Origin: a virus
Length of the DNA stretch: 64,000 nt
Strand: one strand, 5' to 3'
Virus record (IMG/VR): IMGVR_UViG_3300032050_000004
Coordinates: 158,070 to 222,069 of that record
Shown: positions 1-64,000 of the stretch, piece after piece
Numbering within the stretch: the first letter of the stretch is position 1
Layout: each line of letters begins with the position of its first letter
The notes under the pieces: generated by a model
Databases searched by the model: none
Told to the model about the DNA's origin: nothing
What the model saw: only the letters and a program-made list of their open reading frames with translations
Position numbers and translations under genes: made by a program

Positions 1-754
1 TTTTACCTTTAGAAGGTGATGTTGTTACAGGTGCGTGATTTGGTAATATATGATGACGACGTGTTCCAGAAACTCTTATTGAAGGGTGGGGTAACATTCT
101 TTCTTCGTCTATCTCTTTTTTATTTTTTTTATTAATTATAGCTTTTTGCAATTCATCTGGAAGTTCTGATTGTTTACCTTTAAGGGCAGGATCTTCATCG
201 TATTTATCTGAAAATTCTAATTCTTCTTCTAAATCTTCATCAACTTCATCTAATGTTTTTGACACAGGTGAATGATATGGTAAATTTTCTTTATTTCTTC
301 CCGGAGTTCTTGTTTTGTCAGGAAATGCTAACATTCTCTCTTCCATATTAGCCCCTTTAGCACAACAATCATCACACCAAGTTTTTGCTTCATCTTCTGT
401 GTCAAAATATTTATTATCGTCTACCTCACTATTTTTGAAAACAATTGCTAAAAATTTATCAGAAGCATTTATTCCATCTCTTGGAGAGATTATTTTACTA
501 TCATATGAATCCATATCTTCCATATCAAAATTCTCATCTTGATCTTCGGCTAATTTCTTTGCTTGGGCTGTAGCTATAGCGTAAGTTTTTGGAGTTTTTC
601 CATACTTAGACTTAAGAGCTTTTACCAATTCTTCTTTCTTTTCTTCTTCGGCAGGTGTCAGGGGCCTTTCCTGAATATATCCGTCTCCGGGCATTTCAGA
701 CATAATTTTCCTAACTTCTTCTTTAATTAAGGATCTGATATCAATTTTTGCCAT
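1..754 (-). CDS. Hypothetical protein with capsid-targeting-like leader (3' end outside window)
   Basis: The reading frame is open from an ATG at 752-754 to the window edge (251 codons seen, C-terminus missing). The N-terminus reads MAKIDIRSLIKEEVRKIMSE, an amphipathic leader of the type shared with several other proteins here, and IMSE could be a (hydrophobic)-x-x-E prohead-protease-like site. Next comes a segment around residues 45-70 (LVKALKSKYGKTPKTYAIAT) that looks conserved, then a long acidic, probably disordered middle and a basic stretch with RRHH. A CTATTTATT box lies 18 nt before the start. Function not recognised; a packaged internal head protein is an inference from the leader only. 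Confidence 0.75.
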   Translation of the reverse strand, partial: MAKIDIRSLIKEEVRKIMSEMPGDGYIQERPLTPAEEEKKEELVKALKSKYGKTPKTYAIATAQAKKLAEDQDENFDMEDMDSYDSKIISPRDGINASDKFLAIVFKNSEVDDNKYFDTEDEAKTWCDDCCAKGANMEERMLAFPDKTRTPGRNKENLPYHSPVSKTLDEVDEDLEEELEFSDKYDEDPALKGKQSELPDELQKAIINKKNKKEIDEERMLPHPSIRVSGTRRHHILPNHAPVTTSPSKGK

Positions 755-772
755 TATATTATCTTATTTAAT

Positions 773-781
773 AATAAATAG
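773..781 (-). promoter_or_regulatory. Candidate phage promoter box CTATTTATT
   Basis: On the minus strand CTATTTATT lies 18 nt before the ATG at 754. Same box as before many other genes in the window. Confidence 0.45.
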
Positions 782-789
782 CAAGAAAA

Positions 790-1116
790 TTATTCTATTA
801 TATTAAGATTTTTTATACCTTCTTTTTTGAAAGATTTCATGTTTACATTTTTCGGATTCAATCCTTTTGACTCCAAAAATTCATTTAAAGTCATAAAAAT
901 GTCAGAATAATACTCTTTTATGCAGTTTTCATAAGCAAGAAGTTGTTCTTGAGATAAACCCTCTGGATTAATCTCATAACCAGAAAGGTATTTTACATCA
1001 TTTTTATTAAAGTCTTTGTAAGAATTAAAACTTTCTTTTAAAAATGACGGATTAATAATAAGTCTTTCTGATTTTGATCCGTCTTCTTTTAGATATTCAA
1101 ATTTAGCTTTTTTCAT
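790..1116 (-). CDS. Hypothetical protein, 108 aa
   Basis: Small soluble, charged protein with no signal peptide or membrane segment. It has a compact hydrophobic pattern (YLSGYEINPEG, then QLLAYENCIKEYY) and a lysine-rich end (KSFKKEGIKNL). It starts with ATG and ends 35 nt before the ATG-side promoter box of the gene at 1-754, so the two may be co-transcribed on the minus strand. I do not recognise a family. The coding call rests on its length in AT-rich DNA, a normal start and its fit between neighbours. Confidence 0.7.
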   Translation of the reverse strand: MKKAKFEYLKEDGSKSERLIINPSFLKESFNSYKDFNKNDVKYLSGYEINPEGLSQEQLLAYENCIKEYYSDIFMTLNEFLESKGLNPKNVNMKSFKKEGIKNLNIIE

Positions 1117-1187
1117 ATTACTATAATTTTCATAGATAAAAGTAAAAATTTTTTATAATATTTACTAATAAACAAAACAAAAACATT

Positions 1188-1403
1188 ATGGATACTTTAA
1201 CAACAACAGTAGCAGACAGCATTTCGACAGCAGTAACAAACAATGTTCCTAGTTTCGGAATTTTTGAGCAATTAGCCAATTACGGTGCCTTAGGATTAGC
1301 AGCTTTAGCTTTAGGAGCAGTATGTTGGATATTCATCAAAAGACATTTAGATGAAAAAGACAGATTGCAGAGAAAATTAGATGAAATGGATAAGAACAAA
1401 TGA
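1188..1403 (+). CDS. Small one-TM protein, holin-like (paralogue 1)
   Basis: 71 aa: a Thr/Ala-rich N-terminus, then PSFGIFEQLANYGALGL and one hydrophobic helix (about residues 33-51), followed by a highly charged tail (KRHLDEKDRLQRKLDEMDKNK). The topology, one TM with a charged cytoplasmic tail, is typical of small phage holins and BhlA-like proteins, but is not diagnostic. The next gene is a clear paralogue and overlaps it by 4 nt (ATGA). It opens a run of small membrane/coiled-coil genes that looks like a lysis cassette. Confidence 0.7.
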   Translation: MDTLTTTVADSISTAVTNNVPSFGIFEQLANYGALGLAALALGAVCWIFIKRHLDEKDRLQRKLDEMDKNK

Positions 1404-1696
1404 TTTTATTACAAGCTTCACCAGTACCATCTTTCGGAATATTTGAAACCCTTACCCAATATGGGGCTTTGGGTGTTATTACATTAGGTTTAGGAGCTGC
1501 TCTATGGTTTTTGTTGAAAAGACAAATAGCTTCAGAAGATAGATTAAAATCTCAAGTTGAGGATTTACAAAAAGAATTAAATAATTACGTCAAAAATGAT
1601 GCTGTAAATATGAAAAATTCTGTAGATAATAATACTAGAGCACTTCAAGATCTAAAAGATATTATTCTTCAATCTTCAATAAAACAGAAAAGATAA
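1400..1696 (+). CDS. One-TM coiled-coil protein, holin-like (paralogue 2)
   Basis: 98 aa. Residues 10-40 (PSFGIFETLTQYGALG, then a hydrophobic helix ending WFLLKRQ) closely match the preceding gene, so the two come from a tandem duplication. This copy has a longer C-terminal coiled coil (SQVEDLQKELNNYVKN...). It overlaps the previous gene by 4 nt and the next by 1 nt (TAATG), which implies translational coupling. Role in the host inner membrane during lysis is inferred from size, topology and context. Confidence 0.7.
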   Translation: MILLQASPVPSFGIFETLTQYGALGVITLGLGAALWFLLKRQIASEDRLKSQVEDLQKELNNYVKNDAVNMKNSVDNNTRALQDLKDIILQSSIKQKR

Positions 1697-2070
1697 TGAG
1701 TAAATCAAATAAAATTTTATATTCAGTTCTAGGAAGTGTAGTTATCCTTGTTGTATTAAATATTTTATTTGCCGGAACAGGACACGTTAAAGTTGTAGAG
1801 TCAAATGTTACTTTGACTGAATCAAACAATAAATTAACACAAGAAAACCAAAAGTTGACAACCGAAAATCAAGAATTGAAAGTTATGACCGATTCGTTGA
1901 TTGTAGCAGGAGATTCACTGAAAAATGAAGTTTCAACTTTAGAAAATAAAGTAGATAACTATGAAACTCAAATTGAACAGGTTGATAACAATAATAGGGC
2001 TAATGATAATTTTTCTAAGCCCTATAAAATCGTTGTGCCAATCACAGAAATATCCGATAGTACGAATTAG
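1696..2070 (+). CDS. One-TM coiled-coil protein, candidate inner-membrane spanin
   Basis: 124 aa: N-terminal TM helix (about residues 8-27), then a long periplasmic-type coiled coil with repeats such as LTESNNKLTQENQKLTTENQ. This is the usual layout of an Rz-like i-spanin. Its 3' end overlaps the next gene by 110 nt in another frame, and that gene encodes an exported protein, as in Rz/Rz1 pairs. Ends in TAG. Spanin function is inferred from architecture; the sequence alone would also fit a generic membrane-anchored coiled coil. Confidence 0.65.
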   Translation: MSKSNKILYSVLGSVVILVVLNILFAGTGHVKVVESNVTLTESNNKLTQENQKLTTENQELKVMTDSLIVAGDSLKNEVSTLENKVDNYETQIEQVDNNNRANDNFSKPYKIVVPITEISDSTN

Positions 2071-2482
2071 TGGCAAGGATACTGTTGTTGTAATGACAGT
2101 AAAACAAGCCGATGCAATCAATTTAAGATTGCAAAAAATGCAATCACAATTAGATAGTTTAAAGAAAGTTGTAGAAGAAAAGGATTTGGCTTTAAAAAGC
2201 AATAAATCATGTGATTCTTTAGAAACAAAATTTCAAGATATGTCTCACGGACCAACTTTTATTTATAATTATAAAAATGATATATATACTTTAGATTTAA
2301 GTTTATATAAGATTAAATTAAATAATCTTGGTAGGGTTAAACTTAAAAAAATGACCAGATGGGAGATTGGGAGATATTTTGAACTTTTAAATGGTAACTC
2401 TAATAATACAATTGATTGGAAGGAGACATTCAGAGATTATAATTTACCCTTGATAGAAGACAATAAATTGCTACAATTCTAA
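1961..2482 (+). CDS. Exported protein, candidate outer-membrane spanin partner
   Basis: 173 aa. The start lies inside the preceding gene in another frame and gives a good signal peptide (MKLKLNRLITIIGLMIIF... ending SPIKSLCQS). The Cys at the cleavage region could be lipidated, though KSLC is a poor lipobox. The mature part has KDTVVVMTVKQADAINLRL followed by a coiled coil (QLDSLKKVVEEKDLALK) and a C-terminal globular part. The pattern is familiar from lysis regions of other Bacteroidetes phages. Its overlap with a TM coiled-coil gene suggests an o-spanin-like role, which is an inference. Confidence 0.65.
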   Translation: MKLKLNRLITIIGLMIIFLSPIKSLCQSQKYPIVRISGKDTVVVMTVKQADAINLRLQKMQSQLDSLKKVVEEKDLALKSNKSCDSLETKFQDMSHGPTFIYNYKNDIYTLDLSLYKIKLNNLGRVKLKKMTRWEIGRYFELLNGNSNNTIDWKETFRDYNLPLIEDNKLLQF

Positions 2483-2487
2483 AATTT

Positions 2488-3894
2488 ATGAAAAATTTTA
2501 TTTTTTTAGTTTTTTTATTTACATTATTATTTAATTCTTTATTTGGTCAAATACCTACAAGATTAATAGTAAATCCGGGTTTTGAACAACCTTCATTAGG
2601 TTGTACCAATTGTTATAACTTATTTCCAGTAGCTAGTGTTCCCGGTTGGAAAACTACAGATCCAACTGCTGTAATAGAAATTTGGGGTACTGGTTTTCAA
2701 AGCAAAACTTCACGTTCAGGAATTCAATTTGCTGAAATAAATGCGAACAATTCAGCTTTTTTATATCAAGAGTTATGTTTAGCTCCCAATGAAGTTGTTA
2801 ATTATTCTATTTGGTATTTGAAAAGGACTACAAATACAGAACAGATGAGAGCACAATTGACTGAATTAAATAATACTGTTATATCTCAATCTGTAGTTTA
2901 TACAGCAACAAATAGTTGGGTTAATTATACGGGCACTTTGACAAATAATGGTACAGGAGGTTTAAAAAGAATAGGTTTTGTTGCTGTTACTGGTGGATCT
3001 ACAGGTAACTTGATTGATGATATTACTATATCATTAAAACCAATAATTAGTCTAAAAAACTTTACGCCTTCTAGACAAAATGAAGGTGTTCAAACAAATT
3101 TAATTTTAATTGTAAATGGTACATTGACATCTCCGGCAACAATTAATTTAAATTTAACGGGTACTGCCACTTATCCAAATGATTTTACAATAGGTAATCC
3201 TAGCAGAGGGACAATTTCAATTAATTCAGGAAATATAACTTTAAATCTGCCATCTGGAGATTATAATCCAAATTTAAACTCTGGAACCAATCTAGGTGAA
3301 ATATCAATTCCGATAACAGGGTTGACAGATGGAATCAATGAACCAAGTGAAACAATTACATATACTCTTTCATCTGTATCAGGAGGTGGAATCAACTTTC
3401 CACTTGTTGCTGGTCTAAATGGTATAGGAGCAAATTGTTCAACATATATAGGCTCTGTCACGGATACAATAAATAATTTTTCACCACTACCAATACAATT
3501 ACTTTATTTCTTGGGATTTGTGAAAAATGAAAAGGTTGAACTTAACTGGAAAACTGCTAGTGAAATAAATAATGATTATTTTACTGTTTATGAATCTAAC
3601 AATTTAAATGATTTAAATGAATTAATTAGGATAGATGGTGCAGGAAATTCAAATTTTCCTAGAGAATATTCCTGTGTTGATTTAACTCCATCAAAATATT
3701 ATAAATTATGTCAAACAGATTATGATGGTAAATATGAATGTTTCGATTGGATTTCAGTTAATTTAAATAGTAAGGAAGACCCAATATATAGAATTTATGA
3801 TGTTTTCGGAAGAGAAACCAGCTTGGATCACGAAGGAGTAATAATCATAGTGGATGAGAGAGGAAAAGCACAAAAAATTTTAATTAAAAAATAA
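2488..3894 (+). CDS. Secreted multidomain protein with T9SS-like C-terminal sorting domain
   Basis: 468 aa. Residues 1-20 are a signal peptide ending LFGQ. Residues about 25-185 resemble a jelly-roll, carbohydrate-binding type domain (NPGFEQP, VPGWKT, GIQFAEIN). A Calx-beta-like or Ig-like segment follows (about 190-325). Residues about 332-425 have the pattern of Bacteroidetes extracellular proteins (LPIQLLYF, LNWKTASEINNDYFTVY, YYKLCQTDYDGKY). The end (IYRIYDVFGRE, then GVIIIVDERGKAQKILIKK) resembles a type IX secretion type A sorting domain. Predicted to leave the host cell through the periplasm and the host T9SS, or to be attached at the surface. Lies 6 nt after the spanin-like gene. Enzymatic function not recognised. 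Confidence 0.8.
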   Translation: MKNFIFLVFLFTLLFNSLFGQIPTRLIVNPGFEQPSLGCTNCYNLFPVASVPGWKTTDPTAVIEIWGTGFQSKTSRSGIQFAEINANNSAFLYQELCLAPNEVVNYSIWYLKRTTNTEQMRAQLTELNNTVISQSVVYTATNSWVNYTGTLTNNGTGGLKRIGFVAVTGGSTGNLIDDITISLKPIISLKNFTPSRQNEGVQTNLILIVNGTLTSPATINLNLTGTATYPNDFTIGNPSRGTISINSGNITLNLPSGDYNPNLNSGTNLGEISIPITGLTDGINEPSETITYTLSSVSGGGINFPLVAGLNGIGANCSTYIGSVTDTINNFSPLPIQLLYFLGFVKNEKVELNWKTASEINNDYFTVYESNNLNDLNELIRIDGAGNSNFPREYSCVDLTPSKYYKLCQTDYDGKYECFDWISVNLNSKEDPIYRIYDVFGRETSLDHEGVIIIVDERGKAQKILIKK

Positions 3895-3949
3895 AAAAAA
3901 TAATTATTTATTGTTAGATAAATTAAATATAGTGAAAGATAATCATTTA

Positions 3950-4432
3950 ATGTGTGGTTTTGAATCAATTAAGGATTTGGTAAAAAGTGCTTTTGGATTA
4001 GACCATATTTATACAAACACAGTAATCGCTTCAATAGGAGCTATATCAACATTTATAACATCATATATATATGATGATGCTCAAGCAATTTATGTATTAC
4101 TCGGGTTTATAGCTTTTGATTCTTTGACAGGAATTTTAAAAGCTTTTAAACAAAATATATTTTCTTCAGCCAAATTACCCAGAATATTAGTTATTATGGT
4201 ATTGTATGTTTCTTTGTTGAGTTTGGGTTGGAATTTGGCAAAAGTTGACGATATATTTAGTTGGTTACCGGGAACACTTTATTTTGGTTTTATTAGCACA
4301 CTTGTAATTTCTATCATAGAAAACCTTCATGCTTTAAATGTAATTTCTGATGAAATATATAATCACATGAAGAAAAAAATGAAATTAGTCCAAGAAATAT
4401 TTTTTGGGAAAGGTAAGTCAAGAAACGATTAA
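3950..4432 (+). CDS. Holin-like membrane protein (phage holin 4 type)
   Basis: 160 aa from ATG 3950. Three to four hydrophobic segments (about 28-45, 50-65, 85-105, 115-135 in this numbering) with FDSLTGILKAFKQ between them, typical of the phage_holin_4_1/toxin-secretion holin family, and a charged C-terminal tail (MKKKMKLVQEIFFGKGKSRND). The frame is open further upstream to a TTG at 3911, but a TTATTTATT promoter-like box covers that TTG, so I prefer the ATG. Lies in the presumed lysis block and converges with the polymerase gene with a 4-nt overlap. Confidence 0.75.
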   Translation: MCGFESIKDLVKSAFGLDHIYTNTVIASIGAISTFITSYIYDDAQAIYVLLGFIAFDSLTGILKAFKQNIFSSAKLPRILVIMVLYVSLLSLGWNLAKVDDIFSWLPGTLYFGFISTLVISIIENLHALNVISDEIYNHMKKKMKLVQEIFFGKGKSRND

Positions 4433-7400
4433 ACAATTATTTTTCTGAATGGGGCAGAATTAGTGAAATTCAAGAACCCTTTTTTATTTTTAAAGAACTT
4501 TGTTACATAAAAACAATTTGTCTCTAAAATCAATCTCATCCTTTCATATAGATCATTGTTCATGGTAACCTTTTTGGTTGCAGCACCATCAGAAATTGTC
4601 AAAACATAATAATTTGATCCATCCCATTGAGCAGTTTTTTTCTCAATATGATTTATCATAAAATAATAAAATTTATTTGTATCCTCAAAATTCAAGGCTG
4701 AATCTATATTTAGACCAGTTGCTTTCATGAATTGTTCTTTTACACTCGCTATTTTATTTAATAAATTTAAATCTAATGAACAAATTTCTAGAAACTGATC
4801 ATATCTAATCTGATCTGTAGTCTTTTCAAAATCTTTATTTTTAAATTTTCTTTCAGCAACCGTCAAAACTGTATCGACATCGTTTGTGAACATATCTAAT
4901 TGGTTGCTTTGCTTATATTTTATCTGTTTCATTTCTATGAGTTCTTCTCTAGAATTTGACCAATCATCAAACAAACCAGCTTTCAAACATGATTCAAAAT
5001 TTGTTTTATTGAATTTAGACCATTTTGTTGAGAAAAACATTTCTTTATCCATTAATTCGACTCTGTTATTCTTTAATTCTTTGAAAGCTATTTCTCCCAT
5101 ACCATTTATTGAAGAATAACCCATAGCAATAATTTTATCTTCAATAATCGTCCAATCCCAGTTTGATTTTCTATTAGGAGGAACAATTTTTATTCCTTTC
5201 GACATTGCAGATAAAAGTGCTGAATTTAACCATGCTTTATTTTTTTCATCATCATTACCAGTTTTTGGATGATTTAGAAGAGCACAATAAAATTCAGTTG
5301 GATAATAATGTTTTAAAAATAATGTTTGTGCTGCAACATAGCTATAACTCAAACTGTGACTCAAATTAAATGAATAGCCAAGATATTTAATTAACCAAGA
5401 TTCAATTTTTTCAACGTCTTCTACAGACAAGCCTTTTGCAATCGCACCATCGATGAATTTTTTCCACAAATCCTTATAGGATTTGTAATTTTTATTATTT
5501 TCTTCATCATTTGATAACTCTTTTCCCTCTAATTTTTTTGATATTATCTTACCTGCACCATCCATTGCCTTACGCAAATTATCCCCTTCACCTAAACTCA
5601 TTCCTCCTATTTGATTAGCAATAAACATCAATTGTTCTTGATATATTAAAACTCCATTTGTTTTTTCTAACAGTGGAGCTAATATACTATGGGCATAAGT
5701 TCTTTTTTCAGGCTCAAATTTATTTTTAATAAATTCTTCATGAGCCTTAATTCCCATCGGTCCGGGACGATACAATGCGTTTGCTGCTACTAATTCGTCA
5801 AAATTTTCGCATTTCATAGATTTTAACATTGCATTCATACCTTCAGACTCAAACTGAAAAATACCTTGATTAAAACCTAATCTCAATTCATCATACAGAT
5901 TTTTATCTTCTAAATTAACATAATCTACTTCTAATTGGACCTTATCACCTATTTCATCTCCATGTCTTTCTCTTATATATTTTATGCAATCTTTTATAAC
6001 GTTTAATGTTTCTAATTTTAAACGATCAAGTTTTAATATACCAATAGAAGAAAGGTCTTTTGCATTTCCTGATTCTTGGAAACCAGAAACTATTTGACCT
6101 TTGCAAATATTAACTGGCATACTCTCCCAAATTGGGCCCGGTGTTATTACAATTCCAGCAGCATGTTTTCCAAGATTTCTTAATTGACCTTGTAATTTTA
6201 ATGTATTATCAATAACCTCTTTATTGTGTGGATCTAAAATCCACTTCCTTACCCTATCGCTACACATAGGATCATTTGGCCAATGTATTAACCATTCCTC
6301 AAGCGAAGAATCCCATTTTGTTGGCATTTCCTTAGTGACGGCAAAAATATCACTTTCGAATCCAGTGTCTTGACCTAGAGCTCTAGCAACATCTTTTATA
6401 CAACCTTTTTCATTGAAGGTTCCAAACGTAATTACTGGAACTACACGTTCTTTTCCATATTTTCCATAAAGAAAATTTAATGTCTTTTCATCTGTGCCAG
6501 CTTCAAAATCTGTATCAATATCCGGCATAGATTTTCTCTCTGGATTTAAGAATCTTTCAAAATATAAATCAAATCTTACAGGATCAATTTTTGTAATATC
6601 TAAACACCATGATAATAAGCTTCCGGCAGCGGAACCACGTCCCGGACCTGTTGCTATATCATTATCTTTACAAAATCTAATTAGCTCCCAAACGACCAAA
6701 AAATAATCAAGTACTTTTTTATCTTCAATAACTTTTAACTCATAATCTAGACGGTCATAATAAATTTTTTCTTTTTCGTAATCAATTTTTACAACACCCG
6801 TCTTTTCGTAATCCTTTAATTTTTGTTTTAATTTAGCTTTAGATAGTTTTTGAATTATTTCTATTGTGTTATCTGTTTTAAAATATTTTATAACATCAGG
6901 TGTAGGTTCATATTTAGGGTACTTATCATCGGTCATTTCAAATTCAAAATTGCATTTTTCAGCGACCTTCAAAGTATTATCTAAACAAAAGTCTACATAG
7001 TGTTCAGGATAATTAAAACCTAAACGTTTATTCATTTCGTGAAAATTCTCGAAATTTGTATAATATAATTCTCTTGCTTGTAATGAAAACGCTCTTCCTA
7101 CTGGTTGACTTTGGTTTATTGCAATTAAAATATCCTGTAATCTATTATCTTCCGGCATAGCATAATGAACGTCCCCAGTTAAAATTGGTTGTAAATCATG
7201 CTTTTTAATCATTTTTAAAATGAATTTATTATAGATTTTTTGTTCTTCAATTTCATTAAATTGAAGTTCTGCATAAAAATCATCACCAAATTCTCTTTTA
7301 AATAATAAAATTCTTTCTTCAGCTTCTTTTTCTTTACCCTCAGATATCAATCTGGCAAATTTTGATGCCATACAGGAGGATGTAACAATTAATCCTTTTT

Positions 7401-7839
7401 TATTTTCAATTAACCACTCAGTAGTAATTCTTCCTTTATAATAATATCCTTCAGTAAATGATCTATAAATTAATTTATTTAAATTTACATACCCTTCCTG
7501 ATTTTTTATAATAATAGATTGATGAGTATTTTTGGCTGAATTATCAATACTTTCAGCTTCTTCTTTCGGTATATTTTTATCTAAATTATCATTTAAATAA
7601 GCTTCCATACCGAGAATAGGTTTTATTCCAGCAGATTTACACTTTTGAAAATGTGTCAACCAACCAGAAGCATTACCATGGTCCAATATTGTGATTGCTG
7701 GATGATTAAATTCTTTAGCTAATTTTACGTAATTAGCTGATTTTGAAGCTCCATCTAAAGTTGAAAAATCAGTGTGTAAATGTAAATGCACCATCGGACG
7801 GTGCTTGCATCTTGGATTATTACAACTGCAATTTGGCAT
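4429..7839 (-). CDS. dnaE: DNA polymerase III alpha subunit (C-family replicative polymerase)
   Basis: 1136 aa, close to bacterial DnaE length. A short Cys/His-rich N-terminus (MPNCSCNNPRCKH) precedes a PHP domain (HLHLHTDFSTLDGA, ITILDHGN, GMEAYL, TGDVHY) whose metal ligands look intact, unlike the degenerate E. coli PHP, so proofreading is possible. The catalytic domain has GPGRGSAAGS near residue 398 and PDIDTDFE near 440, with acidic catalytic residues. The fingers and thumb follow (RPGPMG, YQEQLM), then the C-terminal region. Predicted to replicate phage DNA in the host cytoplasm. Convergent with the holin-like gene. A TATCTTTG box upstream suggests an early, host-type promoter. Confidence 0.95.
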   Translation of the reverse strand: MPNCSCNNPRCKHRPMVHLHLHTDFSTLDGASKSANYVKLAKEFNHPAITILDHGNASGWLTHFQKCKSAGIKPILGMEAYLNDNLDKNIPKEEAESIDNSAKNTHQSIIIKNQEGYVNLNKLIYRSFTEGYYYKGRITTEWLIENKKGLIVTSSCMASKFARLISEGKEKEAEERILLFKREFGDDFYAELQFNEIEEQKIYNKFILKMIKKHDLQPILTGDVHYAMPEDNRLQDILIAINQSQPVGRAFSLQARELYYTNFENFHEMNKRLGFNYPEHYVDFCLDNTLKVAEKCNFEFEMTDDKYPKYEPTPDVIKYFKTDNTIEIIQKLSKAKLKQKLKDYEKTGVVKIDYEKEKIYYDRLDYELKVIEDKKVLDYFLVVWELIRFCKDNDIATGPGRGSAAGSLLSWCLDITKIDPVRFDLYFERFLNPERKSMPDIDTDFEAGTDEKTLNFLYGKYGKERVVPVITFGTFNEKGCIKDVARALGQDTGFESDIFAVTKEMPTKWDSSLEEWLIHWPNDPMCSDRVRKWILDPHNKEVIDNTLKLQGQLRNLGKHAAGIVITPGPIWESMPVNICKGQIVSGFQESGNAKDLSSIGILKLDRLKLETLNVIKDCIKYIRERHGDEIGDKVQLEVDYVNLEDKNLYDELRLGFNQGIFQFESEGMNAMLKSMKCENFDELVAANALYRPGPMGIKAHEEFIKNKFEPEKRTYAHSILAPLLEKTNGVLIYQEQLMFIANQIGGMSLGEGDNLRKAMDGAGKIISKKLEGKELSNDEENNKNYKSYKDLWKKFIDGAIAKGLSVEDVEKIESWLIKYLGYSFNLSHSLSYSYVAAQTLFLKHYYPTEFYCALLNHPKTGNDDEKNKAWLNSALLSAMSKGIKIVPPNRKSNWDWTIIEDKIIAMGYSSINGMGEIAFKELKNNRVELMDKEMFFSTKWSKFNKTNFESCLKAGLFDDWSNSREELIEMKQIKYKQSNQLDMFTNDVDTVLTVAERKFKNKDFEKTTDQIRYDQFLEICSLDLNLLNKIASVKEQFMKATGLNIDSALNFEDTNKFYYFMINHIEKKTAQWDGSNYYVLTISDGAATKKVTMNNDLYERMRLILETNCFYVTKFFKNKKGFLNFTNSAPFRKIIV

Positions 7840-7866
7840 AATTATATTTAAATATCAATGGACTTT

Positions 7867-7874
7867 CAAAGATA
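7867..7874 (-). promoter_or_regulatory. Bacteroidetes-type -7 box (TATCTTTG) for the DNA polymerase
   Basis: TATCTTTG on the minus strand fits the Bacteroidetes -7 consensus TAnnTTTG and lies 27 nt before the polymerase ATG. I see no good TTTG at -33. It would place this replication gene under host sigma control. Confidence 0.4.
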
Positions 7875-7936
7875 CAATAAAATTATAATTTTTTCTATTT
7901 TTTTAAAATAAAAATATTTATTATAAAACTATTTTA

Positions 7937-9634
7937 ATGCCAATTCCCCCAAATAAAATAAAATACAGCACTTCTCAAGTAAATAATGCAGTTAAGGCTA
8001 AAAATTTTGCACTGGGAATTAATTCTCTTGCAGCATACGGTCCAACTAGCTCAACAGGTTTTTGGAATGGCATAACTCCAAAAGCTAGTGGATATACTAT
8101 TTATGTTAATAAAATTTCTCAAGGACCATCAATATTTTGTCCGGGAAATGATTTAGAATTTATTACACTGACAAATTATATATCAGGAATTAATCATACA
8201 ACATTTAGCCAAGCTGCAGCTTGGTATGTTGGACAATCAGATATAATATGTGTCAATAAAGATTATCCAGACATAGTAACAAACGGATTAAGATTAATGG
8301 TTGATTCTAATTTTTTACCCTCATACTGTGGAAGCGGAACAACTTGGACTGATTTAAGTTATAGTGGATTCAATGTTACTTTATTAAACTCTCCAACATA
8401 TGTTTTATCAGGTAGAAGTTCATATATAAATTTTGCTTCTTCAAGTAGTAATTATGCAACTTTTAATGATTTAGGTAATTTAAATAATTTTACAGTTGAA
8501 GTTTGGGCTAAACAAAATTCTACTCCTGTTTCAAATGCTTATCCTACATTTATAACTAATACTTTTCCCGGACCTTCAGGAAATTATGTAAATTATGCTA
8601 TAGGATATTTAAATGCTCCTTGGGATGGTAAAATATATGGAGGATTTTTTAATGGATCTTGGCAATTACCATCAGCTGGCTTTACACCCACAACAGACCA
8701 ATGGTATCATTATTCAGTAACCTATAATGGCTCACAATTATTTTTTTATGTTGATGGTAAATATTATTCTTCCGCATCAACTTTGACAACCGCCCTATCT
8801 TCTGGTGCCGGTGGTAGATTAATGAGAAGATGGGATACTACAGATTATATTGATGGTAATTTGTTAAATTCTAAAATTTATAATAGATCTTTAAATTCAA
8901 CAGAAATTCTACAGAACTATAATGCTCATGCAGTTCCAGTTGGAGTTGAAACTAATGGATTAATTCTTAATCTAGATGCAGGTAATGTTTTATCTTACCC
9001 TCAAATCGGAACATTATGGAAAAGCACAGTTTCATCTGTTCAGAATAATGGTACTTTGACAAATGGGCCAACATTTAATTTATCTAATGGTGGAAGCATT
9101 GTATTTGATGGTGCAAATGATTATGTTTCATTACCAGCAAACTTTTTCAACCACGATGCGGGAACACCTTTTAGTGTATCTATTTGGTTTAAAACAACTA
9201 CAGCTGGAGGAACTTTATTTGGACAACAAAATACAACAAACCCTTCTTCTGCCTCGGGTTATGTTCCTGCTATCTATATTAATTCTTCTGGAAAAATAGT
9301 TACATCTTGTTTTTGGGGTGGATCAGTATCAAATTCAACAACTTCAGTTACTTCTGTTAATGATGGTAATTGGCATAATATTGTTGTAACATTCGCATCA
9401 ACATCACATAAAACATATTTAGATAATAATTTGATTGGTACTATTTCTAAAACACAAAATAATTATTCAGCGACTTATTATTATTTTTTAGGAGCAGGCT
9501 ATAGTGCAGCTTGGACAGGTGCTAATGGTTTTTATTTCAATGGAAATATAGCTTATGCTTCATTTTATAATACTGAATTAACATCAACACAAGTTAATCA
9601 AAATTATCAATCACTAAATTATAGATTTATATAA
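7937..9634 (+). CDS. Tail fibre/adhesin with two LamG-like domains
   Basis: 565 aa, no signal peptide. The N-terminal 100 residues (MPIPPNKIKYSTSQVNNAVK...) are probably the virion-attachment part. Two concanavalin-like (LamG/laminin G-3) domains follow: about residues 115-330 (LRLMVDS, TVEVWAK, WYHYSVTYNGSQLFFYVDGK, KIYNRSLNSTEILQNYNAH) and about 340-562 (LILNLDAGN, FSVSIWFKT, WHNIVVTF, YNTELTSTQVNQNYQSL). Each ends with the usual N-x-x-L-x-x-x-E/Q-I/V-x-Q-N-Y tail. Predicted to bind host surface glycans or proteins. First gene of the fibre cluster; it overlaps the next gene by 1 nt (TAATG). Confidence 0.8.
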   Translation: MPIPPNKIKYSTSQVNNAVKAKNFALGINSLAAYGPTSSTGFWNGITPKASGYTIYVNKISQGPSIFCPGNDLEFITLTNYISGINHTTFSQAAAWYVGQSDIICVNKDYPDIVTNGLRLMVDSNFLPSYCGSGTTWTDLSYSGFNVTLLNSPTYVLSGRSSYINFASSSSNYATFNDLGNLNNFTVEVWAKQNSTPVSNAYPTFITNTFPGPSGNYVNYAIGYLNAPWDGKIYGGFFNGSWQLPSAGFTPTTDQWYHYSVTYNGSQLFFYVDGKYYSSASTLTTALSSGAGGRLMRRWDTTDYIDGNLLNSKIYNRSLNSTEILQNYNAHAVPVGVETNGLILNLDAGNVLSYPQIGTLWKSTVSSVQNNGTLTNGPTFNLSNGGSIVFDGANDYVSLPANFFNHDAGTPFSVSIWFKTTTAGGTLFGQQNTTNPSSASGYVPAIYINSSGKIVTSCFWGGSVSNSTTSVTSVNDGNWHNIVVTFASTSHKTYLDNNLIGTISKTQNNYSATYYYFLGAGYSAAWTGANGFYFNGNIAYASFYNTELTSTQVNQNYQSLNYRFI

Positions 9635-9888
9635 TGGAAAATAGAAATTATTTAATAATAAATGTTTCAGAGTTAAATAAGATTGATTTTGAACAAATTT
9701 GTGAAAATTCAATAGATACATTAAGATATAGTTCTGATGGTTCTAAAACTTTTATAAAATGGGAAAATAATCAAGAACCTGATTTTATATCTGCATTAAT
9801 AACAAAAGAAGGCCCTTATAATCAGATACAGATTTTGGAAATACTTTCATCAGATGAATGGATTTCAAAACAAGGAACAATGAATTAA
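9634..9888 (+). CDS. Small hypothetical protein in fibre operon, 84 aa
   Basis: Acidic 84-residue protein with no membrane segment, translationally coupled to the LamG-domain gene by a TAATG overlap. The pattern (NRNYLIINVSELNKIDFEQI... FIKWENNQEPDFISAL) is seen in small proteins next to phage fibres, where accessory or chaperone roles are common, but I do not recognise the family. Confidence 0.65.
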   Translation: MENRNYLIINVSELNKIDFEQICENSIDTLRYSSDGSKTFIKWENNQEPDFISALITKEGPYNQIQILEILSSDEWISKQGTMN

Positions 9889-9911
9889 AATTTCCTTTTT
9901 TAGTATTATTT

Positions 9912-9922
9912 CTATATTTATT
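9912..9922 (+). promoter_or_regulatory. Candidate phage promoter box CTATATTTATT
   Basis: A variant of the CTATTTATT box, 19 nt before the ATG of the long fibre gene at 9942. Confidence 0.3.
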
Positions 9923-9941
9923 TTAAAGTTTTACAACTAAT

Positions 9942-12900
9942 ATGTCAGATATTTCAAATCAACTTATTAAAGATTCATTTAATTATGTATTACAATCTGA
10001 TTTGGATACTGGTATTGTTTATAGAATTGGTGGTGACATTCCAGAAAACCCTCAATTTACATCAGGACTGACGGTTTCAAATGGTTTTAAATTCGAAGAT
10101 TCCCCACAAGATGGTTATTTTCTTAAATCTGATGCTTTCGGAAATGCTTCTTGGGCATTAGTAACAGGATCAGGTACTTCTGGATCAGCTGGTTCGTCAG
10201 GAAGAAACGGAAGTTCAGGCTCATCAGGAAGTTCTGGAATAAATGGTAGTTCAGGTTCTTCGGGCATAAATGGTAGCTCTGGTTCGTCTGGAACGTCTGG
10301 TACAAATGGAAGTTCCGGGAGTCGAGGTTCTAGCGGTAGTTCTGGTTCTTCTGGCTCATCTGGAACATCAGGTATCAATGGTCTTGATGGTTCTAATAGC
10401 TTAAGATGGTTTTATAGAACTGATCTAGAAGCTCCAAATAACCCCGGAAACCAAAATTTTATACTAAATGAAGTCAAGTTTAGTACTGTAACTAGAATTA
10501 GCATAAGTACACTAGATATAAACTCGAATGATTCATATGATTGGTTAGAGACTATTGATGTTTTAAAAAGGGTTACAGGAAACTTAGTTTATTTTAAAAT
10601 TACGAATGTCACAAATCCATCAAATTATGGATTATACACAATTGCTGGCTCTACAGATCATGGAACTTATTTTGATTTTGATCTTACTTTAATAAATAGC
10701 GATTTAAGTACCATACAAGGAGAACAATTCTCTATATCATATGTATTTAATGGATTAAATGGTACTTCAGGAACTTCGGGGGAATCTGGAAGTTCTGGAT
10801 CTTCTGGTGTATCAGGAACTGATGGTTCAGCTGGAACTTCTGGTACTTCTGGTACTTCTGGCAACAACGGAAATGATGGAACATCTGGTTCATCAGGAAT
10901 AAATGGTAGCTCTGGAATAAACGGAAGTTCTGGTATAAATGGTAGTTCTGGAGTTAATGGTAGTTCAGGTTCATCAGGAGGAGCAGGATTAAGTGGAAGT
11001 TCTGGATCATCTGGTGCAAACGGAAGTTCTGGTTCATCAGGTATTTCTGGAGAATCTGGTTCATCTGGTAGTTCTGGTACATCAGGATCATCTGGTACAG
11101 GTTTTACTGCCATTCAAAGTCCTGCTAATTATAGAGTATTAGTATCTGATAACACAACAGATACTGCAATTGCTCAATCTGGACTTACATATGATGGTCA
11201 ACAATTATATATTTCTGGCAATACATTTATTACAGGCACAATTTCAGCTACAACTTTTTATAGTTTAGTAGGTGATATAGAAAATTATGTCACAGTTGGT
11301 CTCAGTGGTAGTAATGTAGATTTTAATTCAATAAAATTAGCAGTCGATAGTATTACTGGAGCAACTGAAGATAATCCATGGGAAGTTAGAGTTTATCCGG
11401 GCTTGTACTACGAAGATCCAATTATTATGAAATCTTGGATCACAGTAAGAGGAAGCAATAGTACTGCAACAATTGTAGAAGCAAGTAATTCTGCGAATAC
11501 AGTTTTTTTCATGGCAGATCAATCTATGATTTCAGACATGCAAATTCAAGGTTCTACTGCTTCTGGAACATCTGCTATCATATATTCTTCTTCGACCACT
11601 CCACAATTAAATGCAATTTCATATGTAGAAAACGTCAGATTCGGCGAAAACTACACACACGCTAAAACAGTCGGTACTGGTGGTGGAAATTGCATAATGC
11701 AATGTTCTAATGTAAAATATGGTGGTTATCCTTTTACTATCGGCTTTGTAGTAACAAATGACGGTACTGGTATTGGCAGAATGCAACTAAGAAACGTCAC
11801 TTCAACTAATGGTGGTGTAACTACTACAACAGGATTGATTTTTGCAAAAGCTGATGCACCAAGCTGTGCTTTTATTGTTAATGGTTGTTTATTAACAAAA
11901 GCTGTCGGTGCTGCAGCTGGTACCGGTTTCTGGGTTGAAAATGGAGCTTCTTTAAGATTGACTGCTGTAAATTTCCAAAGATGGGCTACAGCTATTTATG
12001 CTCCTAATACAGGATCATCCCCTAGTATATATGGAAGTGCTTTAAATTTTGAAAATAACACAAAGGATATAATTGTAGAACATCCTTCAGCAACTGGACA
12101 TATAGATGGAGCTGATACATTTTTAAAAACCGAAATACCAATTAATGCTCCTTTATACGAAGTTAATCAAGACCCAAAAAGAATTATAGTTGCAAAAAAA
12201 GGAGGAGATTTTTCATCTATTAAATCTGCTGTAGATTGGATTACAGGAAGTTCTAGCAGTAATAGGTTTGTGGTTTCTGTCGGTCCGGGTGAGTTTTTTG
12301 AAAATGAAATTGATCTTACATCTAAACCTTATGTCAGTATTGTAGGTAGCAACATACAAACCACACAAATTTTTCCTAATTCTACTTCACAGCATATTAT
12401 AAAATTAGGAATAAATAATGAAATATCTTTTTTAAGTTTATCAGGTGCTGGTTCTAGTTATTCTGCTATATATGTTGACGATATAGGGGATTTTGCACAA
12501 GCTCACAAAATTTCTGTTTACGATTGTGATATAGGTGTATGGGTAAAATCTTCCACCCAAGACACAAAATTCTATGGTGAATACATGGATTTTAATGGAG
12601 ATTTTACCTATGGAGTTCGTGTAGATGCGACAAATTCATTTTCGGCATTAGCCAATATGGAAAACTATTATCTTTTTCCAACCTATGATAATGTGATTGG
12701 TAATAGTGCAGATGGTTTAGGTGCAAGACTTAATTTATACACAGGTGAATTTGAAGGTGCTCAATTGACTGGTTCTACAGCAATAAAACTTTCAGATCAA
12801 GCTGAACTTGAAGCTGGCAATTTAGATATTCAAGATTGGAATAAGTCGTTTGAAATTCCTAATTCCGGTGGTGGTCCAGTTGCTAGGATTGTAGGTTCAA

Positions 12901-14207
12901 TGATTCACAATTCTATCACCTACGATATTGAAATTCTAAACCCTGCTGCATCCTTTAGATATCAAGGTATATCTGATCATACTAAAATATATAATGTAAG
13001 CAATAATGTGTTTTGGAATTTTCTTGATGATGTAGATGGGGAAAATGATATTACAAGAAAAATATCAGTTACATTTTCAGATGGAACACATACGGATGCT
13101 TCAACATTAATTTTTCAAAGTAGTTCAATGGGCCTTCTAAACGGAGGTACAATTACAATAGTTAGTGGTTTAACAATAAACACCACATCAGGGTTTGGAT
13201 ATGTAGCAGATCAAATTGATAATAGTATTATAAAAAGATATGATTGGAATAATAATCAAATAACATTGTCTGCAAATACAAATAATTATATTTATATTTC
13301 CAATAATGGTTCTTTAGTCGCTAATTCTGGATTACCTGATCCATTCTATAGTATAATAATGGGTAGAGTTGTTACAAATTCAACAGGCATTGAATTAATT
13401 GATCAATCACCATATAATGCACAACATACAGCAAATTTATTATCTTCATTTAACAGGCAAGCACTTGGCCCAGTATTTTCAACTGGTTCAATTGTAACTA
13501 CTGGAACTACAGCATTTACATTGGATGTTAGTACAGGAAACTATTGGTTATCAGAAAATAATTTTTTACCTACAGGTGGAACATCAATAAATTTTACTCA
13601 GTATTGGAATAATGGATCAGGATTCACAACAAGTGCTACAACATATGTTAATAGTAGTCAATTCAATCCAAATCAAAATTCACTATCTTCTCTTACAAGC
13701 TCTTATTACACAAAACATACTTTGTATGTAGTTGGCGATGGAATAAATGAAGAATATTTTTTAGTTCTTGGTCAAAACGAGTATGCTACTTTAATTGAAA
13801 CAGAAGACGCACCTTTACCTATACCTCCCGATTTTTTTACAGATGGTGTAGTTTCTATAGCATCAATTTATATTAAAGATGGTGAATCAGGAATTGTTCA
13901 AATTGAAGATATAAGACCTGTAATTGGTTTTAAATCCAGTGGTGTAAATGCCACATCAGTTCATGGAAATCTTTTAGGTCTTACATCAGATGATCATCAA
14001 CAATACATTTTAGTTGATGGTGGTAGGCAGATGACAGGAGATCTTGGAATTGGTGGCTTTGATATATATAATATAAATCAAATAACTTCTACTGGCATTA
14101 CAACAAACACACTTAATGTAGCTAATTTATCTAATGATGAATCTCTAACGAGATATGTTGTTGTAGATGTTTCTGGAAACACATTTTATAAAAACGAAGG
14201 TCAGTAA
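9942..14207 (+). CDS. Long tail fibre protein with collagen-like GSS repeats and beta-helix, ended by an in-frame TAA
   Basis: 1421 aa. Residues 1-75 form a short attachment domain. About 76-147 is a Gly-x-x block (GSSGSSG, GTSG, GINGSSG), followed by a globular insert (about 148-272) and a second Gly-x-x block (about 273-387). From about 415 to 1000 there are two pectate-lyase-like right-handed beta-helix units, each opening with a repeated phrase (YVTVGLSGSNVDFNSIKLAV and RIIVAKKGGDFSSIKSAVDW). A tail-spike-like end with DHQQYILVDGGRQMTGDLG follows. The TAA at 14205-14207 comes just where a third GSS block would begin, and the frame continues open to 14855. Predicted distal or side fibre that recognises the host surface. 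Confidence 0.85.
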   Translation: MSDISNQLIKDSFNYVLQSDLDTGIVYRIGGDIPENPQFTSGLTVSNGFKFEDSPQDGYFLKSDAFGNASWALVTGSGTSGSAGSSGRNGSSGSSGSSGINGSSGSSGINGSSGSSGTSGTNGSSGSRGSSGSSGSSGSSGTSGINGLDGSNSLRWFYRTDLEAPNNPGNQNFILNEVKFSTVTRISISTLDINSNDSYDWLETIDVLKRVTGNLVYFKITNVTNPSNYGLYTIAGSTDHGTYFDFDLTLINSDLSTIQGEQFSISYVFNGLNGTSGTSGESGSSGSSGVSGTDGSAGTSGTSGTSGNNGNDGTSGSSGINGSSGINGSSGINGSSGVNGSSGSSGGAGLSGSSGSSGANGSSGSSGISGESGSSGSSGTSGSSGTGFTAIQSPANYRVLVSDNTTDTAIAQSGLTYDGQQLYISGNTFITGTISATTFYSLVGDIENYVTVGLSGSNVDFNSIKLAVDSITGATEDNPWEVRVYPGLYYEDPIIMKSWITVRGSNSTATIVEASNSANTVFFMADQSMISDMQIQGSTASGTSAIIYSSSTTPQLNAISYVENVRFGENYTHAKTVGTGGGNCIMQCSNVKYGGYPFTIGFVVTNDGTGIGRMQLRNVTSTNGGVTTTTGLIFAKADAPSCAFIVNGCLLTKAVGAAAGTGFWVENGASLRLTAVNFQRWATAIYAPNTGSSPSIYGSALNFENNTKDIIVEHPSATGHIDGADTFLKTEIPINAPLYEVNQDPKRIIVAKKGGDFSSIKSAVDWITGSSSSNRFVVSVGPGEFFENEIDLTSKPYVSIVGSNIQTTQIFPNSTSQHIIKLGINNEISFLSLSGAGSSYSAIYVDDIGDFAQAHKISVYDCDIGVWVKSSTQDTKFYGEYMDFNGDFTYGVRVDATNSFSALANMENYYLFPTYDNVIGNSADGLGARLNLYTGEFEGAQLTGSTAIKLSDQAELEAGNLDIQDWNKSFEIPNSGGGPVARIVGSMIHNSITYDIEILNPAASFRYQGISDHTKIYNVSNNVFWNFLDDVDGENDITRKISVTFSDGTHTDASTLIFQSSSMGLLNGGTITIVSGLTINTTSGFGYVADQIDNSIIKRYDWNNNQITLSANTNNYIYISNNGSLVANSGLPDPFYSIIMGRVVTNSTGIELIDQSPYNAQHTANLLSSFNRQALGPVFSTGSIVTTGTTAFTLDVSTGNYWLSENNFLPTGGTSINFTQYWNNGSGFTTSATTYVNSSQFNPNQNSLSSLTSSYYTKHTLYVVGDGINEEYFLVLGQNEYATLIETEDAPLPIPPDFFTDGVVSIASIYIKDGESGIVQIEDIRPVIGFKSSGVNATSVHGNLLGLTSDDHQQYILVDGGRQMTGDLGIGGFDIYNINQITSTGITTNTLNVANLSNDESLTRYVVVDVSGNTFYKNEGQ

Positions 14208-14855
14208 GGTGTATCTGGTTCTTCAGGTAGTTCGGGAAGTTCTGGTCAAAGTGGTAGCTCAGGTTCTTCTGGTAGTTCTGGATTTGATGGTAGTTCTGGA
14301 TCTTCTGGTATATCTGGAAGTTCTGGAAGTTCTGGCGAAAGTGGTAGCTCTGGAACTTCAGGGTTTTCAGGTTCATCTGGTTCTTCTGGTGAATCAGGTA
14401 GTTCAGGATCATCTGGTCAATCTGGAAGTTCAGGTTCATCAGGATCTTCAGGAGCAGCAGGAACTTCAGGTAGTTCCGGAACAAGTTCAACCAATATAGA
14501 TACTTTAAGCTTTACAGTAGACACTGGTGGTGCAGCAACAATAAGTTCAGGACTTAAATCTTTCGTCTATTTACCTTATAGCGGTACAATTCTGTCTTGG
14601 ACTATATTATCAAACAATTCAGGAAGTACCGAAATTGATATTTATAAAACAGATTATGCAAATTATCCACCTACATCAGGAGATACTATAATAAATTCAG
14701 GTTACCCAAATTTGAACAACAATATAAAAAATCAAAGTTCGAATTTATCCGGATGGAATTCAACAACATTCAATGAAGATGAAATTCTTGGTTTTTATGT
14801 AGTTTCAGCACAAACTTTAACAAGAGTACAATTAATTTTAAAAATTCAAAAATAA
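14208..14855 (+). pseudogene. In-frame continuation of the tail fibre after a TAA (readthrough extension or broken 3' part)
   Basis: The same frame as the 9942 fibre continues for 215 codons after the TAA, starting GVSGSSGSSGSSGQSG, with about 90 residues of Gly-x-x repeats and then a C-terminal globular domain of about 120 residues (TLSFTVDTGGAATISSG ... LTRVQLILKIQK). No in-frame ATG, and no sensible alternative start, was found near its beginning. The stop at 14853-14855 lies 1 nt before the next ATG, the tight spacing expected of the true gene end. Either a nonsense mutation, a sequencing or assembly error, or programmed stop-codon readthrough that yields two fibre lengths. Confidence 0.75.
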
Positions 14856-14856
14856 A

Positions 14857-17235
14857 ATGGCAAAAGTAGCAGTAGAACATATTTTTACAGGATCGACCAC
14901 AGGTATAACAACCTACAATTCTGATTATACAATGATAGGTTCATTGTACAAACAATTTACAGGAGCAACCGCTCAAGATAATTACATAAGTCTATTGCCA
15001 ACAAGTATGGTAAATATAACTGATGTAGCAGGTTCCACATATGCATATCCATATGTTCACAAATGGTCGGATAATATATTCTGGGTTTTTATGGCAACCA
15101 CAGTTACTGCAGCCGCAACGAGACAATTCGGTTTATTTGAATATGACCTAAATGCCAACACAACAACTTGGAAAGGTTTTATAACATTGCAAGGAACACA
15201 ACTTGGCGGTAGTAAAACCGTAAGAGGGTTTAGGACTTATGTCTATGAAACAACAGGCGGAACAGTATCGGCAACCACATCTTCAACCATAACAGGGTCA
15301 GGAACAGCTTTTCAAACTGACAGGATTGCTGTCGGTGCAAGAATTGGATTCGGTTCAACCGACCCAACTCAAATATCCACTTGGTATGAAATTACAGCAA
15401 TTGCCTCAGACACAAGTTTAACCATAGGCAATACTGTTACAGTATCCGCAGGCTCATCTTATGTCATAGAGGAAATCAGGCTTTATTTTTTACAAACAAA
15501 TGCAACTATAAACAATGGTGGATTATATATAATAAAGGGTCTAAATTATTCAACATTCGCACTAGGTGGAAACAATATAACTGAATCAACAACAACAGAC
15601 AACATAAGGGCTTCATATCTATTGAAAGATTTTACACCTTCTACCGTAACTATATCTCAAGCTTCTCCGGGTGTTGTTACATTAGTTAGTCACGGATTGA
15701 GGCTGAATGATGCCGTTTTTTTTACAACCACAGGTGCCCTCCCAACGGGATTTGTTGCGAACACTACATATTATGTGACTTCAACTTCATTGGCTGCAAA
15801 TACTTTTACGCTTTCTGCAACGATAAATGGAGCACCTATTAATACAAGTACCGCAGGTTCCGGTGTCCATACTTTGCATTCAGCCATGAGTGTTTTAGGT
15901 GGTGGAATAGGTATGGATGAACCTGTAAGTGCAACAGAACATAATGTTTATTTATTGAATTCAGAAGTAACAAACACAACCGCCAGACTTGTAAAATACA
16001 ACGTTAAAGCTTCATTGACTCCAGCAAGTGCCAATGGAGCAACTGGGGCATTGTCATTGAGAACTACTCCGCTATTAGTTACAGGTACAATTTCACTATT
16101 GAACAACGGTAGGATAGTGGCAGTTCAACATGGATCCGCTTCAGGTATAAAAAGTTTTTATTTTGCAACCACAACGAGAATTTACAGATGTACGGAATCA
16201 ACAATTTTAGACAACTCTTCATCGTTTCTGAGTGATCAAATGATTGAGATTCCACCCGGAGGTCTTGCAAACGCCGCCTATAATTTATTGTCATCAATGG
16301 CTTCGGTTGATTATTCATCTACATTGGACAGGCTTTTGATTACCACGACTACACAAAGGTTTGGGGTTTACGCAGCTCAATACAACACAAGCGGAACACT
16401 TCCTTTTGACAAGATATTTGCCGCTAACTTAAACCGATACAAATTGGGTTATACACCTGTAGGTACCGTTGACGGATTATTCCCACAAGCGACTTTGACA
16501 CTTTGGAGTGAAGCAGGCTTGTTTTTTGCCGCACCTGTAACAACCACCTCGGGTTTAAATTGGCTTTTGATTTTCCCCGGGGGTGGTGATGGGTATTTTG
16601 CCACATATTCGAATGAAAGGGTAATTACACCAAAAATGGCAACTCCTAATGCTTCGAAACTTTATCGTGCATATGTTGAAAACTCGGATTATTTGGGAAC
16701 TTATCAATTGGGCTTCCCGCCTGACCCATTCAGGATTTTTTTCAGAACTGCAGGTATAGACGATAACACTGGTTCATGGACCGAAGTTCCTGAAAGCGGT
16801 GATTTGAGTTCGTTCTCGCCATCTACACACATACAGTTCATGCTGGAACTTGACACCTTGGGTGAAGCATGTGCCCCTACAAGGATATATGCTGTCACTT
16901 GCCTGTATGACGATTCTTCAACAGATGTGCATTATCAACCATCAATAAAATATTCAGATTACGTTAATAAGAGATTTGCTTGGTGGTTTGCGTTAGCTTG
17001 GGGTTCAACTGTTCCAACTTTAAGAGTCAGGCTATACGATGCAGTGACCAACAATTTACTGGTTGATGACAACACCGGTTCTCCAACAGGAACTTTTGAA
17101 AAATCAACTGATGGCGGTTCTACTTGGAGTTCATATGACAATACGGACCGAGCAAATACTACAACATATATAAGATATACACCTGCTTCTCTAGGTGACA
17201 ATATCAAAGTTAAATTCATTCTAACACAAAATTAA
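14857..17235 (+). CDS. Virion structural protein, fibre/baseplate-associated
   Basis: 792 aa, Thr/Ser/Gly-rich, beta-rich, no signal peptide. It contains at least two short phage-type modules: a segment about residues 130-200 (GSGTAFQTDRIAVGARIGFG... YEITAIASDTSLTIG), as in fibre neck proteins, and HGLRLNDAVFFTTTGALPTG with VANTTYYVTSTSLAANTFTL, a module common in tail proteins. The DNA is visibly richer in G and C (acc, gcc, ggc codons) than its neighbours, which suggests different origin or codon selection. Starts 1 nt after the extended fibre frame. Exact role unknown. Confidence 0.75.
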   Translation: MAKVAVEHIFTGSTTGITTYNSDYTMIGSLYKQFTGATAQDNYISLLPTSMVNITDVAGSTYAYPYVHKWSDNIFWVFMATTVTAAATRQFGLFEYDLNANTTTWKGFITLQGTQLGGSKTVRGFRTYVYETTGGTVSATTSSTITGSGTAFQTDRIAVGARIGFGSTDPTQISTWYEITAIASDTSLTIGNTVTVSAGSSYVIEEIRLYFLQTNATINNGGLYIIKGLNYSTFALGGNNITESTTTDNIRASYLLKDFTPSTVTISQASPGVVTLVSHGLRLNDAVFFTTTGALPTGFVANTTYYVTSTSLAANTFTLSATINGAPINTSTAGSGVHTLHSAMSVLGGGIGMDEPVSATEHNVYLLNSEVTNTTARLVKYNVKASLTPASANGATGALSLRTTPLLVTGTISLLNNGRIVAVQHGSASGIKSFYFATTTRIYRCTESTILDNSSSFLSDQMIEIPPGGLANAAYNLLSSMASVDYSSTLDRLLITTTTQRFGVYAAQYNTSGTLPFDKIFAANLNRYKLGYTPVGTVDGLFPQATLTLWSEAGLFFAAPVTTTSGLNWLLIFPGGGDGYFATYSNERVITPKMATPNASKLYRAYVENSDYLGTYQLGFPPDPFRIFFRTAGIDDNTGSWTEVPESGDLSSFSPSTHIQFMLELDTLGEACAPTRIYAVTCLYDDSSTDVHYQPSIKYSDYVNKRFAWWFALAWGSTVPTLRVRLYDAVTNNLLVDDNTGSPTGTFEKSTDGGSTWSSYDNTDRANTTTYIRYTPASLGDNIKVKFILTQN

Positions 17236-17237
17236 AA

Positions 17238-17393
17238 ATGGCACTTGAAGATATTCTGGTTATGGAGGGGGACATAGCTGAACCAATAGAGGAAATAGGT
17301 CCCGGAACCCTAAATCAACCATTAGATCAGTTAACTGATGTAATGACGTTGAATGAACTCACTTTAGTTCTAGAGGCGAGTTTTTCCAGTTAA
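17238..17393 (+). CDS. Small acidic hypothetical protein, 51 aa
   Basis: ATG at 17238, 2 nt after the stop of the preceding structural gene, and stop at 17391-17393. The product (MALEDILVMEGDIAEPIEEI ... LEASFSS) is strongly acidic and has no membrane segment. The tight spacing and the lack of any other gene in this gap support it. It ends 3 nt before the convergent gene at 17397. No family recognised. Confidence 0.5.
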   Translation: MALEDILVMEGDIAEPIEEIGPGTLNQPLDQLTDVMTLNELTLVLEASFSS

Positions 17394-17396
17394 ATT

Positions 17397-17870
17397 TTAT
17401 CCTTTTCTTAAAAGCTTGGATAGTTGATCTTTTGTTAAGAAAATCTCATCATCTGCAGATTTTTCATCTAAAAATTTATTCTCAATTATCCTGTTTTTTA
17501 TTGGTTCTTCTTTTTGAGGAGCCACATTTACTTTGAGTTTGGTTTTTTCTTCCTCTACTTGTTCTTTTACAATTACTTGAACATTTTTGGAAGCTTTAAC
17601 AATAAAATCTGATGACCAAGGTTCAAAATATACATCATCAGCTATAACTTCGAGTCTCATTTTTCCTGAATTATTTTCAGATAAGAAGTTTTTTGTTTTT
17701 GGTATAGTAATTTCACAATTTCCCTCATCATCGATCTTTCCGTTGAACATATAATTTATATCATTGCATTCGATAATAATTCTTGCTTTAGACTTTGAAA
17801 GAGATGTCCCATCAACTTCTATATTACAAGAAAATTTATTTGGTTTATCTGTATATAATTTATAGCTCAT
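17397..17870 (-). CDS. Hypothetical virion-associated protein with beta-sandwich, 157 aa
   Basis: Residues 1-100 read as an Ig-like or beta-sandwich unit (KFSCNIEVDGTSLSKSKARI, YMFNGKIDDEGNCEITIP, GKMRLEVIADDVYFEPWSSD), then a charged linker and a C-terminal helix ending FLTKDQLSKLLRKG. This end resembles short peptides that anchor scaffold or decoration proteins, but this is only an impression. Overlaps the upstream gene by 1 nt and is probably co-transcribed from the box at 18212-18220. Confidence 0.65.
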   Translation of the reverse strand: MSYKLYTDKPNKFSCNIEVDGTSLSKSKARIIIECNDINYMFNGKIDDEGNCEITIPKTKNFLSENNSGKMRLEVIADDVYFEPWSSDFIVKASKNVQVIVKEQVEEEKTKLKVNVAPQKEEPIKNRIIENKFLDEKSADDEIFLTKDQLSKLLRKG

Positions 17871-18196
17871 TACAAATTGATTTTTATTGAAATTATTTTG
17901 TTTTCAGTTTTAAGTAGATCTAGATTACTAACGTTAATATTTATATCGGTATTTTTTATTTTAGTCAATTTATTTTCAAATTCCTCTTCTTCTGTTTTTA
18001 ATCTTGTTATTAATTTAATTAATATTTGTTTTTCATCATCGGTTAATTCCTGTTTTTTGTTCTTATCTCTATAAAAGGCTTTTTTTTGTTGATTAGATGA
18101 AATTAATTTTTGTATTACACAAAATTCTTTCCAAGTTAAAGAAGCATTTTCCCAAGAATATATAGCGTCTTCCCAGCTGTAACATATTGAAGCCAT
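17870..18196 (-). CDS. Hypothetical protein with SWEDA-type N-terminal repeats, 108 aa
   Basis: The N-terminus has three short imperfect repeats (YSWEDAIYSWENASLTWKEF) rich in Trp and acidic residues, followed by a long helical region (QKLISSNQQKKAFYRDKNKKQ... RLKTEEEEFENKLTKIK) and a basic tail. The W-E-D-A phrase occurs in a number of phage structural proteins; I do not know a function. Preceded by CTATTTATT 15 nt upstream, it leads a two-gene minus-strand unit beside the head genes. Confidence 0.65.
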   Translation of the reverse strand: MASICYSWEDAIYSWENASLTWKEFCVIQKLISSNQQKKAFYRDKNKKQELTDDEKQILIKLITRLKTEEEEFENKLTKIKNTDININVSNLDLLKTENKIISIKINL

Positions 18197-18211
18197 ACAA
18201 ATATTTCTTAT

Positions 18212-18220
18212 AATAAATAG
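18212..18220 (-). promoter_or_regulatory. Candidate phage promoter box CTATTTATT
   Basis: Minus-strand CTATTTATT, 15 nt before the ATG at 18196 and divergent from the identical plus-strand box at 18243. Confidence 0.5.
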
Positions 18221-18242
18221 TAATAAAATTCATTTTTTTTTA

Positions 18243-18251
18243 CTATTTATT
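18243..18251 (+). promoter_or_regulatory. Candidate phage promoter box CTATTTATT
   Basis: Plus-strand CTATTTATT, 23 nt before the ATG at 18275, with an A-rich leader between. Confidence 0.5.
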
Positions 18252-18274
18252 ATTAAATTTTAAAAAATAAAAAA

Positions 18275-18700
18275 ATGAAAATATCTAAATCTGATTTGGA
18301 ACAATTAATTAAAGAAGAAGCCATCAAAATGTTCCAAATTCAAAAACTTGAAGAAGCACAAAACAAAATTAATAATGAACTTCAATTAATTTCTGAGGGC
18401 AAAAAGAAAATGTCAGACGAAGAATTGAACGAACTTATAGCAGGTTTAAAAAGTGTTTTTGGTGCTGGGGCTAAAAAAGCTGGAGAAGCAATTGCCGGGG
18501 CTGGCGAAAAAGCAAAAGAATTAGGTGGTAAAATAGCATCTAAATATAAAGAAGGTGAGCAGACAGCAAAAATTGCTAAAATGGAAAAGCAAAGAGATGA
18601 AATAGTTGTTAAAATAAAACAATTAGCTGATCAATATAAACAATTGACTGGTAAAAGATATTCTATGATTGGACAGAAAATTTCTCCAGTTGTAGCTTAA
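18275..18700 (+). CDS. Small head/core-associated protein with capsid-targeting-like leader
   Basis: 141 aa. The N-terminus MKISKSDLEQLIKEEAIKMF is the clearest example of the shared amphipathic leader, and LISEG at about residues 38-42 is a plausible gp21-like cleavage site. The centre is an Ala/Gly/Lys-rich helix (GAGAKKAGEAIAGAGEKAKE), followed by a coiled coil and an end reading LTGKRYSMIGQKISPVVA. Flanked by its own promoter box and terminator, so an independent unit just upstream of the prohead protease. Predicted internal or core head protein, by leader and place. Confidence 0.7.
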   Translation: MKISKSDLEQLIKEEAIKMFQIQKLEEAQNKINNELQLISEGKKKMSDEELNELIAGLKSVFGAGAKKAGEAIAGAGEKAKELGGKIASKYKEGEQTAKIAKMEKQRDEIVVKIKQLADQYKQLTGKRYSMIGQKISPVVA

Positions 18701-18720
18701 TTTATATTAATCATATTTAG

Positions 18721-18754
18721 AAAGGAGATTATTCAAACTAATCTCCTTTTTTTT
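18721..18754 (+). terminator. Rho-independent terminator
   Basis: Stem AAAGGAGATTA / TAATCTCCTTT with a short loop and a run of eight T, 20 nt after the stop at 18700. Confidence 0.85.
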
Positions 18755-18829
18755 ATTTTATATTTTTTTTGTTTTTAATTAAAAATTTTTTTAATTTTAA
18801 AAAATTACAATTAAATATATGTCTAACCT

Positions 18830-19390
18830 ATGCAAAATATTGATTATGAAGAGATAATTCAGAAACAAACACGACCCGGAAAAAAAATTAAAATAAATAA
18901 TAAATTAATTGATAATAAAAATATTTCCGTTGATATTGGTACAGTAGATAATAAAAATTGCCCTAAAACTGTTTATTTAAACATTAGTTTTTGGGTAGAT
19001 ATAAAAAATAGAGAAAATAAGGATTTCGATGAAGATTTCGATAGAAATATTTCAAAAGAATTTTCAAAACATTTGAAAAGAATTTACAAAAGTGATCTAT
19101 ATGATTTTCTTACAGATAATAGATTTTTCCCTTTTTATTATGAAAATATTTACTCTTTTGATTTTCCAGAAAATTTAAATTATAATAATAAAAAGAGCTT
19201 TGTTAGTATAGAAATTCATTTACACACAATTAATAATAATATCTATTCTAAAAACTTAAGTGATTATTATACTTTGAAGAATGATATAAAAAATGACTTT
19301 TTCTACGAATTAATAACTATAGCTAACATAGTTGGTAATAGTGACTTATTAAGAGAAAAAGAAAATTTCTATATTTCTAAAAAGAAATAA
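18830..19390 (+). CDS. Hypothetical protein, 186 aa
   Basis: Very Asn/Lys/Asp/Phe-rich protein, consistent with the AT bias, with no signal peptide or TM segment. An apparent beta-rich centre (KTVYLNISFWVDIKN, KSFVSIEIHLHTINN) and acidic patches are visible. Lies between a terminator and the protease gene; its position suggests a head-related role but no family is recognised. Confidence 0.65.
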   Translation: MQNIDYEEIIQKQTRPGKKIKINNKLIDNKNISVDIGTVDNKNCPKTVYLNISFWVDIKNRENKDFDEDFDRNISKEFSKHLKRIYKSDLYDFLTDNRFFPFYYENIYSFDFPENLNYNNKKSFVSIEIHLHTINNNIYSKNLSDYYTLKNDIKNDFFYELITIANIVGNSDLLREKENFYISKKK

Positions 19391-19412
19391 AATAATTATT
19401 GTTTTTTTTGAT

Positions 19413-19421
19413 CTATTTATT
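19413..19421 (+). promoter_or_regulatory. Candidate phage promoter box CTATTTATT
   Basis: 19 nt before the protease ATG at 19441. It also argues against the longer TTG-started frame from 19399, which would overlap it. Confidence 0.5.
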
Positions 19422-19440
19422 GGTAATTAACAAATTATCA

Positions 19441-20094
19441 ATGAATAATCTCGATAATAAATATATTATTTCTGAATTTTTGGCAATCGATCCAGATGTA
19501 CAGAAAATAAATGAGGCTATTGCTAAAAATGAGCCTATAATCGTTCCATGTATTTTACAAAAAGCCAACACTCTGAACAGAAATGGTAGAGTTTATCCAT
19601 TCGATATTTTAAAAAGAGAGGTAGATAAATATCAGCAATTAGTAAAAGAGAGAAGTGCAATGGGTGAGTTGGATCACCCGGATTCTGCTGTTATTTCCCT
19701 AGCAAATGTATCTCACATTGTAACAGAAATGTCATGGAAAGGTGAGGTTTTATATGGAAAAATTCAGATCGCAGATACACCTGCAGGCGACACTGTGAAA
19801 GGTCTTTTAAAAAGTGGTATCAAATTAGGTATTTCATCTCGTGGTGTAGGTTCTGTAAAGAAAAACAGAGAAGATCAAGATGTTGTTCAGGAAGATTTTG
19901 AATTAATTGGTTTTGATATTGTTTCATCACCTTCAACACCCGGAGCTTATTTATTTAAGGAATCTAAGCAGTGGGGTATGAAAAAATTAATTGATTCTGA
20001 TACTAAATTAATTAAGACAGATGAGGTTAAAAATAAAATTAAAAACCTAAAAAATAGTTTGAGTAATTTATCTAAAGATAGTTTCTGGAACTAA
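19441..20094 (+). CDS. 21: Prohead core protease (T4 gp21-like)
   Basis: 217 aa from ATG 19441, close to the 212 aa of T4 gp21. It shows the family pattern of phage prohead serine proteases: KANTLNRNGRVYP near residue 41, GELDHP with the probable catalytic His79, and GIKLGISSRGVGS with the nucleophile Ser132 or Ser133, then FDIVSSPSTPGA. It should mature the prohead by cutting scaffold, capsid protein and internal proteins at (hydrophobic)-x-E type sites. Followed by scaffold and capsid genes, as in T4. An upstream TTG start (19399) would overlap the promoter box and is not used here. Confidence 0.9.
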   Translation: MNNLDNKYIISEFLAIDPDVQKINEAIAKNEPIIVPCILQKANTLNRNGRVYPFDILKREVDKYQQLVKERSAMGELDHPDSAVISLANVSHIVTEMSWKGEVLYGKIQIADTPAGDTVKGLLKSGIKLGISSRGVGSVKKNREDQDVVQEDFELIGFDIVSSPSTPGAYLFKESKQWGMKKLIDSDTKLIKTDEVKNKIKNLKNSLSNLSKDSFWN

Positions 20095-20150
20095 TAATTA
20101 AAAAAATAAATTGAAAAAAATAAAAAAAATATAATTTATAAATTTTTTTT

Positions 20151-20159
20151 CTATTTATA
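20151..20159 (+). promoter_or_regulatory. Candidate phage promoter box CTATTTATA
   Basis: 29 nt before the scaffold ATG at 20189, following an A/T-only tract. Confidence 0.4.
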
Positions 20160-20188
20160 ACAAAATATCTATTATTTAAATAAATAAT

Positions 20189-21700
20189 ATGTTAAATAAA
20201 AACATCATAAAAGATGCATTAGCTGATGCTAAAGAAATAGAGAAGTTTGCTATTGAGCAAGCTAAAAAGTCTTTAGAAGAAGCATTGATGCCTCAAATAG
20301 AAAAGGCTATTCAAGAAAGCCTACAAGAAAATAAATCAGAACAATTTATTTCTGAAGAATCGGAAGTTAATAATATTAATGAAAATATTATAACATCTGA
20401 AAATTTAATTTCTGAAAATACAAATTCAAAAAATATACAAGAAATGTACAACGAAAAAGAAGAAACAAACGAAGAATTATATGAGGTTGAAGGTCTTTTT
20501 GAAGATGAAACTGCCCAAGAACCTGCTGAGGCTTCGTTAGAGTCTAAACTCGATGCTATGGCTGCAAAGCTTGATACATTAATAGCAGCTGCTCAAGGTA
20601 GCGAAGAAACTTCTGCCGAAGGTGAAGTTGAAGTTGTAGACGATGAAGCTGCTGCTCCCGCAGAAGCTCCTGCTGCTGCTCCAGCTGAAGCACCAGCTCC
20701 TGCAGAAGCTCCGGCTCCTGCTGCACCAGCACCAGCACCTGCTGAACAACCTACCGTTACAGAAGATACTATGTTCGAAATCGAAATGGAAGAAGATATG
20801 GAAGAAGGTCTTTTTGAAATGGAAGAAGATATGGAAGAGGGTGATAAAGTTTATGAAATAAATGTTGAGGAAGATATGGAAGAAGAAGGTTGGAATAAAG
20901 TTGAAGAAGATATGGAAGAAGGTATGTATGAAATCAATTTAGAAGAAGATATGGAAGAAGAAGGTATGTATGAAATTGAAATGGAAGAAGATATGGAAGA
21001 AGGAGAAGAAGGTGTTGATCCGAAAACAGGATTACCACTTCCTCCAAAAGAATTTGGTGGAATTAAAGGTGGAATGTTTGGAGAAGACATGGAAGAAGGA
21101 ATGTTTGAAATTGAAATGGAAGAAGACATGGAAGAAAATACCATGCAAAATTTAGTAAATACACATAGAGCAAAAGAAAGAGGTAAAAGACAACCGGGAT
21201 ATGTTTCTCCTGCATCTGTAGCTTCAATCAATGAATCTAAGAAAATAAAAGCTCAATATGAGTCTAAAGTAGACGAGCTTATAAAGGAAAACGCTAGTTT
21301 GAAAAACGTGATCAAAAATTACAAGTCGAATTTGAAAGAATTTGAAAATTCATTTGTAGAATTAAAATCACAACTTAATGAAATGCAGATTTTCAATGGA
21401 AAATTAGCTTATGCAAATAAGCTTTTGACCAAAGGAGGATTGACAAATGACGAGAAAATTAGAATAGCTGAGGAATTTGATAAGTGTGCAACTGTTGAAG
21501 ATGCAAAAAAACTTTACAACAAAATCATCAGTGAAAACACCTTCTCTTCAAAAAACAATTCTACGGATAAATTGAAATCTGTAAAGCCAAGCACGGCTGT
21601 TCAAAATCTTTCTGAAAATAAAACTGAAAAGTTATTTGAAAGTGAAGAGAGAAGAAGAATGAGAATGCTCGCTGGTATCGTAAAACCAATAAATGAATAA
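20189..21700 (+). CDS. 22: Prohead core/scaffold protein (T4 gp22-like by position) with EEDMEE repeats
   Basis: 503 aa between protease and capsid genes, the T4 gp22 place. Residues 1-60 are helical (IIKDALADAKEIEKFAIEQA). About 140-190 is an Ala/Pro/Glu linker (AEAPAPAEAPAPAAPAPAPA). About 190-320 is extremely acidic, with seven exact EEDMEE units plus a GEDMEE variant. About 350-420 is a coiled coil (KVDELIKENASLKNVIKNYK), and the end reads RRMRMLAGIVKPINE. Scaffold proteins are usually acidic, helical and proteolysed on maturation, so the call fits, but similarity to T4 gp22 itself is not visible by eye. T4 gp22 is 269 aa; the repeats explain part of the extra length. Confidence 0.8.
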   Translation: MLNKNIIKDALADAKEIEKFAIEQAKKSLEEALMPQIEKAIQESLQENKSEQFISEESEVNNINENIITSENLISENTNSKNIQEMYNEKEETNEELYEVEGLFEDETAQEPAEASLESKLDAMAAKLDTLIAAAQGSEETSAEGEVEVVDDEAAAPAEAPAAAPAEAPAPAEAPAPAAPAPAPAEQPTVTEDTMFEIEMEEDMEEGLFEMEEDMEEGDKVYEINVEEDMEEEGWNKVEEDMEEGMYEINLEEDMEEEGMYEIEMEEDMEEGEEGVDPKTGLPLPPKEFGGIKGGMFGEDMEEGMFEIEMEEDMEENTMQNLVNTHRAKERGKRQPGYVSPASVASINESKKIKAQYESKVDELIKENASLKNVIKNYKSNLKEFENSFVELKSQLNEMQIFNGKLAYANKLLTKGGLTNDEKIRIAEEFDKCATVEDAKKLYNKIISENTFSSKNNSTDKLKSVKPSTAVQNLSENKTEKLFESEERRRMRMLAGIVKPINE

Positions 21701-21716
21701 AAAAAAATAACGAAAA

Positions 21717-23336
21717 ATGTCTGAATTATTAAACAGCGGACAAGTTGGTATGACCGTATTACGCAACTTGTCTGAACAAAGAAAACAAATCGTTAAGAAC
21801 TGGGAAAACTCAGGTCTTCTCGAAGGTATTGCCGGTCAAAAAAAAGCTAACATCGCTCAATTGTTAGAGAACCAAGCATCTCACATGCTTAATGAGGTAA
21901 CTCTAGATAGTTCTGCAGGTCGTTTCGACACTGTTGCATTTCCGATGGTAAGACGTATCTTCTCAAGATTACTTGCTTCTGAAATCGTATCAGTTCAACC
22001 TCTTGCTTTACCTTCTGGTTTGTTATTCTATATGGACGCTCAAGTATCTTCTGATAAAGTAGCTCCTTATTCTATAGCAAATTCTGGTGGTGGTTCTGGT
22101 CCTACATTCCCTAACAAATCTGCTTACGAGCGTTTCTATGACAATCGTGGATATGATGCATCTTGGGGTGCTGCAACTCAGCGTGTAGGTTCTGCAATCA
22201 GCATCGGTTCTGGTTCTACTACAACTGGTTTGATTGCTACGGCTGTAACATTAAGCTCTAATTTTGATGTAACTCTTAATCAGTCTTACACTTCTTTAGT
22301 ACTTTCTGCTAATACAGCTATTGCTTACAACGGTGTGGCTTTATTTGCTGCAGGTCAAACAGGTGTTACATTCTACTCTAATTTACAGACTTATGGTGCT
22401 GAATTAGTACAGAGTAACACTCCGGGTAACGTGAACAACATCTATAACATTGTTATCGATTTACGTCCTGCTCCAACTTCTACTGCTGCTTATTCATGGG
22501 TACAATCTGGATTAACTGCAGGTGTTGGTGGTGTAGGTGCTGGTATCATCCTTACTCCGATGTTCTACACTTACAACACGATTGAGGCTAGTCCAAACAT
22601 GTCTGAATTAACTCTTCGTTTCTCTTCTGTAACTGTAAACTCAATTACAAGAAAAATGAGAGCACATTGGACACCTGAATTAGCTCAAGATTTAGAAGCA
22701 TACCACTCAATTGATGCTGAGGCTGAATTGACAGCTTTATTGTCAGAAGAAGTTGCTGCTGAAATCGATCGTGAAATCATCCGTGATCTTGTTATCGGTG
22801 CTATGTTCGAAGCTCGTTGGGATTACCAAGGCTTACGTGACAACGTAAACTTCTTCGGTACTCAGAAAGACTGGAACCAAACTCTTATCACTCGTATCAA
22901 CGAAATTTCTGCCCAGATCCACAAAGCTACCCTTCGTGGTGGTGCTAACTGGGTTATCTGTTCTGCAGAAGCTGGTGCGATCTTCGATGATCTTGAGTAC
23001 TTCCATGTAGATTCTTCTGCATCACCTGAGACTGAAAAGTATAACTTAGGTATGGAAAAAATCGGTAACTTAGGTAACCGTTATGTAGTGTACAAAGATC
23101 CTTACATGCCTGCTAACATCGTGTTGGTTGGACACAAAGGTAATACCTTCCTTGAGGCTGGTTACGTGTACGCTCCTTACATTCCTCTTCAATTAACTCA
23201 GACGATCTACGATCCGAATGACTTTACACCTCGTAAAGGTATCATGACTCGTTATGCGAAGAAGATGATCAACAACCGTTTCTATGGTGTGATCTACCTT
23301 GACAATCTTAACACTTATACTCAGGTATATAGCTAA
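21717..23336 (+). CDS. 23: Major capsid protein (T4 gp23-like)
   Basis: 539 aa, near T4 gp23 (521 aa). Residues 55-115 read MLNEVTLDSSAGRFDTVAF, MVRRIFSRLLASEIVSVQP and SGLLFYMDAQ, matching the gp23 pattern. The C-terminal part (NPNMSELTLRF-like region, SIDAEAELTALLSEEVAAEI, YVYAPYIPLQLTQT, RYAKKMI) is also typical. Cleavage after Glu60 (HMLNE) is expected by analogy with T4, which cuts after Glu65. Codons are clearly more C-ending (aac, atc, ttc, cgt) than in neighbours, as expected for the most expressed protein. Followed by a strong terminator. Confidence 0.95.
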   Translation: MSELLNSGQVGMTVLRNLSEQRKQIVKNWENSGLLEGIAGQKKANIAQLLENQASHMLNEVTLDSSAGRFDTVAFPMVRRIFSRLLASEIVSVQPLALPSGLLFYMDAQVSSDKVAPYSIANSGGGSGPTFPNKSAYERFYDNRGYDASWGAATQRVGSAISIGSGSTTTGLIATAVTLSSNFDVTLNQSYTSLVLSANTAIAYNGVALFAAGQTGVTFYSNLQTYGAELVQSNTPGNVNNIYNIVIDLRPAPTSTAAYSWVQSGLTAGVGGVGAGIILTPMFYTYNTIEASPNMSELTLRFSSVTVNSITRKMRAHWTPELAQDLEAYHSIDAEAELTALLSEEVAAEIDREIIRDLVIGAMFEARWDYQGLRDNVNFFGTQKDWNQTLITRINEISAQIHKATLRGGANWVICSAEAGAIFDDLEYFHVDSSASPETEKYNLGMEKIGNLGNRYVVYKDPYMPANIVLVGHKGNTFLEAGYVYAPYIPLQLTQTIYDPNDFTPRKGIMTRYAKKMINNRFYGVIYLDNLNTYTQVYS

Positions 23337-23356
23337 TCTTAAGATTGGTAATAATA

Positions 23357-23386
23357 GAAAAGGGCGAGATTATTCTCGCCTTTTTC
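23357..23386 (+). terminator. Rho-independent terminator after capsid gene
   Basis: Stem GGCGAG / CTCGCC with flanking A and T runs, about 20 nt after the capsid stop. Confidence 0.85.
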
Positions 23387-23406
23387 TTTTTATTTAATAT
23401 TTATAT

Positions 23407-24159
23407 ATGATGGCTTCGAATAATTTAAATAAAACAATAAAGTATTTAAAAAATAAGAAAAAAATACTTTTTTTAACCACATCGAATAGATGGGTGGACA
23501 GTCAAGAAATACCTAAATCAAGTCAATTAGCAAATCATATTGCTGAAAAAGTAGGTATGGATAAAGTAACTATTATCGATATCACAAAATTAAAGATTTA
23601 TCCTTGTGAGGGAAATGTATCTAGTGTTACAGGGAATGGTTGTGGAGCAAAAGATTCAGCTTTGAAAGATGAAAAAAAGAATCCTAGTGGCAATCATAGA
23701 TGTTGGGCAAGTATTAATAATCCTGATGATGAATTATGGAAAGTTTCTAAAAATCTTTTTGAGTCAGATGTAGTTGTTTTTTTCTCTTCCTCAAGGTGGG
23801 GTCAAACAAATGCTTATTATCAAAAATTAATTGAAAGACTTACTTGGATAGAAAATATTCACGCTGCTTTTGAAGAAAAGAATTTAGTTGAAAATATTGA
23901 AGCTGGTTTTATAACTGTAGGTCATAATTGGAGAGCAAAAGAGATTATAGAAGTTCAAAAAGATGTTTTAAAATTTTTTGGCTTTAAAACACCAAATGAA
24001 CTTTTTTGGGGTTATCAATATACAATGGATGCTAATGATGAAACAGCCGAGTCTTACAGAAAAACTATTCCAGCTTTCGAAAAATTATATGGTTTTATTC
24101 TTAATAAAACTGCCATACACGAAATAAAATTATCTATAAAGAAATTACTAAAATTTTAA
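23407..24159 (+). CDS. NAD(P)H-dependent FMN reductase-like flavoprotein
   Basis: 250 aa with a flavodoxin-like fold: first strand KKILFLTTSNRW, second part KVTIIDITKLKIYPCEG, a Cys-containing region with GNGCGAKDS and HRCWAS, then DVVVFFSSSRWGQTNAYYQKLIERL, the usual flavin-loop and helix of the NADPH-dependent FMN reductase/oxidoreductase family, and GFITVGHNW. It likely transfers electrons from NAD(P)H to flavin or a quinone-like acceptor in the cytoplasm. A metabolic gene right after the capsid terminator is unusual. ATGATG start; either Met may be used. Confidence 0.75.
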   Translation: MMASNNLNKTIKYLKNKKKILFLTTSNRWVDSQEIPKSSQLANHIAEKVGMDKVTIIDITKLKIYPCEGNVSSVTGNGCGAKDSALKDEKKNPSGNHRCWASINNPDDELWKVSKNLFESDVVVFFSSSRWGQTNAYYQKLIERLTWIENIHAAFEEKNLVENIEAGFITVGHNWRAKEIIEVQKDVLKFFGFKTPNELFWGYQYTMDANDETAESYRKTIPAFEKLYGFILNKTAIHEIKLSIKKLLKF

Positions 24160-24164
24160 TTGCA

Positions 24165-25166
24165 ATGGACAGAATTAATTTAAAGGAATTAGATTTTTTA
24201 ATTAAAAATCATTTAGACCAACTAAATGAAGCTTTAATTGCTGGTGAAAATATTGATTCTGGGGATTTTATCGTAAAAAACTCAGAAAAAGATAAATTAA
24301 CTGGTGAATTATCTAATGATCTTAAATACCTTTTTAAAATAACAGAATTTACAAAGTCTGGAAAAGCTTTAGTTATTAAACCGGATCAATTACAGAAATG
24401 GAGAAATTCAACTAATGTGGATAGATCTTTAATGTCTAAAGAAGTAAATCTTAATGATTATGATGTTGTAAATGTAGAAGATGAATATTTAAATTTTCCA
24501 GAATCATTACTAGATGAAGGAAAGGTAAAATCTTCCAAAACTAAATCAGGAAGAAAAGTACCCGGAAAATATCTTACAAAAGATAAAGCTGCAATGAAAG
24601 GTGAAATTGAAAGAGTTTCTAAATTAAAATCTGATGACCCTTCTGCATATGGAAAATGGGAAGCAGATTATAAAGCAAGAAATACAAAATCAGGCAAACC
24701 TCATAAAACAAAAAAAAGTGCTGCTACTATAGCTTATGAGAAAAAGTTTGGTAAAAAAAATGAAAACATAGATATGAAAAACGAATTAATAACTGAAGAT
24801 ATTGACAAAGCTTTGGCAAATAAAGCAAAAGCATCAGGAATCTCTAAGTCTATTTTAAAAAGAGTATATTCGAAAGGAGCAGCTGCTTGGAAAAGTGGAC
24901 ATCGTCCCGGTGTTTCTCAACAACAATGGGCTATGGGTCGCGTAAATTCATTTATCACTGGAAGTGGTGGTGCAAGAAAAGCTGATGCAGACCTTTGGGC
25001 AAAAGCCAAAAAATCCAAGAAAAGAAAAAATGAGAATCTTGAAGAGGAATTGTTAAGAAGAAAAATACGAGAAATTATAAGCGAAGAATATTTCACCAAA
25101 GAAGAATTGGATGAATTATATCCTATGTTAGTAGGTGAGGACGAAATTAATAATGAAGAGGAATAA
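24165..25166 (+). CDS. Multidomain protein with DUF5872-like and DUF5824-like regions and terminal targeting motifs
   Basis: 333 aa. The N-terminus (LKELDFLIKNHLDQLNEAL) and the C-terminal LLRRKIREIISEE both resemble the shared amphipathic motif. Residues about 125-200 (KSGRKVPGKYLTKDKAAMKG... YGKWEADYKARN, AYEKKFGKK) resemble a short basic family I know as DUF5872. Residues about 220-285 (KAKASGISKSILKRVYSKGA, SGHRPGVSQQQWAMGRVNSF) resemble DUF5824, found in T4-like and marine phages. LITED near residue 208 could be a prohead protease site. Probably virion-associated; biochemical role unknown. Confidence 0.7.
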   Translation: MDRINLKELDFLIKNHLDQLNEALIAGENIDSGDFIVKNSEKDKLTGELSNDLKYLFKITEFTKSGKALVIKPDQLQKWRNSTNVDRSLMSKEVNLNDYDVVNVEDEYLNFPESLLDEGKVKSSKTKSGRKVPGKYLTKDKAAMKGEIERVSKLKSDDPSAYGKWEADYKARNTKSGKPHKTKKSAATIAYEKKFGKKNENIDMKNELITEDIDKALANKAKASGISKSILKRVYSKGAAAWKSGHRPGVSQQQWAMGRVNSFITGSGGARKADADLWAKAKKSKKRKNENLEEELLRRKIREIISEEYFTKEELDELYPMLVGEDEINNEEE

Positions 25167-25202
25167 TAAAATATTCTTTATTATTATTACGATATTCTCT
25201 TA

Positions 25203-25565
25203 TTAAATTGGTACTCCAATTTTTCTAAATGACTCTACAAAATCTTCTGAAAGTTCTATCTCAATATCGTTTATGACCTGATTTAACCAAAATTCAATAC
25301 TTTCTTTAATTGTATTTTTTATCTCAGAAAGTATTATGTTATCAGTTTTTGATAAATTATTCCAAGGTATTGAACCATATGGTGTTATTACATAAACGTC
25401 AGAATAATCTCCAACTAAAGAGCTAGGATATGTTCCACCATGTAATCTACCTTCTCCTGTAGATCCCTCCATTGCATCCCTAGCTATTCGAGCGAATATA
25501 GCAGATAATAATTCTATTTTCTTTTTTTCAGAAATATCTGATTTTTTAAATCTATTTTTTTTCAT
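25203..25565 (-). CDS. Hypothetical protein, 120 aa
   Basis: Basic N-terminus (MKKNRFKKSDISEKKK), then a globular part with GSTGEGRLHGGTYPSSLVGDYSDVYVITPYGSIPW and an amphipathic C-terminus. No signal peptide. The Gly-rich centre is well structured, and may be a conserved phage family, but I do not recognise it. TTTATTTATT immediately precedes the ATG. Confidence 0.65.
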   Translation of the reverse strand: MKKNRFKKSDISEKKKIELLSAIFARIARDAMEGSTGEGRLHGGTYPSSLVGDYSDVYVITPYGSIPWNNLSKTDNIILSEIKNTIKESIEFWLNQVINDIEIELSEDFVESFRKIGVPI

Positions 25566-25575
25566 AATAAATAAA

Positions 25576-25971
25576 TTATTTAATTGCTAGACACATTGTT
25601 AAACCTTCTCTTTTTACTGAAACAAATAAATTTTTATTTATTCCATTGACACTAGTCAACACAAGTCCTGTTGCTAGTATTGTCATGACTCCACCAATAC
25701 CGTATATAGTAGTGTTATTCATATAATACTCGTGTTTTACAGCTTGTTGACCTATAACAAGACCACCTACCAATAATCCAGTATACATCATCGTTTTAGC
25801 GAAACGATTATTCTTTTTTTCTTTATACCTTCCTGACTTATATTCATCTTCATAAAGCTGAAGTGAATTCAAATCATTTTTACTTAGGTTATAAGTAGAC
25901 ATCAAATCTTGTGCTCTCGTTTCTGACTTTGTAATAACAATAATCAGTAGAATAAATAATATCTTTTTCAT
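25576..25971 (-). CDS. Exported/membrane protein, 131 aa
   Basis: N-terminal signal peptide (MKKILFILLIIVITKSETRAQ), then a soluble stretch and two hydrophobic segments (about 65-82 and 90-110), ending in KREGLTMCLAIK. Typical of small envelope proteins of Bacteroidetes (first-residue Gln after cleavage, KSGRYKEKK loop). First of four adjacent minus-strand envelope genes with close spacing. Likely alters the host envelope; function unknown. Confidence 0.65.
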   Translation of the reverse strand: MKKILFILLIIVITKSETRAQDLMSTYNLSKNDLNSLQLYEDEYKSGRYKEKKNNRFAKTMMYTGLLVGGLVIGQQAVKHEYYMNNTTIYGIGGVMTILATGLVLTSVNGINKNLFVSVKREGLTMCLAIK

Positions 25972-25977
25972 GATATG

Positions 25978-26388
25978 TTATTTTACAATTTTTAAATTAT
26001 CAAGAACTATTTTTGCAGAATCATTTTCAACTACAGTCTTCATACGAACAACCTTATTTGTTGCCATAATATTAGCATTGTATGAAAGGATATAATACTT
26101 ACCATCCGTAGTCTTATTTATAATTTTTATTTTATATCCAAAATCACAGTTCTGGTAGTAATCTAAAATATTATCTTTTCCATATTTTTTAATAGATTCC
26201 TGAGAAGTAAATTTTAACATTTCATCATACCTACCAAGTCTGTATAATGTCTGGAAAAACTGTCCAAAATTAGTTCCCATCATAAATGAGGGGTTGGAAA
26301 ATGGTTTATTAGAATCAACTGAACTTTGAGCGTTTGTTTGAGTCGATCCGACAAAAATTATGAACAATATAATAATAGTGCGTTTCAT
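25978..26388 (-). CDS. Exported periplasmic protein, NTF2-like
   Basis: 136 aa with a signal peptide ending TQTNAQ. The mature part (FFQTLYRLGRYDEMLKFTSQ, YYQNCDFGYKIKIINK, YYILSYNANIMATNKVVRMK) has the length and helix-then-sheet order of small NTF2/SnoaL-like proteins. Predicted periplasmic. Lies 6 nt from the next gene on the same strand. Confidence 0.6.
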   Translation of the reverse strand: MKRTIIILFIIFVGSTQTNAQSSVDSNKPFSNPSFMMGTNFGQFFQTLYRLGRYDEMLKFTSQESIKKYGKDNILDYYQNCDFGYKIKIINKTTDGKYYILSYNANIMATNKVVRMKTVVENDSAKIVLDNLKIVK

Positions 26389-26468
26389 CGTTTTTTCTAA
26401 TTTAAACGCACTTTTTAAACGGAAAGTTACATATTTTTATGTATTTTATTGATTATCAATAAGTTACA

Positions 26469-26660
26469 CTATTCTTCATTTTTAAAAAATTCCCTAATTA
26501 ATAGAAAAATAAGACCAAAAATTGCAATAATATTAATAGAAGCTATTAAATAAAGGATCCATTTATAAGTAAAAATTAAGTATAGGAAAAGAAACATCAA
26601 AAATATAGCAAATATATAACTTGCTAATTGGGCAATTTTGTCCTCTAAGAGCATTTTCAT
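26469..26660 (-). CDS. Small membrane protein with two TM helices, 63 aa
   Basis: Nearly all hydrophobic: TM1 about residues 10-30, TM2 about 33-54, and a charged end (REFFKNEE). It overlaps the upstream gene by 4 nt (ATGA), so it is translated with it. Could be a holin-like or envelope-modifying peptide; there is no further evidence. Confidence 0.6.
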   Translation of the reverse strand: MKMLLEDKIAQLASYIFAIFLMFLFLYLIFTYKWILYLIASINIIAIFGLIFLLIREFFKNEE

Positions 26661-27445
26661 TTAAACTGGAATTGAACTATCTTCAAATCTACGAAAGAAT
26701 CCCGATTTTTCAAATTTTGTCTAATTTCTATTCCACCAATATTCATATTAAATTTCTTACTATTGAATACTATCGGCTCTAAACCAGCTTTTGCAACAAT
26801 TCCACCGTTGATTAAATCATAGTTTGCTCCAACATAAGGTTTATAATTAAACTCCCATTTTTTCGCTTTACCCGGTAAAACATAAGTCAAAGATTTATTA
26901 ATTTTTAAACTATCTCCGGTTGTTCTATTATAGGCAGTAACAAAGACTTGAACTTTAGTATTATCTTTTGGATCAGGATTAGCTTGTACAGTGGTTAATT
27001 CTATTTCCTGTGGAACAACAATTAAAAGCGATGAATCACCGTTCAAAGGTACAACCTTAGCAGTTTTAGTGATAATCCCATCCTGATTCAAAAATAAAGC
27101 ACTATCACCCTCGATAACAAAACTACTTTTAGTTATAGTAGTTGTAGAGTTCTCTATTTTAAGGTTTTTCATTTCACCCCTAACAGCTTGGGGAATCATG
27201 TTCTTAATATCATTAAATTGTTTATTTAATGCAGTATTAAATACTTTATCAAATAGTCCCGGTTGAGCAACTACCTGTACCTCAGATTTTGCACTAACAC
27301 TATCAGATAATGTTTTAAATTGATTATCTACATCGCTATTCAAATTAGTAACTTGATCTTGCATTTTTGACATTTTCCAATTAAAGAAAAATACCACTCC
27401 AGCCATCAATAGCCCAAAAAATACATAGTCTTTTATTTTGCTCAT
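26657..27445 (-). CDS. Membrane-anchored coiled-coil protein with periplasmic domain
   Basis: 262 aa: one N-terminal TM helix (about residues 7-24), a short coiled coil (SKMQDQVTNLNSDVDNQFKT), a Val/Lys-rich middle and a C-terminal beta-rich part (KWEFNYKPYVGANYDLINGG, SFVDLKIVQFQFK). The type is common in Bacteroidetes phages beside small exported proteins. Upstream there is an ATTATTTATT box at 27464-27472. Likely an inner-membrane protein facing the periplasm. Confidence 0.65.
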   Translation of the reverse strand: MSKIKDYVFFGLLMAGVVFFFNWKMSKMQDQVTNLNSDVDNQFKTLSDSVSAKSEVQVVAQPGLFDKVFNTALNKQFNDIKNMIPQAVRGEMKNLKIENSTTTITKSSFVIEGDSALFLNQDGIITKTAKVVPLNGDSSLLIVVPQEIELTTVQANPDPKDNTKVQVFVTAYNRTTGDSLKINKSLTYVLPGKAKKWEFNYKPYVGANYDLINGGIVAKAGLEPIVFNSKKFNMNIGGIEIRQNLKNRDSFVDLKIVQFQFK

Positions 27446-27463
27446 TTTATTAAATTATATACT

Positions 27464-27472
27464 AATAAATAA
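27464..27472 (-). promoter_or_regulatory. Candidate phage promoter box TTATTTATT
   Basis: One mismatch to CTATTTATT, 18 nt before the ATG at 27445; probably drives the envelope-protein cluster 27445 to 25576. Confidence 0.3.
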
Positions 27473-27518
27473 TTTGTTTTTTTAATTTTAATAAATTATA
27501 GATTATTTATATTTAACC

Positions 27519-28691
27519 ATGGAAATAAGAGAATTAATAAAAAAAGTAATTAAAGAGTCTTTTTTAACAGAAAATGAAGTTAAAAGAATAGATTTTAGCT
27601 ACCCTTTACCTGATGATTTAAATAAATTGAAGAATTATTTCGATGAGAATAATTTTGAACTTTTTGTAGTAGGTGGAGCCGTGCGTGATATGATCTTAGG
27701 TAAGGAACCTAAAGACATAGATTTAGTATCTGATGCTACTCCTGATGACGTAAAAAGGATTTTACCAGATGAATATAGAATAATTCCCAAAGGAGAAGCT
27801 TTTGGTATCCTTCAAATAATTACTCCAGAAGGTGGTGATTACGAGATTGCTCGTTATCGTGAGGATATTGGAAAAAAAGATGGAAGAAGACCAGATTCGG
27901 TCAAATTTTCTACTATTGATTCAGATGCTTTAAGAAGGGATTTAACAATTAATGCTCTATATTACGATATAAATAAAAATCAAATTATAGATTTTGTTAA
28001 TGGTTATGAAGATATTCTCAAAAGAAATATTAAAACTGTTGGTAAAGCAGAAGATAGATTTGAAGAGGATCGATTAAGAATATTGAGAGCATTTAGATTT
28101 GCAGCTAGATTTAATTCAAACTTAGATCAGGATATAATAGAGGCTTTAAGAAAAAATAATTCTCTAAAAGGGGTATCTGAAGAGAGAATTAGAGATGAAT
28201 TCCTTAAAGGTATAAAAAGTGCTCAATCTGTTGTAAAATTCCTTACCGATTTAGAAAATTATGGATTACTAAAACAAATTTTAGATGATTTGAATTATAG
28301 TCAATCTGAATTCGTAGAATCAAAAGATTATATCGTGTTATTGGCTAATTTACTTAAAAATAATCCAGTTCATAAAATTCAAACTATTCTTAATAATCTT
28401 AAATATACAACTGATGAAATAAGAAAAATTATTTTCCTTGTTTTGTTTTTAAATTTCGATCCTGAATCTGTATATAATTTTAAAGTAAAAGAAAATGTTT
28501 CGAAAATATCTCCAGAAGAATTAAAGGAATTTGCCAGAATAAATTCTATAAATTCAAATATGGTAGATAAATTCATAGATTTTAAATTATCTGTTTCAGG
28601 GGATGAACTTTTACAGAAGGGATTCAAGGGAGCATCATTAGGAAAAGAAAAAGAAAGATTAGAGACTGTTAACTTCCTTGATACTCTTTAG
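27519..28691 (+). CDS. cca: CCA-adding enzyme / tRNA nucleotidyltransferase with N-terminal leader
   Basis: 390 aa class II nucleotidyltransferase: GGAVRDMILG (residues 52-61), metal ligands in KDIDLV (Asp66, Asp68), RRDLTINALYYD, then RFEEDRLRILRAFRFAARF and the helical C-terminal part. It repairs or completes tRNA 3' ends; family members may also add poly(A). Ahead of the domain is an extra segment, MEIRELIKKVIKESFLTE, like the putative capsid-targeting leaders in this window, with FLTE a possible cleavage site. Four tRNA genes lie 6 kb downstream and an RNA ligase 3 kb downstream. Confidence 0.9.
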   Translation: MEIRELIKKVIKESFLTENEVKRIDFSYPLPDDLNKLKNYFDENNFELFVVGGAVRDMILGKEPKDIDLVSDATPDDVKRILPDEYRIIPKGEAFGILQIITPEGGDYEIARYREDIGKKDGRRPDSVKFSTIDSDALRRDLTINALYYDINKNQIIDFVNGYEDILKRNIKTVGKAEDRFEEDRLRILRAFRFAARFNSNLDQDIIEALRKNNSLKGVSEERIRDEFLKGIKSAQSVVKFLTDLENYGLLKQILDDLNYSQSEFVESKDYIVLLANLLKNNPVHKIQTILNNLKYTTDEIRKIIFLVLFLNFDPESVYNFKVKENVSKISPEELKEFARINSINSNMVDKFIDFKLSVSGDELLQKGFKGASLGKEKERLETVNFLDTL

Positions 28692-28700
28692 TTTTTTCGA

Positions 28701-28709
28701 CTATTTATT
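28701..28709 (+). promoter_or_regulatory. Candidate phage promoter box CTATTTATT
   Basis: Only 3 nt before the ATG at 28713. If TATTTA is a -10 element, transcription would begin at or near the start codon, giving a leaderless mRNA. Confidence 0.4.
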
Positions 28710-28712
28710 TAC

Positions 28713-29729
28713 ATGAAAAAGGATAAAATTCCCGGAGGCAAAGCAAAAGGCAAATCTTTAAAAGATATTGCGATTATGCACTGTAAATCTGATTCAAAAA
28801 ACAAATCAGATGAAAGAAAAATTGAAAAAATGTTAGACCATTTAAAGTTGGAATTAAAAAAAGGGATTAAAACTGAATTGGAACATACAACCAGTGAAGA
28901 ATTTGCCAAAGAAATAGCTATGGATCATTTATATGAAGATCCAAAATATTATACAAAACTTTTAAAAATTGAAGAAATGAAAAAAACAAAAAAAATAAAC
29001 ATCAACGATATATCTGAAATGGTTAAGAAAGCTCTTAATGAAGAATTTGTTGGTGGTGTAAATTATGATAATGTTTTAGCAACTGAACTAAAAGAAAAAG
29101 TTGGTGATTTAAGCAAATTAACTCCTTATGTTTTAGAACTAGGTAATGAAATTCAATCAGATTCATCTGGTAAAATTCATGTTTATGATGAGGGAAAAAA
29201 AGTTAAGATATTCAACAATATTGATGACTTTTTAAAAGGTATCAAATACGGTCCTGTTAGAATTACCGAAGAAGATTCTTCAATGCCACATAAAGATCAT
29301 GAAGCTATGATGGCAAAAGGAGAAATCAGAGATATGGTTAAAAATGCAAAAGAAGTTTATAAAATGATTCAACCCGGTGATGAACTTCCCGGATGGATTT
29401 CTGCTTATATTACTTTAGCTTCAGATTATATGCATAGCATCGCTGAATACATGACTGAAAAACATAGTGGTGGTGAAGAACTAACTGAAGATACAGAAGA
29501 TGCACCAAAGAAATTAACAATGGATCAATTTTGTGAATGGTTAGGTTTGCCAACAGATAAAGTTCAATTAGGAATTGAAATTGCAAAGGTTTCAGACCCG
29601 GATGGAGCATACACTCACTTACAGGATATGGGTGAAGATGAAGCAGCGGAAGCAATAGAAGCCATATATTTTGAACATGGTTCTCTTAAAGAAGCAATTG
29701 CTGCTTGTAAAGAAGATTTAGGCATTTAA
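28713..29729 (+). CDS. Virion-associated protein with DUF5661-like domain
   Basis: 338 aa. Residues 1-95: IPGGKAKGKSLKDIAIMHC, then LELKKGIKTELEHTTSEEFA and AMDHLYEDPKYYTKLLKIE, the pattern of the small phage/bacterial family I know as DUF5661. Residues about 96-112 (INDISEMVKKALNEEF) are an internal copy of the amphipathic targeting-like motif. The rest is acidic and helical (YITLASDYMHSIAEYMTEKH). Likely a structural or packaged protein. Followed by a strong terminator. Confidence 0.7.
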   Translation: MKKDKIPGGKAKGKSLKDIAIMHCKSDSKNKSDERKIEKMLDHLKLELKKGIKTELEHTTSEEFAKEIAMDHLYEDPKYYTKLLKIEEMKKTKKININDISEMVKKALNEEFVGGVNYDNVLATELKEKVGDLSKLTPYVLELGNEIQSDSSGKIHVYDEGKKVKIFNNIDDFLKGIKYGPVRITEEDSSMPHKDHEAMMAKGEIRDMVKNAKEVYKMIQPGDELPGWISAYITLASDYMHSIAEYMTEKHSGGEELTEDTEDAPKKLTMDQFCEWLGLPTDKVQLGIEIAKVSDPDGAYTHLQDMGEDEAAEAIEAIYFEHGSLKEAIAACKEDLGI

Positions 29730-29749
29730 ATAAATTTATTTTTTTACAT

Positions 29750-29783
29750 AACCATAGTTTTTTATTAAACTATGGTTTTTTTT
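29750..29783 (+). terminator. Rho-independent terminator
   Basis: Stem AACCATAGTTT / AAACTATGGTT followed by eight or more T. Confidence 0.85.
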
Positions 29784-29806
29784 ATTTAAATAATATCTTT
29801 ATATTA

Positions 29807-30496
29807 ATGAAAAAGGACATAATTATTTTTCACCACAGTTATTTAGTAAATAATTGGTTAGAAATTATGAGTGAACAACTAGACCTTTTAAAGAAAAGCG
29901 AACTTTATGAAAATGCTCAACAAATACATTTTTGTTGTTTTTCTGAAATAAAAGAAAATATTATTGATTTTGTTAAATTGATCCAAGAATTTGATTTAGA
30001 TGAAAAATGTACAATTGTAGTTGAACCTTATAATGATAATGAAAGATTAACTCTTACATATATGCAAACAATTTGTAAGAATTTATCTGATGAAAAAGTT
30101 CTTTATTTTCACACAAAAGGTGTTACATCATACTTAAGATACGGAGAATCTGGAGATAGAAATATAAAATCTTGGCGAAATATAATGGAATTTTATTTAA
30201 TTGAAAATTGGAGGAAATGTTTTGAATTGATGAATAATCATGATGTGGTAGGAGCATTTTATGGCCCATGGCATCAATTAACAGGACAGATCATTAATTA
30301 TTATTCAGGTAACTTTTGGTGGTCCAAGGTATCTCACATAAAAAACACTCCCGATATGAAGAAGAGAGATAATTGGTTAGGTTGTGAATCTTTGATCACC
30401 TCAATACCTCATGTTTGGTATAATTTCAGATTTGCCCCCCCTAATTCAAGTATGTATGATGTTTATTTCGACCCAAATGAATATAGATTGAATTAA
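29807..30496 (+). CDS. Putative glycosyltransferase-like protein (GNFWW family)
   Basis: 229 aa. The pattern VLYFHTKGVTS, then WRNIMEFYLIENWRKCFELM, HDVVGAFYG and YSGNFWWSKVSHIKNTP, with WLGCESLI, is that of a widespread but poorly studied family in viruses and bacteria related to GT-A-type glycosyltransferases. It may glycosylate a virion protein, modified DNA base or host surface molecule; the substrate is not evident. The 3' end overlaps the RNA ligase gene by 4 nt, tail to tail. Confidence 0.6.
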   Translation: MKKDIIIFHHSYLVNNWLEIMSEQLDLLKKSELYENAQQIHFCCFSEIKENIIDFVKLIQEFDLDEKCTIVVEPYNDNERLTLTYMQTICKNLSDEKVLYFHTKGVTSYLRYGESGDRNIKSWRNIMEFYLIENWRKCFELMNNHDVVGAFYGPWHQLTGQIINYYSGNFWWSKVSHIKNTPDMKKRDNWLGCESLITSIPHVWYNFRFAPPNSSMYDVYFDPNEYRLN

Positions 30497-31533
30497 ATTT
30501 CTATATTTTTTATAAATGGTTTTTCGTATTTAGGTTCAATTATTTTCCATATAATATTATCATAGCTTTTTTTATCTAACATTTTAAATAATATGGCTGG
30601 ATATTTTTGTTTTTTTGCATACGCTGCAAATTCAGCTCTGGTGTCTCCCATTTTCCAATGGAAAAATCTATGGAATGATTTGTTAGATTCTTCTTCTACT
30701 AATCTATAATTTCTTTCTAAATTAATTCTGGTTTCCTTTACCCAATCATAAAATTCGTCTGGAACCCTCTCTAATATCTCAGCAAAGTCATTACCATCAA
30801 CTAAATGTTGCCATATAGTCCTAGATGAAACATTAGTTAGAATCCTATGTAATCGAACATAATCGTCAAACTTTACTTTTAATCTAAAACCGTTTTGGAA
30901 TTTAACAACAAAACCCTCTTTGTTATTCTCTTCCAATTTTTTTAGCTGTGAAATATCTTGAATACCATCGTACCTTTTTACAATAGGAAAACCTATTGGT
31001 TCTAATTCACAATCCAATCCTGTAGCCTTATCTATTACAGCTAACAAAACCAAATCATCAACATTACCATAATTTACAACTATTCTATTTTCCGGATAAA
31101 TTATCTCGAACAAATATGTTTTTGATTTATCTAAATTAGGAATTACATACTTATATCTGTTATGTAAAATGTTTGTTGCATAAATAGCTTGATCAGATTC
31201 AAAAGATCCTCTAGTGGCTATGTATGGCATGTCTCCAATCCAATATAAAATACCTAGTGAACCATCCATTTTTTCATATACTTCAAAAGATGTTTTAGGT
31301 ATATCATCGTGTGTATGTTCTTCGAGGTTGAAAAACTTTCTAAATGGCCTTGCTACTACATTGTAATTTGAATCAAGAATTAAACCTCGACACTGTAAAG
31401 TAATTTCGTTCCAAACCCTCTCATATTGAGCTTTTGGACCATAGTTATAAATAAAATAATCAGCCTTTTTGTGCTTCTGCACAATGACTAATTTTTCATC
31501 TATCATTTTATTTAATTCGTTGATATCTAACAT
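30493..31533 (-). CDS. rnlA: RNA ligase, T4 Rnl1-like
   Basis: 346 aa (T4 Rnl1 is 374). Nucleotidyl transferase motifs are in order: YEKMDGSLG with the adenylated Lys88, EIIYPENRIVVNYG, EGFVVKF near 205 and RLKVKFDDY. N-terminal QCRGLILD and RPFRKFFNLEEH are also typical of Rnl1. It joins RNA ends, classically to repair tRNA cut in the anticodon loop by host defence nucleases such as PrrC. A partner polynucleotide kinase is not in this window. Probably early gene on the minus strand. Confidence 0.9.
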   Translation of the reverse strand: MLDINELNKMIDEKLVIVQKHKKADYFIYNYGPKAQYERVWNEITLQCRGLILDSNYNVVARPFRKFFNLEEHTHDDIPKTSFEVYEKMDGSLGILYWIGDMPYIATRGSFESDQAIYATNILHNRYKYVIPNLDKSKTYLFEIIYPENRIVVNYGNVDDLVLLAVIDKATGLDCELEPIGFPIVKRYDGIQDISQLKKLEENNKEGFVVKFQNGFRLKVKFDDYVRLHRILTNVSSRTIWQHLVDGNDFAEILERVPDEFYDWVKETRINLERNYRLVEEESNKSFHRFFHWKMGDTRAEFAAYAKKQKYPAILFKMLDKKSYDNIIWKIIEPKYEKPFIKNIEI

Positions 31534-31592
31534 TTTGTATACTTACAAACAATTTAAACGTTAAATTAATTAAATTTGTTACAAAAATAAGG

Positions 31593-31601
31593 ATATTTAT
31601 A
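31593..31601 (+). promoter_or_regulatory. Candidate phage promoter box ATATTTATA
   Basis: One mismatch to CTATTTATA, 14 nt before the ATG at 31616. Confidence 0.3.
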
Positions 31602-31615
31602 ATAAAAATTATTTT

Positions 31616-32095
31616 ATGTTCGAAAGAAAACTAAGAAAGACTGTACGTTCAATCATGGAGAGTGAATATGTGAAAGATCAGTCCATCTACAATATCGTAG
31701 GAAAAAAAATGGTAGATATATTCTCAAATAATCCCGGTATAAATAAAATTAGAAATAAAATTATAACCTATGCGAAATTCTTTGAAGGTGGTGAAGAATT
31801 CAAGGGTTACTATTCAGCAAAAGAATATTTGCGTATGGAAGGATATGAATCAGGATCAATGATGAGAGATTATCCTATACCATTTATGAAAATGGGTAAA
31901 ACTACAGTAGATAATAGAGGTAATACAATTATAATTACAAAATACGAGGAAGAAAGACCATTGATAATTACCAAATATGATGCTCTGTCTCAAGAAAGTT
32001 TTGATGAATTAGATGGTGTAATAATTCCATCTCCTGATCAAAACAATATGAGAGATGGAAACATTTATGTCGTTTTCTTTAATTTCCCAGATTGA
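31616..32095 (+). CDS. Hypothetical virion-associated protein with targeting-like leader, 159 aa
   Basis: The N-terminus (MFERKLRKTVRSIMESEYV) matches the shared amphipathic leader, with IMESE a possible protease site. The remainder is a mixed alpha/beta protein (YYSAKEYLRMEGYESGSMMR, GNTIIITKYEEERPLIITKY) ending VYVVFFNFPD-like. Ends in TGA, immediately before the convergent gene at 32096. Function unknown; a packaged protein is an inference. Confidence 0.65.
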   Translation: MFERKLRKTVRSIMESEYVKDQSIYNIVGKKMVDIFSNNPGINKIRNKIITYAKFFEGGEEFKGYYSAKEYLRMEGYESGSMMRDYPIPFMKMGKTTVDNRGNTIIITKYEEERPLIITKYDALSQESFDELDGVIIPSPDQNNMRDGNIYVVFFNFPD

Positions 32096-32479
32096 TTATT
32101 TTATCTCGTCAATAAATCCAAATAAATGTTTATTGACAATTCTATACCATAATTCTCTCTGCCACTCGAATCCTAAATTTCCATAGTGCTTTTCAAATTC
32201 TATTATCTCTTTAACTATCAAAGCTCTGTCATCTGGAGTAATTCTGTTCCATTCTTCTAAAACCCAATCTACTATTCGTTGAACTGATCCTGTTTTTCTT
32301 CCAAGTGCATACCTGAGTGCAAAAATCATTAAGGTAGAATCGCATACAAAACGTTCTTCTTTCCATAGAAATTGATTGTCACTTAAAATATTAAGGATAT
32401 AATCCTTGTTTGATTTTAAATAATTTATGAATATTTTTTCACTGGAAAAGGTTTTAGGAAATTTGATTTTCTTTTTCAT
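32096..32479 (-). CDS. Conserved phage hypothetical protein, 127 aa
   Basis: Helical protein with the pattern STLMIFALRYALGRKTGSVQ, then WNRITPDDRALIVKEIIEFE and WQRELWYRIVNKHL. I have the impression of a family found in many phages of several bacterial phyla, of unknown function. Transcribed against its neighbours; the upstream region is shared, divergently, with the gene at 32519. Confidence 0.7.
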   Translation of the reverse strand: MKKKIKFPKTFSSEKIFINYLKSNKDYILNILSDNQFLWKEERFVCDSTLMIFALRYALGRKTGSVQRIVDWVLEEWNRITPDDRALIVKEIIEFEKHYGNLGFEWQRELWYRIVNKHLFGFIDEIK

Positions 32480-32487
32480 TTTTAAAA

Positions 32488-32496
32488 CTATTTATT
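32488..32496 (+). promoter_or_regulatory. Candidate phage promoter box CTATTTATT
   Basis: 22 nt before the ATG at 32519. Confidence 0.5.
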
Positions 32497-32518
32497 AATA
32501 TAATAAAATTCTATAAAA

Positions 32519-32794
32519 ATGAAACTTACTAAAAAGGAATTTGAGAACCTTATTAAAGAAGAAGTGAAGAAAGCTATCGAGGAAATTAATATTCTTGGTG
32601 AAGGTAAATCTAAACCCTCGGCTGGTCTTTCTGCAAAACAAAAATCCAAAGTTGCTAAAAAAGCAAAAAAAGGTGGTGATATCGGTAAGCCCGGTAAAGG
32701 TTTCAAAGATGTTGAAGCTAAAGCAAAAGAATGGGGTGCTGATGATCCTAAAGCCGTAGCAGCAGCTGTATTATGGAAAAATGTGAAAAGATAG
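32519..32794 (+). CDS. Small basic protein with capsid-targeting-like leader
   Basis: 91 aa. Leader MKLTKKEFENLIKEEVKKAI, ending ILGEG (possible cut after Glu), then a Lys-rich body (LSAKQKSKVAKKAKKGGDIG) and KGFKDVEAKAKEWGADDPKA with AVAAAVLWKNVKR, a pattern seen in other phage small proteins. After removal of the leader the product would be a compact, very basic peptide suitable for binding packaged DNA. The 3' end overlaps the HNH gene by 22 nt. Ends in TAG. Confidence 0.7.
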   Translation: MKLTKKEFENLIKEEVKKAIEEINILGEGKSKPSAGLSAKQKSKVAKKAKKGGDIGKPGKGFKDVEAKAKEWGADDPKAVAAAVLWKNVKR

Positions 32795-33222
32795 ATCTTA
32801 AATGTAATGTTTGTTCTGATAAATTAAATAATTTTAATTGGTCTTCAGGAAAACAGAAAAAAGGATGGTTTATTTGTAATAATTGTCATACGGACAAATA
32901 TAAAAAATACAGAAAAAAACATCCGTTCAAGGCTCGTCTTTCATATTTTAACAAAAGATACGATGGAAATTTGAAAGTTCAAGATCTTGAATTAATTTAC
33001 GAAAATCAAAAAAAGAACTGTCCACTATGTGGTGATCCTATTGATATAAAAGATAAATTTTGTTTAGATCATGTCGTTGCTAGAAATAGTGAAGGTTTAA
33101 CAACAAAAGAAAATATCCAAATATTATGTGAAAATTGTAATATTGGAAAATTTAAAATGAGTACAGAAGATTATATAAAACATTGTGAAAAAGTAGTAAA
33201 TAATTATAAAAAAAATGATTGA
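32773..33222 (+). CDS. Free-standing HNH endonuclease
   Basis: 149 aa with two zinc-binding CxxC pairs near the N-terminus (CNVCSDK, CNNCHTD), then the HNH core: CPLCGDPIDIKDKFCLDHVV (His of the active site), then ENIQILCENCNIGKF. Typical of mobile group-I-style or free-standing HNH endonucleases of phages. Its start lies inside the previous gene (22-nt overlap) and its stop overlaps the next by 8 nt, so it seems to have inserted between two phage genes without breaking them. Confidence 0.8.
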   Translation: MEKCEKIDLKCNVCSDKLNNFNWSSGKQKKGWFICNNCHTDKYKKYRKKHPFKARLSYFNKRYDGNLKVQDLELIYENQKKNCPLCGDPIDIKDKFCLDHVVARNSEGLTTKENIQILCENCNIGKFKMSTEDYIKHCEKVVNNYKKND

Positions 33223-33529
33223 CGTTTATGCTGAACCCGGCTCCTATATAGCTGGAGCTAATAATATCGCTTTGACTAATGCATTCAAAAAATTATTGAA
33301 CGCAAGACCAAATACAACTATTCCTTTCTTTTTTGAAAAGGATGGAAGAAAACTCATGGGAAGAGCTAAAACTTTTCAAGGCTCTCAAGGTGATTATCCA
33401 ACTTACTATATCAATTTTTTTGATTTGGATAACGAAGAAGATGGTATGAAAATGTTAGAAGGTAAAGTTTTTGCCAAAGGAAGATTGCAATTAGAAGAAA
33501 GATTATTCGATTATTATAATTCAATTTAA
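33215..33529 (+). CDS. Hypothetical protein, 104 aa
   Basis: Small alpha/beta protein: MIDVYAEPGSYIAGANNIAL, a central beta region with PFFFEKDGRKLMGRAKTFQG, then YYINFFDLDNEEDGMKMLEG. No leader or membrane segment. Overlaps the HNH gene by 8 nt and is followed after 3 nt by the next gene. Not recognised. Confidence 0.65.
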   Translation: MIDVYAEPGSYIAGANNIALTNAFKKLLNARPNTTIPFFFEKDGRKLMGRAKTFQGSQGDYPTYYINFFDLDNEEDGMKMLEGKVFAKGRLQLEERLFDYYNSI

Positions 33530-33532
33530 AAA

Positions 33533-33763
33533 ATGAAGAATTTTATTAGAAAACCTTTTACTGTTTTTTTAATAATAATATCATTTTTGTTTATCTTCAA
33601 CAACTCAAATAATAAAGTACCTGAAAAAAGTTCAATTTTGGACTTTGACCCAAACTCAACAGTAATAGTCCCTAACTATAGACAGTTATTTTTAAGGCAC
33701 TATGAATCAAAATATAAAGTAAATTATAGTAAAGATAATACTATAAACAGTCAGAGCAAGTAA
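33533..33763 (+). CDS. Small one-TM membrane protein, 76 aa
   Basis: Basic N-terminus, one hydrophobic helix (about residues 8-23, TVFLIIISFLFIF), then an Asn/Lys/Tyr-rich tail of about 50 residues probably outside the cytoplasm. It could be an uncleaved signal anchor. No family recognised. Confidence 0.55.
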   Translation: MKNFIRKPFTVFLIIISFLFIFNNSNNKVPEKSSILDFDPNSTVIVPNYRQLFLRHYESKYKVNYSKDNTINSQSK

Positions 33764-33803
33764 GTTTTTATTTGTTCTTAAAAACTTTTTAAAAAAAAAT
33801 ATC

Positions 33804-34904
33804 ATGAAAAATTTATTGAAAAATAAACTGCTATCTATTAAAGTAAGTGTAGTGTTATTATTAGTGTTTTTGACTACTATAACTTGTAGTAAAACCGATG
33901 AATCACCTAAAATTATTCAAGAAGAAATAAATTCTTCTGTTGTATATGATGATACACTAATGGATCCCGGACCAGATCCTGAATTTGTTTCAGTTGAAAA
34001 TAGAATTAATGTTGAAAATCTTTCAGCAAGAGTAATTGGTGTTAATACAATTAACACTTGGGAAAGATATATGTATATAGATAAAACTGATACAATATAT
34101 AATTCAATATCAGCTTCAAGAAGGTTATCAGGGTATCTTAAAAAATATGGCTTTAAAGGTGTTTATTTGTATAGTACCTCAGCAATTGTTTCCTCTACTT
34201 CAAACTATTCTAACTTTAGTAGATTTGTAAAAACACTTAGTGATAGTGGAATCGTATATAGAGGAGTAGCAAGCGGTAGTGCCACAACTTTTAAATCTGG
34301 TGGAGGAATATCAAATTATAATAACTCCCAATCTGATGCAACTAAAAAAATTAATAGAGCTAATTTGGAATTGGAATGGTGGAACAATGTAACAACTTGG
34401 GATAACTGGAACTCTATAAATCAACAAATATCTTTAGCAACCATAACCGATAATGATTTCTATGAAGGTTGGTATAAAAATATGGGCTCCACCATAGATA
34501 CTGTCGCAGCTAGAGATCAAGTTAGATTTTCTGATAGAGTACTTTTACATTGCTATCAAAATGGTATCCCGACTTATTCATATGCAAATGCCCAAAGCAC
34601 CGGTGCAACCGGAGGAAGATTGGATATAATTGCTAAAGGAGCAAGACAAGTTGGAAGAAAAATAGATTTGTATATTATAATCTCTTCAGAAAATACTGCT
34701 TGGGGAGCTAGTAATACTTTTACAGGGCCAGCACTTGCTAATGCCTATCTATCAGGTCAAGCTAATCCCTATCTTTTTATAGAAAATCAAGCCTATAATA
34801 ATATTTTTAATAATATGACCACCTTTCAAAAACAATGGATCAACTTAAAAGGTTTCGTTTGGTTTACTAAACGATACTGCTACAAAGCTGTACCTCCAAG
34901 ATAA
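33804..34904 (+). CDS. Secreted lipoprotein with alpha/beta barrel-like domain, 366 aa
   Basis: Signal sequence of about 28 residues ending LTTITCSK, where the Cys is a good lipidation site followed by SKTDESP. A linker with DPGPDPEF leads to a domain of about 300 residues with alternating strands and helices (RVIGVNTINTWERYMYID, RRLSGYLKKYGFKGVYLYS, FVKTLSDSGIVYRGVASG, KIDLYIIISSEN, LKGFVWFTKRY), which suggests a TIM-barrel or glycosidase-like fold. No catalytic motif is certain. Style is fully Bacteroidetes, so likely host-derived; it may alter the host surface. A terminator follows. Confidence 0.7.
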   Translation: MKNLLKNKLLSIKVSVVLLLVFLTTITCSKTDESPKIIQEEINSSVVYDDTLMDPGPDPEFVSVENRINVENLSARVIGVNTINTWERYMYIDKTDTIYNSISASRRLSGYLKKYGFKGVYLYSTSAIVSSTSNYSNFSRFVKTLSDSGIVYRGVASGSATTFKSGGGISNYNNSQSDATKKINRANLELEWWNNVTTWDNWNSINQQISLATITDNDFYEGWYKNMGSTIDTVAARDQVRFSDRVLLHCYQNGIPTYSYANAQSTGATGGRLDIIAKGARQVGRKIDLYIIISSENTAWGASNTFTGPALANAYLSGQANPYLFIENQAYNNIFNNMTTFQKQWINLKGFVWFTKRYCYKAVPPR

Positions 34905-34991
34905 TCTTTTTGCGAAAAGTATTGAATTGTGATACTTTGTGCAAAAAAATTCTGTTTCTGGAATTTGACATTTTTAGTAAAAAATAGAAAT

Positions 34992-35024
34992 AAAAAACCC
35001 TAGAGAATCTCTAGGGGTTTTTTT
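34992..35024. terminator. Bidirectional Rho-independent terminator
   Basis: Stem CCCTAGAGA / TCTCTAGGG with A run before and seven T after; separates the lipoprotein gene from the minus-strand tRNA cluster. Confidence 0.85.
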
Positions 35025-35025
35025 G

Positions 35026-35099
35026 TAGTCCCGAGGCGATTCGAACGCCTGACCGTCTGCTTAGAAGGCAGATGCTCTATCCAGCTGAGCTACAGGACC
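35026..35099 (-). tRNA. tRNA-Arg (anticodon TCT)
   Basis: Full cloverleaf by eye: acceptor GGTCCTG/CGGGACT (with two G-U pairs), D stem GCTC/GAGC, anticodon stem TCTGC/GCAGA with loop CTTCTAA, T stem AGGCG/CGCCT with loop TTCGAAT. CCA is not encoded (only the discriminator A), so it needs a CCA-adding enzyme. AGA codons, read by TCT, are frequent in the AT-rich genes here. Confidence 0.93.
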
Positions 35100-35105
35100 A
35101 ATTAG

Positions 35106-35177
35106 TAGCGGGAAGAGGATTCGAACCTCTGACTTCCAGATTATGAGTCTGGTGACCTACCTCTGGTCCATCCCGCA
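35106..35177 (-). tRNA. tRNA-Met (anticodon CAT)
   Basis: Acceptor TGCGGGA/TCCCGCT with a 1:72 mismatch, D stem GACC/GGTC, anticodon stem CCAGA/TCTGG with loop CTCATAA, T arm AGGAGG-type stem (AGAGG/CCTCT) with TTCGAAT. The unpaired first position resembles initiator tRNAs, but the three G-C pairs of an initiator anticodon stem are missing. Elongator Met, or Ile2 with lysidine, remain possible. Confidence 0.85.
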
Positions 35178-35249
35178 GTATTTTTTTCTTATTACAAAAA
35201 TAGTAATAAAAAATTAAAAACAAATTTTATAATAAAATTATAAGATTTG

Positions 35250-35323
35250 CTCTCCTGACTGGGCTCGAACCAGTGACCCATTGATTAACAGTCAATTGCT
35301 CTGACCTACTGAGCTACAGGAGA
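35250..35323 (-). tRNA. tRNA-Asn (anticodon GTT)
   Basis: Perfect acceptor stem TCTCCTG/CAGGAGA, D stem GCTC/GAGC, anticodon stem ATTGA/TCAAT with loop CTGTTAA, T stem ACTGG/CCAGT with loop TTCGAGC. No encoded CCA. Asn codons are very common in the Asn-rich tail proteins of this phage. Confidence 0.93.
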
Positions 35324-35576
35324 TTTTTTTAATTTATGTAGCCGGGGCGGGAATCGAACCCGCAAGACCTTTAGGGGTCAATGGATTTTCTTACTACTAT
35401 AGTTTTCACTACCCTTTCGGTTTGTAGTCTGGACTATACCTTCACCATATTTATCAACTTAGGTGTTCCGTGTCTAGTCTCTACACACGCCCAGTTATAA
35501 TTATTATAACTTGCTTGGCTCGGTATTCCCATTTTACAGGGTTCACCGAATTTACGGAATTCTACTCTCGAAATTT

Positions 35577-36056
35577 CTAACGAGGCACTCTATTTTTATT
35601 TTTTCCACGATAAGTAAAAGTAAAAGCGTGACAGTTTGGACATAAAATTTTTAAATTTTCTATTCTATTATCATCATTTATACCATTAATATGCTCTAAT
35701 TCAAGTGGAATTTCTTTATTCATCCAATGAGTATTTAAACAAGATTCGCATTTTTTTTCTTTAATACCTTCTTTAAATAATCTCAATTTCAATTTATAAG
35801 TTTGAGTATAAGGAGAATTTTCTATTAGAATTTCTTCTATTTTAAATTCTTTACCAAACTTTCTAAATTTCTCTCCTTGATTCCAAGCAGATCCTGTAAA
35901 ATGAGAAATATCAATATTAAATTTCTTGAATTTTAGTTTCAACGTTTTATAATTACCACCAACTGGTAATATTTTTAGTTGCCTACAAACTTCAGCTATT
36001 GATAAACTATTTTTTACAATTACTTCTAATTCTTCTTTCGTATATTTATATTTCAT
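35577..36056 (-). CDS. Intron-encoded HNH homing endonuclease
   Basis: 159 aa. An N-terminal helix-turn-helix-like DNA-binding part (TKEELEVIVKNSLSIAEVCR, then LKLKFKKFNIDISHF), a linker, and an HNH/zinc core: KKCESCLNTHW, PLELEHINGINDDNRIENLK and ILCPNCHAF. It should cut intronless tRNA-Leu genes to spread the intron. The gene fills most of the intron, beginning 42 nt from the 5' splice site and ending about 187 nt before the 3' site. It has its own CTATTTATA-type box 3 nt upstream, inside the intron. Confidence 0.9.
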   Translation of the reverse strand: MKYKYTKEELEVIVKNSLSIAEVCRQLKILPVGGNYKTLKLKFKKFNIDISHFTGSAWNQGEKFRKFGKEFKIEEILIENSPYTQTYKLKLRLFKEGIKEKKCESCLNTHWMNKEIPLELEHINGINDDNRIENLKILCPNCHAFTFTYRGKNKNRVPR

Positions 36057-36059
36057 GAA

Positions 36060-36068
36060 TATAAATAG
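36060..36068 (-). promoter_or_regulatory. Candidate phage promoter box CTATTTATA inside the intron
   Basis: CTATTTATA on the minus strand, 3 nt before the HNH ATG, so the endonuclease may be transcribed without the tRNA exon, as the T4 td intron gene is from an internal late promoter. Confidence 0.45.
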
Positions 36069-36184
36069 TAAGAAAAAAGTTAAACGTGGTTATAGTCAAA
36101 GTCCATCGTGTTTGCCTATTTCACCACCCGGCCATTAATTCAAAGAACAACGATACAAATATATATAAAATATATATAAAAACA

Positions 36185-36212
36185 AAAGAGCTGGAATTAT
36201 CCAGCTCTTTTT
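36185..36212. terminator. Rho-independent terminator
   Basis: Stem AAAGAGCTGG / CCAGCTCTTT with short loop, about 30 nt after the stop of the minus-strand porin-like gene; the symmetric flanks may also act on the other strand. Confidence 0.75.
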
Positions 36213-36240
36213 CTAATTATTTATATTCTAAATTATTGAT

Positions 36241-36951
36241 TTAGAATGACATACTTACAATAAAATTTACGGGTGCTTGAGAGATACCGGGTGCATCCAA
36301 AACATTTTTATAAGAAGGATTTACATATAAACCTGTTTTAACTTTAGAAGTCCAAGAATCAGAAATTTTAAGATCTCTAGTTCCATTAATTCCGATATGA
36401 GTGATACCTGCATCAGTTCTCAAATTTACACCAGAAGCATCAGTAACATAACCTGCTGTTACTTCTAAGTTTTCTTTTACTTTATAACCTGCTTCGAAAT
36501 AGATACCTGCTGCATTATCGGCACCTGCTTCACTTTGATAAGCGGTATAAGCTACTAAACCATAAACATCTTCATTCTTATATTTAAGAGATGTTTCGAT
36601 AAAGTGCGAAGTGTTTTTTCCATAGTCCCAATAATCATTGGAAACACCAGCGTAGTAGTAATCTTTAACAGTCAAAGACAAATTCTTTTTAGTAAAAGTC
36701 ATATAACTATTAAGATTATTACCAAAACCTTCGGTTGCATTAAGTGCTACGGTAGCTTCAGTTCCGAGGGTAAACCAGTCACAGAATTTGTAGTGCATAT
36801 CACCTTCTACAGTTGGTGCTACAGAGAAAGCTACACCACGATTCCAGTGTTGTGTTGCGAGTCCGAAACCAGTGTGTAAACCTTTTTCTTCTTGAGCATA
36901 AGCTCCGATAGCAGTAAATACTGCAAGACATAAGACAATTAGTTTTTTCAT
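36241..36951 (-). CDS. Outer-membrane beta-barrel (porin-like) protein
   Basis: 236 aa. Signal peptide MKKLIVLCLAVFTAIGAYAQ, then alternating amphipathic strands (TLGTEATVALNATEGF, SLTVKDYYYAGVSNDYWDYG, YFEAGYKVKENLEVTAGYVT, VKTGLYVNPSYKN) and a C-terminal SMSF with the terminal Phe expected for BAM insertion. The G-V-S-N-D-Y-W-D-Y-G phrase fits small TorF-type or related barrels. Codons are somewhat richer in G/C than neighbours. It would sit in the host outer membrane; it may mask or replace a receptor, but that is inference. Confidence 0.8.
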   Translation of the reverse strand: MKKLIVLCLAVFTAIGAYAQEEKGLHTGFGLATQHWNRGVAFSVAPTVEGDMHYKFCDWFTLGTEATVALNATEGFGNNLNSYMTFTKKNLSLTVKDYYYAGVSNDYWDYGKNTSHFIETSLKYKNEDVYGLVAYTAYQSEAGADNAAGIYFEAGYKVKENLEVTAGYVTDASGVNLRTDAGITHIGINGTRDLKISDSWTSKVKTGLYVNPSYKNVLDAPGISQAPVNFIVSMSF

Positions 36952-37047
36952 TTTTTTTAATTTTTAATTTTTAATATTTGGATTAAGTTCCAAGTATATA
37001 TAAATATTATAAAATATAAAGAATTGATTTACATAGTTATTAACAAT

Positions 37048-37086
37048 AAAAAAACGGCATAATTTTGAGTTTTTATGCCGTTTTTT
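37048..37086. terminator. Rho-independent terminator
   Basis: Long stem AAAAACGGCATAA / TTATGCCGTTTTT downstream of the minus-strand gene ending at 37109; A and T runs on both sides. Confidence 0.85.
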
Positions 37087-37108
37087 AAAAGTTTTTAACT
37101 AAACTTTC

Positions 37109-37354
37109 TTATCGTCCCCACCATTTCATAAGGCGACGATGAGTAGCTTCAACTGTACGCATCATGCTACGAACTTGCTGACGCTCTTCGGTAGGCATAC
37201 CATCAACTCCATAAGAGAGTTGAGTCATGTTACGACGCATTTCATTGAATTGTTTTCTCATTGCACGTTTGTAATCACGCACACGGGTAAAATTCTCGGA
37301 TGAGATTGTGTTTACACGAGAATTTCTTTTTGTTTTTTGACTTACTGTTTTCAT
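37109..37354 (-). CDS. Small highly basic protein, 81 aa
   Basis: Rich in Arg, Lys and Met (KRNSRVNTISSENFTRVRDYK, RKQFNEMRRNMTQ, MMRTVEATHRRLMKWWGR), no Cys, no signal. It looks like a nucleic-acid-binding or host-takeover protein. It has its own TAnnTTTG box and a strong terminator, so it is a single-gene unit, probably early and well expressed (CGT/CGC codons are frequent). Confidence 0.7.
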   Translation of the reverse strand: MKTVSQKTKRNSRVNTISSENFTRVRDYKRAMRKQFNEMRRNMTQLSYGVDGMPTEERQQVRSMMRTVEATHRRLMKWWGR

Positions 37355-37387
37355 AATTTTTTATTTTTGTAATTATTAATTATAAAA

Positions 37388-37395
37388 CAAATATA
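37388..37395 (-). promoter_or_regulatory. Bacteroidetes-type -7 box (TATATTTG)
   Basis: Matches TAnnTTTG and lies 33 nt before the ATG at 37354. A TTTG occurs further upstream but at shorter than usual spacing. Confidence 0.35.
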
Positions 37396-37404
37396 ATAAT
37401 TATT

Positions 37405-37584
37405 ATGCAAAGTTCAAAGACATTTATTAGAACGCCAGAGGATTACCAGAAGGCTTTGGATTTATTTAGAACATTATGGTTAAATTCCAATAATTTCCCA
37501 ACAATAAAAGCAAAGGTTGCTTTAATGGAAATGATAGAGGAATACGAGTTCAATAATTTTGTAAAAAATAGAAATTTTAATTAA
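37405..37584 (+). CDS. Small hypothetical protein, 59 aa
   Basis: ATG at 37405, stop at 37582-37584. The product begins MQSSKTFIRTPEDYQKALDL, continues as a helical protein (KAKVALMEMIEEYEFNNFVK) and has balanced composition. Divergent from the basic protein gene and overlapping the PcfJ-like gene by 4 nt tail to tail. The normal codon pattern and the close fit between neighbours support it; no family known. Confidence 0.6.
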   Translation: MQSSKTFIRTPEDYQKALDLFRTLWLNSNNFPTIKAKVALMEMIEEYEFNNFVKNRNFN

Positions 37585-38453
37585 GCTGGTTGATTAGCTC
37601 TTCTTCTGCCCCAGATATTGCCATAATTTTGATCAATTTCACCTTTTTTCATGAAAAAAAGTTCTCTTGGGGTATATAGTTGTTTTTGATCTTCTAAAGA
37701 TAAGTCGGGTCCATTTACAGGATAGCTCCATTTGAAACCTTTGAATTTACCTTCGGTTTTCATTTGTTTCAGTAGATCGATAACATATTTCATGTATTTT
37801 TCTACTGGTTTTTTATTTTGTTTCCCTTTTACTTGGGTGATATTACCTGATCCTTCATTATAAGCTATTGTTACATGAGGTTCTTTAGTTTTGGAGTTTC
37901 TAAGTGAAAATAGAGTTGTAGCTTGACCATCTCTTCCGCAGTGACCCATAGCATTTCCTTCTTCTGGGGAATTGTTTGTTTTCAAATCAATCCAATAATA
38001 TCCTTCTGGATATTGTTTGAATACTTCTCCGGATTCATCTTCAATAACTCCGGAAGCGGTAAGTGATTCGTGCCATTCGATAGCAGTATTAAGTGCTTCC
38101 TCTAAATTTTTAATTTGTTTAAGATCGACTTGTGGTCTATTAGGGAATTTAAGCCATTCCATAATAGTATTTACTGTGGTTTCGTTATTTTTTAGATATT
38201 CGATAACTTTATTTTGGTCTAGTTGGGGTAAAATTTCTTTTAAATTAGAACTAGTTATACCATGATCTCCGGCATATTGTTTTGTTGACCAGTCTCCGAG
38301 AACCATTGCATATTTTCCACCTATTTCATTTAAAAAAGTAGCAAATTCTTCTGAGAAACCTAATTTAACAAGTTTTTCGTTTTTATTTTCAGATAAAATA
38401 CCTGCTAATTCTTTAATTCTACTAGAATATTTTTCACTTAATAACATTACCAA
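37581..38453 (-). CDS. PcfJ-like domain protein
   Basis: 290 aa. N-terminus MLLSEKYSSRIKELAGILSE is helical and weakly like the targeting leaders, with ILSE as a possible site. Residues about 20-140 are helical. About 150-250 carry EGNAMGHCGRDGQATTLFSL, then EPHVTIAYNEGSGNITQVKG and KPVEKYMKYVIDLLK, the core phrase (MGHC ... FSLR ... PHVTI ... QVKGKQN) of PcfJ-like proteins known from plasmids and phages. Biochemical role unclear. Convergent with the small gene at 37405. Confidence 0.7.
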   Translation of the reverse strand: MVMLLSEKYSSRIKELAGILSENKNEKLVKLGFSEEFATFLNEIGGKYAMVLGDWSTKQYAGDHGITSSNLKEILPQLDQNKVIEYLKNNETTVNTIMEWLKFPNRPQVDLKQIKNLEEALNTAIEWHESLTASGVIEDESGEVFKQYPEGYYWIDLKTNNSPEEGNAMGHCGRDGQATTLFSLRNSKTKEPHVTIAYNEGSGNITQVKGKQNKKPVEKYMKYVIDLLKQMKTEGKFKGFKWSYPVNGPDLSLEDQKQLYTPRELFFMKKGEIDQNYGNIWGRRRANQPA

Positions 38454-38482
38454 TCTTTATATTAAATATTTAGATTTTTATA

Positions 38483-38491
38483 ATATTTATA
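38483..38491 (+). promoter_or_regulatory. Candidate phage promoter box ATATTTATA
   Basis: One mismatch to CTATTTATA, 14 nt before the ATG at 38506. Confidence 0.3.
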
Positions 38492-38505
38492 AAAAAACTC
38501 TAATA

Positions 38506-40005
38506 ATGAACAAAAATAAATTTAAATTGAATTTTCACATAGTTAAATCAAAAGACAAAAAATTAAGTGAAGACGTAAGTATTTTCAGAACCACCCCTAC
38601 TGTAAATGGTTATTACTTATTATTAAGTTCAGATTTGAGGGGTGAAGATGGAACGAAAGAGACGGCAGTAATGGGTAATTTATTAAAAGTTACAAGTAAG
38701 CAGACTTATGATAAAACCATTCCAAAACCAACTTATTTTAAAGATAATCAAACTGGTCAGTTTGGATGGGGTTATTTTTTACCTATGAATGCGACTGAGG
38801 AAAAAACGAATCAAATATTAAATAATTTAAGAGAACTCAAAAAAGAGTATTACAAAGCAAAAAAAATGGAACCTGCTGAAGATACTGGTAATTTGAGTTT
38901 AAATGATGTAAAAGAACTAAGAAGTGTAGTTAATAATGTTCAAGAATTAGAGAAGGCTATTGAAAACGCTGCGGATAACACTGAAAATTCAGAAATTAAA
39001 AATAGACTCGAACAATATTTTCAAGATTTACAAAGAGCTATCGAGGATGATACTATATTCTTATTTTTGATAGATAACTACGAAAGAGCGAAAAAATTCC
39101 AGACTAGAAATACTGCTTGGAATTATTCTTTATTAAATTCACTTATTATTACAGTTGCTGACCCTACTGCATCTTTGGCTGGACCAAAAGATTATTGGGA
39201 GGGAGTTGGTTATAAAATTAAGGATGAATTTACTAAAAATGGAATTGTAATTACTAAACCTAAATCTTCATTACAAACTAAAGGAAAATCTGATATTCCA
39301 CAAAAGGTTAAATGGGCGAAAGAAAATCCGGATGTAATTAGGGATTTTTTACAAGATCAAGGATATTCTATGAATGAACCGATTGAAGGTAAAGAATATC
39401 AATTAGCAAAATATATAACTTCAAAAGGTCTTTATGGTAGAAGAACTGGTGGCTTTGAAACTGCGATGGTTTATACTAATAACATGGTTGAGGCTATTCC
39501 GGGAAGAGAAATAATAGAACCGGAAGGAGATGCAGATTATAATGTTTTAGAAAAGGATTATGAACAAAATTTGACTCCCTTGTTTAATGCCATTCTTACT
39601 GTATGTGAAAAAACTGGCACATTTATACCTGAGCCTTTAAAGCAAAATAAAGAAGATTTAAAAAATTTCAATAGAGTTGTTTCTGCGTTAGCAAAGAAAA
39701 TGCTGGCAGAAAGTTATGGTGGTGAAGCTAAAGTAAAACCTGAAGATCGTGAGCAATTAGAAGTTAGAACTGAAAGTGTTGCTCAAATCATTAAGAATCA
39801 TTATGGAATTCAATCTGAGGCTAGTAAATACAATATTGCTGCTTTAGGTGCAGACAGAGAATCTTTAGAAAGAAGTAAATCTAAAATATTGAACACAGCT
39901 GATAAACTAATCAATCAAATTGATTCTGAATTAAAAAATAATATTCAAGAGAGCAAGATTAGAAAGATTGTATCAAAATTAATACGAGAGAATTTCAGTA
40001 AATAA
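38506..40005 (+). CDS. ArdC-like antirestriction protein with C-terminal targeting-like motif
   Basis: 499 aa. Residues about 205-250 (KFQTRNTAWNYSLLNSLIIT, AGPKDYWEGVGYKIK) resemble the N-terminal ssDNA-binding domain of ArdC. The C-terminal part (VRTESVAQIIKNHYGIQSEA, SKYNIAALGADRESLERSKS, KILNTADKLINQID) matches the end of ArdC-type proteins. The HExxH zinc site expected before it is not visible (LAKKMLAESY instead), so any protease activity is probably lost. The last residues, KIRKIVSKLIRENFSK, match the amphipathic motif of presumed packaged proteins. A DNA-protecting protein injected with the genome is a reasonable inference. Confidence 0.65.
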   Translation: MNKNKFKLNFHIVKSKDKKLSEDVSIFRTTPTVNGYYLLLSSDLRGEDGTKETAVMGNLLKVTSKQTYDKTIPKPTYFKDNQTGQFGWGYFLPMNATEEKTNQILNNLRELKKEYYKAKKMEPAEDTGNLSLNDVKELRSVVNNVQELEKAIENAADNTENSEIKNRLEQYFQDLQRAIEDDTIFLFLIDNYERAKKFQTRNTAWNYSLLNSLIITVADPTASLAGPKDYWEGVGYKIKDEFTKNGIVITKPKSSLQTKGKSDIPQKVKWAKENPDVIRDFLQDQGYSMNEPIEGKEYQLAKYITSKGLYGRRTGGFETAMVYTNNMVEAIPGREIIEPEGDADYNVLEKDYEQNLTPLFNAILTVCEKTGTFIPEPLKQNKEDLKNFNRVVSALAKKMLAESYGGEAKVKPEDREQLEVRTESVAQIIKNHYGIQSEASKYNIAALGADRESLERSKSKILNTADKLINQIDSELKNNIQESKIRKIVSKLIRENFSK

Positions 40006-40168
40006 AGAAATCATCATCATAATAAGTTCTAAATTTTTTCTTTCTTTTATAACCACATCTTGCACAAATAGATTCTTCAGAATCTTTATGGAATCTTACG
40101 GTTCCAAATTTATGACCTTTGTACCAACAGAAAATAAGAAATTTTATTTGGTTATATATTTTACGCAT
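39995..40168 (-). CDS. Small zinc-ribbon protein, 57 aa
   Basis: Starts with an ATG that overlaps the preceding stop (ATGCGTAA). The product MRKIYNQIKFLIFCWYKGHK, then ESICARCGYKRKKKF, has a C(x)n GHKFG ... CxxC layout like the small DUF1660-type phage zinc ribbons. It overlaps the ArdC-like gene by 11 nt tail to tail. Last of a run of four overlapping minus-strand mini-genes. Confidence 0.6.
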   Translation of the reverse strand: MRKIYNQIKFLIFCWYKGHKFGTVRFHKDSEESICARCGYKRKKKFRTYYDDDFFIY

Positions 40169-40304
40169 TTATTTTCTGTTCTAAATATTTTAATAAAATT
40201 TTGAAGCTGAAATTATTCTCTATATAAACCATATAGAGATTAATTAAATCAAAATGACTATTTGTATCAGGACATAATCCAACTAAATGAAGTAAAAAAT
40301 CCAT
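40161..40304 (-). CDS. Small hypothetical protein, 47 aa
   Basis: Starts by TAATG overlap with the gene before it and ends in an 8-nt overlap with the next. Product begins MDFLLHLVGLCPDTNSHFDL and ends FKILLKYLEQKINA. Hydrophobic and helical, but not a clear TM. Supported by the coupled start and stop signals; no family. Confidence 0.45.
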   Translation of the reverse strand: MDFLLHLVGLCPDTNSHFDLINLYMVYIENNFSFKILLKYLEQKINA

Positions 40305-40453
40305 TATTTTTTTTGTATTTCTAAATTTTTCTTATCTACTCGGATAAGTGAATTTTCATGAATAATTAGACAATAAGAATCAAATTCTTTTTGAATTTCA
40401 ACAAATTCACCTTTTTTCAGTCCGAGAAGTGGGTATTTTACTTTTGCTTTCAT
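40304..40453 (-). CDS. Small hypothetical protein, 49 aa
   Basis: Start placed at the ATG at 40453 after an A-rich leader (AAACAAAACAAA). The frame is open to another ATG at 40492, which would add 13 residues. Product MKAKVKYPLLGLKKGEFVEI, then SYCLIIHENSLIRVDKKNLE, a small SH3-like beta pattern. Overlaps the upstream gene by 47 nt. Confidence 0.5.
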   Translation of the reverse strand: MKAKVKYPLLGLKKGEFVEIQKEFDSYCLIIHENSLIRVDKKNLEIQKK

Positions 40454-40751
40454 TTTGTTTTGTTTTGTTTTTTGAATTAAAACGTTTTTCAACAGAATTA
40501 GTTACAAATTTAAACACTTTTTTTGAATTTAAAGTCAAAAACCCTGAATTTAACTGTAATTTTTTAAATTTAATAATTTCGCGGACAATTTCAACCCCTT
40601 TTTTGGAATTATGCTCATAAAAAAAATTATTTTTTTTTCCTAACCCAGTTCTAACTTTTGGAACATAATCGTTATCAATATAATGTTCGACTAATTTTTT
40701 GCTGAATTCGTCCAAATTATTATAAAATTCTTTTATAACACTTTTCTGCAT
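40407..40751 (-). CDS. Hypothetical protein, 114 aa
   Basis: Helical N-terminal half (MQKSVIKEFYNNLDEFSKKL... HYIDNDYVPKVRTG) followed by a strongly basic second half (KKNNFFYEHNSKKG, KKVFKFVTNSVEKRFNSKNK). First gene of the four overlapping minus-strand genes at 39995-40751, and divergent from the structural gene at 40820. May bind nucleic acid; not recognised. Confidence 0.55.
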   Translation of the reverse strand: MQKSVIKEFYNNLDEFSKKLVEHYIDNDYVPKVRTGLGKKNNFFYEHNSKKGVEIVREIIKFKKLQLNSGFLTLNSKKVFKFVTNSVEKRFNSKNKTKQNESKSKIPTSRTEKR

Positions 40752-40786
40752 GTATTAAAATTATAAAATAAAAAGTTTATTTCAAA

Positions 40787-40795
40787 CTATTTATA
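40787..40795 (+). promoter_or_regulatory. Candidate phage promoter box CTATTTATA
   Basis: 24 nt before the ATG at 40820; would open the tail-gene transcription unit. Confidence 0.45.
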
Positions 40796-40819
40796 AATTA
40801 GAAATAATTAAAATTTATC

Positions 40820-41122
40820 ATGGGAAATACAGCAGCTAATTATCAAGCAATTCCATTGTTAACCAACGGAAATTACAATTTTTATCCGTTCGATTCTACT
40901 GGCTATAGAACAGGAACTACTGTTCATCAGTTGTTTTGTTTGACCGCAGGATCTATAGTCATTTATCCATTGAATGGTCCATCATTTACTTGGACTCCAA
41001 CGGTTAATAGTACATCTATAGATATTTTAGTATCAGGGGTAACAGTTTCTTCTGGAACTTGGGTAGCTTTCAAATCAAAATATGACACAAATCCTTTCTA
41101 TAGTAAAGGTGCTAATCAATAA
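40820..41122 (+). CDS. Small virion structural protein, 100 aa
   Basis: Beta-rich, few charges (NTAANYQAIPLLTNGNYNFY, STSIDILVSGVTVSSGTWVA), no signal. The composition matches small capsid-decoration or neck proteins. Placed 12 nt before the neck protein gene in the same transcription unit. Family not recognised. Confidence 0.65.
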   Translation: MGNTAANYQAIPLLTNGNYNFYPFDSTGYRTGTTVHQLFCLTAGSIVIYPLNGPSFTWTPTVNSTSIDILVSGVTVSSGTWVAFKSKYDTNPFYSKGANQ

Positions 41123-41133
41123 TTTAAATTTAA

Positions 41134-42309
41134 ATGTCTGATTGTGTATTTAATTGTCTGAGTGGAACTTCTGAAACTGATAAACAGGAGTTATTCTATA
41201 TGATTCGTCAAGAACTTGGAGAACCAGTTGTCCAAGTTGAATTGGCTGATTCACAATTAGAAGTTGCTTTTTGTAAATCCATCAGAGAATATTCTACTTT
41301 TATAAATAATTGGTCTTTAGAGAACAGAATGTCGCAGATGTTAGGTTTGCCAAAAGACATTGATTTTACATTAAAATACGTTTCAAATAATTTTTCTTTT
41401 GAAAGATCTTTTTCTAAAGCTTATTCTGAGCAAGCTGGAGCTGGTTCTGACTCAATTAGAGAAATGAAAACAGCTTCAATTACTCTTTCTGCTGGCACAC
41501 AAGATTATTTTATACCAGCTGGAAGAGAAATAAATGAAATTTTATGGTTTACGCCATCAATGATTAATTTATTTGGTCTTGATGCGTTTTCGAATTCAAA
41601 TATTGCATTTACAGAATTTGGTGCATCATTCGCTGGTCATAGTTTATATTATATTATGCCAGTTTTTGATACTTTATTAACATCTACATCAGCAAAAGTT
41701 AGAAATAAAGTTAGATCTGCTGAATATTCTTATAGAATTACTGGTGCTGCTAATGGAACAAAAAGGTTAAGTTTATATCCAATACCAAATAATACGGGCA
41801 ATACTGTTTATGGTATTACTGGTGGTGTTGGTGGTCAAACTCCCGGAACTGTATTTTATCGTTATTATGATGAAATAGGTCAAGCTGGTAACTGGTCTTA
41901 CAGTGGTTATTCTGCTAATCCAAATTATACAGGAGGAACAGGATCTCAAGGAAATGGGTTAGTATCCGGTCCTGCTGATGCAAGATTAGAATTTTTAACT
42001 TATGATGAATTAAATTCAAATGGTAAATATTGGGTTCAAAGGTATGCTCTAGCAATATCGATGAGAATTTTAGGTTTATCAATTAGAGGTAAATTTGGAG
42101 GAAATTTACCAATTCCAGATGCCGAATTAACTTTAAACAGTTCCGATCTTTTATCAACTGCTAAAGATGATATGGCTAATTTGAAAGAAGAAATTAAAAC
42201 TCAATTAGAAAAATTAAATTTCAAAGCATTGCTTGAAAATAATTCTTCTATGCAAGAAAATATAAATAAAACACTATCCTACAATATGTTAGGAATTTAC
42301 ATAGGTTAA
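41134..42309 (+). CDS. Neck protein, T4 gp13-like candidate
   Basis: 391 aa. N-terminal ETDKQELFYMIRQELGEPVV, then VELADSQLEVAFCKSIREYS, the helical head-to-tail connector pattern seen in large myoviruses; the middle has Gly/Thr-rich inserts (GITGGVGGQTPGT) and the end is a helical bundle (DMANLKEEIKTQLEKLN) with YNMLGIYIG. The next gene is gp14-like and then gp15-like genes follow, matching the T4 order 13-14-15. T4 gp13 is 309 aa, so this copy has insertions. Sits at the portal/tail junction by analogy. Confidence 0.7.
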   Translation: MSDCVFNCLSGTSETDKQELFYMIRQELGEPVVQVELADSQLEVAFCKSIREYSTFINNWSLENRMSQMLGLPKDIDFTLKYVSNNFSFERSFSKAYSEQAGAGSDSIREMKTASITLSAGTQDYFIPAGREINEILWFTPSMINLFGLDAFSNSNIAFTEFGASFAGHSLYYIMPVFDTLLTSTSAKVRNKVRSAEYSYRITGAANGTKRLSLYPIPNNTGNTVYGITGGVGGQTPGTVFYRYYDEIGQAGNWSYSGYSANPNYTGGTGSQGNGLVSGPADARLEFLTYDELNSNGKYWVQRYALAISMRILGLSIRGKFGGNLPIPDAELTLNSSDLLSTAKDDMANLKEEIKTQLEKLNFKALLENNSSMQENINKTLSYNMLGIYIG

Positions 42310-42312
42310 TAA

Positions 42313-42870
42313 ATGGCAGATTTACCATCAAATAATAACGAACTCAGAAACGAGAGGGTACCCAAACCAGAGGAGGCTAAGGAATTAGACGTAAACAAAA
42401 AAGGTATAAGATTATTTTTTGGAGAAAAAGAAAGACGTTTATTAGATGGGATGGGTAGGGAAATTGTAAATGATATTTTATTAGAAAGTTTTCTACTTTA
42501 TAGAATTGATTATCGAACTACCAAAACACATAGAGTTTACGGTGAGGCAAAACAAAAAGTTTATGAAGCACCTATTGAAATTTTCGGAAGAGTAACAGTC
42601 GAAACAGATTCTCCAAGTTATTTTGCTCCGGGTGGATTAATTAGAGAAGGTTTAGGCAAGTTTACAGCACATGTGTATTTGACTCACTTAGAGGAAATTA
42701 ACGCTACTATTCGTATGGGTGATTTTATATATCACAAAGGAAACTACTATGAGATTATTGATAACGGTGCGTCAGATATTAATAATAAATACGCTTTTGG
42801 ATCAGATAAATTCTTCTATATAACAATAAAAGGAGTCGAGGTTAACTCTGACGTATTCCAAGCCCGTTAA
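42313..42870 (+). CDS. Neck protein, T4 gp14-like candidate
   Basis: 185 aa. Charged N-terminus, then KKGIRLFFGEKERRLLDGMG, RVYGEAKQKVYEAPIEIFGR, a beta-barrel-like core (HVYLTHLEEINATIRMGDFI) with GNYYEIIDNGASDIN and ITIKGVEV. The Y-x-E-A ... YxAPIxIxGR ... GDFIxxxGxxYEI order is that of gp14-type neck proteins. 3 nt after the gp13-like gene. T4 gp14 is 256 aa, so this is shorter. Confidence 0.7.
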   Translation: MADLPSNNNELRNERVPKPEEAKELDVNKKGIRLFFGEKERRLLDGMGREIVNDILLESFLLYRIDYRTTKTHRVYGEAKQKVYEAPIEIFGRVTVETDSPSYFAPGGLIREGLGKFTAHVYLTHLEEINATIRMGDFIYHKGNYYEIIDNGASDINNKYAFGSDKFFYITIKGVEVNSDVFQAR

Positions 42871-42908
42871 ACAATCACTTTGTTTTTTATAATTTTTTAT
42901 AATAAATT

Positions 42909-42928
42909 TGACAGTTTTCATACTGTCA
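42909..42928. promoter_or_regulatory. Inverted repeat immediately before a TTG start (possible operator)
   Basis: TGACAG-N8-CTGTCA with no following T run, so not a terminator. It ends 1 nt before the TTG start of the winged-helix-like gene, fitting an operator or a translation-blocking hairpin. Confidence 0.4.
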
Positions 42929-42929
42929 G

Positions 42930-43754
42930 TTGGCAAATACTATTAAAATAAATAGAGGGCTAGTTACAATACTAGCTAAGGATAACCAATGGTTAAAAGC
43001 CATTAGTGTATTCTATTCTCTTAAATTTTTATATTCTGGAGGAATTATTTTAGATATTACTAAAAGATATAGTTTTTTTGCTAATAAATTAGGGATTTCT
43101 GAATCAAATTTAAGATCAAAAGTCAAATTCCTAATTAAAAACGGTTTAATTGAGAAAAAAAATAATAATTTATATTTCTCTAGTTTCAATAAAATTAAAG
43201 AAAAATTTAAGATTAAAACCCAAAAGGGGTATAAGTTAGCGTATAAAAATCCGAAAGAGCTGGAAGTTATTTTGAAAACTCTGGTTTTGGAAGAAAATTT
43301 ACATACACAGGAATTTAAGTTAAAAGAGAAAATATTATCTGAAGAATTAAAGAAGTTCGGCAAAATTGAGGCAAAGTCCACACGGAAAAAAATTAAGAGG
43401 TATTTGAGAAAATATCTTAGTCATTTGACTGAAAAATATAAAAAGCGTGAACTTCAAAATTCTAATGATAATTTATTACGGAATAAAAGAATTAATACAG
43501 ATCTGACTTTATCTAGAAATAAAATAGCTAATAGTTTTGGCAGGAAGTCTAAATCCACTGGAAGTCGGTTTATAGATAAAGCTAAATCACTAGGTTTAGT
43601 TTTAGAGGATAAAAAGAGAGTAGAGAAAGTTAGATCTAACGTTAGTTATAAAATTATAAGATATATGGAATTAGACTCCTCCTATTTCATATTTAAAAAT
43701 AATCTTTACAAAAGAATGTCAAATGAATTAACCTTTATCAATTTCATTGCCTAA
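42930..43754 (+). CDS. Winged-helix-like DNA-binding protein inserted in the neck-tail operon
   Basis: 274 aa from a TTG start. Residues about 40-80 (RYSFFANKLGISESNLRSKV, then KFLIKNGLIEKKNNNLYFS) are a good winged helix-turn-helix. The rest is very basic and helical (RKKIKRYLRKYLSHLTEKYK), with a possible second HTH near 205-225 (KSTGSRFIDKAKSLGLV). It recalls plasmid/phage replication initiators or transcription regulators. It splits the gp14-gp15 gene pair that T4 keeps adjacent, and has its own palindrome upstream. Role unknown. Confidence 0.65.
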   Translation: MANTIKINRGLVTILAKDNQWLKAISVFYSLKFLYSGGIILDITKRYSFFANKLGISESNLRSKVKFLIKNGLIEKKNNNLYFSSFNKIKEKFKIKTQKGYKLAYKNPKELEVILKTLVLEENLHTQEFKLKEKILSEELKKFGKIEAKSTRKKIKRYLRKYLSHLTEKYKKRELQNSNDNLLRNKRINTDLTLSRNKIANSFGRKSKSTGSRFIDKAKSLGLVLEDKKRVEKVRSNVSYKIIRYMELDSSYFIFKNNLYKRMSNELTFINFIA

Positions 43755-43803
43755 AGTAGGTTGCATTTTTTAGAAATAGTGTTTTTTTATTAAATTATTT
43801 CTT

Positions 43804-43812
43804 CTATTTATA
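43804..43812 (+). promoter_or_regulatory. Candidate phage promoter box CTATTTATA
   Basis: 14 nt before the ATG at 43827. Confidence 0.5.
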
Positions 43813-43826
43813 GATATAAAAATCAC

Positions 43827-44630
43827 ATGTCTATAACTAGAAATATTGATAATTTTTTAAATCAAAGCTTTAGAAATTTTGATTATCTTCCACAAAGGCT
43901 TCTTTTGGAAGATATGGATGATGGTCTAATATCTTTTATTCGTTCATTAGAAATTTCTGTTATTGATGAAAGGGCTAATACAAGAGCTGTTCCTGTCATA
44001 TTTTTGACTCAAGAACGATGGGCTGAATTCAGGAATAATTTTAAATATCTTAGAGATGAAGCTGGGCAGGAAATTACGATGCCTTTTATGACTTTAAGGA
44101 GAAAATCCGTTAAACCGGGTGAAAATCCTTTAAAACGTTCAACTATACCCAAAAAAAAGAAATTTACTTTTTTGAAGGTAGCGAACTTTGATGGTCTAAT
44201 TAAGGGATATGATATTTATAAAGTTCCTCAACCTCCAAGGGTAGATATTGAATATGAATTAAGATTTTTTTCTCATTACATGGAAGATACTAATGTATAT
44301 TATGAGGAAATAATTGCGAATACATTTTCTGACAAAGAAGCATACATAAACATTAATGGTTATCCTCTTTTCACCGAAATGAGTGATCCTTCGGAAGAAA
44401 ATACTGTAGATGACATAGAAGCAGATAGAAGGTTTAGCGTTGTTGTTCCTATGACTTTACATGGTAAAATTGTGGATCCTAGATTGTGGGAAAAAGTCCA
44501 AGCAATCAACAAGATTCGTATTGATATAAGTGAAAGTGGTGGTAGTTCTTCTTTGAATAACCCAAATCCGATGATTGGTACTGTAAATGATTTCGTGGTC
44601 AATGGATATGTAGATGATTATTTAGAATAA
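43827..44630 (+). CDS. Tail completion / sheath stabiliser protein, T4 gp15-like candidate
   Basis: 267 aa (T4 gp15 is 272). Pattern: SFRNFDYLPQRLLLEDMDDG near the start, ANTRAVPVIFLTQERWAEFR, EITMPFMTLRRKSVKPG, then KVPQPPRVDIEYELRFFSHY, DKEAYININGYPLFTEM and RRFSVVVPMTLHGKIVDP. These features and the place after gp13/gp14-like genes fit the tail terminator that caps the tube and sheath and joins the neck. Confidence 0.75.
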   Translation: MSITRNIDNFLNQSFRNFDYLPQRLLLEDMDDGLISFIRSLEISVIDERANTRAVPVIFLTQERWAEFRNNFKYLRDEAGQEITMPFMTLRRKSVKPGENPLKRSTIPKKKKFTFLKVANFDGLIKGYDIYKVPQPPRVDIEYELRFFSHYMEDTNVYYEEIIANTFSDKEAYININGYPLFTEMSDPSEENTVDDIEADRRFSVVVPMTLHGKIVDPRLWEKVQAINKIRIDISESGGSSSLNNPNPMIGTVNDFVVNGYVDDYLE

Positions 44631-44649
44631 ATTAAAATAAAAAAAATAA

Positions 44650-46833
44650 ATGGGATTAGTATTAAGATCAGTTAAAGGTTCAAAACTTACCATATCCGAA
44701 ATGGATGGTAATTTGACATACTTACAATCGTTATCAGGAGCAAGTTCTGGTGGAACAACAAATCCAGCAGGTAATAATTCAGAGGTTCAGTTCAATGATA
44801 ATAATAGTTTTGGTGCAAGTTCAAATTTTACATTTGATTCAATATCTAATATTTTAAACTTAAGTGGGGATGTTTATGCAAATTCATTCTATGGAGATGG
44901 AAGTAATTTGACTGGAATTATTTCTGTAGGTAGTATAGTTAGTGTTACATATGATGAATTATATAATTATTACACAGGTAGTACATTAAGTGCTGGAACT
45001 AATTATTTAATTACTGATTTCCAGACTTGTTATGATCAACCAGATTTTGATAACATGGGAAATGCAATTACATCAGGAAATTATAAAACCGGAAATACTG
45101 AACCATTAATAGTGTTAGCTATTTCAGGAAATGCAATTTCTTCAAATGTTTATTCTCCAACGTTTCCAAATCATACAATAAAGTATGATATAGATTTTAC
45201 AACAACTGAAGTCACTAATAACTTAGCAAAGGGTAGAATTACAGAACGTATTGACGAGTATGGTAATAGAGCTGATTATGATTTTGTCGCAGTTCAATTT
45301 AAAAGATATAGTACATATTATTGCGAAAGATTTTATCAAGGTACAGTATCTATTGATAGTGGGAACGGATTGGTAACAGGTATAGGTACTACATTTAGTT
45401 CAGATTTTATAGAAGGAGATGTATTGGCAGTTTATACACCGTACAATTCTCCAATTGGTTGTTTTATGTATTATGAAATAATTGCTGTTAACGATAATAC
45501 TAGTATGCAAGTTACAGGAACAACAATTGTATCAATGACTAATGTTGGTTATTCTCGTGGAGAGTATATGGGACAATTGAATCCATTTCAGTGTAATTTG
45601 TTTACATCCTCAGGATATAGTGAATACTATACTTTTAATAATAATCAAAATTATAATACTTATTTAGGAAATTATGCGTCTCTTTATAATAGTGATGAAA
45701 ATACATTTTTATTATCAAACAACGTTTTTTTAAATGGGAACTATGAAAATAATGTATTCGGAGATGGAGTATTTAGTAATACTTTTGATGATGATATGGA
45801 TTCTAATACTACAGGTACATATTTTCAATATAATATTATAAACGATGATTTTGATAGAAATAAAGTAGGGGTTAGATTTAGAAATAATATTATAATTTGT
45901 GATATGGCAGATAATAGAATTGGAAATTATTTTGAATATAATATGTTGGGAGATGATGATGGACAAGATTTTGATAATAATTTTATTGGAGATGGATTCG
46001 CAAGAAATTTCTTGACTTTCAGCAATGGTGATTTCTATAATAATAATATTGGAGATGATTTTTATGAAAATCTAATTGATAGAAGTTTTCAGAATAATTC
46101 GATGATAGGAACTGTATATCAGAATTCATTTATAGGTAATTTTAATGAAAATAAAGTAGGTTACAACTTTTATCAAAATTCTATATATAATAATTTTTGG
46201 AAAAATAATATTGGCGACAGTTTCAATACTAATACAATAGGAATAATTAATAATATAGGAGGATATTTGTTTGAGAATAATGAAATTATGAATAATTTCA
46301 AAGGAAATTTAATATTGACAAATTTTTGGAGTAATAGATTAAAAACAGATTTCAAAGGAAATCAGATATTTCAAGAATTTGGATATAACAATATAGGTTT
46401 CGGTTGTACGGTTAATAATTTTTCTGGTCAAACTAATCAAAACACAATTGGTGATTATTGTTATTTAAATAATTTAGGTGATTTTTCTCATAATTCTATT
46501 GGTGTAAATTTTTCATCAAATGAAATACAGGATGGATTTGGTTTTGGAGGAGGTCAATATAAAGGAAATATTATAGGAAATAATTTCTATGATAATACAA
46601 TAGGAGAATATTTTTATGATAATTTTATAAGAGATAATTTTACAAACAATACTGTAGTAGATTATTTCCAACAAAATACTATTACAAACGATGTCGCTTT
46701 CATAGATTTTACAACTGCAACTACGGTTTATGGTTATTATAACTGTAATATATTCAGAAGATCGGATCAGGCTTTGAGACTTTCTTATTATGATGAAAAT
46801 GATGTTTTAGTAATAACAGATATAACAAATTAA
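44650..46833 (+). CDS. Fibre protein with long Asn-rich beta-helix repeats
   Basis: 727 aa. Starts with GLVLRSVKGSKLTISEMDGN, a phrase common at the N-terminus of phage fibres, then a GDGSNLTGI peptide and a domain shared with the gene at 48085 (VTYDELYNYYTGSTLSAGTN, YLITDFQTCYD). From about residue 330 to 700 there are many short repeats of the type F-x-x-N-x-I-G-D-x-F-x-x-N (NKVGVRFRNNIIICDMADNR, NNIGDDFYENLIDRSFQNNS), which should stack as a right-handed beta-helix. Predicted receptor-contact or enzymatic spike. 20 nt after the gp15-like gene. Confidence 0.8.
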   Translation: MGLVLRSVKGSKLTISEMDGNLTYLQSLSGASSGGTTNPAGNNSEVQFNDNNSFGASSNFTFDSISNILNLSGDVYANSFYGDGSNLTGIISVGSIVSVTYDELYNYYTGSTLSAGTNYLITDFQTCYDQPDFDNMGNAITSGNYKTGNTEPLIVLAISGNAISSNVYSPTFPNHTIKYDIDFTTTEVTNNLAKGRITERIDEYGNRADYDFVAVQFKRYSTYYCERFYQGTVSIDSGNGLVTGIGTTFSSDFIEGDVLAVYTPYNSPIGCFMYYEIIAVNDNTSMQVTGTTIVSMTNVGYSRGEYMGQLNPFQCNLFTSSGYSEYYTFNNNQNYNTYLGNYASLYNSDENTFLLSNNVFLNGNYENNVFGDGVFSNTFDDDMDSNTTGTYFQYNIINDDFDRNKVGVRFRNNIIICDMADNRIGNYFEYNMLGDDDGQDFDNNFIGDGFARNFLTFSNGDFYNNNIGDDFYENLIDRSFQNNSMIGTVYQNSFIGNFNENKVGYNFYQNSIYNNFWKNNIGDSFNTNTIGIINNIGGYLFENNEIMNNFKGNLILTNFWSNRLKTDFKGNQIFQEFGYNNIGFGCTVNNFSGQTNQNTIGDYCYLNNLGDFSHNSIGVNFSSNEIQDGFGFGGGQYKGNIIGNNFYDNTIGEYFYDNFIRDNFTNNTVVDYFQQNTITNDVAFIDFTTATTVYGYYNCNIFRRSDQALRLSYYDENDVLVITDITN

Positions 46834-46972
46834 AATAATGTTAACAAGATATATAATAAATAAGCTTATTATTAACAATACCGACAAATAAAGCAAATCA
46901 ATTTTGTTCGAGTGGAATATTGTCATTTGAAGTTTATGCAGATTAAAACAAAAAATTTTAAAAAATATAAAA

Positions 46973-47209
46973 ATGATAAAATTAATAAAAAGGACTACGG
47001 ATAATAAATTTTTAAAATCCATAGATAATGATAATTGGGTTGATGATTCAAGAGATGGTTTCGAAATGACTTATTTAGAATGTGAAAATATTAAATCAAT
47101 ACTTTTAAACTCATATTCCGAAGAACAAATCAAAGAAATAGTAAATTTAACTAAGTCTAAATTCACTACAAAACAAGAAAGAAAGATTATTAAAAATTTA
47201 CTTAAATAA
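46973..47209 (+). CDS. Small hypothetical protein, 78 aa
   Basis: Charged helical protein (IKRTTDNKFLKSIDNDNWVD, RDGFEMTYLECENIKSILLN, IVNLTKSKFTTKQERKIIKN). No signal or TM. Precedes two other small genes with 6-nt spacing. Not recognised. The 46834-46972 gap upstream contains only AT-rich sequence and a tiny 16-codon frame that I do not call. Confidence 0.55.
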   Translation: MIKLIKRTTDNKFLKSIDNDNWVDDSRDGFEMTYLECENIKSILLNSYSEEQIKEIVNLTKSKFTTKQERKIIKNLLK

Positions 47210-47215
47210 ATAAAA

Positions 47216-47467
47216 ATGAGAATAAATATATTAACTGAAAATTCAAAAGTTGAACAAGTTAGAGAAGCTTGGGTTAGCAAAGATATTATGAAGATACCTG
47301 TTTCTCCAACTGGTGAATATCCGGCAACCCATTGGTTTTGCACTATGGCTGGAGAAGAGTCAAAAATGAATCAAATTTTAGCAAAACAAAATTTATCAAT
47401 AATGGAAGCAAATATTGGTCCAAAAGAATTCTTAGATAAATGGGGTCTGAAACTTATAAAAAAATAG
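47216..47467 (+). CDS. Small hypothetical protein, 83 aa
   Basis: Soluble protein with PVSPTGEYPATHWFCTMAGE and MNQILAKQNLSIMEANIGPK followed by DKWGLKLIKK. The Pro-rich, aromatic region resembles small conserved proteins of marine phages, but I cannot name a family. Ends in TAG and overlaps the next gene by 28 nt, implying coupled translation. Confidence 0.6.
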   Translation: MRINILTENSKVEQVREAWVSKDIMKIPVSPTGEYPATHWFCTMAGEESKMNQILAKQNLSIMEANIGPKEFLDKWGLKLIKK

Positions 47468-48072
47468 AGAATTTTATCAGTGATTCACAAGTTGAACAAA
47501 TAATAGTTTGGACAAAATCTTTGAATCATTCCTATAAAAAACCAAATCATCATTTAAATGAAATATCTAAAACATTAAATGGTAATTCATTTATTTTTGA
47601 TATATCTAACAACGAAATGACTAATTATATAACTGAATACCAATCAATTGGAGAAATTTTTTATAATAAACCTCCAGAATTTATACTCGATTTACAAAAA
47701 AAAATAGCAGATCATTTTAACTTTGATTTGAACAATACTTTTTTACAAGTTGTAAATATGGATAAAGGTGGTGAAGTTAGTCCTCACTACGATGCTTCAG
47801 TAGATGGTTTTATAAATTATAAATGTAATTTATCTGTTTTGTCAGAAGACTATGATTTTTTTGTTGAGAAAGATAAATTTTTAGTAAAAAATAAAGATTT
47901 GTATTGTTTTGAAGCCTCTTTGTTCAAGCATAAAACTGGAAAATTTAATTCACAAAGAATAATGTTAAGTTTTGGTTTTATGATTCCTTATGAAAAAATG
48001 AACAGAAATGAAAATGATCCAAGAGTTAGATTAAGTAAAAGAATTAAAAAATATTTTCAAAATAATAAATAA
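47440..48072 (+). CDS. 2-oxoglutarate/Fe(II)-dependent dioxygenase-like protein
   Basis: 210 aa. The iron-binding triad is visible: HYD in SPHYDAS (His116, Asp118) and His164 in LFKHKTG, with Arg173 in QRIMLSFGF placed to bind 2-oxoglutarate. The double-stranded beta-helix order (VVNMDKGGEVSPHYDA, YKCNLSVLSEDYDFFV, DLYCFEASLFKHKTG) is as expected. Likely hydroxylates a protein, nucleic acid or small molecule. It lies between two beta-helix fibre genes, so modification of a virion protein is possible. Confidence 0.75.
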   Translation: MGSETYKKIENFISDSQVEQIIVWTKSLNHSYKKPNHHLNEISKTLNGNSFIFDISNNEMTNYITEYQSIGEIFYNKPPEFILDLQKKIADHFNFDLNNTFLQVVNMDKGGEVSPHYDASVDGFINYKCNLSVLSEDYDFFVEKDKFLVKNKDLYCFEASLFKHKTGKFNSQRIMLSFGFMIPYEKMNRNENDPRVRLSKRIKKYFQNNK

Positions 48073-48084
48073 AAAAAATAAACT

Positions 48085-49929
48085 ATGGCTACAGTTACAT
48101 ATAACGTAAATATTGAAACTACATACGAGAATTTAAAGAGTTTAATTACTGGCTCAACACTTTCTCCCGGTTCAACATATAAAATAACAGGATTTAATAA
48201 AAATAGATTAAGTGGTTCCACGGATAACCCATTTGGTCACTTGCCAGAAATTTTATATGATGATGGTAATGATTTGGGAATTACAATCTATATGCAAGCT
48301 ATTTCGACATCAGAAATATCTGATGCTGGTTTTGGGGAATTTTATAATCCAAAATACATAACTGATCCAAATAGTTACTTAAACAATGATGGTTCTGGTT
48401 TAATGGGAATATGGGACGGTGATAATCCAGATTTATCAGCAATTCCTATTTACACTATTGGTCAAGTTGTTTACTGGGGTGGATATGCTTGGGAAAACAT
48501 AAGCGGTAATACGGGTAGTTCAGTTGATGCTTTTGAATTGGATGGTACAGATTGGTTAAAATTGCCTTATTCAAATGTAACACATTACAACAAAATTATT
48601 GATGAAATAAAAGTAGATTGGACTAACGGAATTTTAATAGAGAGATATAATGCTGATAATCAAATTTTAGCTAAATATGATCCATCACAATATTCATGGT
48701 GGATAAACGAAACACAGTTATATTTAAAATATAATCCAATTGTTGGCATTCCATTTGGTCTATATTCTGATGTTTTATTTGCTGAAACTAATAATTATTT
48801 TTTAGGAATATCAAATTTGAAAATAGTAAACTCACGTTGCGAATTAATTAATTTTAAAGGAGATTTAGCAATTAATATAAGTTTAGATCATTCATATTTA
48901 TATGATAACTATTTTGGTTTACAAACTAGATTAAATGCAATTGAATTGGATAGTTTTTGTTATTTTCAAAATAATAGCCTTAATAGTGGCAGTACTATTG
49001 AGTCTTGTAAATTATATTCATCATGTGATATATATGGTAATTTTTTGACTGCTAGTACTATGAACCGCTTATTTATGAATGAAAGCTGCAATATAAATCA
49101 AAATATATTTCTAAATAATAATTTGTATAATAATATTTTAAACTTCGAATCATCAATATATAGTAACAATGCTAGTAATTCAAACATAAGTTATAATAAT
49201 ATTAATAATAGTTCGCAGATATATAATAATATTTTACAAAATTCTAGCAATATAGTTGAAAATTTTATTGATAATCACAGCAAAATTGCTGAGAATAATT
49301 TAACCTCAAGTCAAATAAATCAAAATTATTTAAAAAGTTTTTCAGAAATAACCTATAATCAATTTAGTAGTGTTTTTTGTAATTTTAATCATTGTCAAAA
49401 TGCTTCTTTAATAAATTATAACATATTTGATGGGTCAAATATTTCTGAAAATACTTTGAAAAATAGTTGCAATATTAATTACAACACAGGTATTACTACA
49501 TCACATATTTATAGAAACGAATTAAATGACAGTGTCATTTCATTTAATTATAATAGGACATATTCTCTTATAGCATCAAATATTTTAGCTGCTTCATCTA
49601 TTAGTTATAATCAGTTATTAGATTCTGAAATATTGTATAATAAAATAATGCCTGAATCCAGTATTGATCAATGTCTTTTGGATACAAGTGATATTGTTAG
49701 AAATTATTTAGAAAATTCTGATCTTAATACAAACTCTTCTGGTATATTAACAGGTAAAATAATTCAAAATAATTATTGTGAAAATGCTACTGTGGTTGGA
49801 GATTTTACAAGTTCTACATACATATATGATTCTCAAACTAAAAAAATATTTACTAGAGAGGGTGGTGTATCGAAGTTAGGCTTTTATGACACTTCGAATA
49901 ATTTTGTAGTATTTGATGTAAATGCTTGA
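48085..49929 (+). CDS. Fibre protein with Asn/Ser-rich beta-helix repeats
   Basis: 614 aa. N-terminal TTYENLKSLITGSTLSPGST, YKITGFN, is shared in pattern with the gene at 44650. Residues about 45-200 form a globular domain with VYWGGYAWENISGNTG and DWTNGILIERYNADNQ. From about 245 to 560 there are short repeats of the N-x-I-x-x-S-x-I-x-x-N type (NSNISYNNINNSSQIYNNIL, DNHSKIAENNLTSSQINQNY). The end (SSTYIYDSQTKKIFTREGGV, KLGFYDTSNNFVVFDVNA) resembles the end of the 44650 protein (LRLSYYDENDVLVITDITN). Clearly paralogous spike or fibre. Confidence 0.8.
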   Translation: MATVTYNVNIETTYENLKSLITGSTLSPGSTYKITGFNKNRLSGSTDNPFGHLPEILYDDGNDLGITIYMQAISTSEISDAGFGEFYNPKYITDPNSYLNNDGSGLMGIWDGDNPDLSAIPIYTIGQVVYWGGYAWENISGNTGSSVDAFELDGTDWLKLPYSNVTHYNKIIDEIKVDWTNGILIERYNADNQILAKYDPSQYSWWINETQLYLKYNPIVGIPFGLYSDVLFAETNNYFLGISNLKIVNSRCELINFKGDLAINISLDHSYLYDNYFGLQTRLNAIELDSFCYFQNNSLNSGSTIESCKLYSSCDIYGNFLTASTMNRLFMNESCNINQNIFLNNNLYNNILNFESSIYSNNASNSNISYNNINNSSQIYNNILQNSSNIVENFIDNHSKIAENNLTSSQINQNYLKSFSEITYNQFSSVFCNFNHCQNASLINYNIFDGSNISENTLKNSCNINYNTGITTSHIYRNELNDSVISFNYNRTYSLIASNILAASSISYNQLLDSEILYNKIMPESSIDQCLLDTSDIVRNYLENSDLNTNSSGILTGKIIQNNYCENATVVGDFTSSTYIYDSQTKKIFTREGGVSKLGFYDTSNNFVVFDVNA

Positions 49930-50044
49930 TTAATTTTTGAAAGTGTATTTAATCAAAAAAGTTTAATATCATTATTGAATAATTGAAAATATCAATTTTT
50001 AAACAATTTTAATTTTTTTTCCTGCGACTTTCAAAATTTATTTA

Positions 50045-50053
50045 CTATTTATT
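50045..50053 (+). promoter_or_regulatory. Candidate phage promoter box CTATTTATT
   Basis: 18 nt before the TTG start at 50072; may drive the sheath genes. Confidence 0.45.
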
Positions 50054-50071
50054 TTAAATTGAATAGGAAAA

Positions 50072-50311
50072 TTGAAAGCTCAAAATATATCAGGAAGAAG
50101 GATCAAAGTTGAGTATGGGTTCAGAAATATCAGAAAAAGAGAACTTTTGGAGCCCGGACAAATCATCGAAATCGATGAATTTGATCAAGATTATCTGAAT
50201 AAATTGGGTGTTTTTAGGATGGGAGAAATGATAATAATTAATGAGGAACCAATCGATAAAATGGCTCAAGCAAAAAAAGATGCTGAACAATATATAAACC
50301 AAAATAAATAA
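50072..50311 (+). CDS. Small hypothetical protein before the sheath genes, 79 aa
   Basis: TTG start with AGGA-like sequence before it. Product: ISGRRIKVEYGFRNIRKREL, then LLEPGQIIEIDEFDQDYLNK and a Lys/Gln-rich tail. This short beta-rich type recurs beside tail sheath genes of myoviruses in my experience. It lies 26 nt before the sheath gene. Function unknown. Confidence 0.6.
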   Translation: MKAQNISGRRIKVEYGFRNIRKRELLEPGQIIEIDEFDQDYLNKLGVFRMGEMIIINEEPIDKMAQAKKDAEQYINQNK

Positions 50312-50336
50312 ACAAAAAAATTAAATATAAAAATAA

Positions 50337-52697
50337 ATGGCACAAACAGTATTCGTTTCACCGGGAGTATACACAAGAGAGCAAGATTTCACATTCTTCG
50401 CTTCAAGAATAGGTTTAACCAGACTTGGATTGGTCGGTTTAACGCCCAAAGGTCCTGCTTTTGAACCAATAAAAATTGCTTCATCAGAAGGGTTTTCTAA
50501 TAGATTTGGTAATCCAAACTCTGATTATCCTTTAACATATGTTGCATACAGATTTTTATCACAATCATCTGAATTGACTCTTACAAGAGTACTTGGTAAG
50601 GTTGGTTATTCAGGTTCAAATGCATGGTTGATAACTTCGGAGGCTTCTGCATATGAGTGGAGTGGTACTACGCTATCTGTTATCAAAAGTAAAAAAGATC
50701 CGAATACTGGAAATTTTTATTATACTGGTTCTACAGATTTAACATTATTTGGAACAAGTACTTTATTAAATTCATTTGGAATTTCTGGAACAACAGGACC
50801 TATCACTGGATTTTCTAGTTCAGCTATAACTGTATCACTTAATGAAGCTGATGATACTTATATTTTGAAATTAGTGGGTCAAACCCCTAAAAGTTTTGAT
50901 GGTGATACTGGTTTTTATGTAGATTCAATTTTCCCACACTTAATTGGTCAATGTGCTACATATACAGCATCAACAATTGCTGGTAACATAGGAACAGCAT
51001 TGACAACTTCATTTGAATTTAAGTCAAATGATGCATATAAGGATTATACAGAACAATTCAGGAATTCTATAACTCCAATGATTGTTGGTCAGGTTGTAGG
51101 AAGTACGGTTAGGGATTTGTTTAAAGTTGAAACTATATCTGATGGTGATGCTTCTGCTGCAGAAATAAAAGTTTCTTTTGTAAACTTAGATCCTGCCAAT
51201 AATACATTTGATTTAGTTGTAAGAAGATTTTTCGACACTGATGCAAGTACTTTGACTAGTGGTAGATTAGAATTGTTCCGTCAATGTACAATGGATAGAA
51301 CTAAGCCAAACTTTGTTGGTAAAATGATAGGTACAACGGATGAAATATATCCAAGACAATCAAATTACATAACAATAACTTTAGCAGATAATTTCCCACA
51401 AGATCAAGTTCCTGCTGGTTTCAGAGGTTATACATTAAGAACTGGCACAACTGCTAATGTTCCTCAAATTCTTTATAAAACAAGTTACCTTTCTTCAGAT
51501 ACTGTTTCTAAAACATATTTAGGTTGTTCTGAATTAGCATATACTGGTTTAACATCTGTTGTTGTAGGTGTAAAAAATGCAATACAAACTTTAGAAAAAG
51601 ATATTTTTAAATTCCAAGGTTCTGATTCAACAGATGTAGCTACTGTTAAAGGTTTTCATATGGAAAGCACAGCTCCAACATCTACTTTCTATACTGGTAT
51701 TGAAACAAGTTTGACTGATTATGAAAAACCAGAAAGAAAATTCACAGTAGCTCCTTTTGGTGGATTTGATGGATGGCAACCTTATACAATTCCAACCTTC
51801 ACTAATGATGTTGCTGATGAAGACAATTTAGACGCATTTAAACTTTGTGTTGATTTAATGGCACCACCTGAGTCTGTGGATATAAATGTATTTGCTGCTC
51901 CAGATGTAAATTATTCAGATAATTTGAATGCTGTTAATTATTGCTTGACTATGGTTGAAGATAGAGCAGACTCTATATATGTAATAGAAAGTCCAAGATT
52001 GTCTACTGATTCTGCAAAAGCAACCGCTTCACAAGCTGCTGCTGCTGTAGAAGAATCTGGTATTGATTCTAGTTATGCAGCTACATATTGGCCTTGGATT
52101 CAAATTGAAGACCCAACAAGTAATAAATTCATTTATATTTCTCCAACTTCAGAAGTTGTAAAAAATATAGCTTTAACTGATAATATTGCATATTCTTGGT
52201 ACGCACCAGCAGGTCTAAATAGAGGTCAAGTGACTTGTGTTAGAGCTGACATAAATCTCTCTAGAGATGATCGTGATACTTTGTATGATGCAAATATTAA
52301 TCCGATTAATACAGTTGCTCAACAAGGTGTAACAATTCAAGGTCAGAAAACTATGCAAATTGAACAATCTGCTTTGGATAGAATAAATGTTAGAAGATTG
52401 TTGTTACAAGTTAGAAGATTAGTTGCAGCTGCTTCACAGACATTGTTATTCGAACCAAACGATCAAACAGTGCGTGACCAATTCTTAGCAAAAGTTGAGC
52501 CTATATTGTTACAAATACAAAATCAGAGAGGTATATTCGCATATAAAGTTACAGTAGATGATTTTAATACAGCTACTGAAGATTCTGATAGAAATACTTT
52601 AACTGGTAAAATAGCAATTAAACCTACACCGGCTCTTGAATTTATAGATCTTACATTCCAAGTTCTTCCTACTGGAGCAAATTTTGAAGATTTCTAA
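50337..52697 (+). CDS. 18: Tail sheath protein, copy 1 (T4 gp18-like)
   Basis: 786 aa (T4 gp18 is 659). N-terminus MAQTVFVSPGVYTREQDFTF, typical of contractile sheaths; the central domain is variable; the conserved C-terminal part reads TYWPWIQIEDPTSNKFIYIS, SWYAPAGLNRGQV, then RINVRRLLLQVRRLVAAASQ, FEPNDQTVRDQFLAKVEPIL and PALEFIDLTFQVLPTGANFE. It polymerises around the tube and contracts on infection. 54 nt before a second sheath gene that shares both ends. Confidence 0.95.
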   Translation: MAQTVFVSPGVYTREQDFTFFASRIGLTRLGLVGLTPKGPAFEPIKIASSEGFSNRFGNPNSDYPLTYVAYRFLSQSSELTLTRVLGKVGYSGSNAWLITSEASAYEWSGTTLSVIKSKKDPNTGNFYYTGSTDLTLFGTSTLLNSFGISGTTGPITGFSSSAITVSLNEADDTYILKLVGQTPKSFDGDTGFYVDSIFPHLIGQCATYTASTIAGNIGTALTTSFEFKSNDAYKDYTEQFRNSITPMIVGQVVGSTVRDLFKVETISDGDASAAEIKVSFVNLDPANNTFDLVVRRFFDTDASTLTSGRLELFRQCTMDRTKPNFVGKMIGTTDEIYPRQSNYITITLADNFPQDQVPAGFRGYTLRTGTTANVPQILYKTSYLSSDTVSKTYLGCSELAYTGLTSVVVGVKNAIQTLEKDIFKFQGSDSTDVATVKGFHMESTAPTSTFYTGIETSLTDYEKPERKFTVAPFGGFDGWQPYTIPTFTNDVADEDNLDAFKLCVDLMAPPESVDINVFAAPDVNYSDNLNAVNYCLTMVEDRADSIYVIESPRLSTDSAKATASQAAAAVEESGIDSSYAATYWPWIQIEDPTSNKFIYISPTSEVVKNIALTDNIAYSWYAPAGLNRGQVTCVRADINLSRDDRDTLYDANINPINTVAQQGVTIQGQKTMQIEQSALDRINVRRLLLQVRRLVAAASQTLLFEPNDQTVRDQFLAKVEPILLQIQNQRGIFAYKVTVDDFNTATEDSDRNTLTGKIAIKPTPALEFIDLTFQVLPTGANFEDF

Positions 52698-52750
52698 AAA
52701 AATCAAAAAAATAAAAAATAATAACATAAAATATAAAAATATAAAAATAA

Positions 52751-55390
52751 ATGGCACAAACAGTATTCGTTTCACCGGGAGTATATACAAGAGAGCAAGA
52801 TTTCACGTTCTTCGCTTCAAGAATAGGTATAACTAGATTGGGAATGGTGGGATTAACCTTAAAAGGTCCCGCATTTGAACCAGTAAAAGTTCCATCACAA
52901 GAGAATTTCTTGTTCAGATTTGGTGGTACCAATCCAGATTATCCTTTGCCTTACGTGGCAAATGCATTTTTGAATCAATCGTCTGAGTTGACGATGACAA
53001 GAGTGTTAGGAAAAGTTGGTTTCACAAATTCTCCTGCATGGATCATCTCTGCACCTACTGGAGCTTTATATTCTGGTACAACATCTAGATCTGGAATAAC
53101 TTTTAATGCAAATACCACATCAGTTATAAACTTTACAATTAATACATTAGAGGATTATATTGGTGGTGTTAGTGGTGATATTTCTGGTAATACCGCTGGT
53201 GGTAACACTGTAAATATTCACTTCAGTGGTTCTGTAACAACAGCTGTTTATTCTGCAGCATTCAATGTTGTAGCATCTTCGCTTGGTATTATATCTACTG
53301 GTGGTAATGGGACTGATTTGATAATTCCAGATACTTTCTCATTGAACAGTAACGTAAGTATATCGAATGACTATTCTGGAGCAACTTTATGTGTTATTAG
53401 AAGTAAAAAAGATGGAAATGGTACTCCATATTATTCGGCAGAAACAGATTTGACTGTGTCTGGTTTAGGATCTCCTCTAGGTGTATTTAGTTTATCCGGT
53501 GGATCTAATACACCATTGACTGCTTTAACTAATTCAACTCTTAATGTTTCTTTAGATGAAACACAAAAAAGTTATATAGTAAATTCTTTAGGTACTAATC
53601 CAAAAAATGTAGCAGGCGATTATGGTTTATTTGTTGATGTTGTGACACCTCATTTTATAAGACAAGCATTTTCGGCAGGAACTTTAAATCTACTTGAAGG
53701 TTTATCGTATTCCAATACGGTTAATTTTACAAATTTTGCAGATTCATATAAGAATTCTACAACACCGATGATTGTTTCAAAAGTTATAGGTTCATCAGTA
53801 AGAGATATGTTTTATTTTGAAACAGTTTCTGATGGAGATGCCTCATCTAGAGAAATAAAAATTTCTATAGCTAATATAGACAACACAAATAAAGTATTTG
53901 ATGTTGTTATTCGTAAATTCGAGGATACAGATGCTAATACTTTAACTAATGGAAGATTGGAATTATATAGGGGTCTTACAATGGATGACACTCAGCCGAA
54001 TTTCATAGGTAAAGCAATAGGTACAACAGATGAAACATATCCAAGAGTTTCCCAATTCGTAACTGTGACTTTGGCTGATAATTTCCCAAGAAACACAGTT
54101 CCGGCAGGTTTTAAAGGTTACAATTTGAGAACATTCGCAGATTCAGGTTTAACTTCTACTCAATTATTATACAAAACATCATATGCTGCTACTGATACTG
54201 TTTCTAAAACATATTTAGGAATTTCTGAATTAGCTTATACTTTGTTTACTGCTAATTTAGTAGGTCAAAAGGCTTCAATAAAATCAATAGAAGCAGATTT
54301 ATTTAAGTATCAAGGTGCTATCACAACTGGTGTTACAACAATAAAAGGCTTCCACATGGAAAGTGGTGCAACAACAGATTTGTTTGTAACTGGTACAAAA
54401 GGCTCTATTTCAGATTATACAAAATCTCAGGCTAAATTCACTGTAGCTCCGGCTGGTGGTTTCGACGGATGGAATCAATTTAGAACAGTTACATTTACTG
54501 ATGACGCTAATGATTTAGACAACGTTCAAGCATTCAAAGATGCTGTAGATTTAATGGCAATCCCTGAAACAGTAGATGTTAATTTATTTGCCACTCCTGA
54601 TTTAAATTGGTTTGATCATTATAAATCAGTAGAACATTCATTGACAATGGTTGAAAATAGAGCTGATGCAGTTTATATTATAGATGCTCCTCGTTATGCA
54701 TCTGATGGTTCTCAAGATAGTGCTGCAATAGCAACCGATTTACAAGGAGTAGGATTAGATTCAAATTATGCAGCAACATACTGGCCTTGGATTCAAATTT
54801 TCGACGCTACATATCAACAATTTGTATTTACTTCTCCAACATCTCAAGTTGTTAAAAGCATAGCATTAACTGATAACATTGCTTATCCATGGTTTGCACC
54901 TGCTGGTTTAACAAGAGGTAAAGTTGATTGTGTGAAAGCTGATGTTAAATTAACTAGAGATGATAGAGATAATCTTTATGATGTAAATATCAACCCTATA
55001 AACACAACAATTCAAGAAGGTGTTACAATTCAAGGTCAAAAAACTCTTCAGGTTAAGCAATCTGCTCTTGATAGAATTAACGTAAGAAGACTCTTGTTGC
55101 AAGTTCGCAGATTGATTGCTGCAGCTTCTCAGACCTTGTTATTCGAACCTAACGATCAGACTGTACGTGACCAGTTCTTAGCTAAAGTTGAACCTTTGTT
55201 ATTACAAATTCAAAACCAAAGAGGTCTTGCAGGATTCAGAGTAGTAGTTGACGATTTTAATAATGCTTCTGTAGATAGTGATAGAAATACCTTAACTGGT
55301 AAGATTCAAATCAAGCCTACTCCAGCTCTCGAATTCATTGACTTAACTTTCCAAGTTCTTCCTACTGGTGCTAATTTTGAAGACTTTTAA
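52751..55390 (+). CDS. 18: Tail sheath protein, copy 2 (T4 gp18-like)
   Basis: 879 aa. The first 28 residues and much of the last 190 match copy 1, and the DNA around the start is nearly identical. It differs in the outer domains and has an extra beta-rich insert of about 90 residues near 105-215 (SVINFTINTLEDYIGGVSGD, STGGNGTDLIIPDTFSLNSN). C-terminus has more C-ending codons than copy 1, which suggests higher expression. A strong terminator follows. Both copies appear intact, so the sheath may be a mixed polymer. Confidence 0.95.
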   Translation: MAQTVFVSPGVYTREQDFTFFASRIGITRLGMVGLTLKGPAFEPVKVPSQENFLFRFGGTNPDYPLPYVANAFLNQSSELTMTRVLGKVGFTNSPAWIISAPTGALYSGTTSRSGITFNANTTSVINFTINTLEDYIGGVSGDISGNTAGGNTVNIHFSGSVTTAVYSAAFNVVASSLGIISTGGNGTDLIIPDTFSLNSNVSISNDYSGATLCVIRSKKDGNGTPYYSAETDLTVSGLGSPLGVFSLSGGSNTPLTALTNSTLNVSLDETQKSYIVNSLGTNPKNVAGDYGLFVDVVTPHFIRQAFSAGTLNLLEGLSYSNTVNFTNFADSYKNSTTPMIVSKVIGSSVRDMFYFETVSDGDASSREIKISIANIDNTNKVFDVVIRKFEDTDANTLTNGRLELYRGLTMDDTQPNFIGKAIGTTDETYPRVSQFVTVTLADNFPRNTVPAGFKGYNLRTFADSGLTSTQLLYKTSYAATDTVSKTYLGISELAYTLFTANLVGQKASIKSIEADLFKYQGAITTGVTTIKGFHMESGATTDLFVTGTKGSISDYTKSQAKFTVAPAGGFDGWNQFRTVTFTDDANDLDNVQAFKDAVDLMAIPETVDVNLFATPDLNWFDHYKSVEHSLTMVENRADAVYIIDAPRYASDGSQDSAAIATDLQGVGLDSNYAATYWPWIQIFDATYQQFVFTSPTSQVVKSIALTDNIAYPWFAPAGLTRGKVDCVKADVKLTRDDRDNLYDVNINPINTTIQEGVTIQGQKTLQVKQSALDRINVRRLLLQVRRLIAAASQTLLFEPNDQTVRDQFLAKVEPLLLQIQNQRGLAGFRVVVDDFNNASVDSDRNTLTGKIQIKPTPALEFIDLTFQVLPTGANFEDF

Positions 55391-55410
55391 TAAATAAAAG
55401 TTTTATAAAG

Positions 55411-55439
55411 AAAAGGGATCTGAAAAGGTCCCTTTTTTT
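55411..55439 (+). terminator. Rho-independent terminator after sheath genes
   Basis: Stem AAAAGGGA(C/T)C / GGTCCCTTTT with seven T, 20 nt after the stop at 55390. Confidence 0.85.
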
Positions 55440-55491
55440 ATTTTATGTATGAAAGTATTCACTATTTTTTTATATAAATTATTTTTATTAT

Positions 55492-55833
55492 GTGTCAAAT
55501 AAAAATAAAATTATTTATTTATTTTTCATTCCTGAATTGAATATAAGTAAGATTGGAATAAGCAGAAATGCTACTAAAAGATTAAGTCAATTACAAACTG
55601 GTTGTCCTTATCAAATACAATTAATTAAAACATATAGTTCAGAATTTTCTACTAAAATTGAAAGAGTATTACATAGGTCATTCAGAACAAAAAAAGTTGA
55701 TTCGTTTGAATATGCCTTGTTAGGAGAATGGTTTAATTTAGAAATAGATTCAATATTAAAATTCGAGGAAATTTGCTCTGAAATAGAGAAAAATATTATC
55801 TATTTAAAGAAAGAAAACAATCCTTTTCTATGA
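55492..55833 (+). CDS. GIY-YIG-type endonuclease-like protein (T5orf172/MUG113)
   Basis: 113 aa from a GTG start. Pattern IIYLFFIPELNISKIGISRN, then ATKRLSQLQTGCPYQIQLIK, KIERVLHRSFRTKK and GEWFNLEIDSI is that of the MUG113/T5orf172 branch of the GIY-YIG superfamily. A small nuclease possibly linked with mobility. Its stop overlaps the convergent endonuclease gene at 55828 by 6 nt. Both sit between the sheath and tube genes, which T4 keeps adjacent. Confidence 0.75.
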   Translation: MSNKNKIIYLFFIPELNISKIGISRNATKRLSQLQTGCPYQIQLIKTYSSEFSTKIERVLHRSFRTKKVDSFEYALLGEWFNLEIDSILKFEEICSEIEKNIIYLKKENNPFL

Positions 55834-57555
55834 TATGTGAAGTACAAATTTCATACTTCCGCAATCCCAAATTCTATCCATTCTATTTTTTTTTGCTATT
55901 TGCCATTCAGTCAATTCAGAATTTTCATTGAATAATTTTATTAATTTTTGTTTATTATATTTGAAACGGTGATATCTTATAAAATAGTTACTTTTTTCGA
56001 AGTAAAAATAATTAGGTTTAGTTGTATTGATATATTCGAAATTGCATTTATGGTAAACAGTATTTTCCGGATTTAAACCACTCCAACGACAATCTGCATA
56101 AGTGAAAATCTCTTTAGTTTCAGGATTGTTTTTTAAAAAATGATTTAAAAGTTTTTCAAAACCCCCAATAATATTATAGTCAATTTTAGAGCAAAAACGA
56201 GATAATTCTACTGAATTTTCTTTGTCCTGATTATTTTTTAATTTGTTTCCAAGGGCTAGTCTAGGTTTACAAAAAGTCATTACTGAAACAATTTCATTTT
56301 TTAAAAATAAACCATAACTTTTGAAGTTCACATCATTTCCCTGTATATGATTTTCTTCTAAAAATAATTTCTTTTCCATAAATGTGATTTCTTTTATTTC
56401 ACAATTTCTTGCATAAATTTTATTAGGCGTTAAATTCAAATAATTCTTAATTCTACTTTTCACTATATCCTTTTTAAACATCCATTCATCTTCAAAAATA
56501 TGTATCAATTTAATATTTTCATTATTACATAATTGAGATTTTTTTAAATGATAATTGGGAAGTTTGTTTCCACCCATTTCAGAGTGAAAATAATTCCCAT
56601 TCAATTCAAATGCTATTTTGTGATCTTGTAAGTAGAAATCTAACTCCAGAGGAGCAATAATTTTTTTTGTATTCTCAACATATTCTAGATTTAGTGAATC
56701 TAAAAAATCTTTGAATTCACCTTGTTGTTTTGAAATGCTAGTTAATGGATAACATCTTCTACAAATTGGTATAGAATCAAAAGACCATTCGAATATATTG
56801 TCACATAATTTACAAGTAAGTTGATATTTCAAATAGTGTAATTTGCCTTCATCTGTCTTTATTCTTAATTTATTGTATTGATTAATATCGAACTTCAAAT
56901 CATTTTTAGCTAAAATTTCCTTTATTTTATTTGTTTTGTTTAGCTTTTGGATGCCCAAATAAAGATCAGAGCTAAAATAATAATCTGAATTAAATTTATT
57001 TTGGTTTGTTTTTTTTAAATTATCTTTGCATTTATCAGTTTGTAAAGTATAATCAACTCCGTATTTATCTCTATTTGTTTGTTTGAGTTTGTCTAAGGAC
57101 TCTTTAGTTTTGAGGTGATGATCAACTTTATATTTATCTAAAGTTGTTTTTTTTGCTTTCTCTCTATTATTAAAATTTGGATCATTATATTTTAATAATT
57201 TTGTTTGATCAGATTTTTCTTTATAATCCTTTATTTTAGATGGGTGTTCTACATCATACTTCTCTTTCAAAGAGCTCTTTATTTTTTCATAATTATTATA
57301 TTTCTCATCTCCGTATTTTTCCTTCTTGATTTGTTTTAAATTATCATAATAATTATCAGTTTCAAAAAAACTTTTTTTACCATATTTTTTTTCTATGGTA
57401 TCAAAAATTTTTTTCATCCTTTCGTCTTTATGGTTTTTTCTATATAATTCAGTGCATTTTTCACTGCAATTTTTTTTGTTTTTCTTGTTACCAGCATCGA
57501 ATTCCTTTTTGCATGTTTCACAAACTTTAACTCGTTGAATTTTAGGTCTTCCCAT
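55828..57555 (-). CDS. Large homing-endonuclease-like protein with zinc fingers and VSR/PD-(D/E)xK-like domain
   Basis: 575 aa. N-terminal zinc finger (CETCKKEFDAGNKKNKKNCS). Residues about 50-200 are repeated modules of the type K-x-K-Y-G-V-D-x-x-x-x-x-x-x-x-x-K-x-K (SSLKEKYDVEHPSKIKDYKE, TNRDKYGVDYTLQTDKCKDN), likely DNA contacts. A second zinc site (CKLCDNIFEWSFDSIPICRR) precedes a VSR-like nuclease core: LELDFYLQDHKIAFELNGNY, then HLKKSQLCNNENIKLIHIFE with DEW. A C-terminal GNAT-like or fold-unknown part follows (SVMTFCKPRLALG, FTYADCRWSG). Predicted mobile DNA endonuclease, placed between sheath and tube. Confidence 0.75.
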   Translation of the reverse strand: MGRPKIQRVKVCETCKKEFDAGNKKNKKNCSEKCTELYRKNHKDERMKKIFDTIEKKYGKKSFFETDNYYDNLKQIKKEKYGDEKYNNYEKIKSSLKEKYDVEHPSKIKDYKEKSDQTKLLKYNDPNFNNREKAKKTTLDKYKVDHHLKTKESLDKLKQTNRDKYGVDYTLQTDKCKDNLKKTNQNKFNSDYYFSSDLYLGIQKLNKTNKIKEILAKNDLKFDINQYNKLRIKTDEGKLHYLKYQLTCKLCDNIFEWSFDSIPICRRCYPLTSISKQQGEFKDFLDSLNLEYVENTKKIIAPLELDFYLQDHKIAFELNGNYFHSEMGGNKLPNYHLKKSQLCNNENIKLIHIFEDEWMFKKDIVKSRIKNYLNLTPNKIYARNCEIKEITFMEKKLFLEENHIQGNDVNFKSYGLFLKNEIVSVMTFCKPRLALGNKLKNNQDKENSVELSRFCSKIDYNIIGGFEKLLNHFLKNNPETKEIFTYADCRWSGLNPENTVYHKCNFEYINTTKPNYFYFEKSNYFIRYHRFKYNKQKLIKLFNENSELTEWQIAKKNRMDRIWDCGSMKFVLHIS

Positions 57556-57638
57556 TGTTTTTATATATGATATATAATATTGTGTTAATGTAAATATACA
57601 TAAAAAAATAAAAAAAACTCAAATTTTTTTTTTTTACT

Positions 57639-57647
57639 TTATTTATT
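57639..57647 (+). promoter_or_regulatory. Candidate phage promoter box TTATTTATT
   Basis: One mismatch to CTATTTATT, 22 nt before the tube ATG at 57670. Confidence 0.35.
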
Positions 57648-57669
57648 AATAAATAAAAACTTAAATATC

Positions 57670-58161
57670 ATGCCAACACTAATGTTTAGACCGGTTCCAA
57701 TTGATCAGGAACCTAAAATGAAAAACAGATTCGTTCTTGAATTTCCTACGGAATTAGGTATTGAATCTTATCTAGTACAGACTTCCAAGAAGCCTTCGAT
57801 ATCAATAGATAAAGTAGATATTCCTTACATGAATACTAAAACATACATTGCTGCGAAATACGCTTGGGATGAAATGGATGTTACGTTTATCGATGTTATC
57901 GGACCTTCTACGACTCAGAAAGTAATGGAGTGGGTTCGTTTACATGCTGAATCTACAACTGGTAAAATGGGTTACGCAGTAGGTTACAAGAAAAACCTTG
58001 TATTGAAAGCTCTTGATCCAGTAGGTGTAGAAGTCGAAAAATGGACTCTTGTTGGATGTCAAATAGTTAAAGCATCTTTTGATGATTACGATTATGGTGC
58101 AGCAGAACTTGCAAAAGTGAGCATCACAATCCAACCAGATAGATGTTTATTATCAGCATAA
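57670..58161 (+). CDS. 19: Tail tube protein (T4 gp19-like)
   Basis: 163 aa, exactly the T4 gp19 size. The pattern MKNRFVLEFPTELGIESYLV, KPSISIDKVDIPYMNTKTYI, WDEMDVTFIDVIGPSTTQKV and WTLVGCQIVKASFDDYDYGA is that of the T4-type tube. Forms the inner tail tube that conducts DNA. C-ending codons are common, as in the capsid gene, in line with high copy number. Separated from the sheath genes by the nuclease pair but still on the same strand; a terminator follows. Confidence 0.93.
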   Translation: MPTLMFRPVPIDQEPKMKNRFVLEFPTELGIESYLVQTSKKPSISIDKVDIPYMNTKTYIAAKYAWDEMDVTFIDVIGPSTTQKVMEWVRLHAESTTGKMGYAVGYKKNLVLKALDPVGVEVEKWTLVGCQIVKASFDDYDYGAAELAKVSITIQPDRCLLSA

Positions 58162-58195
58162 TAACAAAATAAAATATTTTCGGTTTTTTATTGTG

Positions 58196-58224
58196 AGCGA
58201 CACTGAAAAAGTGTCGCTTTTTTT
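58196..58224 (+). terminator. Rho-independent terminator after tube gene
   Basis: Stem AGCGACACT / AGTGTCGCT with eight T. Confidence 0.87.
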
Positions 58225-58255
58225 ATAACTCATAGTCATCAAACCTTTTTTTATT

Positions 58256-58264
58256 CTATTTATT
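58256..58264 (+). promoter_or_regulatory. Candidate phage promoter box CTATTTATT
   Basis: 15 nt before the ATG at 58280; opens the baseplate/fibre unit. Confidence 0.5.
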
Positions 58265-58279
58265 TGAAATGAGATATTA

Positions 58280-58681
58280 ATGTCAAAATTAAGAATTTAT
58301 AAGGAATTTTACAGAATAGATTATATAGACGGAGTAAATGATAATTATACATTAATTGACCCATTTTCATTAACCGCAGCAACGTATAATTTTAGTACAA
58401 GTCAAGTAGTTGAAAGTTTAACAACTACTCAAGAAAGTTTGGGTAATTATTATATTGAATTAAACGGTTCTCTTTACACGTTTCCTACAGTTTATCAAAT
58501 AATTTGGTATGTAGAATATTTGAATAATGGAATTGTAAAACAATTGAGAACTAAATTCTTATTTGATCCTGTTAAAAATTATATAATTTCTGAATTGGAT
58601 ATAGAATTTTCTAAATATGTAAATATAAATTATGAAATAAGCAATTCTGTTCCTTTAGATTATGAAATTAAAATAAATTAA
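58280..58681 (+). CDS. Virion structural protein, 133 aa
   Basis: Beta-rich: RIYKEFYRIDYIDGVNDNYT, TAATYNFSTSQVVESLTTTQ, YYIELNGSLYTFPTVYQIIW and YVEYLNNGIVKQLRTKFLFD. This looks like an Ig-like domain of tail or baseplate periphery proteins. It is 1 nt before the BppU-like gene in the same unit. No specific family recognised. Confidence 0.65.
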   Translation: MSKLRIYKEFYRIDYIDGVNDNYTLIDPFSLTAATYNFSTSQVVESLTTTQESLGNYYIELNGSLYTFPTVYQIIWYVEYLNNGIVKQLRTKFLFDPVKNYIISELDIEFSKYVNINYEISNSVPLDYEIKIN

Positions 58682-58682
58682 G

Positions 58683-59036
58683 ATGAACCAAAAACCATTT
58701 ATAATAAAAAGAAATGATACATTGCCAGATTTGCAAATAAACATTAAAACAAGAAGTTGTATAAATGCCATTATACCTTTTGATTTGTCTAATGTAACAG
58801 GTTGCACATTTTCAATGATAGATGAGTGTGGTTCTGTTGTAATAGCTTCTAATACGGCTCAAGTAATTAATGCATCAGCTGGAACAGTTCAATATACTTG
58901 GTTGGAAGGGGATACAAGTATGAGTGGTAAATTTCAAGGAGAATTTGAATTGTTTTTTGACGATGGAAAAAAAATATCCATACCTAGCTTAGGGGGAATT
59001 GAAATATTCATAGATCAAGATATTAATAATTTATAA
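58683..59036 (+). CDS. BppU-like baseplate/Ig-like protein
   Basis: 117 aa. FIIKRNDTLPDLQINIKTRS, IPFDLSNVTGCTFSMIDECG, VVIASNTAQVINASAGTVQY and TWLEGDTSMSGKFQGEFELF follow the pattern of BppU N-terminal domains (K-x-x-D-T-x-P ... DLT-gat-v-F ... GxxxYxWxxGDT ... GxYxxEFxxxF). These domains attach receptor-binding proteins at the baseplate rim. Located just before fibre genes, as expected. Confidence 0.75.
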   Translation: MNQKPFIIKRNDTLPDLQINIKTRSCINAIIPFDLSNVTGCTFSMIDECGSVVIASNTAQVINASAGTVQYTWLEGDTSMSGKFQGEFELFFDDGKKISIPSLGGIEIFIDQDINNL

Positions 59037-59045
59037 ATAGAATAG

Positions 59046-59990
59046 ATGTCCGGTTATTACATAATACCTGTTGTTGGTGGTTCACAATTTAGCGGAGGTA
59101 CAGTATCTGGAGATACTAACTTTTTGTCTAATTTATCAGCTAATACTTTTTATTTAACCAATACACCCAATAACAATAATTCATCTAATTATGTACTTGT
59201 TTATAATAACACAACAAATGTAATTGAATACCGAGACGCATCCTCGATTGGAGTGTTGGGTAATTTCTTACCAATAAGTGGTGGGACTTTGACAGGTCAA
59301 TTAAACGTACCTTCAATTTCTGGAAGTTCAATAACTGGATTTACTTTTTATTCAGGATCAACTCCTTTACAAAATATATTCCCTTACAGTGGAACAAATA
59401 TAGGATCAGGATCAACTGGAATTTTTGCTCAGAAAAATAATGATTTATTAGAATTTAAAACCTTATCTGCTGGAACAAAAGTTTCAATAACAGGAACCTC
59501 TGATACTGTAATTATTTCAACATCCGGAATAAATAACTATTATATCCAAACCATTGCACCATCTGGAACTACAAATTCTCCACTATACGATGGAGATAGA
59601 TGGTTCAATACAGTTAACGGTTTAGAGTTTGTTTACATAGATGATGGTAATTCTTCCCAATGGGTTGAGATTTTTGCTGCGACACCACAGTATGAAAATT
59701 ACGGAACTTATGAAATAAATGTAAACTCTTTTAATTTATCATTCGATTATTTTTATTATGGAATTATTTATGATGGGGCAGTAAATTTATACTTACCGTC
59801 TTGCACTGGTTTAGATGGTAAAAAATTAACTATAAAAGATGAATTAGGAAATTGTAATCAATTAGGAAAAAGAATAAGAATATCTGGAGCAACAGGAGAA
59901 AATATAGATGGAAATAATTATGTGGATATGGCAATATCAAAAATGGCTTTACAAGTAATATCAAGATCAAATAACTGGTATATAATATAA
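59046..59990 (+). CDS. Tail fibre protein with SGGTLTGQL repeat
   Basis: 314 aa. It includes FLPISGGTLTGQLNVPSISG, a repeat element of phage tail fibres, and a neck reading NNYYIQTIAPSGTTNSPLYD, GDRWFNTVNGLEFVYIDDGN with SSQWVEIF, as in many fibre C-terminal regions. The end (YLPSCTGLDGKKLTIKDELG, GNNYVDMAISKMALQVISRS) is a small beta-sandwich typical of trimeric tips. Follows the BppU-like gene after 9 nt. Confidence 0.75.
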   Translation: MSGYYIIPVVGGSQFSGGTVSGDTNFLSNLSANTFYLTNTPNNNNSSNYVLVYNNTTNVIEYRDASSIGVLGNFLPISGGTLTGQLNVPSISGSSITGFTFYSGSTPLQNIFPYSGTNIGSGSTGIFAQKNNDLLEFKTLSAGTKVSITGTSDTVIISTSGINNYYIQTIAPSGTTNSPLYDGDRWFNTVNGLEFVYIDDGNSSQWVEIFAATPQYENYGTYEINVNSFNLSFDYFYYGIIYDGAVNLYLPSCTGLDGKKLTIKDELGNCNQLGKRIRISGATGENIDGNNYVDMAISKMALQVISRSNNWYII

Positions 59991-59997
59991 AAAATAA

Positions 59998-61215
59998 ATG
60001 AGTTACATATTCAATAGCAATTCAACAGTTTCATTCGCAGATAATGCAACAATAGATGCATTCGGTAGACTTCGAGTTTCTGAAATTACTAGTTATTTAG
60101 AATTAAAATATTTATCTGATAAACAACCACTATTGGTAGATGAAATTATTAGTGGTTCTTCTACCTCTGCTTTTAATTCCAATAACTCAGAAATTAATAT
60201 GAATGTTTTTGGTTCTGGAGATCTTGTAATTAGACAATCGAAATATAGAGGAATATATCAACCCGGAAAGGGTCAATTGTTTGAAGCTAGTTTTTCTGAT
60301 TTTAATATTGAATCTGACGTTATAAAAAGGGTCGGATATTTTTCATCTTCTTTTGATATACCATATTCATCAACTCTAGATGGATTCTTTTTAGAATCAA
60401 ATGGAGTTGATAATTCAATATCATTTCAAATATGGAAGAAAGGTACTCAAATTTTTAGTGGTGGAACTGATTCTTGGAATAATAATGAATTTGACATTAC
60501 AGCATTAGATTGGAGTAAAACAAATCTTTGTTTAGTGGATTTTCAATGGCTTGGAGTAGGACGAGTTAGATTCGGATTAAATTTAAGTGGTATAACTTAT
60601 TTCTTTGCTGAGCATTCTGGTACTGGTCATTTGGATAATGTATATATGGTTTCTCCAAATCAGCCTATAAGATATGAAATAAGATCTTCTGGTGGTGCTG
60701 GACAATTCAATCAGATATGTTCTCAAGTAAGTATCGAAGGATCATTAAACTCACTAAATAAAACAGTTGGATTAAGTAATGCTACTGAGATAACATGTTC
60801 TACTTCAGGAGTTACATATCCTATAATAGGATATAGATTAAAAACTGGTTCTACATTTTCAAACGCTATAATTGATTATGTGGCTGTTTTACAAACAACA
60901 AACGATAATTATTTGGCAAGTATACAGTTTAATCCAACTTTAAGTTCTCAACCTTCATATACTGATGTAAATAATTCATCAATACAATATGCTGTTGGTA
61001 ATGGAACTATTACGGTTACTTCAGCTGGTCATATTATTTCTAACTATATAGGTAAAGCAGGAAGTTTAGGAACAGATAAATTTGATTATAAAGATAATTC
61101 AATAAAACCCGGAGTTGGAATAAGTGGAAACCAAGATACTGTTTGGTTTTGTGTTACTCCACTTTCAAATAATAGCAAATTCAGAACTTCAATAAACATA
61201 AATTACTTTGATTAA
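59998..61215 (+). CDS. Virion structural protein with DAFGRLRVSE motif
   Basis: 405 aa. ATIDAFGRLRVSEITSYLEL near residue 20 is a signature phrase of a common structural protein of large marine myoviruses. The body is a beta-sandwich pair (RQSKYRGIYQPGKGQLFEAS, SFQIWKKGTQIFSGGTDSWN, VDFQWLGVGRVRFGLNLSG). It ends with TVWFCVTPLSNNSKF. Likely on the baseplate or fibre. 7 nt after the previous gene and 3 nt before the next. Confidence 0.75.
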   Translation: MSYIFNSNSTVSFADNATIDAFGRLRVSEITSYLELKYLSDKQPLLVDEIISGSSTSAFNSNNSEINMNVFGSGDLVIRQSKYRGIYQPGKGQLFEASFSDFNIESDVIKRVGYFSSSFDIPYSSTLDGFFLESNGVDNSISFQIWKKGTQIFSGGTDSWNNNEFDITALDWSKTNLCLVDFQWLGVGRVRFGLNLSGITYFFAEHSGTGHLDNVYMVSPNQPIRYEIRSSGGAGQFNQICSQVSIEGSLNSLNKTVGLSNATEITCSTSGVTYPIIGYRLKTGSTFSNAIIDYVAVLQTTNDNYLASIQFNPTLSSQPSYTDVNNSSIQYAVGNGTITVTSAGHIISNYIGKAGSLGTDKFDYKDNSIKPGVGISGNQDTVWFCVTPLSNNSKFRTSININYFD

Positions 61216-61218
61216 AAA

Positions 61219-64000
61219 ATGCCAATAAATTTTCCAATAAATCCAACTATAGGTCAAACCTATACCTATGATTCGAAAACATGGGAATGGGAAGGTAGTT
61301 ATTGGAAAGCATTGGGGATTGTTCCCGCAAATGGTTCTTCTGGAACAAGTGGTAGTGCAGGTAGTTCTGGTACAAGTGGTAGTTCGGGTAGTTCAGGAAC
61401 TAGCGGTAGTTCGGGTAGTGCAGGTACATCAGGAAGTTCTGGTAGTGCAGGTACATCGGGTAGTTCAGGAAGTTCTGGTGAAAACGGAAGTTCTGGTTCA
61501 TCTGGTAGTGCAGGTACATCGGGCAGTTCAGGAAGTTCTGGTGCAAACGGCAGTTCTGGCTCATCTGGTAGTGCAGGTACATCAGGTAGTGCAGGTTCTG
61601 CTGGTACAAGTGGTAGTGCAGGTACATCGGGTAGTGCAGGTACATCGGGCAGTTCAGGAAGTTCTGGTGCAAACGGCAGTTCTGGCTCATCTGGTAGTGC
61701 AGGTACATCGGGTAGTTCAGGAAGTTCTGGTTCATCTGGTAGTGCAGGTACATCGGGTAGTTCAGGAAGTTCTGGTGTAAACGGAAGCTCTGGTTCATCG
61801 GGTAGTGCAGGAAGTGCAGGCACATCGGGTAGTTCAGGAAGTTCTGGTATAAACGGAAGTTCTGGTTCATCTGGTAGTGCAGGAAGTGCAGGCACATCGG
61901 GTAGTTCAGGAAGTTCTGGTGCAAACGGCAGTTCTGGTTCATCGGGTAGTGCAGGAAGTGCAGGCACATCGGGTTCATCTGGTAGTGCAGGTACATCGGG
62001 ATCTTCTGGTAGTTCTGGAGTTAACGGAAGCTCTGGTTCAGCAGGTACATCTGGGGTAGATGGTGCTAGTGGAACTTCTGGAACAAGTGGAACTTCAGGA
62101 TCATCTGGTAGTGCAGGTACATCAGGTTCATCAGGAAGTTCTGGTGCAAATGGAAGCTCAGGCTCATCAGGAATAAATGGAAGTTCAGGTTCATCTGGGA
62201 TAAATGGAAGTTCAGGTTCTTCTGGTAGTGCAGGTATATCGGGAAGTTCTGGTTCATCTGGGATTAATGGAAGTTCTGGTTCTTCTGGTGAAAATGGAAG
62301 TTCAGGCTCTTCTGGTAGTGCAGGTACATCAGGAAGTTCTGGTTCATCTGGAATAAATGGAAGTTCTGGTTCTTCTGGTAGTGCAGGTACATCGGGAAGT
62401 TCTGGTTCATCTGGTAGTGCAGGTACATCGGGTTCATCTGGTAGTGCAGGAACTAGTGGTAGTTCTGGCAGTGCGGGTACATCTGGTTCATCTGGTAGTT
62501 CTGGTATAAATGGTAGCTCAGGTTCATCTGGTAGTGCAGGTACATCGGGTTCATCTGGTAGTGCAGGAACTAGTGGTAGTTCTGGCAGTGCAGGTACATC
62601 AGGATCTTCTGGTAGTTCTGGTATAAATGGAAGTTCCGGTTCATCTGGAAGTTCTGGTACAAGTGGTAGTTCGGGTAGTGCAGGAACATCTGGTTCATCT
62701 GGTAGTTCTGGTACATCAGGATCATCTGGTAGTGCAGGAACTAGCGGTAGTGCAGGTTCATCAGGCACAAGTGGTAGTGCAGGTAGTTCAGGAACTAGCG
62801 GTAGTGCAGGTTCATCTGGCACAAGTGGTAGTGGAGGTAGTTCAGGTATAGATGGAAGTTCCGGTTCATCTGGAAGTTCTGGTACATCAGGATCATCTGG
62901 TAGTGCAGGAACATCTGGTTCTGCTGGTACATCCGGTTCATCAGGTAGTGCAGGTTCATCCGGCATTGATGGTGTGTCAGGCGGACAAAATTACTTTTTG
63001 AATTATTCGGTAACTCAAAGTCCTTTAACATATAAAGAATTAGGTCGTTTTACGACAGGTGCTGGTCAGCAAACGGTCGCAATTACTTTGACATCAAATC
63101 AACAAGATGTATTGTTTGGTGAGTTCATTACTGATGTTGGAGATCCAAATGTTTTGATTATACCAAATGGTATTTGGCACAGTTATGTTTATTGGACTAA
63201 ACCTACAGACCTTTCTGATTGTGAATATTATTTCACAATAACAAAAAGAGAATCTGGTGGTACAGAAACTTTGTTATTCACATCAGATAGTGTTAAAATA
63301 GGTTGGAATGGAAATAACACAACACCTGTTGAAACAAAAGCAAATGGTGTTGTTCCTACCAATATTTTGGACTTAACGGACAGATTAATAATTAGGGTTT
63401 ATGTAAATAACAATGATCCTCTCAATAGGCTTGTAACTTTTTATACTGAAGATGCTACATATTCTTATGTGGTCACAACTTTATCCACGCCATCTGGAAC
63501 ATCAGGCAGTGCAGGTTCATCTGGTACTTCTGGTTCATCTGGTAGTGCAGGAACAAGTGGCAGTGCAGGTTCATCTGGTACATCAGGTAGTTCAGGATCA
63601 TCTGGTACAAGCGGTAGTGCAGGTAGTTCTGGTATAGACGGAAGTTCCGGTTCATCTGGAAGTTCGGGCACAAGCGGTAGTTCGGGTAGTGCAGGAACAA
63701 GTGGTAGTTCGGGTAGTTCAGGAACTAGCGGTAGTGCAGGTAGTTCTGGTATAGATGGAAGTTCCGGTTCATCTGGAAGTTCGGGCACAAGCGGTAGTTC
63801 GGGTAGTGCAGGAACAAGTGGTAGTTCGGGTAGTTCAGGAACTAGCGGTAGTGCAGGTAGTTCTGGTATAGACGGAAGTTCCGGTTCATCTGGAAGTTCG
63901 GGCACAAGCGGTAGTTCGGGTAGTGCAGGAACAAGTGGTAGTTCGGGTAGTTCAGGAACTAGCGGTAGTGCAGGTAGTTCTGGTATAGATGGAAGTTCCG
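61219..64000 (+). CDS. Giant collagen-like tail fibre protein (3' end outside window)
   Basis: Open from ATG 61219 to the window end (927 codons seen). The N-terminus INFPINPTIGQTYTYDSKTW with EWEGSYWKALG is a fibre attachment module (common FPxxPxxGQxYT ... TWxWxGxxW form). From about residue 39 to 588 is a nearly unbroken Gly-x-x tract of Ser, Thr, Ala and Asn (GSSGSAGTSG, GANGSSG, GINGSSG). A globular insert of about 165 residues (QNYFLNYSVTQSPLTYKELG ... YSYVVTTLSTPSG) is followed by a second Gly-x-x tract that leaves the window. Should form a long collagen-like triple helix without Pro. Confidence 0.9.
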   Translation, partial: MPINFPINPTIGQTYTYDSKTWEWEGSYWKALGIVPANGSSGTSGSAGSSGTSGSSGSSGTSGSSGSAGTSGSSGSAGTSGSSGSSGENGSSGSSGSAGTSGSSGSSGANGSSGSSGSAGTSGSAGSAGTSGSAGTSGSAGTSGSSGSSGANGSSGSSGSAGTSGSSGSSGSSGSAGTSGSSGSSGVNGSSGSSGSAGSAGTSGSSGSSGINGSSGSSGSAGSAGTSGSSGSSGANGSSGSSGSAGSAGTSGSSGSAGTSGSSGSSGVNGSSGSAGTSGVDGASGTSGTSGTSGSSGSAGTSGSSGSSGANGSSGSSGINGSSGSSGINGSSGSSGSAGISGSSGSSGINGSSGSSGENGSSGSSGSAGTSGSSGSSGINGSSGSSGSAGTSGSSGSSGSAGTSGSSGSAGTSGSSGSAGTSGSSGSSGINGSSGSSGSAGTSGSSGSAGTSGSSGSAGTSGSSGSSGINGSSGSSGSSGTSGSSGSAGTSGSSGSSGTSGSSGSAGTSGSAGSSGTSGSAGSSGTSGSAGSSGTSGSGGSSGIDGSSGSSGSSGTSGSSGSAGTSGSAGTSGSSGSAGSSGIDGVSGGQNYFLNYSVTQSPLTYKELGRFTTGAGQQTVAITLTSNQQDVLFGEFITDVGDPNVLIIPNGIWHSYVYWTKPTDLSDCEYYFTITKRESGGTETLLFTSDSVKIGWNGNNTTPVETKANGVVPTNILDLTDRLIIRVYVNNNDPLNRLVTFYTEDATYSYVVTTLSTPSGTSGSAGSSGTSGSSGSAGTSGSAGSSGTSGSSGSSGTSGSAGSSGIDGSSGSSGSSGTSGSSGSAGTSGSSGSSGTSGSAGSSGIDGSSGSSGSSGTSGSSGSAGTSGSSGSSGTSGSAGSSGIDGSSGSSGSSGTSGSSGSAGTSGSSGSSGTSGSAGSSGIDGSS
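61333..62985 (+). repeat. Collagen-like Gly-x-x coding repeat tract
   Basis: Degenerate 9- to 30-nt units such as GGTAGTTCTGG and GGTAGTGCAGGTACATC repeat across about 1.65 kb, with some longer near-exact copies (for example around 61490-61760). It leaves the opposite strand open in long false frames. Confidence 0.9.
63631..64000 (+). repeat. Near-perfect 117-bp tandem repeat (39 codons) in the fibre gene
   Basis: The unit begins GGTATAGA(C/T)GGAAG at 63631, 63748, 63865 and 63982, each 117 nt apart; the visible differences are mainly the alternating gac/gat codon. Three full units and the start of a fourth are seen before the window ends. Confidence 0.93.

Follow-up and report, generated by a model that had tools for sequence, protein, structure and literature searches.

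A predicted self-splicing group I intron carrying a putative HNH homing gene in the tRNA-Leu(UAA) gene of a T4-like phage

We find that a phage tRNA-Leu(UAA) gene is split by an intron which, with high confidence, we read as a group I intron of the IC3 type, predicted to be self-splicing, with an HNH homing gene in its P1 loop and a ribozyme of the bacterial tRNA-intron family. The locus lies in the window, by which we mean the whole 64-kb stretch of DNA analysed here (positions 158070-222069 of a virus record of 222,069 bases). By its head and sheath families the phage is T4-like; two adjacent tail-sheath genes, at 50337-52697 and 52751-55390 of the window, were both assigned to phrog_23.

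In intron mode, ARAGORN places a tRNA-Leu(taa) on the minus strand at c(35338,36133), with a 709-nt intron and the break gactt/aaaat, that is between U34 and A35 of the anticodon loop, which is the insertion point of the cyanobacterial tRNA-Leu(UAA) intron, as had been predicted. The original prediction had put the locus at 35339-36133, correctly except for one end, since the gene extends one base further. The stems are kept in both halves and the exons, once joined, give a cloverleaf with a variable arm. The U before the 5' splice site (the final T of the 5' exon) and the G as last intron base are both present, and the three core strings quoted in the prediction were also found in the sequence. 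Plain ARAGORN and an Rfam scan at the gathering threshold, both over the whole 64-kb window, missed the split gene. The features of the locus and of the tRNA cluster are collected in Table 1.

Table 1. Features of the split tRNA-Leu(UAA) locus and neighbouring tRNA genes (window positions)
Feature	Position	Strand	Basis
5' exon of tRNA-Leu(UAA), ends ...GGACTT (U34)	36099-36133	-	ARAGORN intron mode
Promoter-like box, CTATTTATA	36060-36068	-	3 nt before HNH ATG at 36056
Group I intron, 709 nt, IC3-like	35390-36098	-	ARAGORN intron mode, RF00028, models R1 and R2
Putative HNH endonuclease gene, 159 aa, P1 loop	35577-36056	-	frame, phrog_10822, conserved residues
Internal guide GAGTGC, inside HNH frame, codon phase 1	35585-35590	-	pairing read from sequence
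P2, CTCG (35584-35581) with CGAG (35570-35567)	35567-35584	-	read from sequence
Ribozyme core, P3-P8 and P7	35430-35564	-	R1 97.7 bits, covariation
P3	35559-35554/35471-35466	-	
P4	35550-35545/35524-35519	-	
P7	35479-35475/35436-35432	-	
P8	35465-35462/35446-35443	-	
3' exon of tRNA-Leu(UAA), starts AAAATCC (A35)	35338-35389	-	ARAGORN intron mode
tRNA-Asn(gtt), next in cluster	35249-35323	-	ARAGORN and Rfam
tRNA-Met(cat)	35105-35177	-	ARAGORN and Rfam
tRNA-Arg(tct)	35025-35099	-	ARAGORN and Rfam

Four Rfam tRNA matches and one RF00028 match were obtained in the whole record. The fourth tRNA match (G000:C1:79951-80046) is a tRNA-like gene of 35.9 bits with a long variable region, not called by ARAGORN, and judged by its anticodon loop it is not a tRNA-Leu. 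Searches of the 222-kb record for tRNAs and Rfam families gave no second tRNA-Leu(UAA).

When a short stretch is searched with permissive filters, the Rfam group I model (RF00028, Intron_gpI; cut-off 50 bits) matches 35408-35628 on the minus strand with 50.3 bits, and the same 50.3 bits (E 6.7e-13) on the whole record; the window intron thus barely passes the cut-off. Together with the intron-mode call this bears out the predicted split by a group I intron, and neither of the two outcomes that the prediction had named as refuting it, a missing group I match or a second intact tRNA-Leu(UAA), was seen in the record. We then used R1, a covariance model built on 23 ORF-less bacterial tRNA-Leu introns, four of them cyanobacterial, from which the window intron, L050, L070, L118 and several other tRNA-Leu introns were left out. 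R1 scores 97.7 bits (E 1e-21) on the window intron and, even with E values as high as 10 allowed, finds nothing else in the 64 kb; since the window was not in the training set and this is the sole match, the result is more than chance. A scan of 11 loci at the Rfam gathering threshold returned no RF00028 match, and because R1 finds cores in several of these loci we consider that threshold too strict in fast mode.

Covariation was evaluated on 33 aligned cores, in which 94.3% of 792 cells are paired (77.5% in shuffles), 14 of the 24 pairs show a double change and 111 cells are double changes, against 29.9 in shuffles. Double changes affect all six pairs of P3, two of six in P4, two of four in P8 and one of five in P7, where the other four pairs are invariant and the last is AU in 23 cores, CG in 4, UA in 4 and GC in 2. 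P5 is weak, with 75.8% of cells paired across the same cores. Reading the sequence, GAGU of the internal guide (35590-35587) pairs with ACUU of the 5' exon to form P1, and P10 looks poor, AUA and not UUU preceding GAGU. It is possible to imagine that the split tRNA is dead, the host tRNA-Leu(UAA) being used in its place, and that the locus serves only as a platform for the HNH gene, as may be the case in Dulem virus 42 (L223), where an HNH relative sits in a split tRNA without an R1 match. We consider this quite unlikely for the window, where the core is complete and covarying, both halves keep their stems, the joined tRNA folds, and TTA makes up 604 of the 1214 leucine codons in the long frames.

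The original prediction had assigned the core to the T4-like subclass IA2 and had taken this to suggest that a T4-type intron independently reached the insertion point used by the cyanobacterial tRNA-Leu intron. Such an arrival would suit a phage with T4-like head and sheath families, IA introns being common in such phages. Here, we compared R1 with R2, a covariance model of six IA phage introns in whose training T4 td and nrdB were not included. R2 gives the window intron 44.6 bits, against the 97.7 of R1; on tRNA-Leu introns of bacteria it scores 26 to 44 bits, a range with which the window value agrees, while the untrained td and nrdB reach 57.2 and 52.7 bits. R1 scores 29.1 bits on T4 nrdD and 13.9 on td, has no match on nrdB and gives at most 50.4 bits on Twort introns, with 130.5 bits on the intron of the 735-kb phage LR756501 (L002) and 111.7 on L020. 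In the stretch GACTA-GAC-ACGGAA only 3 nt separate the 5' strand of P7 (GACTA) from the 3' strand of P3 (ACGGAA), which leaves no room for P7.1/P7.2, and this insertion is absent from the P7-P3' gap of the window intron, where T4 nrdD has two hairpins. In a tree of 134 cores (6 IA and 128 tRNA-type rows; 15 introns were dropped because the motif finder failed on them), the six IA rows stand apart from all 128 tRNA-type rows with SH-aLRT 97. From the scores, the gap and the tree we rejected the IA2 subclass, on which the case for independent arrival of a T4-type intron had been built; we now regard that scenario as highly improbable. Taken on the core sequences, descent within the widespread bacterial tRNA-intron family is favoured over it.

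Within this family the cyanobacterial tRNA-Leu introns form a clade of their own, which does not include the window and has support 100 in both core trees. The window intron pairs with L020 (98/95), and the nearest rows by path after L020 are L071 (a Bacteroidota MAG), L256 (Bacteroidota) and L002, in a weakly supported part of the tree. In the first tree the window fell inside a starred set of 15 phage and Bacteroidota rows; this set was not recovered with more Bacteroidota rows, only the pair of window and L020 staying starred, and we therefore claim no finer placement than that pair. Both the intron and the HNH trees have weak backbones, and the place of the window beyond its sister L020 differs between the two core trees. 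The common site and class could suggest that the phage took intron and tRNA-Leu gene directly from a cyanobacterium. We rejected this donor, which seems hardly credible with the window outside the supported cyanobacterial clade in both trees and with phages and Bacteroidota (L020, L071, L256, L002) as its nearest rows. On models and trees together, the window intron is IC3-like as in cyanobacteria, outside the cyanobacterial clade, and its ribozyme is a member of the bacterial tRNA-intron family, as is that of the cyanobacterial tRNA-Leu intron.

The HNH frame predicted to fill the 5' part of the intron is intact in the window and gives a strong match to phrog_10822, an HNH family of PHROGs (168.8 bits); with Pfam HNH_3 it stays below threshold (18.2 versus a cut-off of 24.8). 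Residues H122, N134 and H143 and cysteines 103, 106, 139 and 142, which we take to be the H-N-H motif and the zinc cysteines, are invariant in 12 of 12 aligned relatives. A structure model of the protein has a mean pLDDT of 83.6 and a pTM of 0.52. Searching the PDB for its fold returned nothing at E 0.001 or better, the best matches being McrA-type nucleases at a weak E of 0.068, and searching solved structures by sequence returned only a ribosomal protein (E 0.032). Elsewhere in the window, about 2.4 kb from the intron, there is a second and stronger HNH gene at 32773-33222 (PF01844, 35.2 bits).

The final codons of the HNH gene double as the internal guide and one strand of P2, with the stop codon in the P2 loop, which suggests that a single RNA molecule should not be able both to be translated as far as the stop and to splice. 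Six P1-loop genes were compared, and in five of them the HNH frame contains the guide GAGTGC, 13-40 nt away from the end of the frame; the codon phase is 1 for the window and 2 for the other four. The exception is L019, a broken gene; L016, one of those with in-frame stops, continues its frame through P2 and P3, as do L014 and L172. In-frame stops under translation table 11 were seen in the HNH frames of L016, L017, L019, L021 and L026, pointing to recoding phages or to decay.

A promoter-like box 3 nt before the HNH start had been predicted as well, by analogy with T4 td, and the box is there. To see how common such a motif is, we counted heptamers in the 60 bases upstream of 62 predicted genes of the 64-kb window and in 100 Markov shuffles. 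TATTTAT is the top heptamer, in 21 of the 62 upstream windows against 4.0 in shuffles, and CTATTTA occurs 10 times against 0.9; CTATTTATA matches the most enriched one. The analogy with td does not extend to the letters, since the window box reads TATTTATA on the coding strand, and the T4 late promoter box is TATAAATA. TATTTAT precedes the HNH start codon by four bases in L011, L020 and the window, and is absent at that place before the HNH genes of L014, L016 and L019. From this statistical enrichment we take the box as a putative phage promoter or start-site signal; being very near the ATG, it would give a nearly leaderless transcript.

Related phages show the locus in different states. Six other contigs (L005-L010) are identical to the window locus over all 796 nt, and L015 (position 3249, IMGVR 3300008114), from the same phage, has lost 103 nt of the HNH gene while its intron core is unchanged. 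An intronless tRNA-Leu among related phages, a comparison suggested by the original prediction, was found in L247, where an unsplit tRNA-Leu(taa) with GACTTAAAATC intact occupies the syntenic place, followed by tRNA-Met and tRNA-Arg; a neighbouring protein is 85% identical, a conserved leader lies just upstream of tRNA-Leu, and R1 has no match in this 135-kb record. The tRNA-Leu of L247 differs from that of the window at many positions, so that the empty site should be called syntenic rather than near-identical. The intron could instead be an immobile fixture and the HNH gene a decaying passenger, as the L015 allele, with its core intact, might indicate, and as the overlap of the frame with guide and P2, which should limit HNH expression, would also allow. 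We consider this unlikely, given a frame intact in the window and in the six identical contigs, conserved catalytic and zinc residues, the gene's own promoter-like box, and the presence and absence of the intron among related phages.

Searches with the HNH protein found 43 loci, in 27 of which the gene lies within a tRNA-Leu split as GACTT/AAAAT; the 27 include seven from the window's own phage and amount to about 14 distinct ones. In other phage tRNA-Leu introns, HNH relatives occupy the loop of P1 or that of P6, and twelve other tRNA-Leu introns of the core set carry an ORF in P6, antisense in L022 and L108. They are also found free-standing beside tRNA genes, often tRNA-Leu. Among 17 annotated-phage loci, hand-picked from two HNH match lists and given here as raw adjacency counts, 15 have the HNH relative at most 200 bases from a tRNA and 9 have it beside or inside a tRNA-Leu (UAG in six, UAA in SE_PL, CAA in S-CRM01 and a split gene in L223), the other tRNA neighbours of free-standing relatives being Gln, Glu/Gly, Phe and Asn. 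In a tree of 48 HNH proteins there are at least seven changes between the intron-borne and the free-standing state. A single clade of all six P1-loop HNH genes was rejected (AU p 0.003); the window and L020 genes as sisters are a constraint compatible with the data (AU p 0.28), which gives no evidence of HNH replacement between these sister introns. Judging from this tree and these neighbourhoods, the HNH family resides near phage tRNA genes and has moved into tRNA introns of this kind at least twice.

The family also reaches chromosomes. G182, a 1.13-Mb Bacteroidota contig, carries a 725-nt tRNA-Leu intron whose P1 loop holds an HNH gene of the same family (53.6%), and its neighbours, hemE-like, carboxyl transferase and protease genes, indicate that the intron is chromosomal. 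In the chromosomal Bacteroidota loci L256/L275, where hemE-like and carboxyl transferase genes are the neighbours, the break is one base earlier, GGACT/TAAAATCC.

Other arrangements were noted during these searches. L011, L029, L045 and L047 (at about 2900-3570) have a 5' tRNA half, an HNH gene and a complete tRNA in that order, as if insertion of a homing gene had been followed by restoration of the tRNA gene downstream of it. L182 has on the minus strand (348-644 and 2-262) an ORF-less tRNA-Leu intron and a partial HNH relative just downstream of the tRNA gene. In Dulem virus 42 (L223:1898-2515) the anticodon loop of a split tRNA is taken up by the HNH relative, whose stop codon abuts the 3' tRNA half; R1 finds no ribozyme core there, and we read the tRNA as Leu, though ARAGORN labels it Met.

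A genome pattern scan gave at least 117 loci, mostly split tRNAs. The junction GACTT/...G/AAAAT is present in 75 of the 77 tRNA-Leu(taa) introns among the matches listed, duplicates included, and two have another. R1 matches at E 1e-6 or better were found, with stricter filters, in 25 of 395 Bacteroidota genomes. In phage tRNA-Asn(gtt) genes (L173, L180, L181, L184) the introns are short, at 206-207 nt, and carry no ORF, and Bacteroidota tRNA-Arg(tct) introns of 194-246 nt (L259-L261, L264, L267, L268, L270, L272) form one clade. In Pelagibacter phage HTVC120P (L004:1990-2108) R1 reaches 110 bits between two CDS annotated as capsid protein, apparently a tRNA-type intron core splitting a capsid gene.

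Among known systems, the IC3 intron of cyanobacterial and plastid tRNA-Leu(UAA) has the tRNA, the break between U34 and A35, the core class and the motifs in common with the window intron. The cyanobacterial introns differ in being a separate clade, ORF-less and 219-312 nt long, whereas that of the window has an HNH gene and lies in a phage. ORF-less tRNA-Leu introns of Alpha- and Gammaproteobacteria, Acidobacteria and Bacteroidota are like it in core, site and junction, but have no ORF; ORF-less L071 and L002 are among its nearest rows. The L256/L275 intron has its class, its HNH family (53.6%) in the P1 loop and a frame ending at P2, and differs in being chromosomal and in its earlier break. 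The IA introns of T4 (td, nrdB, nrdD) and Twort are also phage-borne group I introns, some with homing genes, but they sit in protein-coding hosts, have a P7.1/P7.2 core and score low with R1. The intron of cyanobacterial tRNA-fMet with I-Ssp6803I differs in its tRNA and in being bacterial, and I-Ssp6803I has a nuclease fold other than HNH. S-CRM01, cr111_1, SE_PL, Cronus, GodonK, Michonne and others have phrog_10822-like HNH genes beside tRNAs, without an intron. The trnL(UAA) intron is a textbook old intron; to our knowledge, how it spread and whether it ever homed is an open question.

According to the available text of a review, the phage introns observed to 2014 were all in protein-coding genes (Hausner et al. 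2014, PMC3984707), and those of crAss-like phages are likewise described in protein genes in the portion available of PMC7886860. The available part of a huge-phage paper (PMC7162821) makes no mention of introns, and bacterial tRNA group I introns are listed, in the accessible part of PMC4033280, for cyanobacteria and for alpha- and beta-proteobacteria. The nearest literature case found, as far as its accessible text goes, is a Vibrio phage of 2017 with a tRNA-Stop split by a 2.5-kb ORF area, a possible artefact according to its authors (PMC5746245). We found no report of a group I intron in a phage tRNA-Leu in the open literature, subscription papers and preprints being outside the scope of the search. 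Here an intron of the same class occupies the trnL(UAA) site in a phage, with an intact putative homing gene.

We propose that the pre-tRNA is transcribed together with the tRNA cluster. The pairing of the 5' exon ACUU with intron GAGU would then let the core splice out and yield tRNA-Leu(UAA), as its structure suggests, with the ligated exons reading ...GACUUAAAAUC... at the junction. The HNH protein would be made from the unspliced transcript or from one started at its own box, and, from the position of its gene, may cut or nick tRNA-Leu genes that lack the intron, in the host or in co-infecting phages, after which repair would copy the intron into the cut gene. Against tRNA-Leu(UAA) as the target stands that the tRNA-Leu genes next to free-standing relatives are mostly tRNA-Leu(UAG). 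An intact putative homing gene at the site, presence and absence among phages and a Bacteroidota relative together make the mobility of a trnL(UAA)-type intron directly testable.

It is also possible to hypothesize, tentatively and at somewhat less than even chances, that homing still goes on at the anticodon loop of tRNA-Leu(UAA), where an HNH family of phage tRNA arrays repeatedly captures IC3 introns and shuttles them between phage and chromosome. If this is true, captures would use either loop, P1 or P6, in sense or antisense, and through the overlap of HNH gene and guide any one transcript would serve either homing or tRNA maturation. In cyanobacteria and plastids the 'ancient, immobile' intron would then represent one branch that has settled, in a family whose phage members still move.
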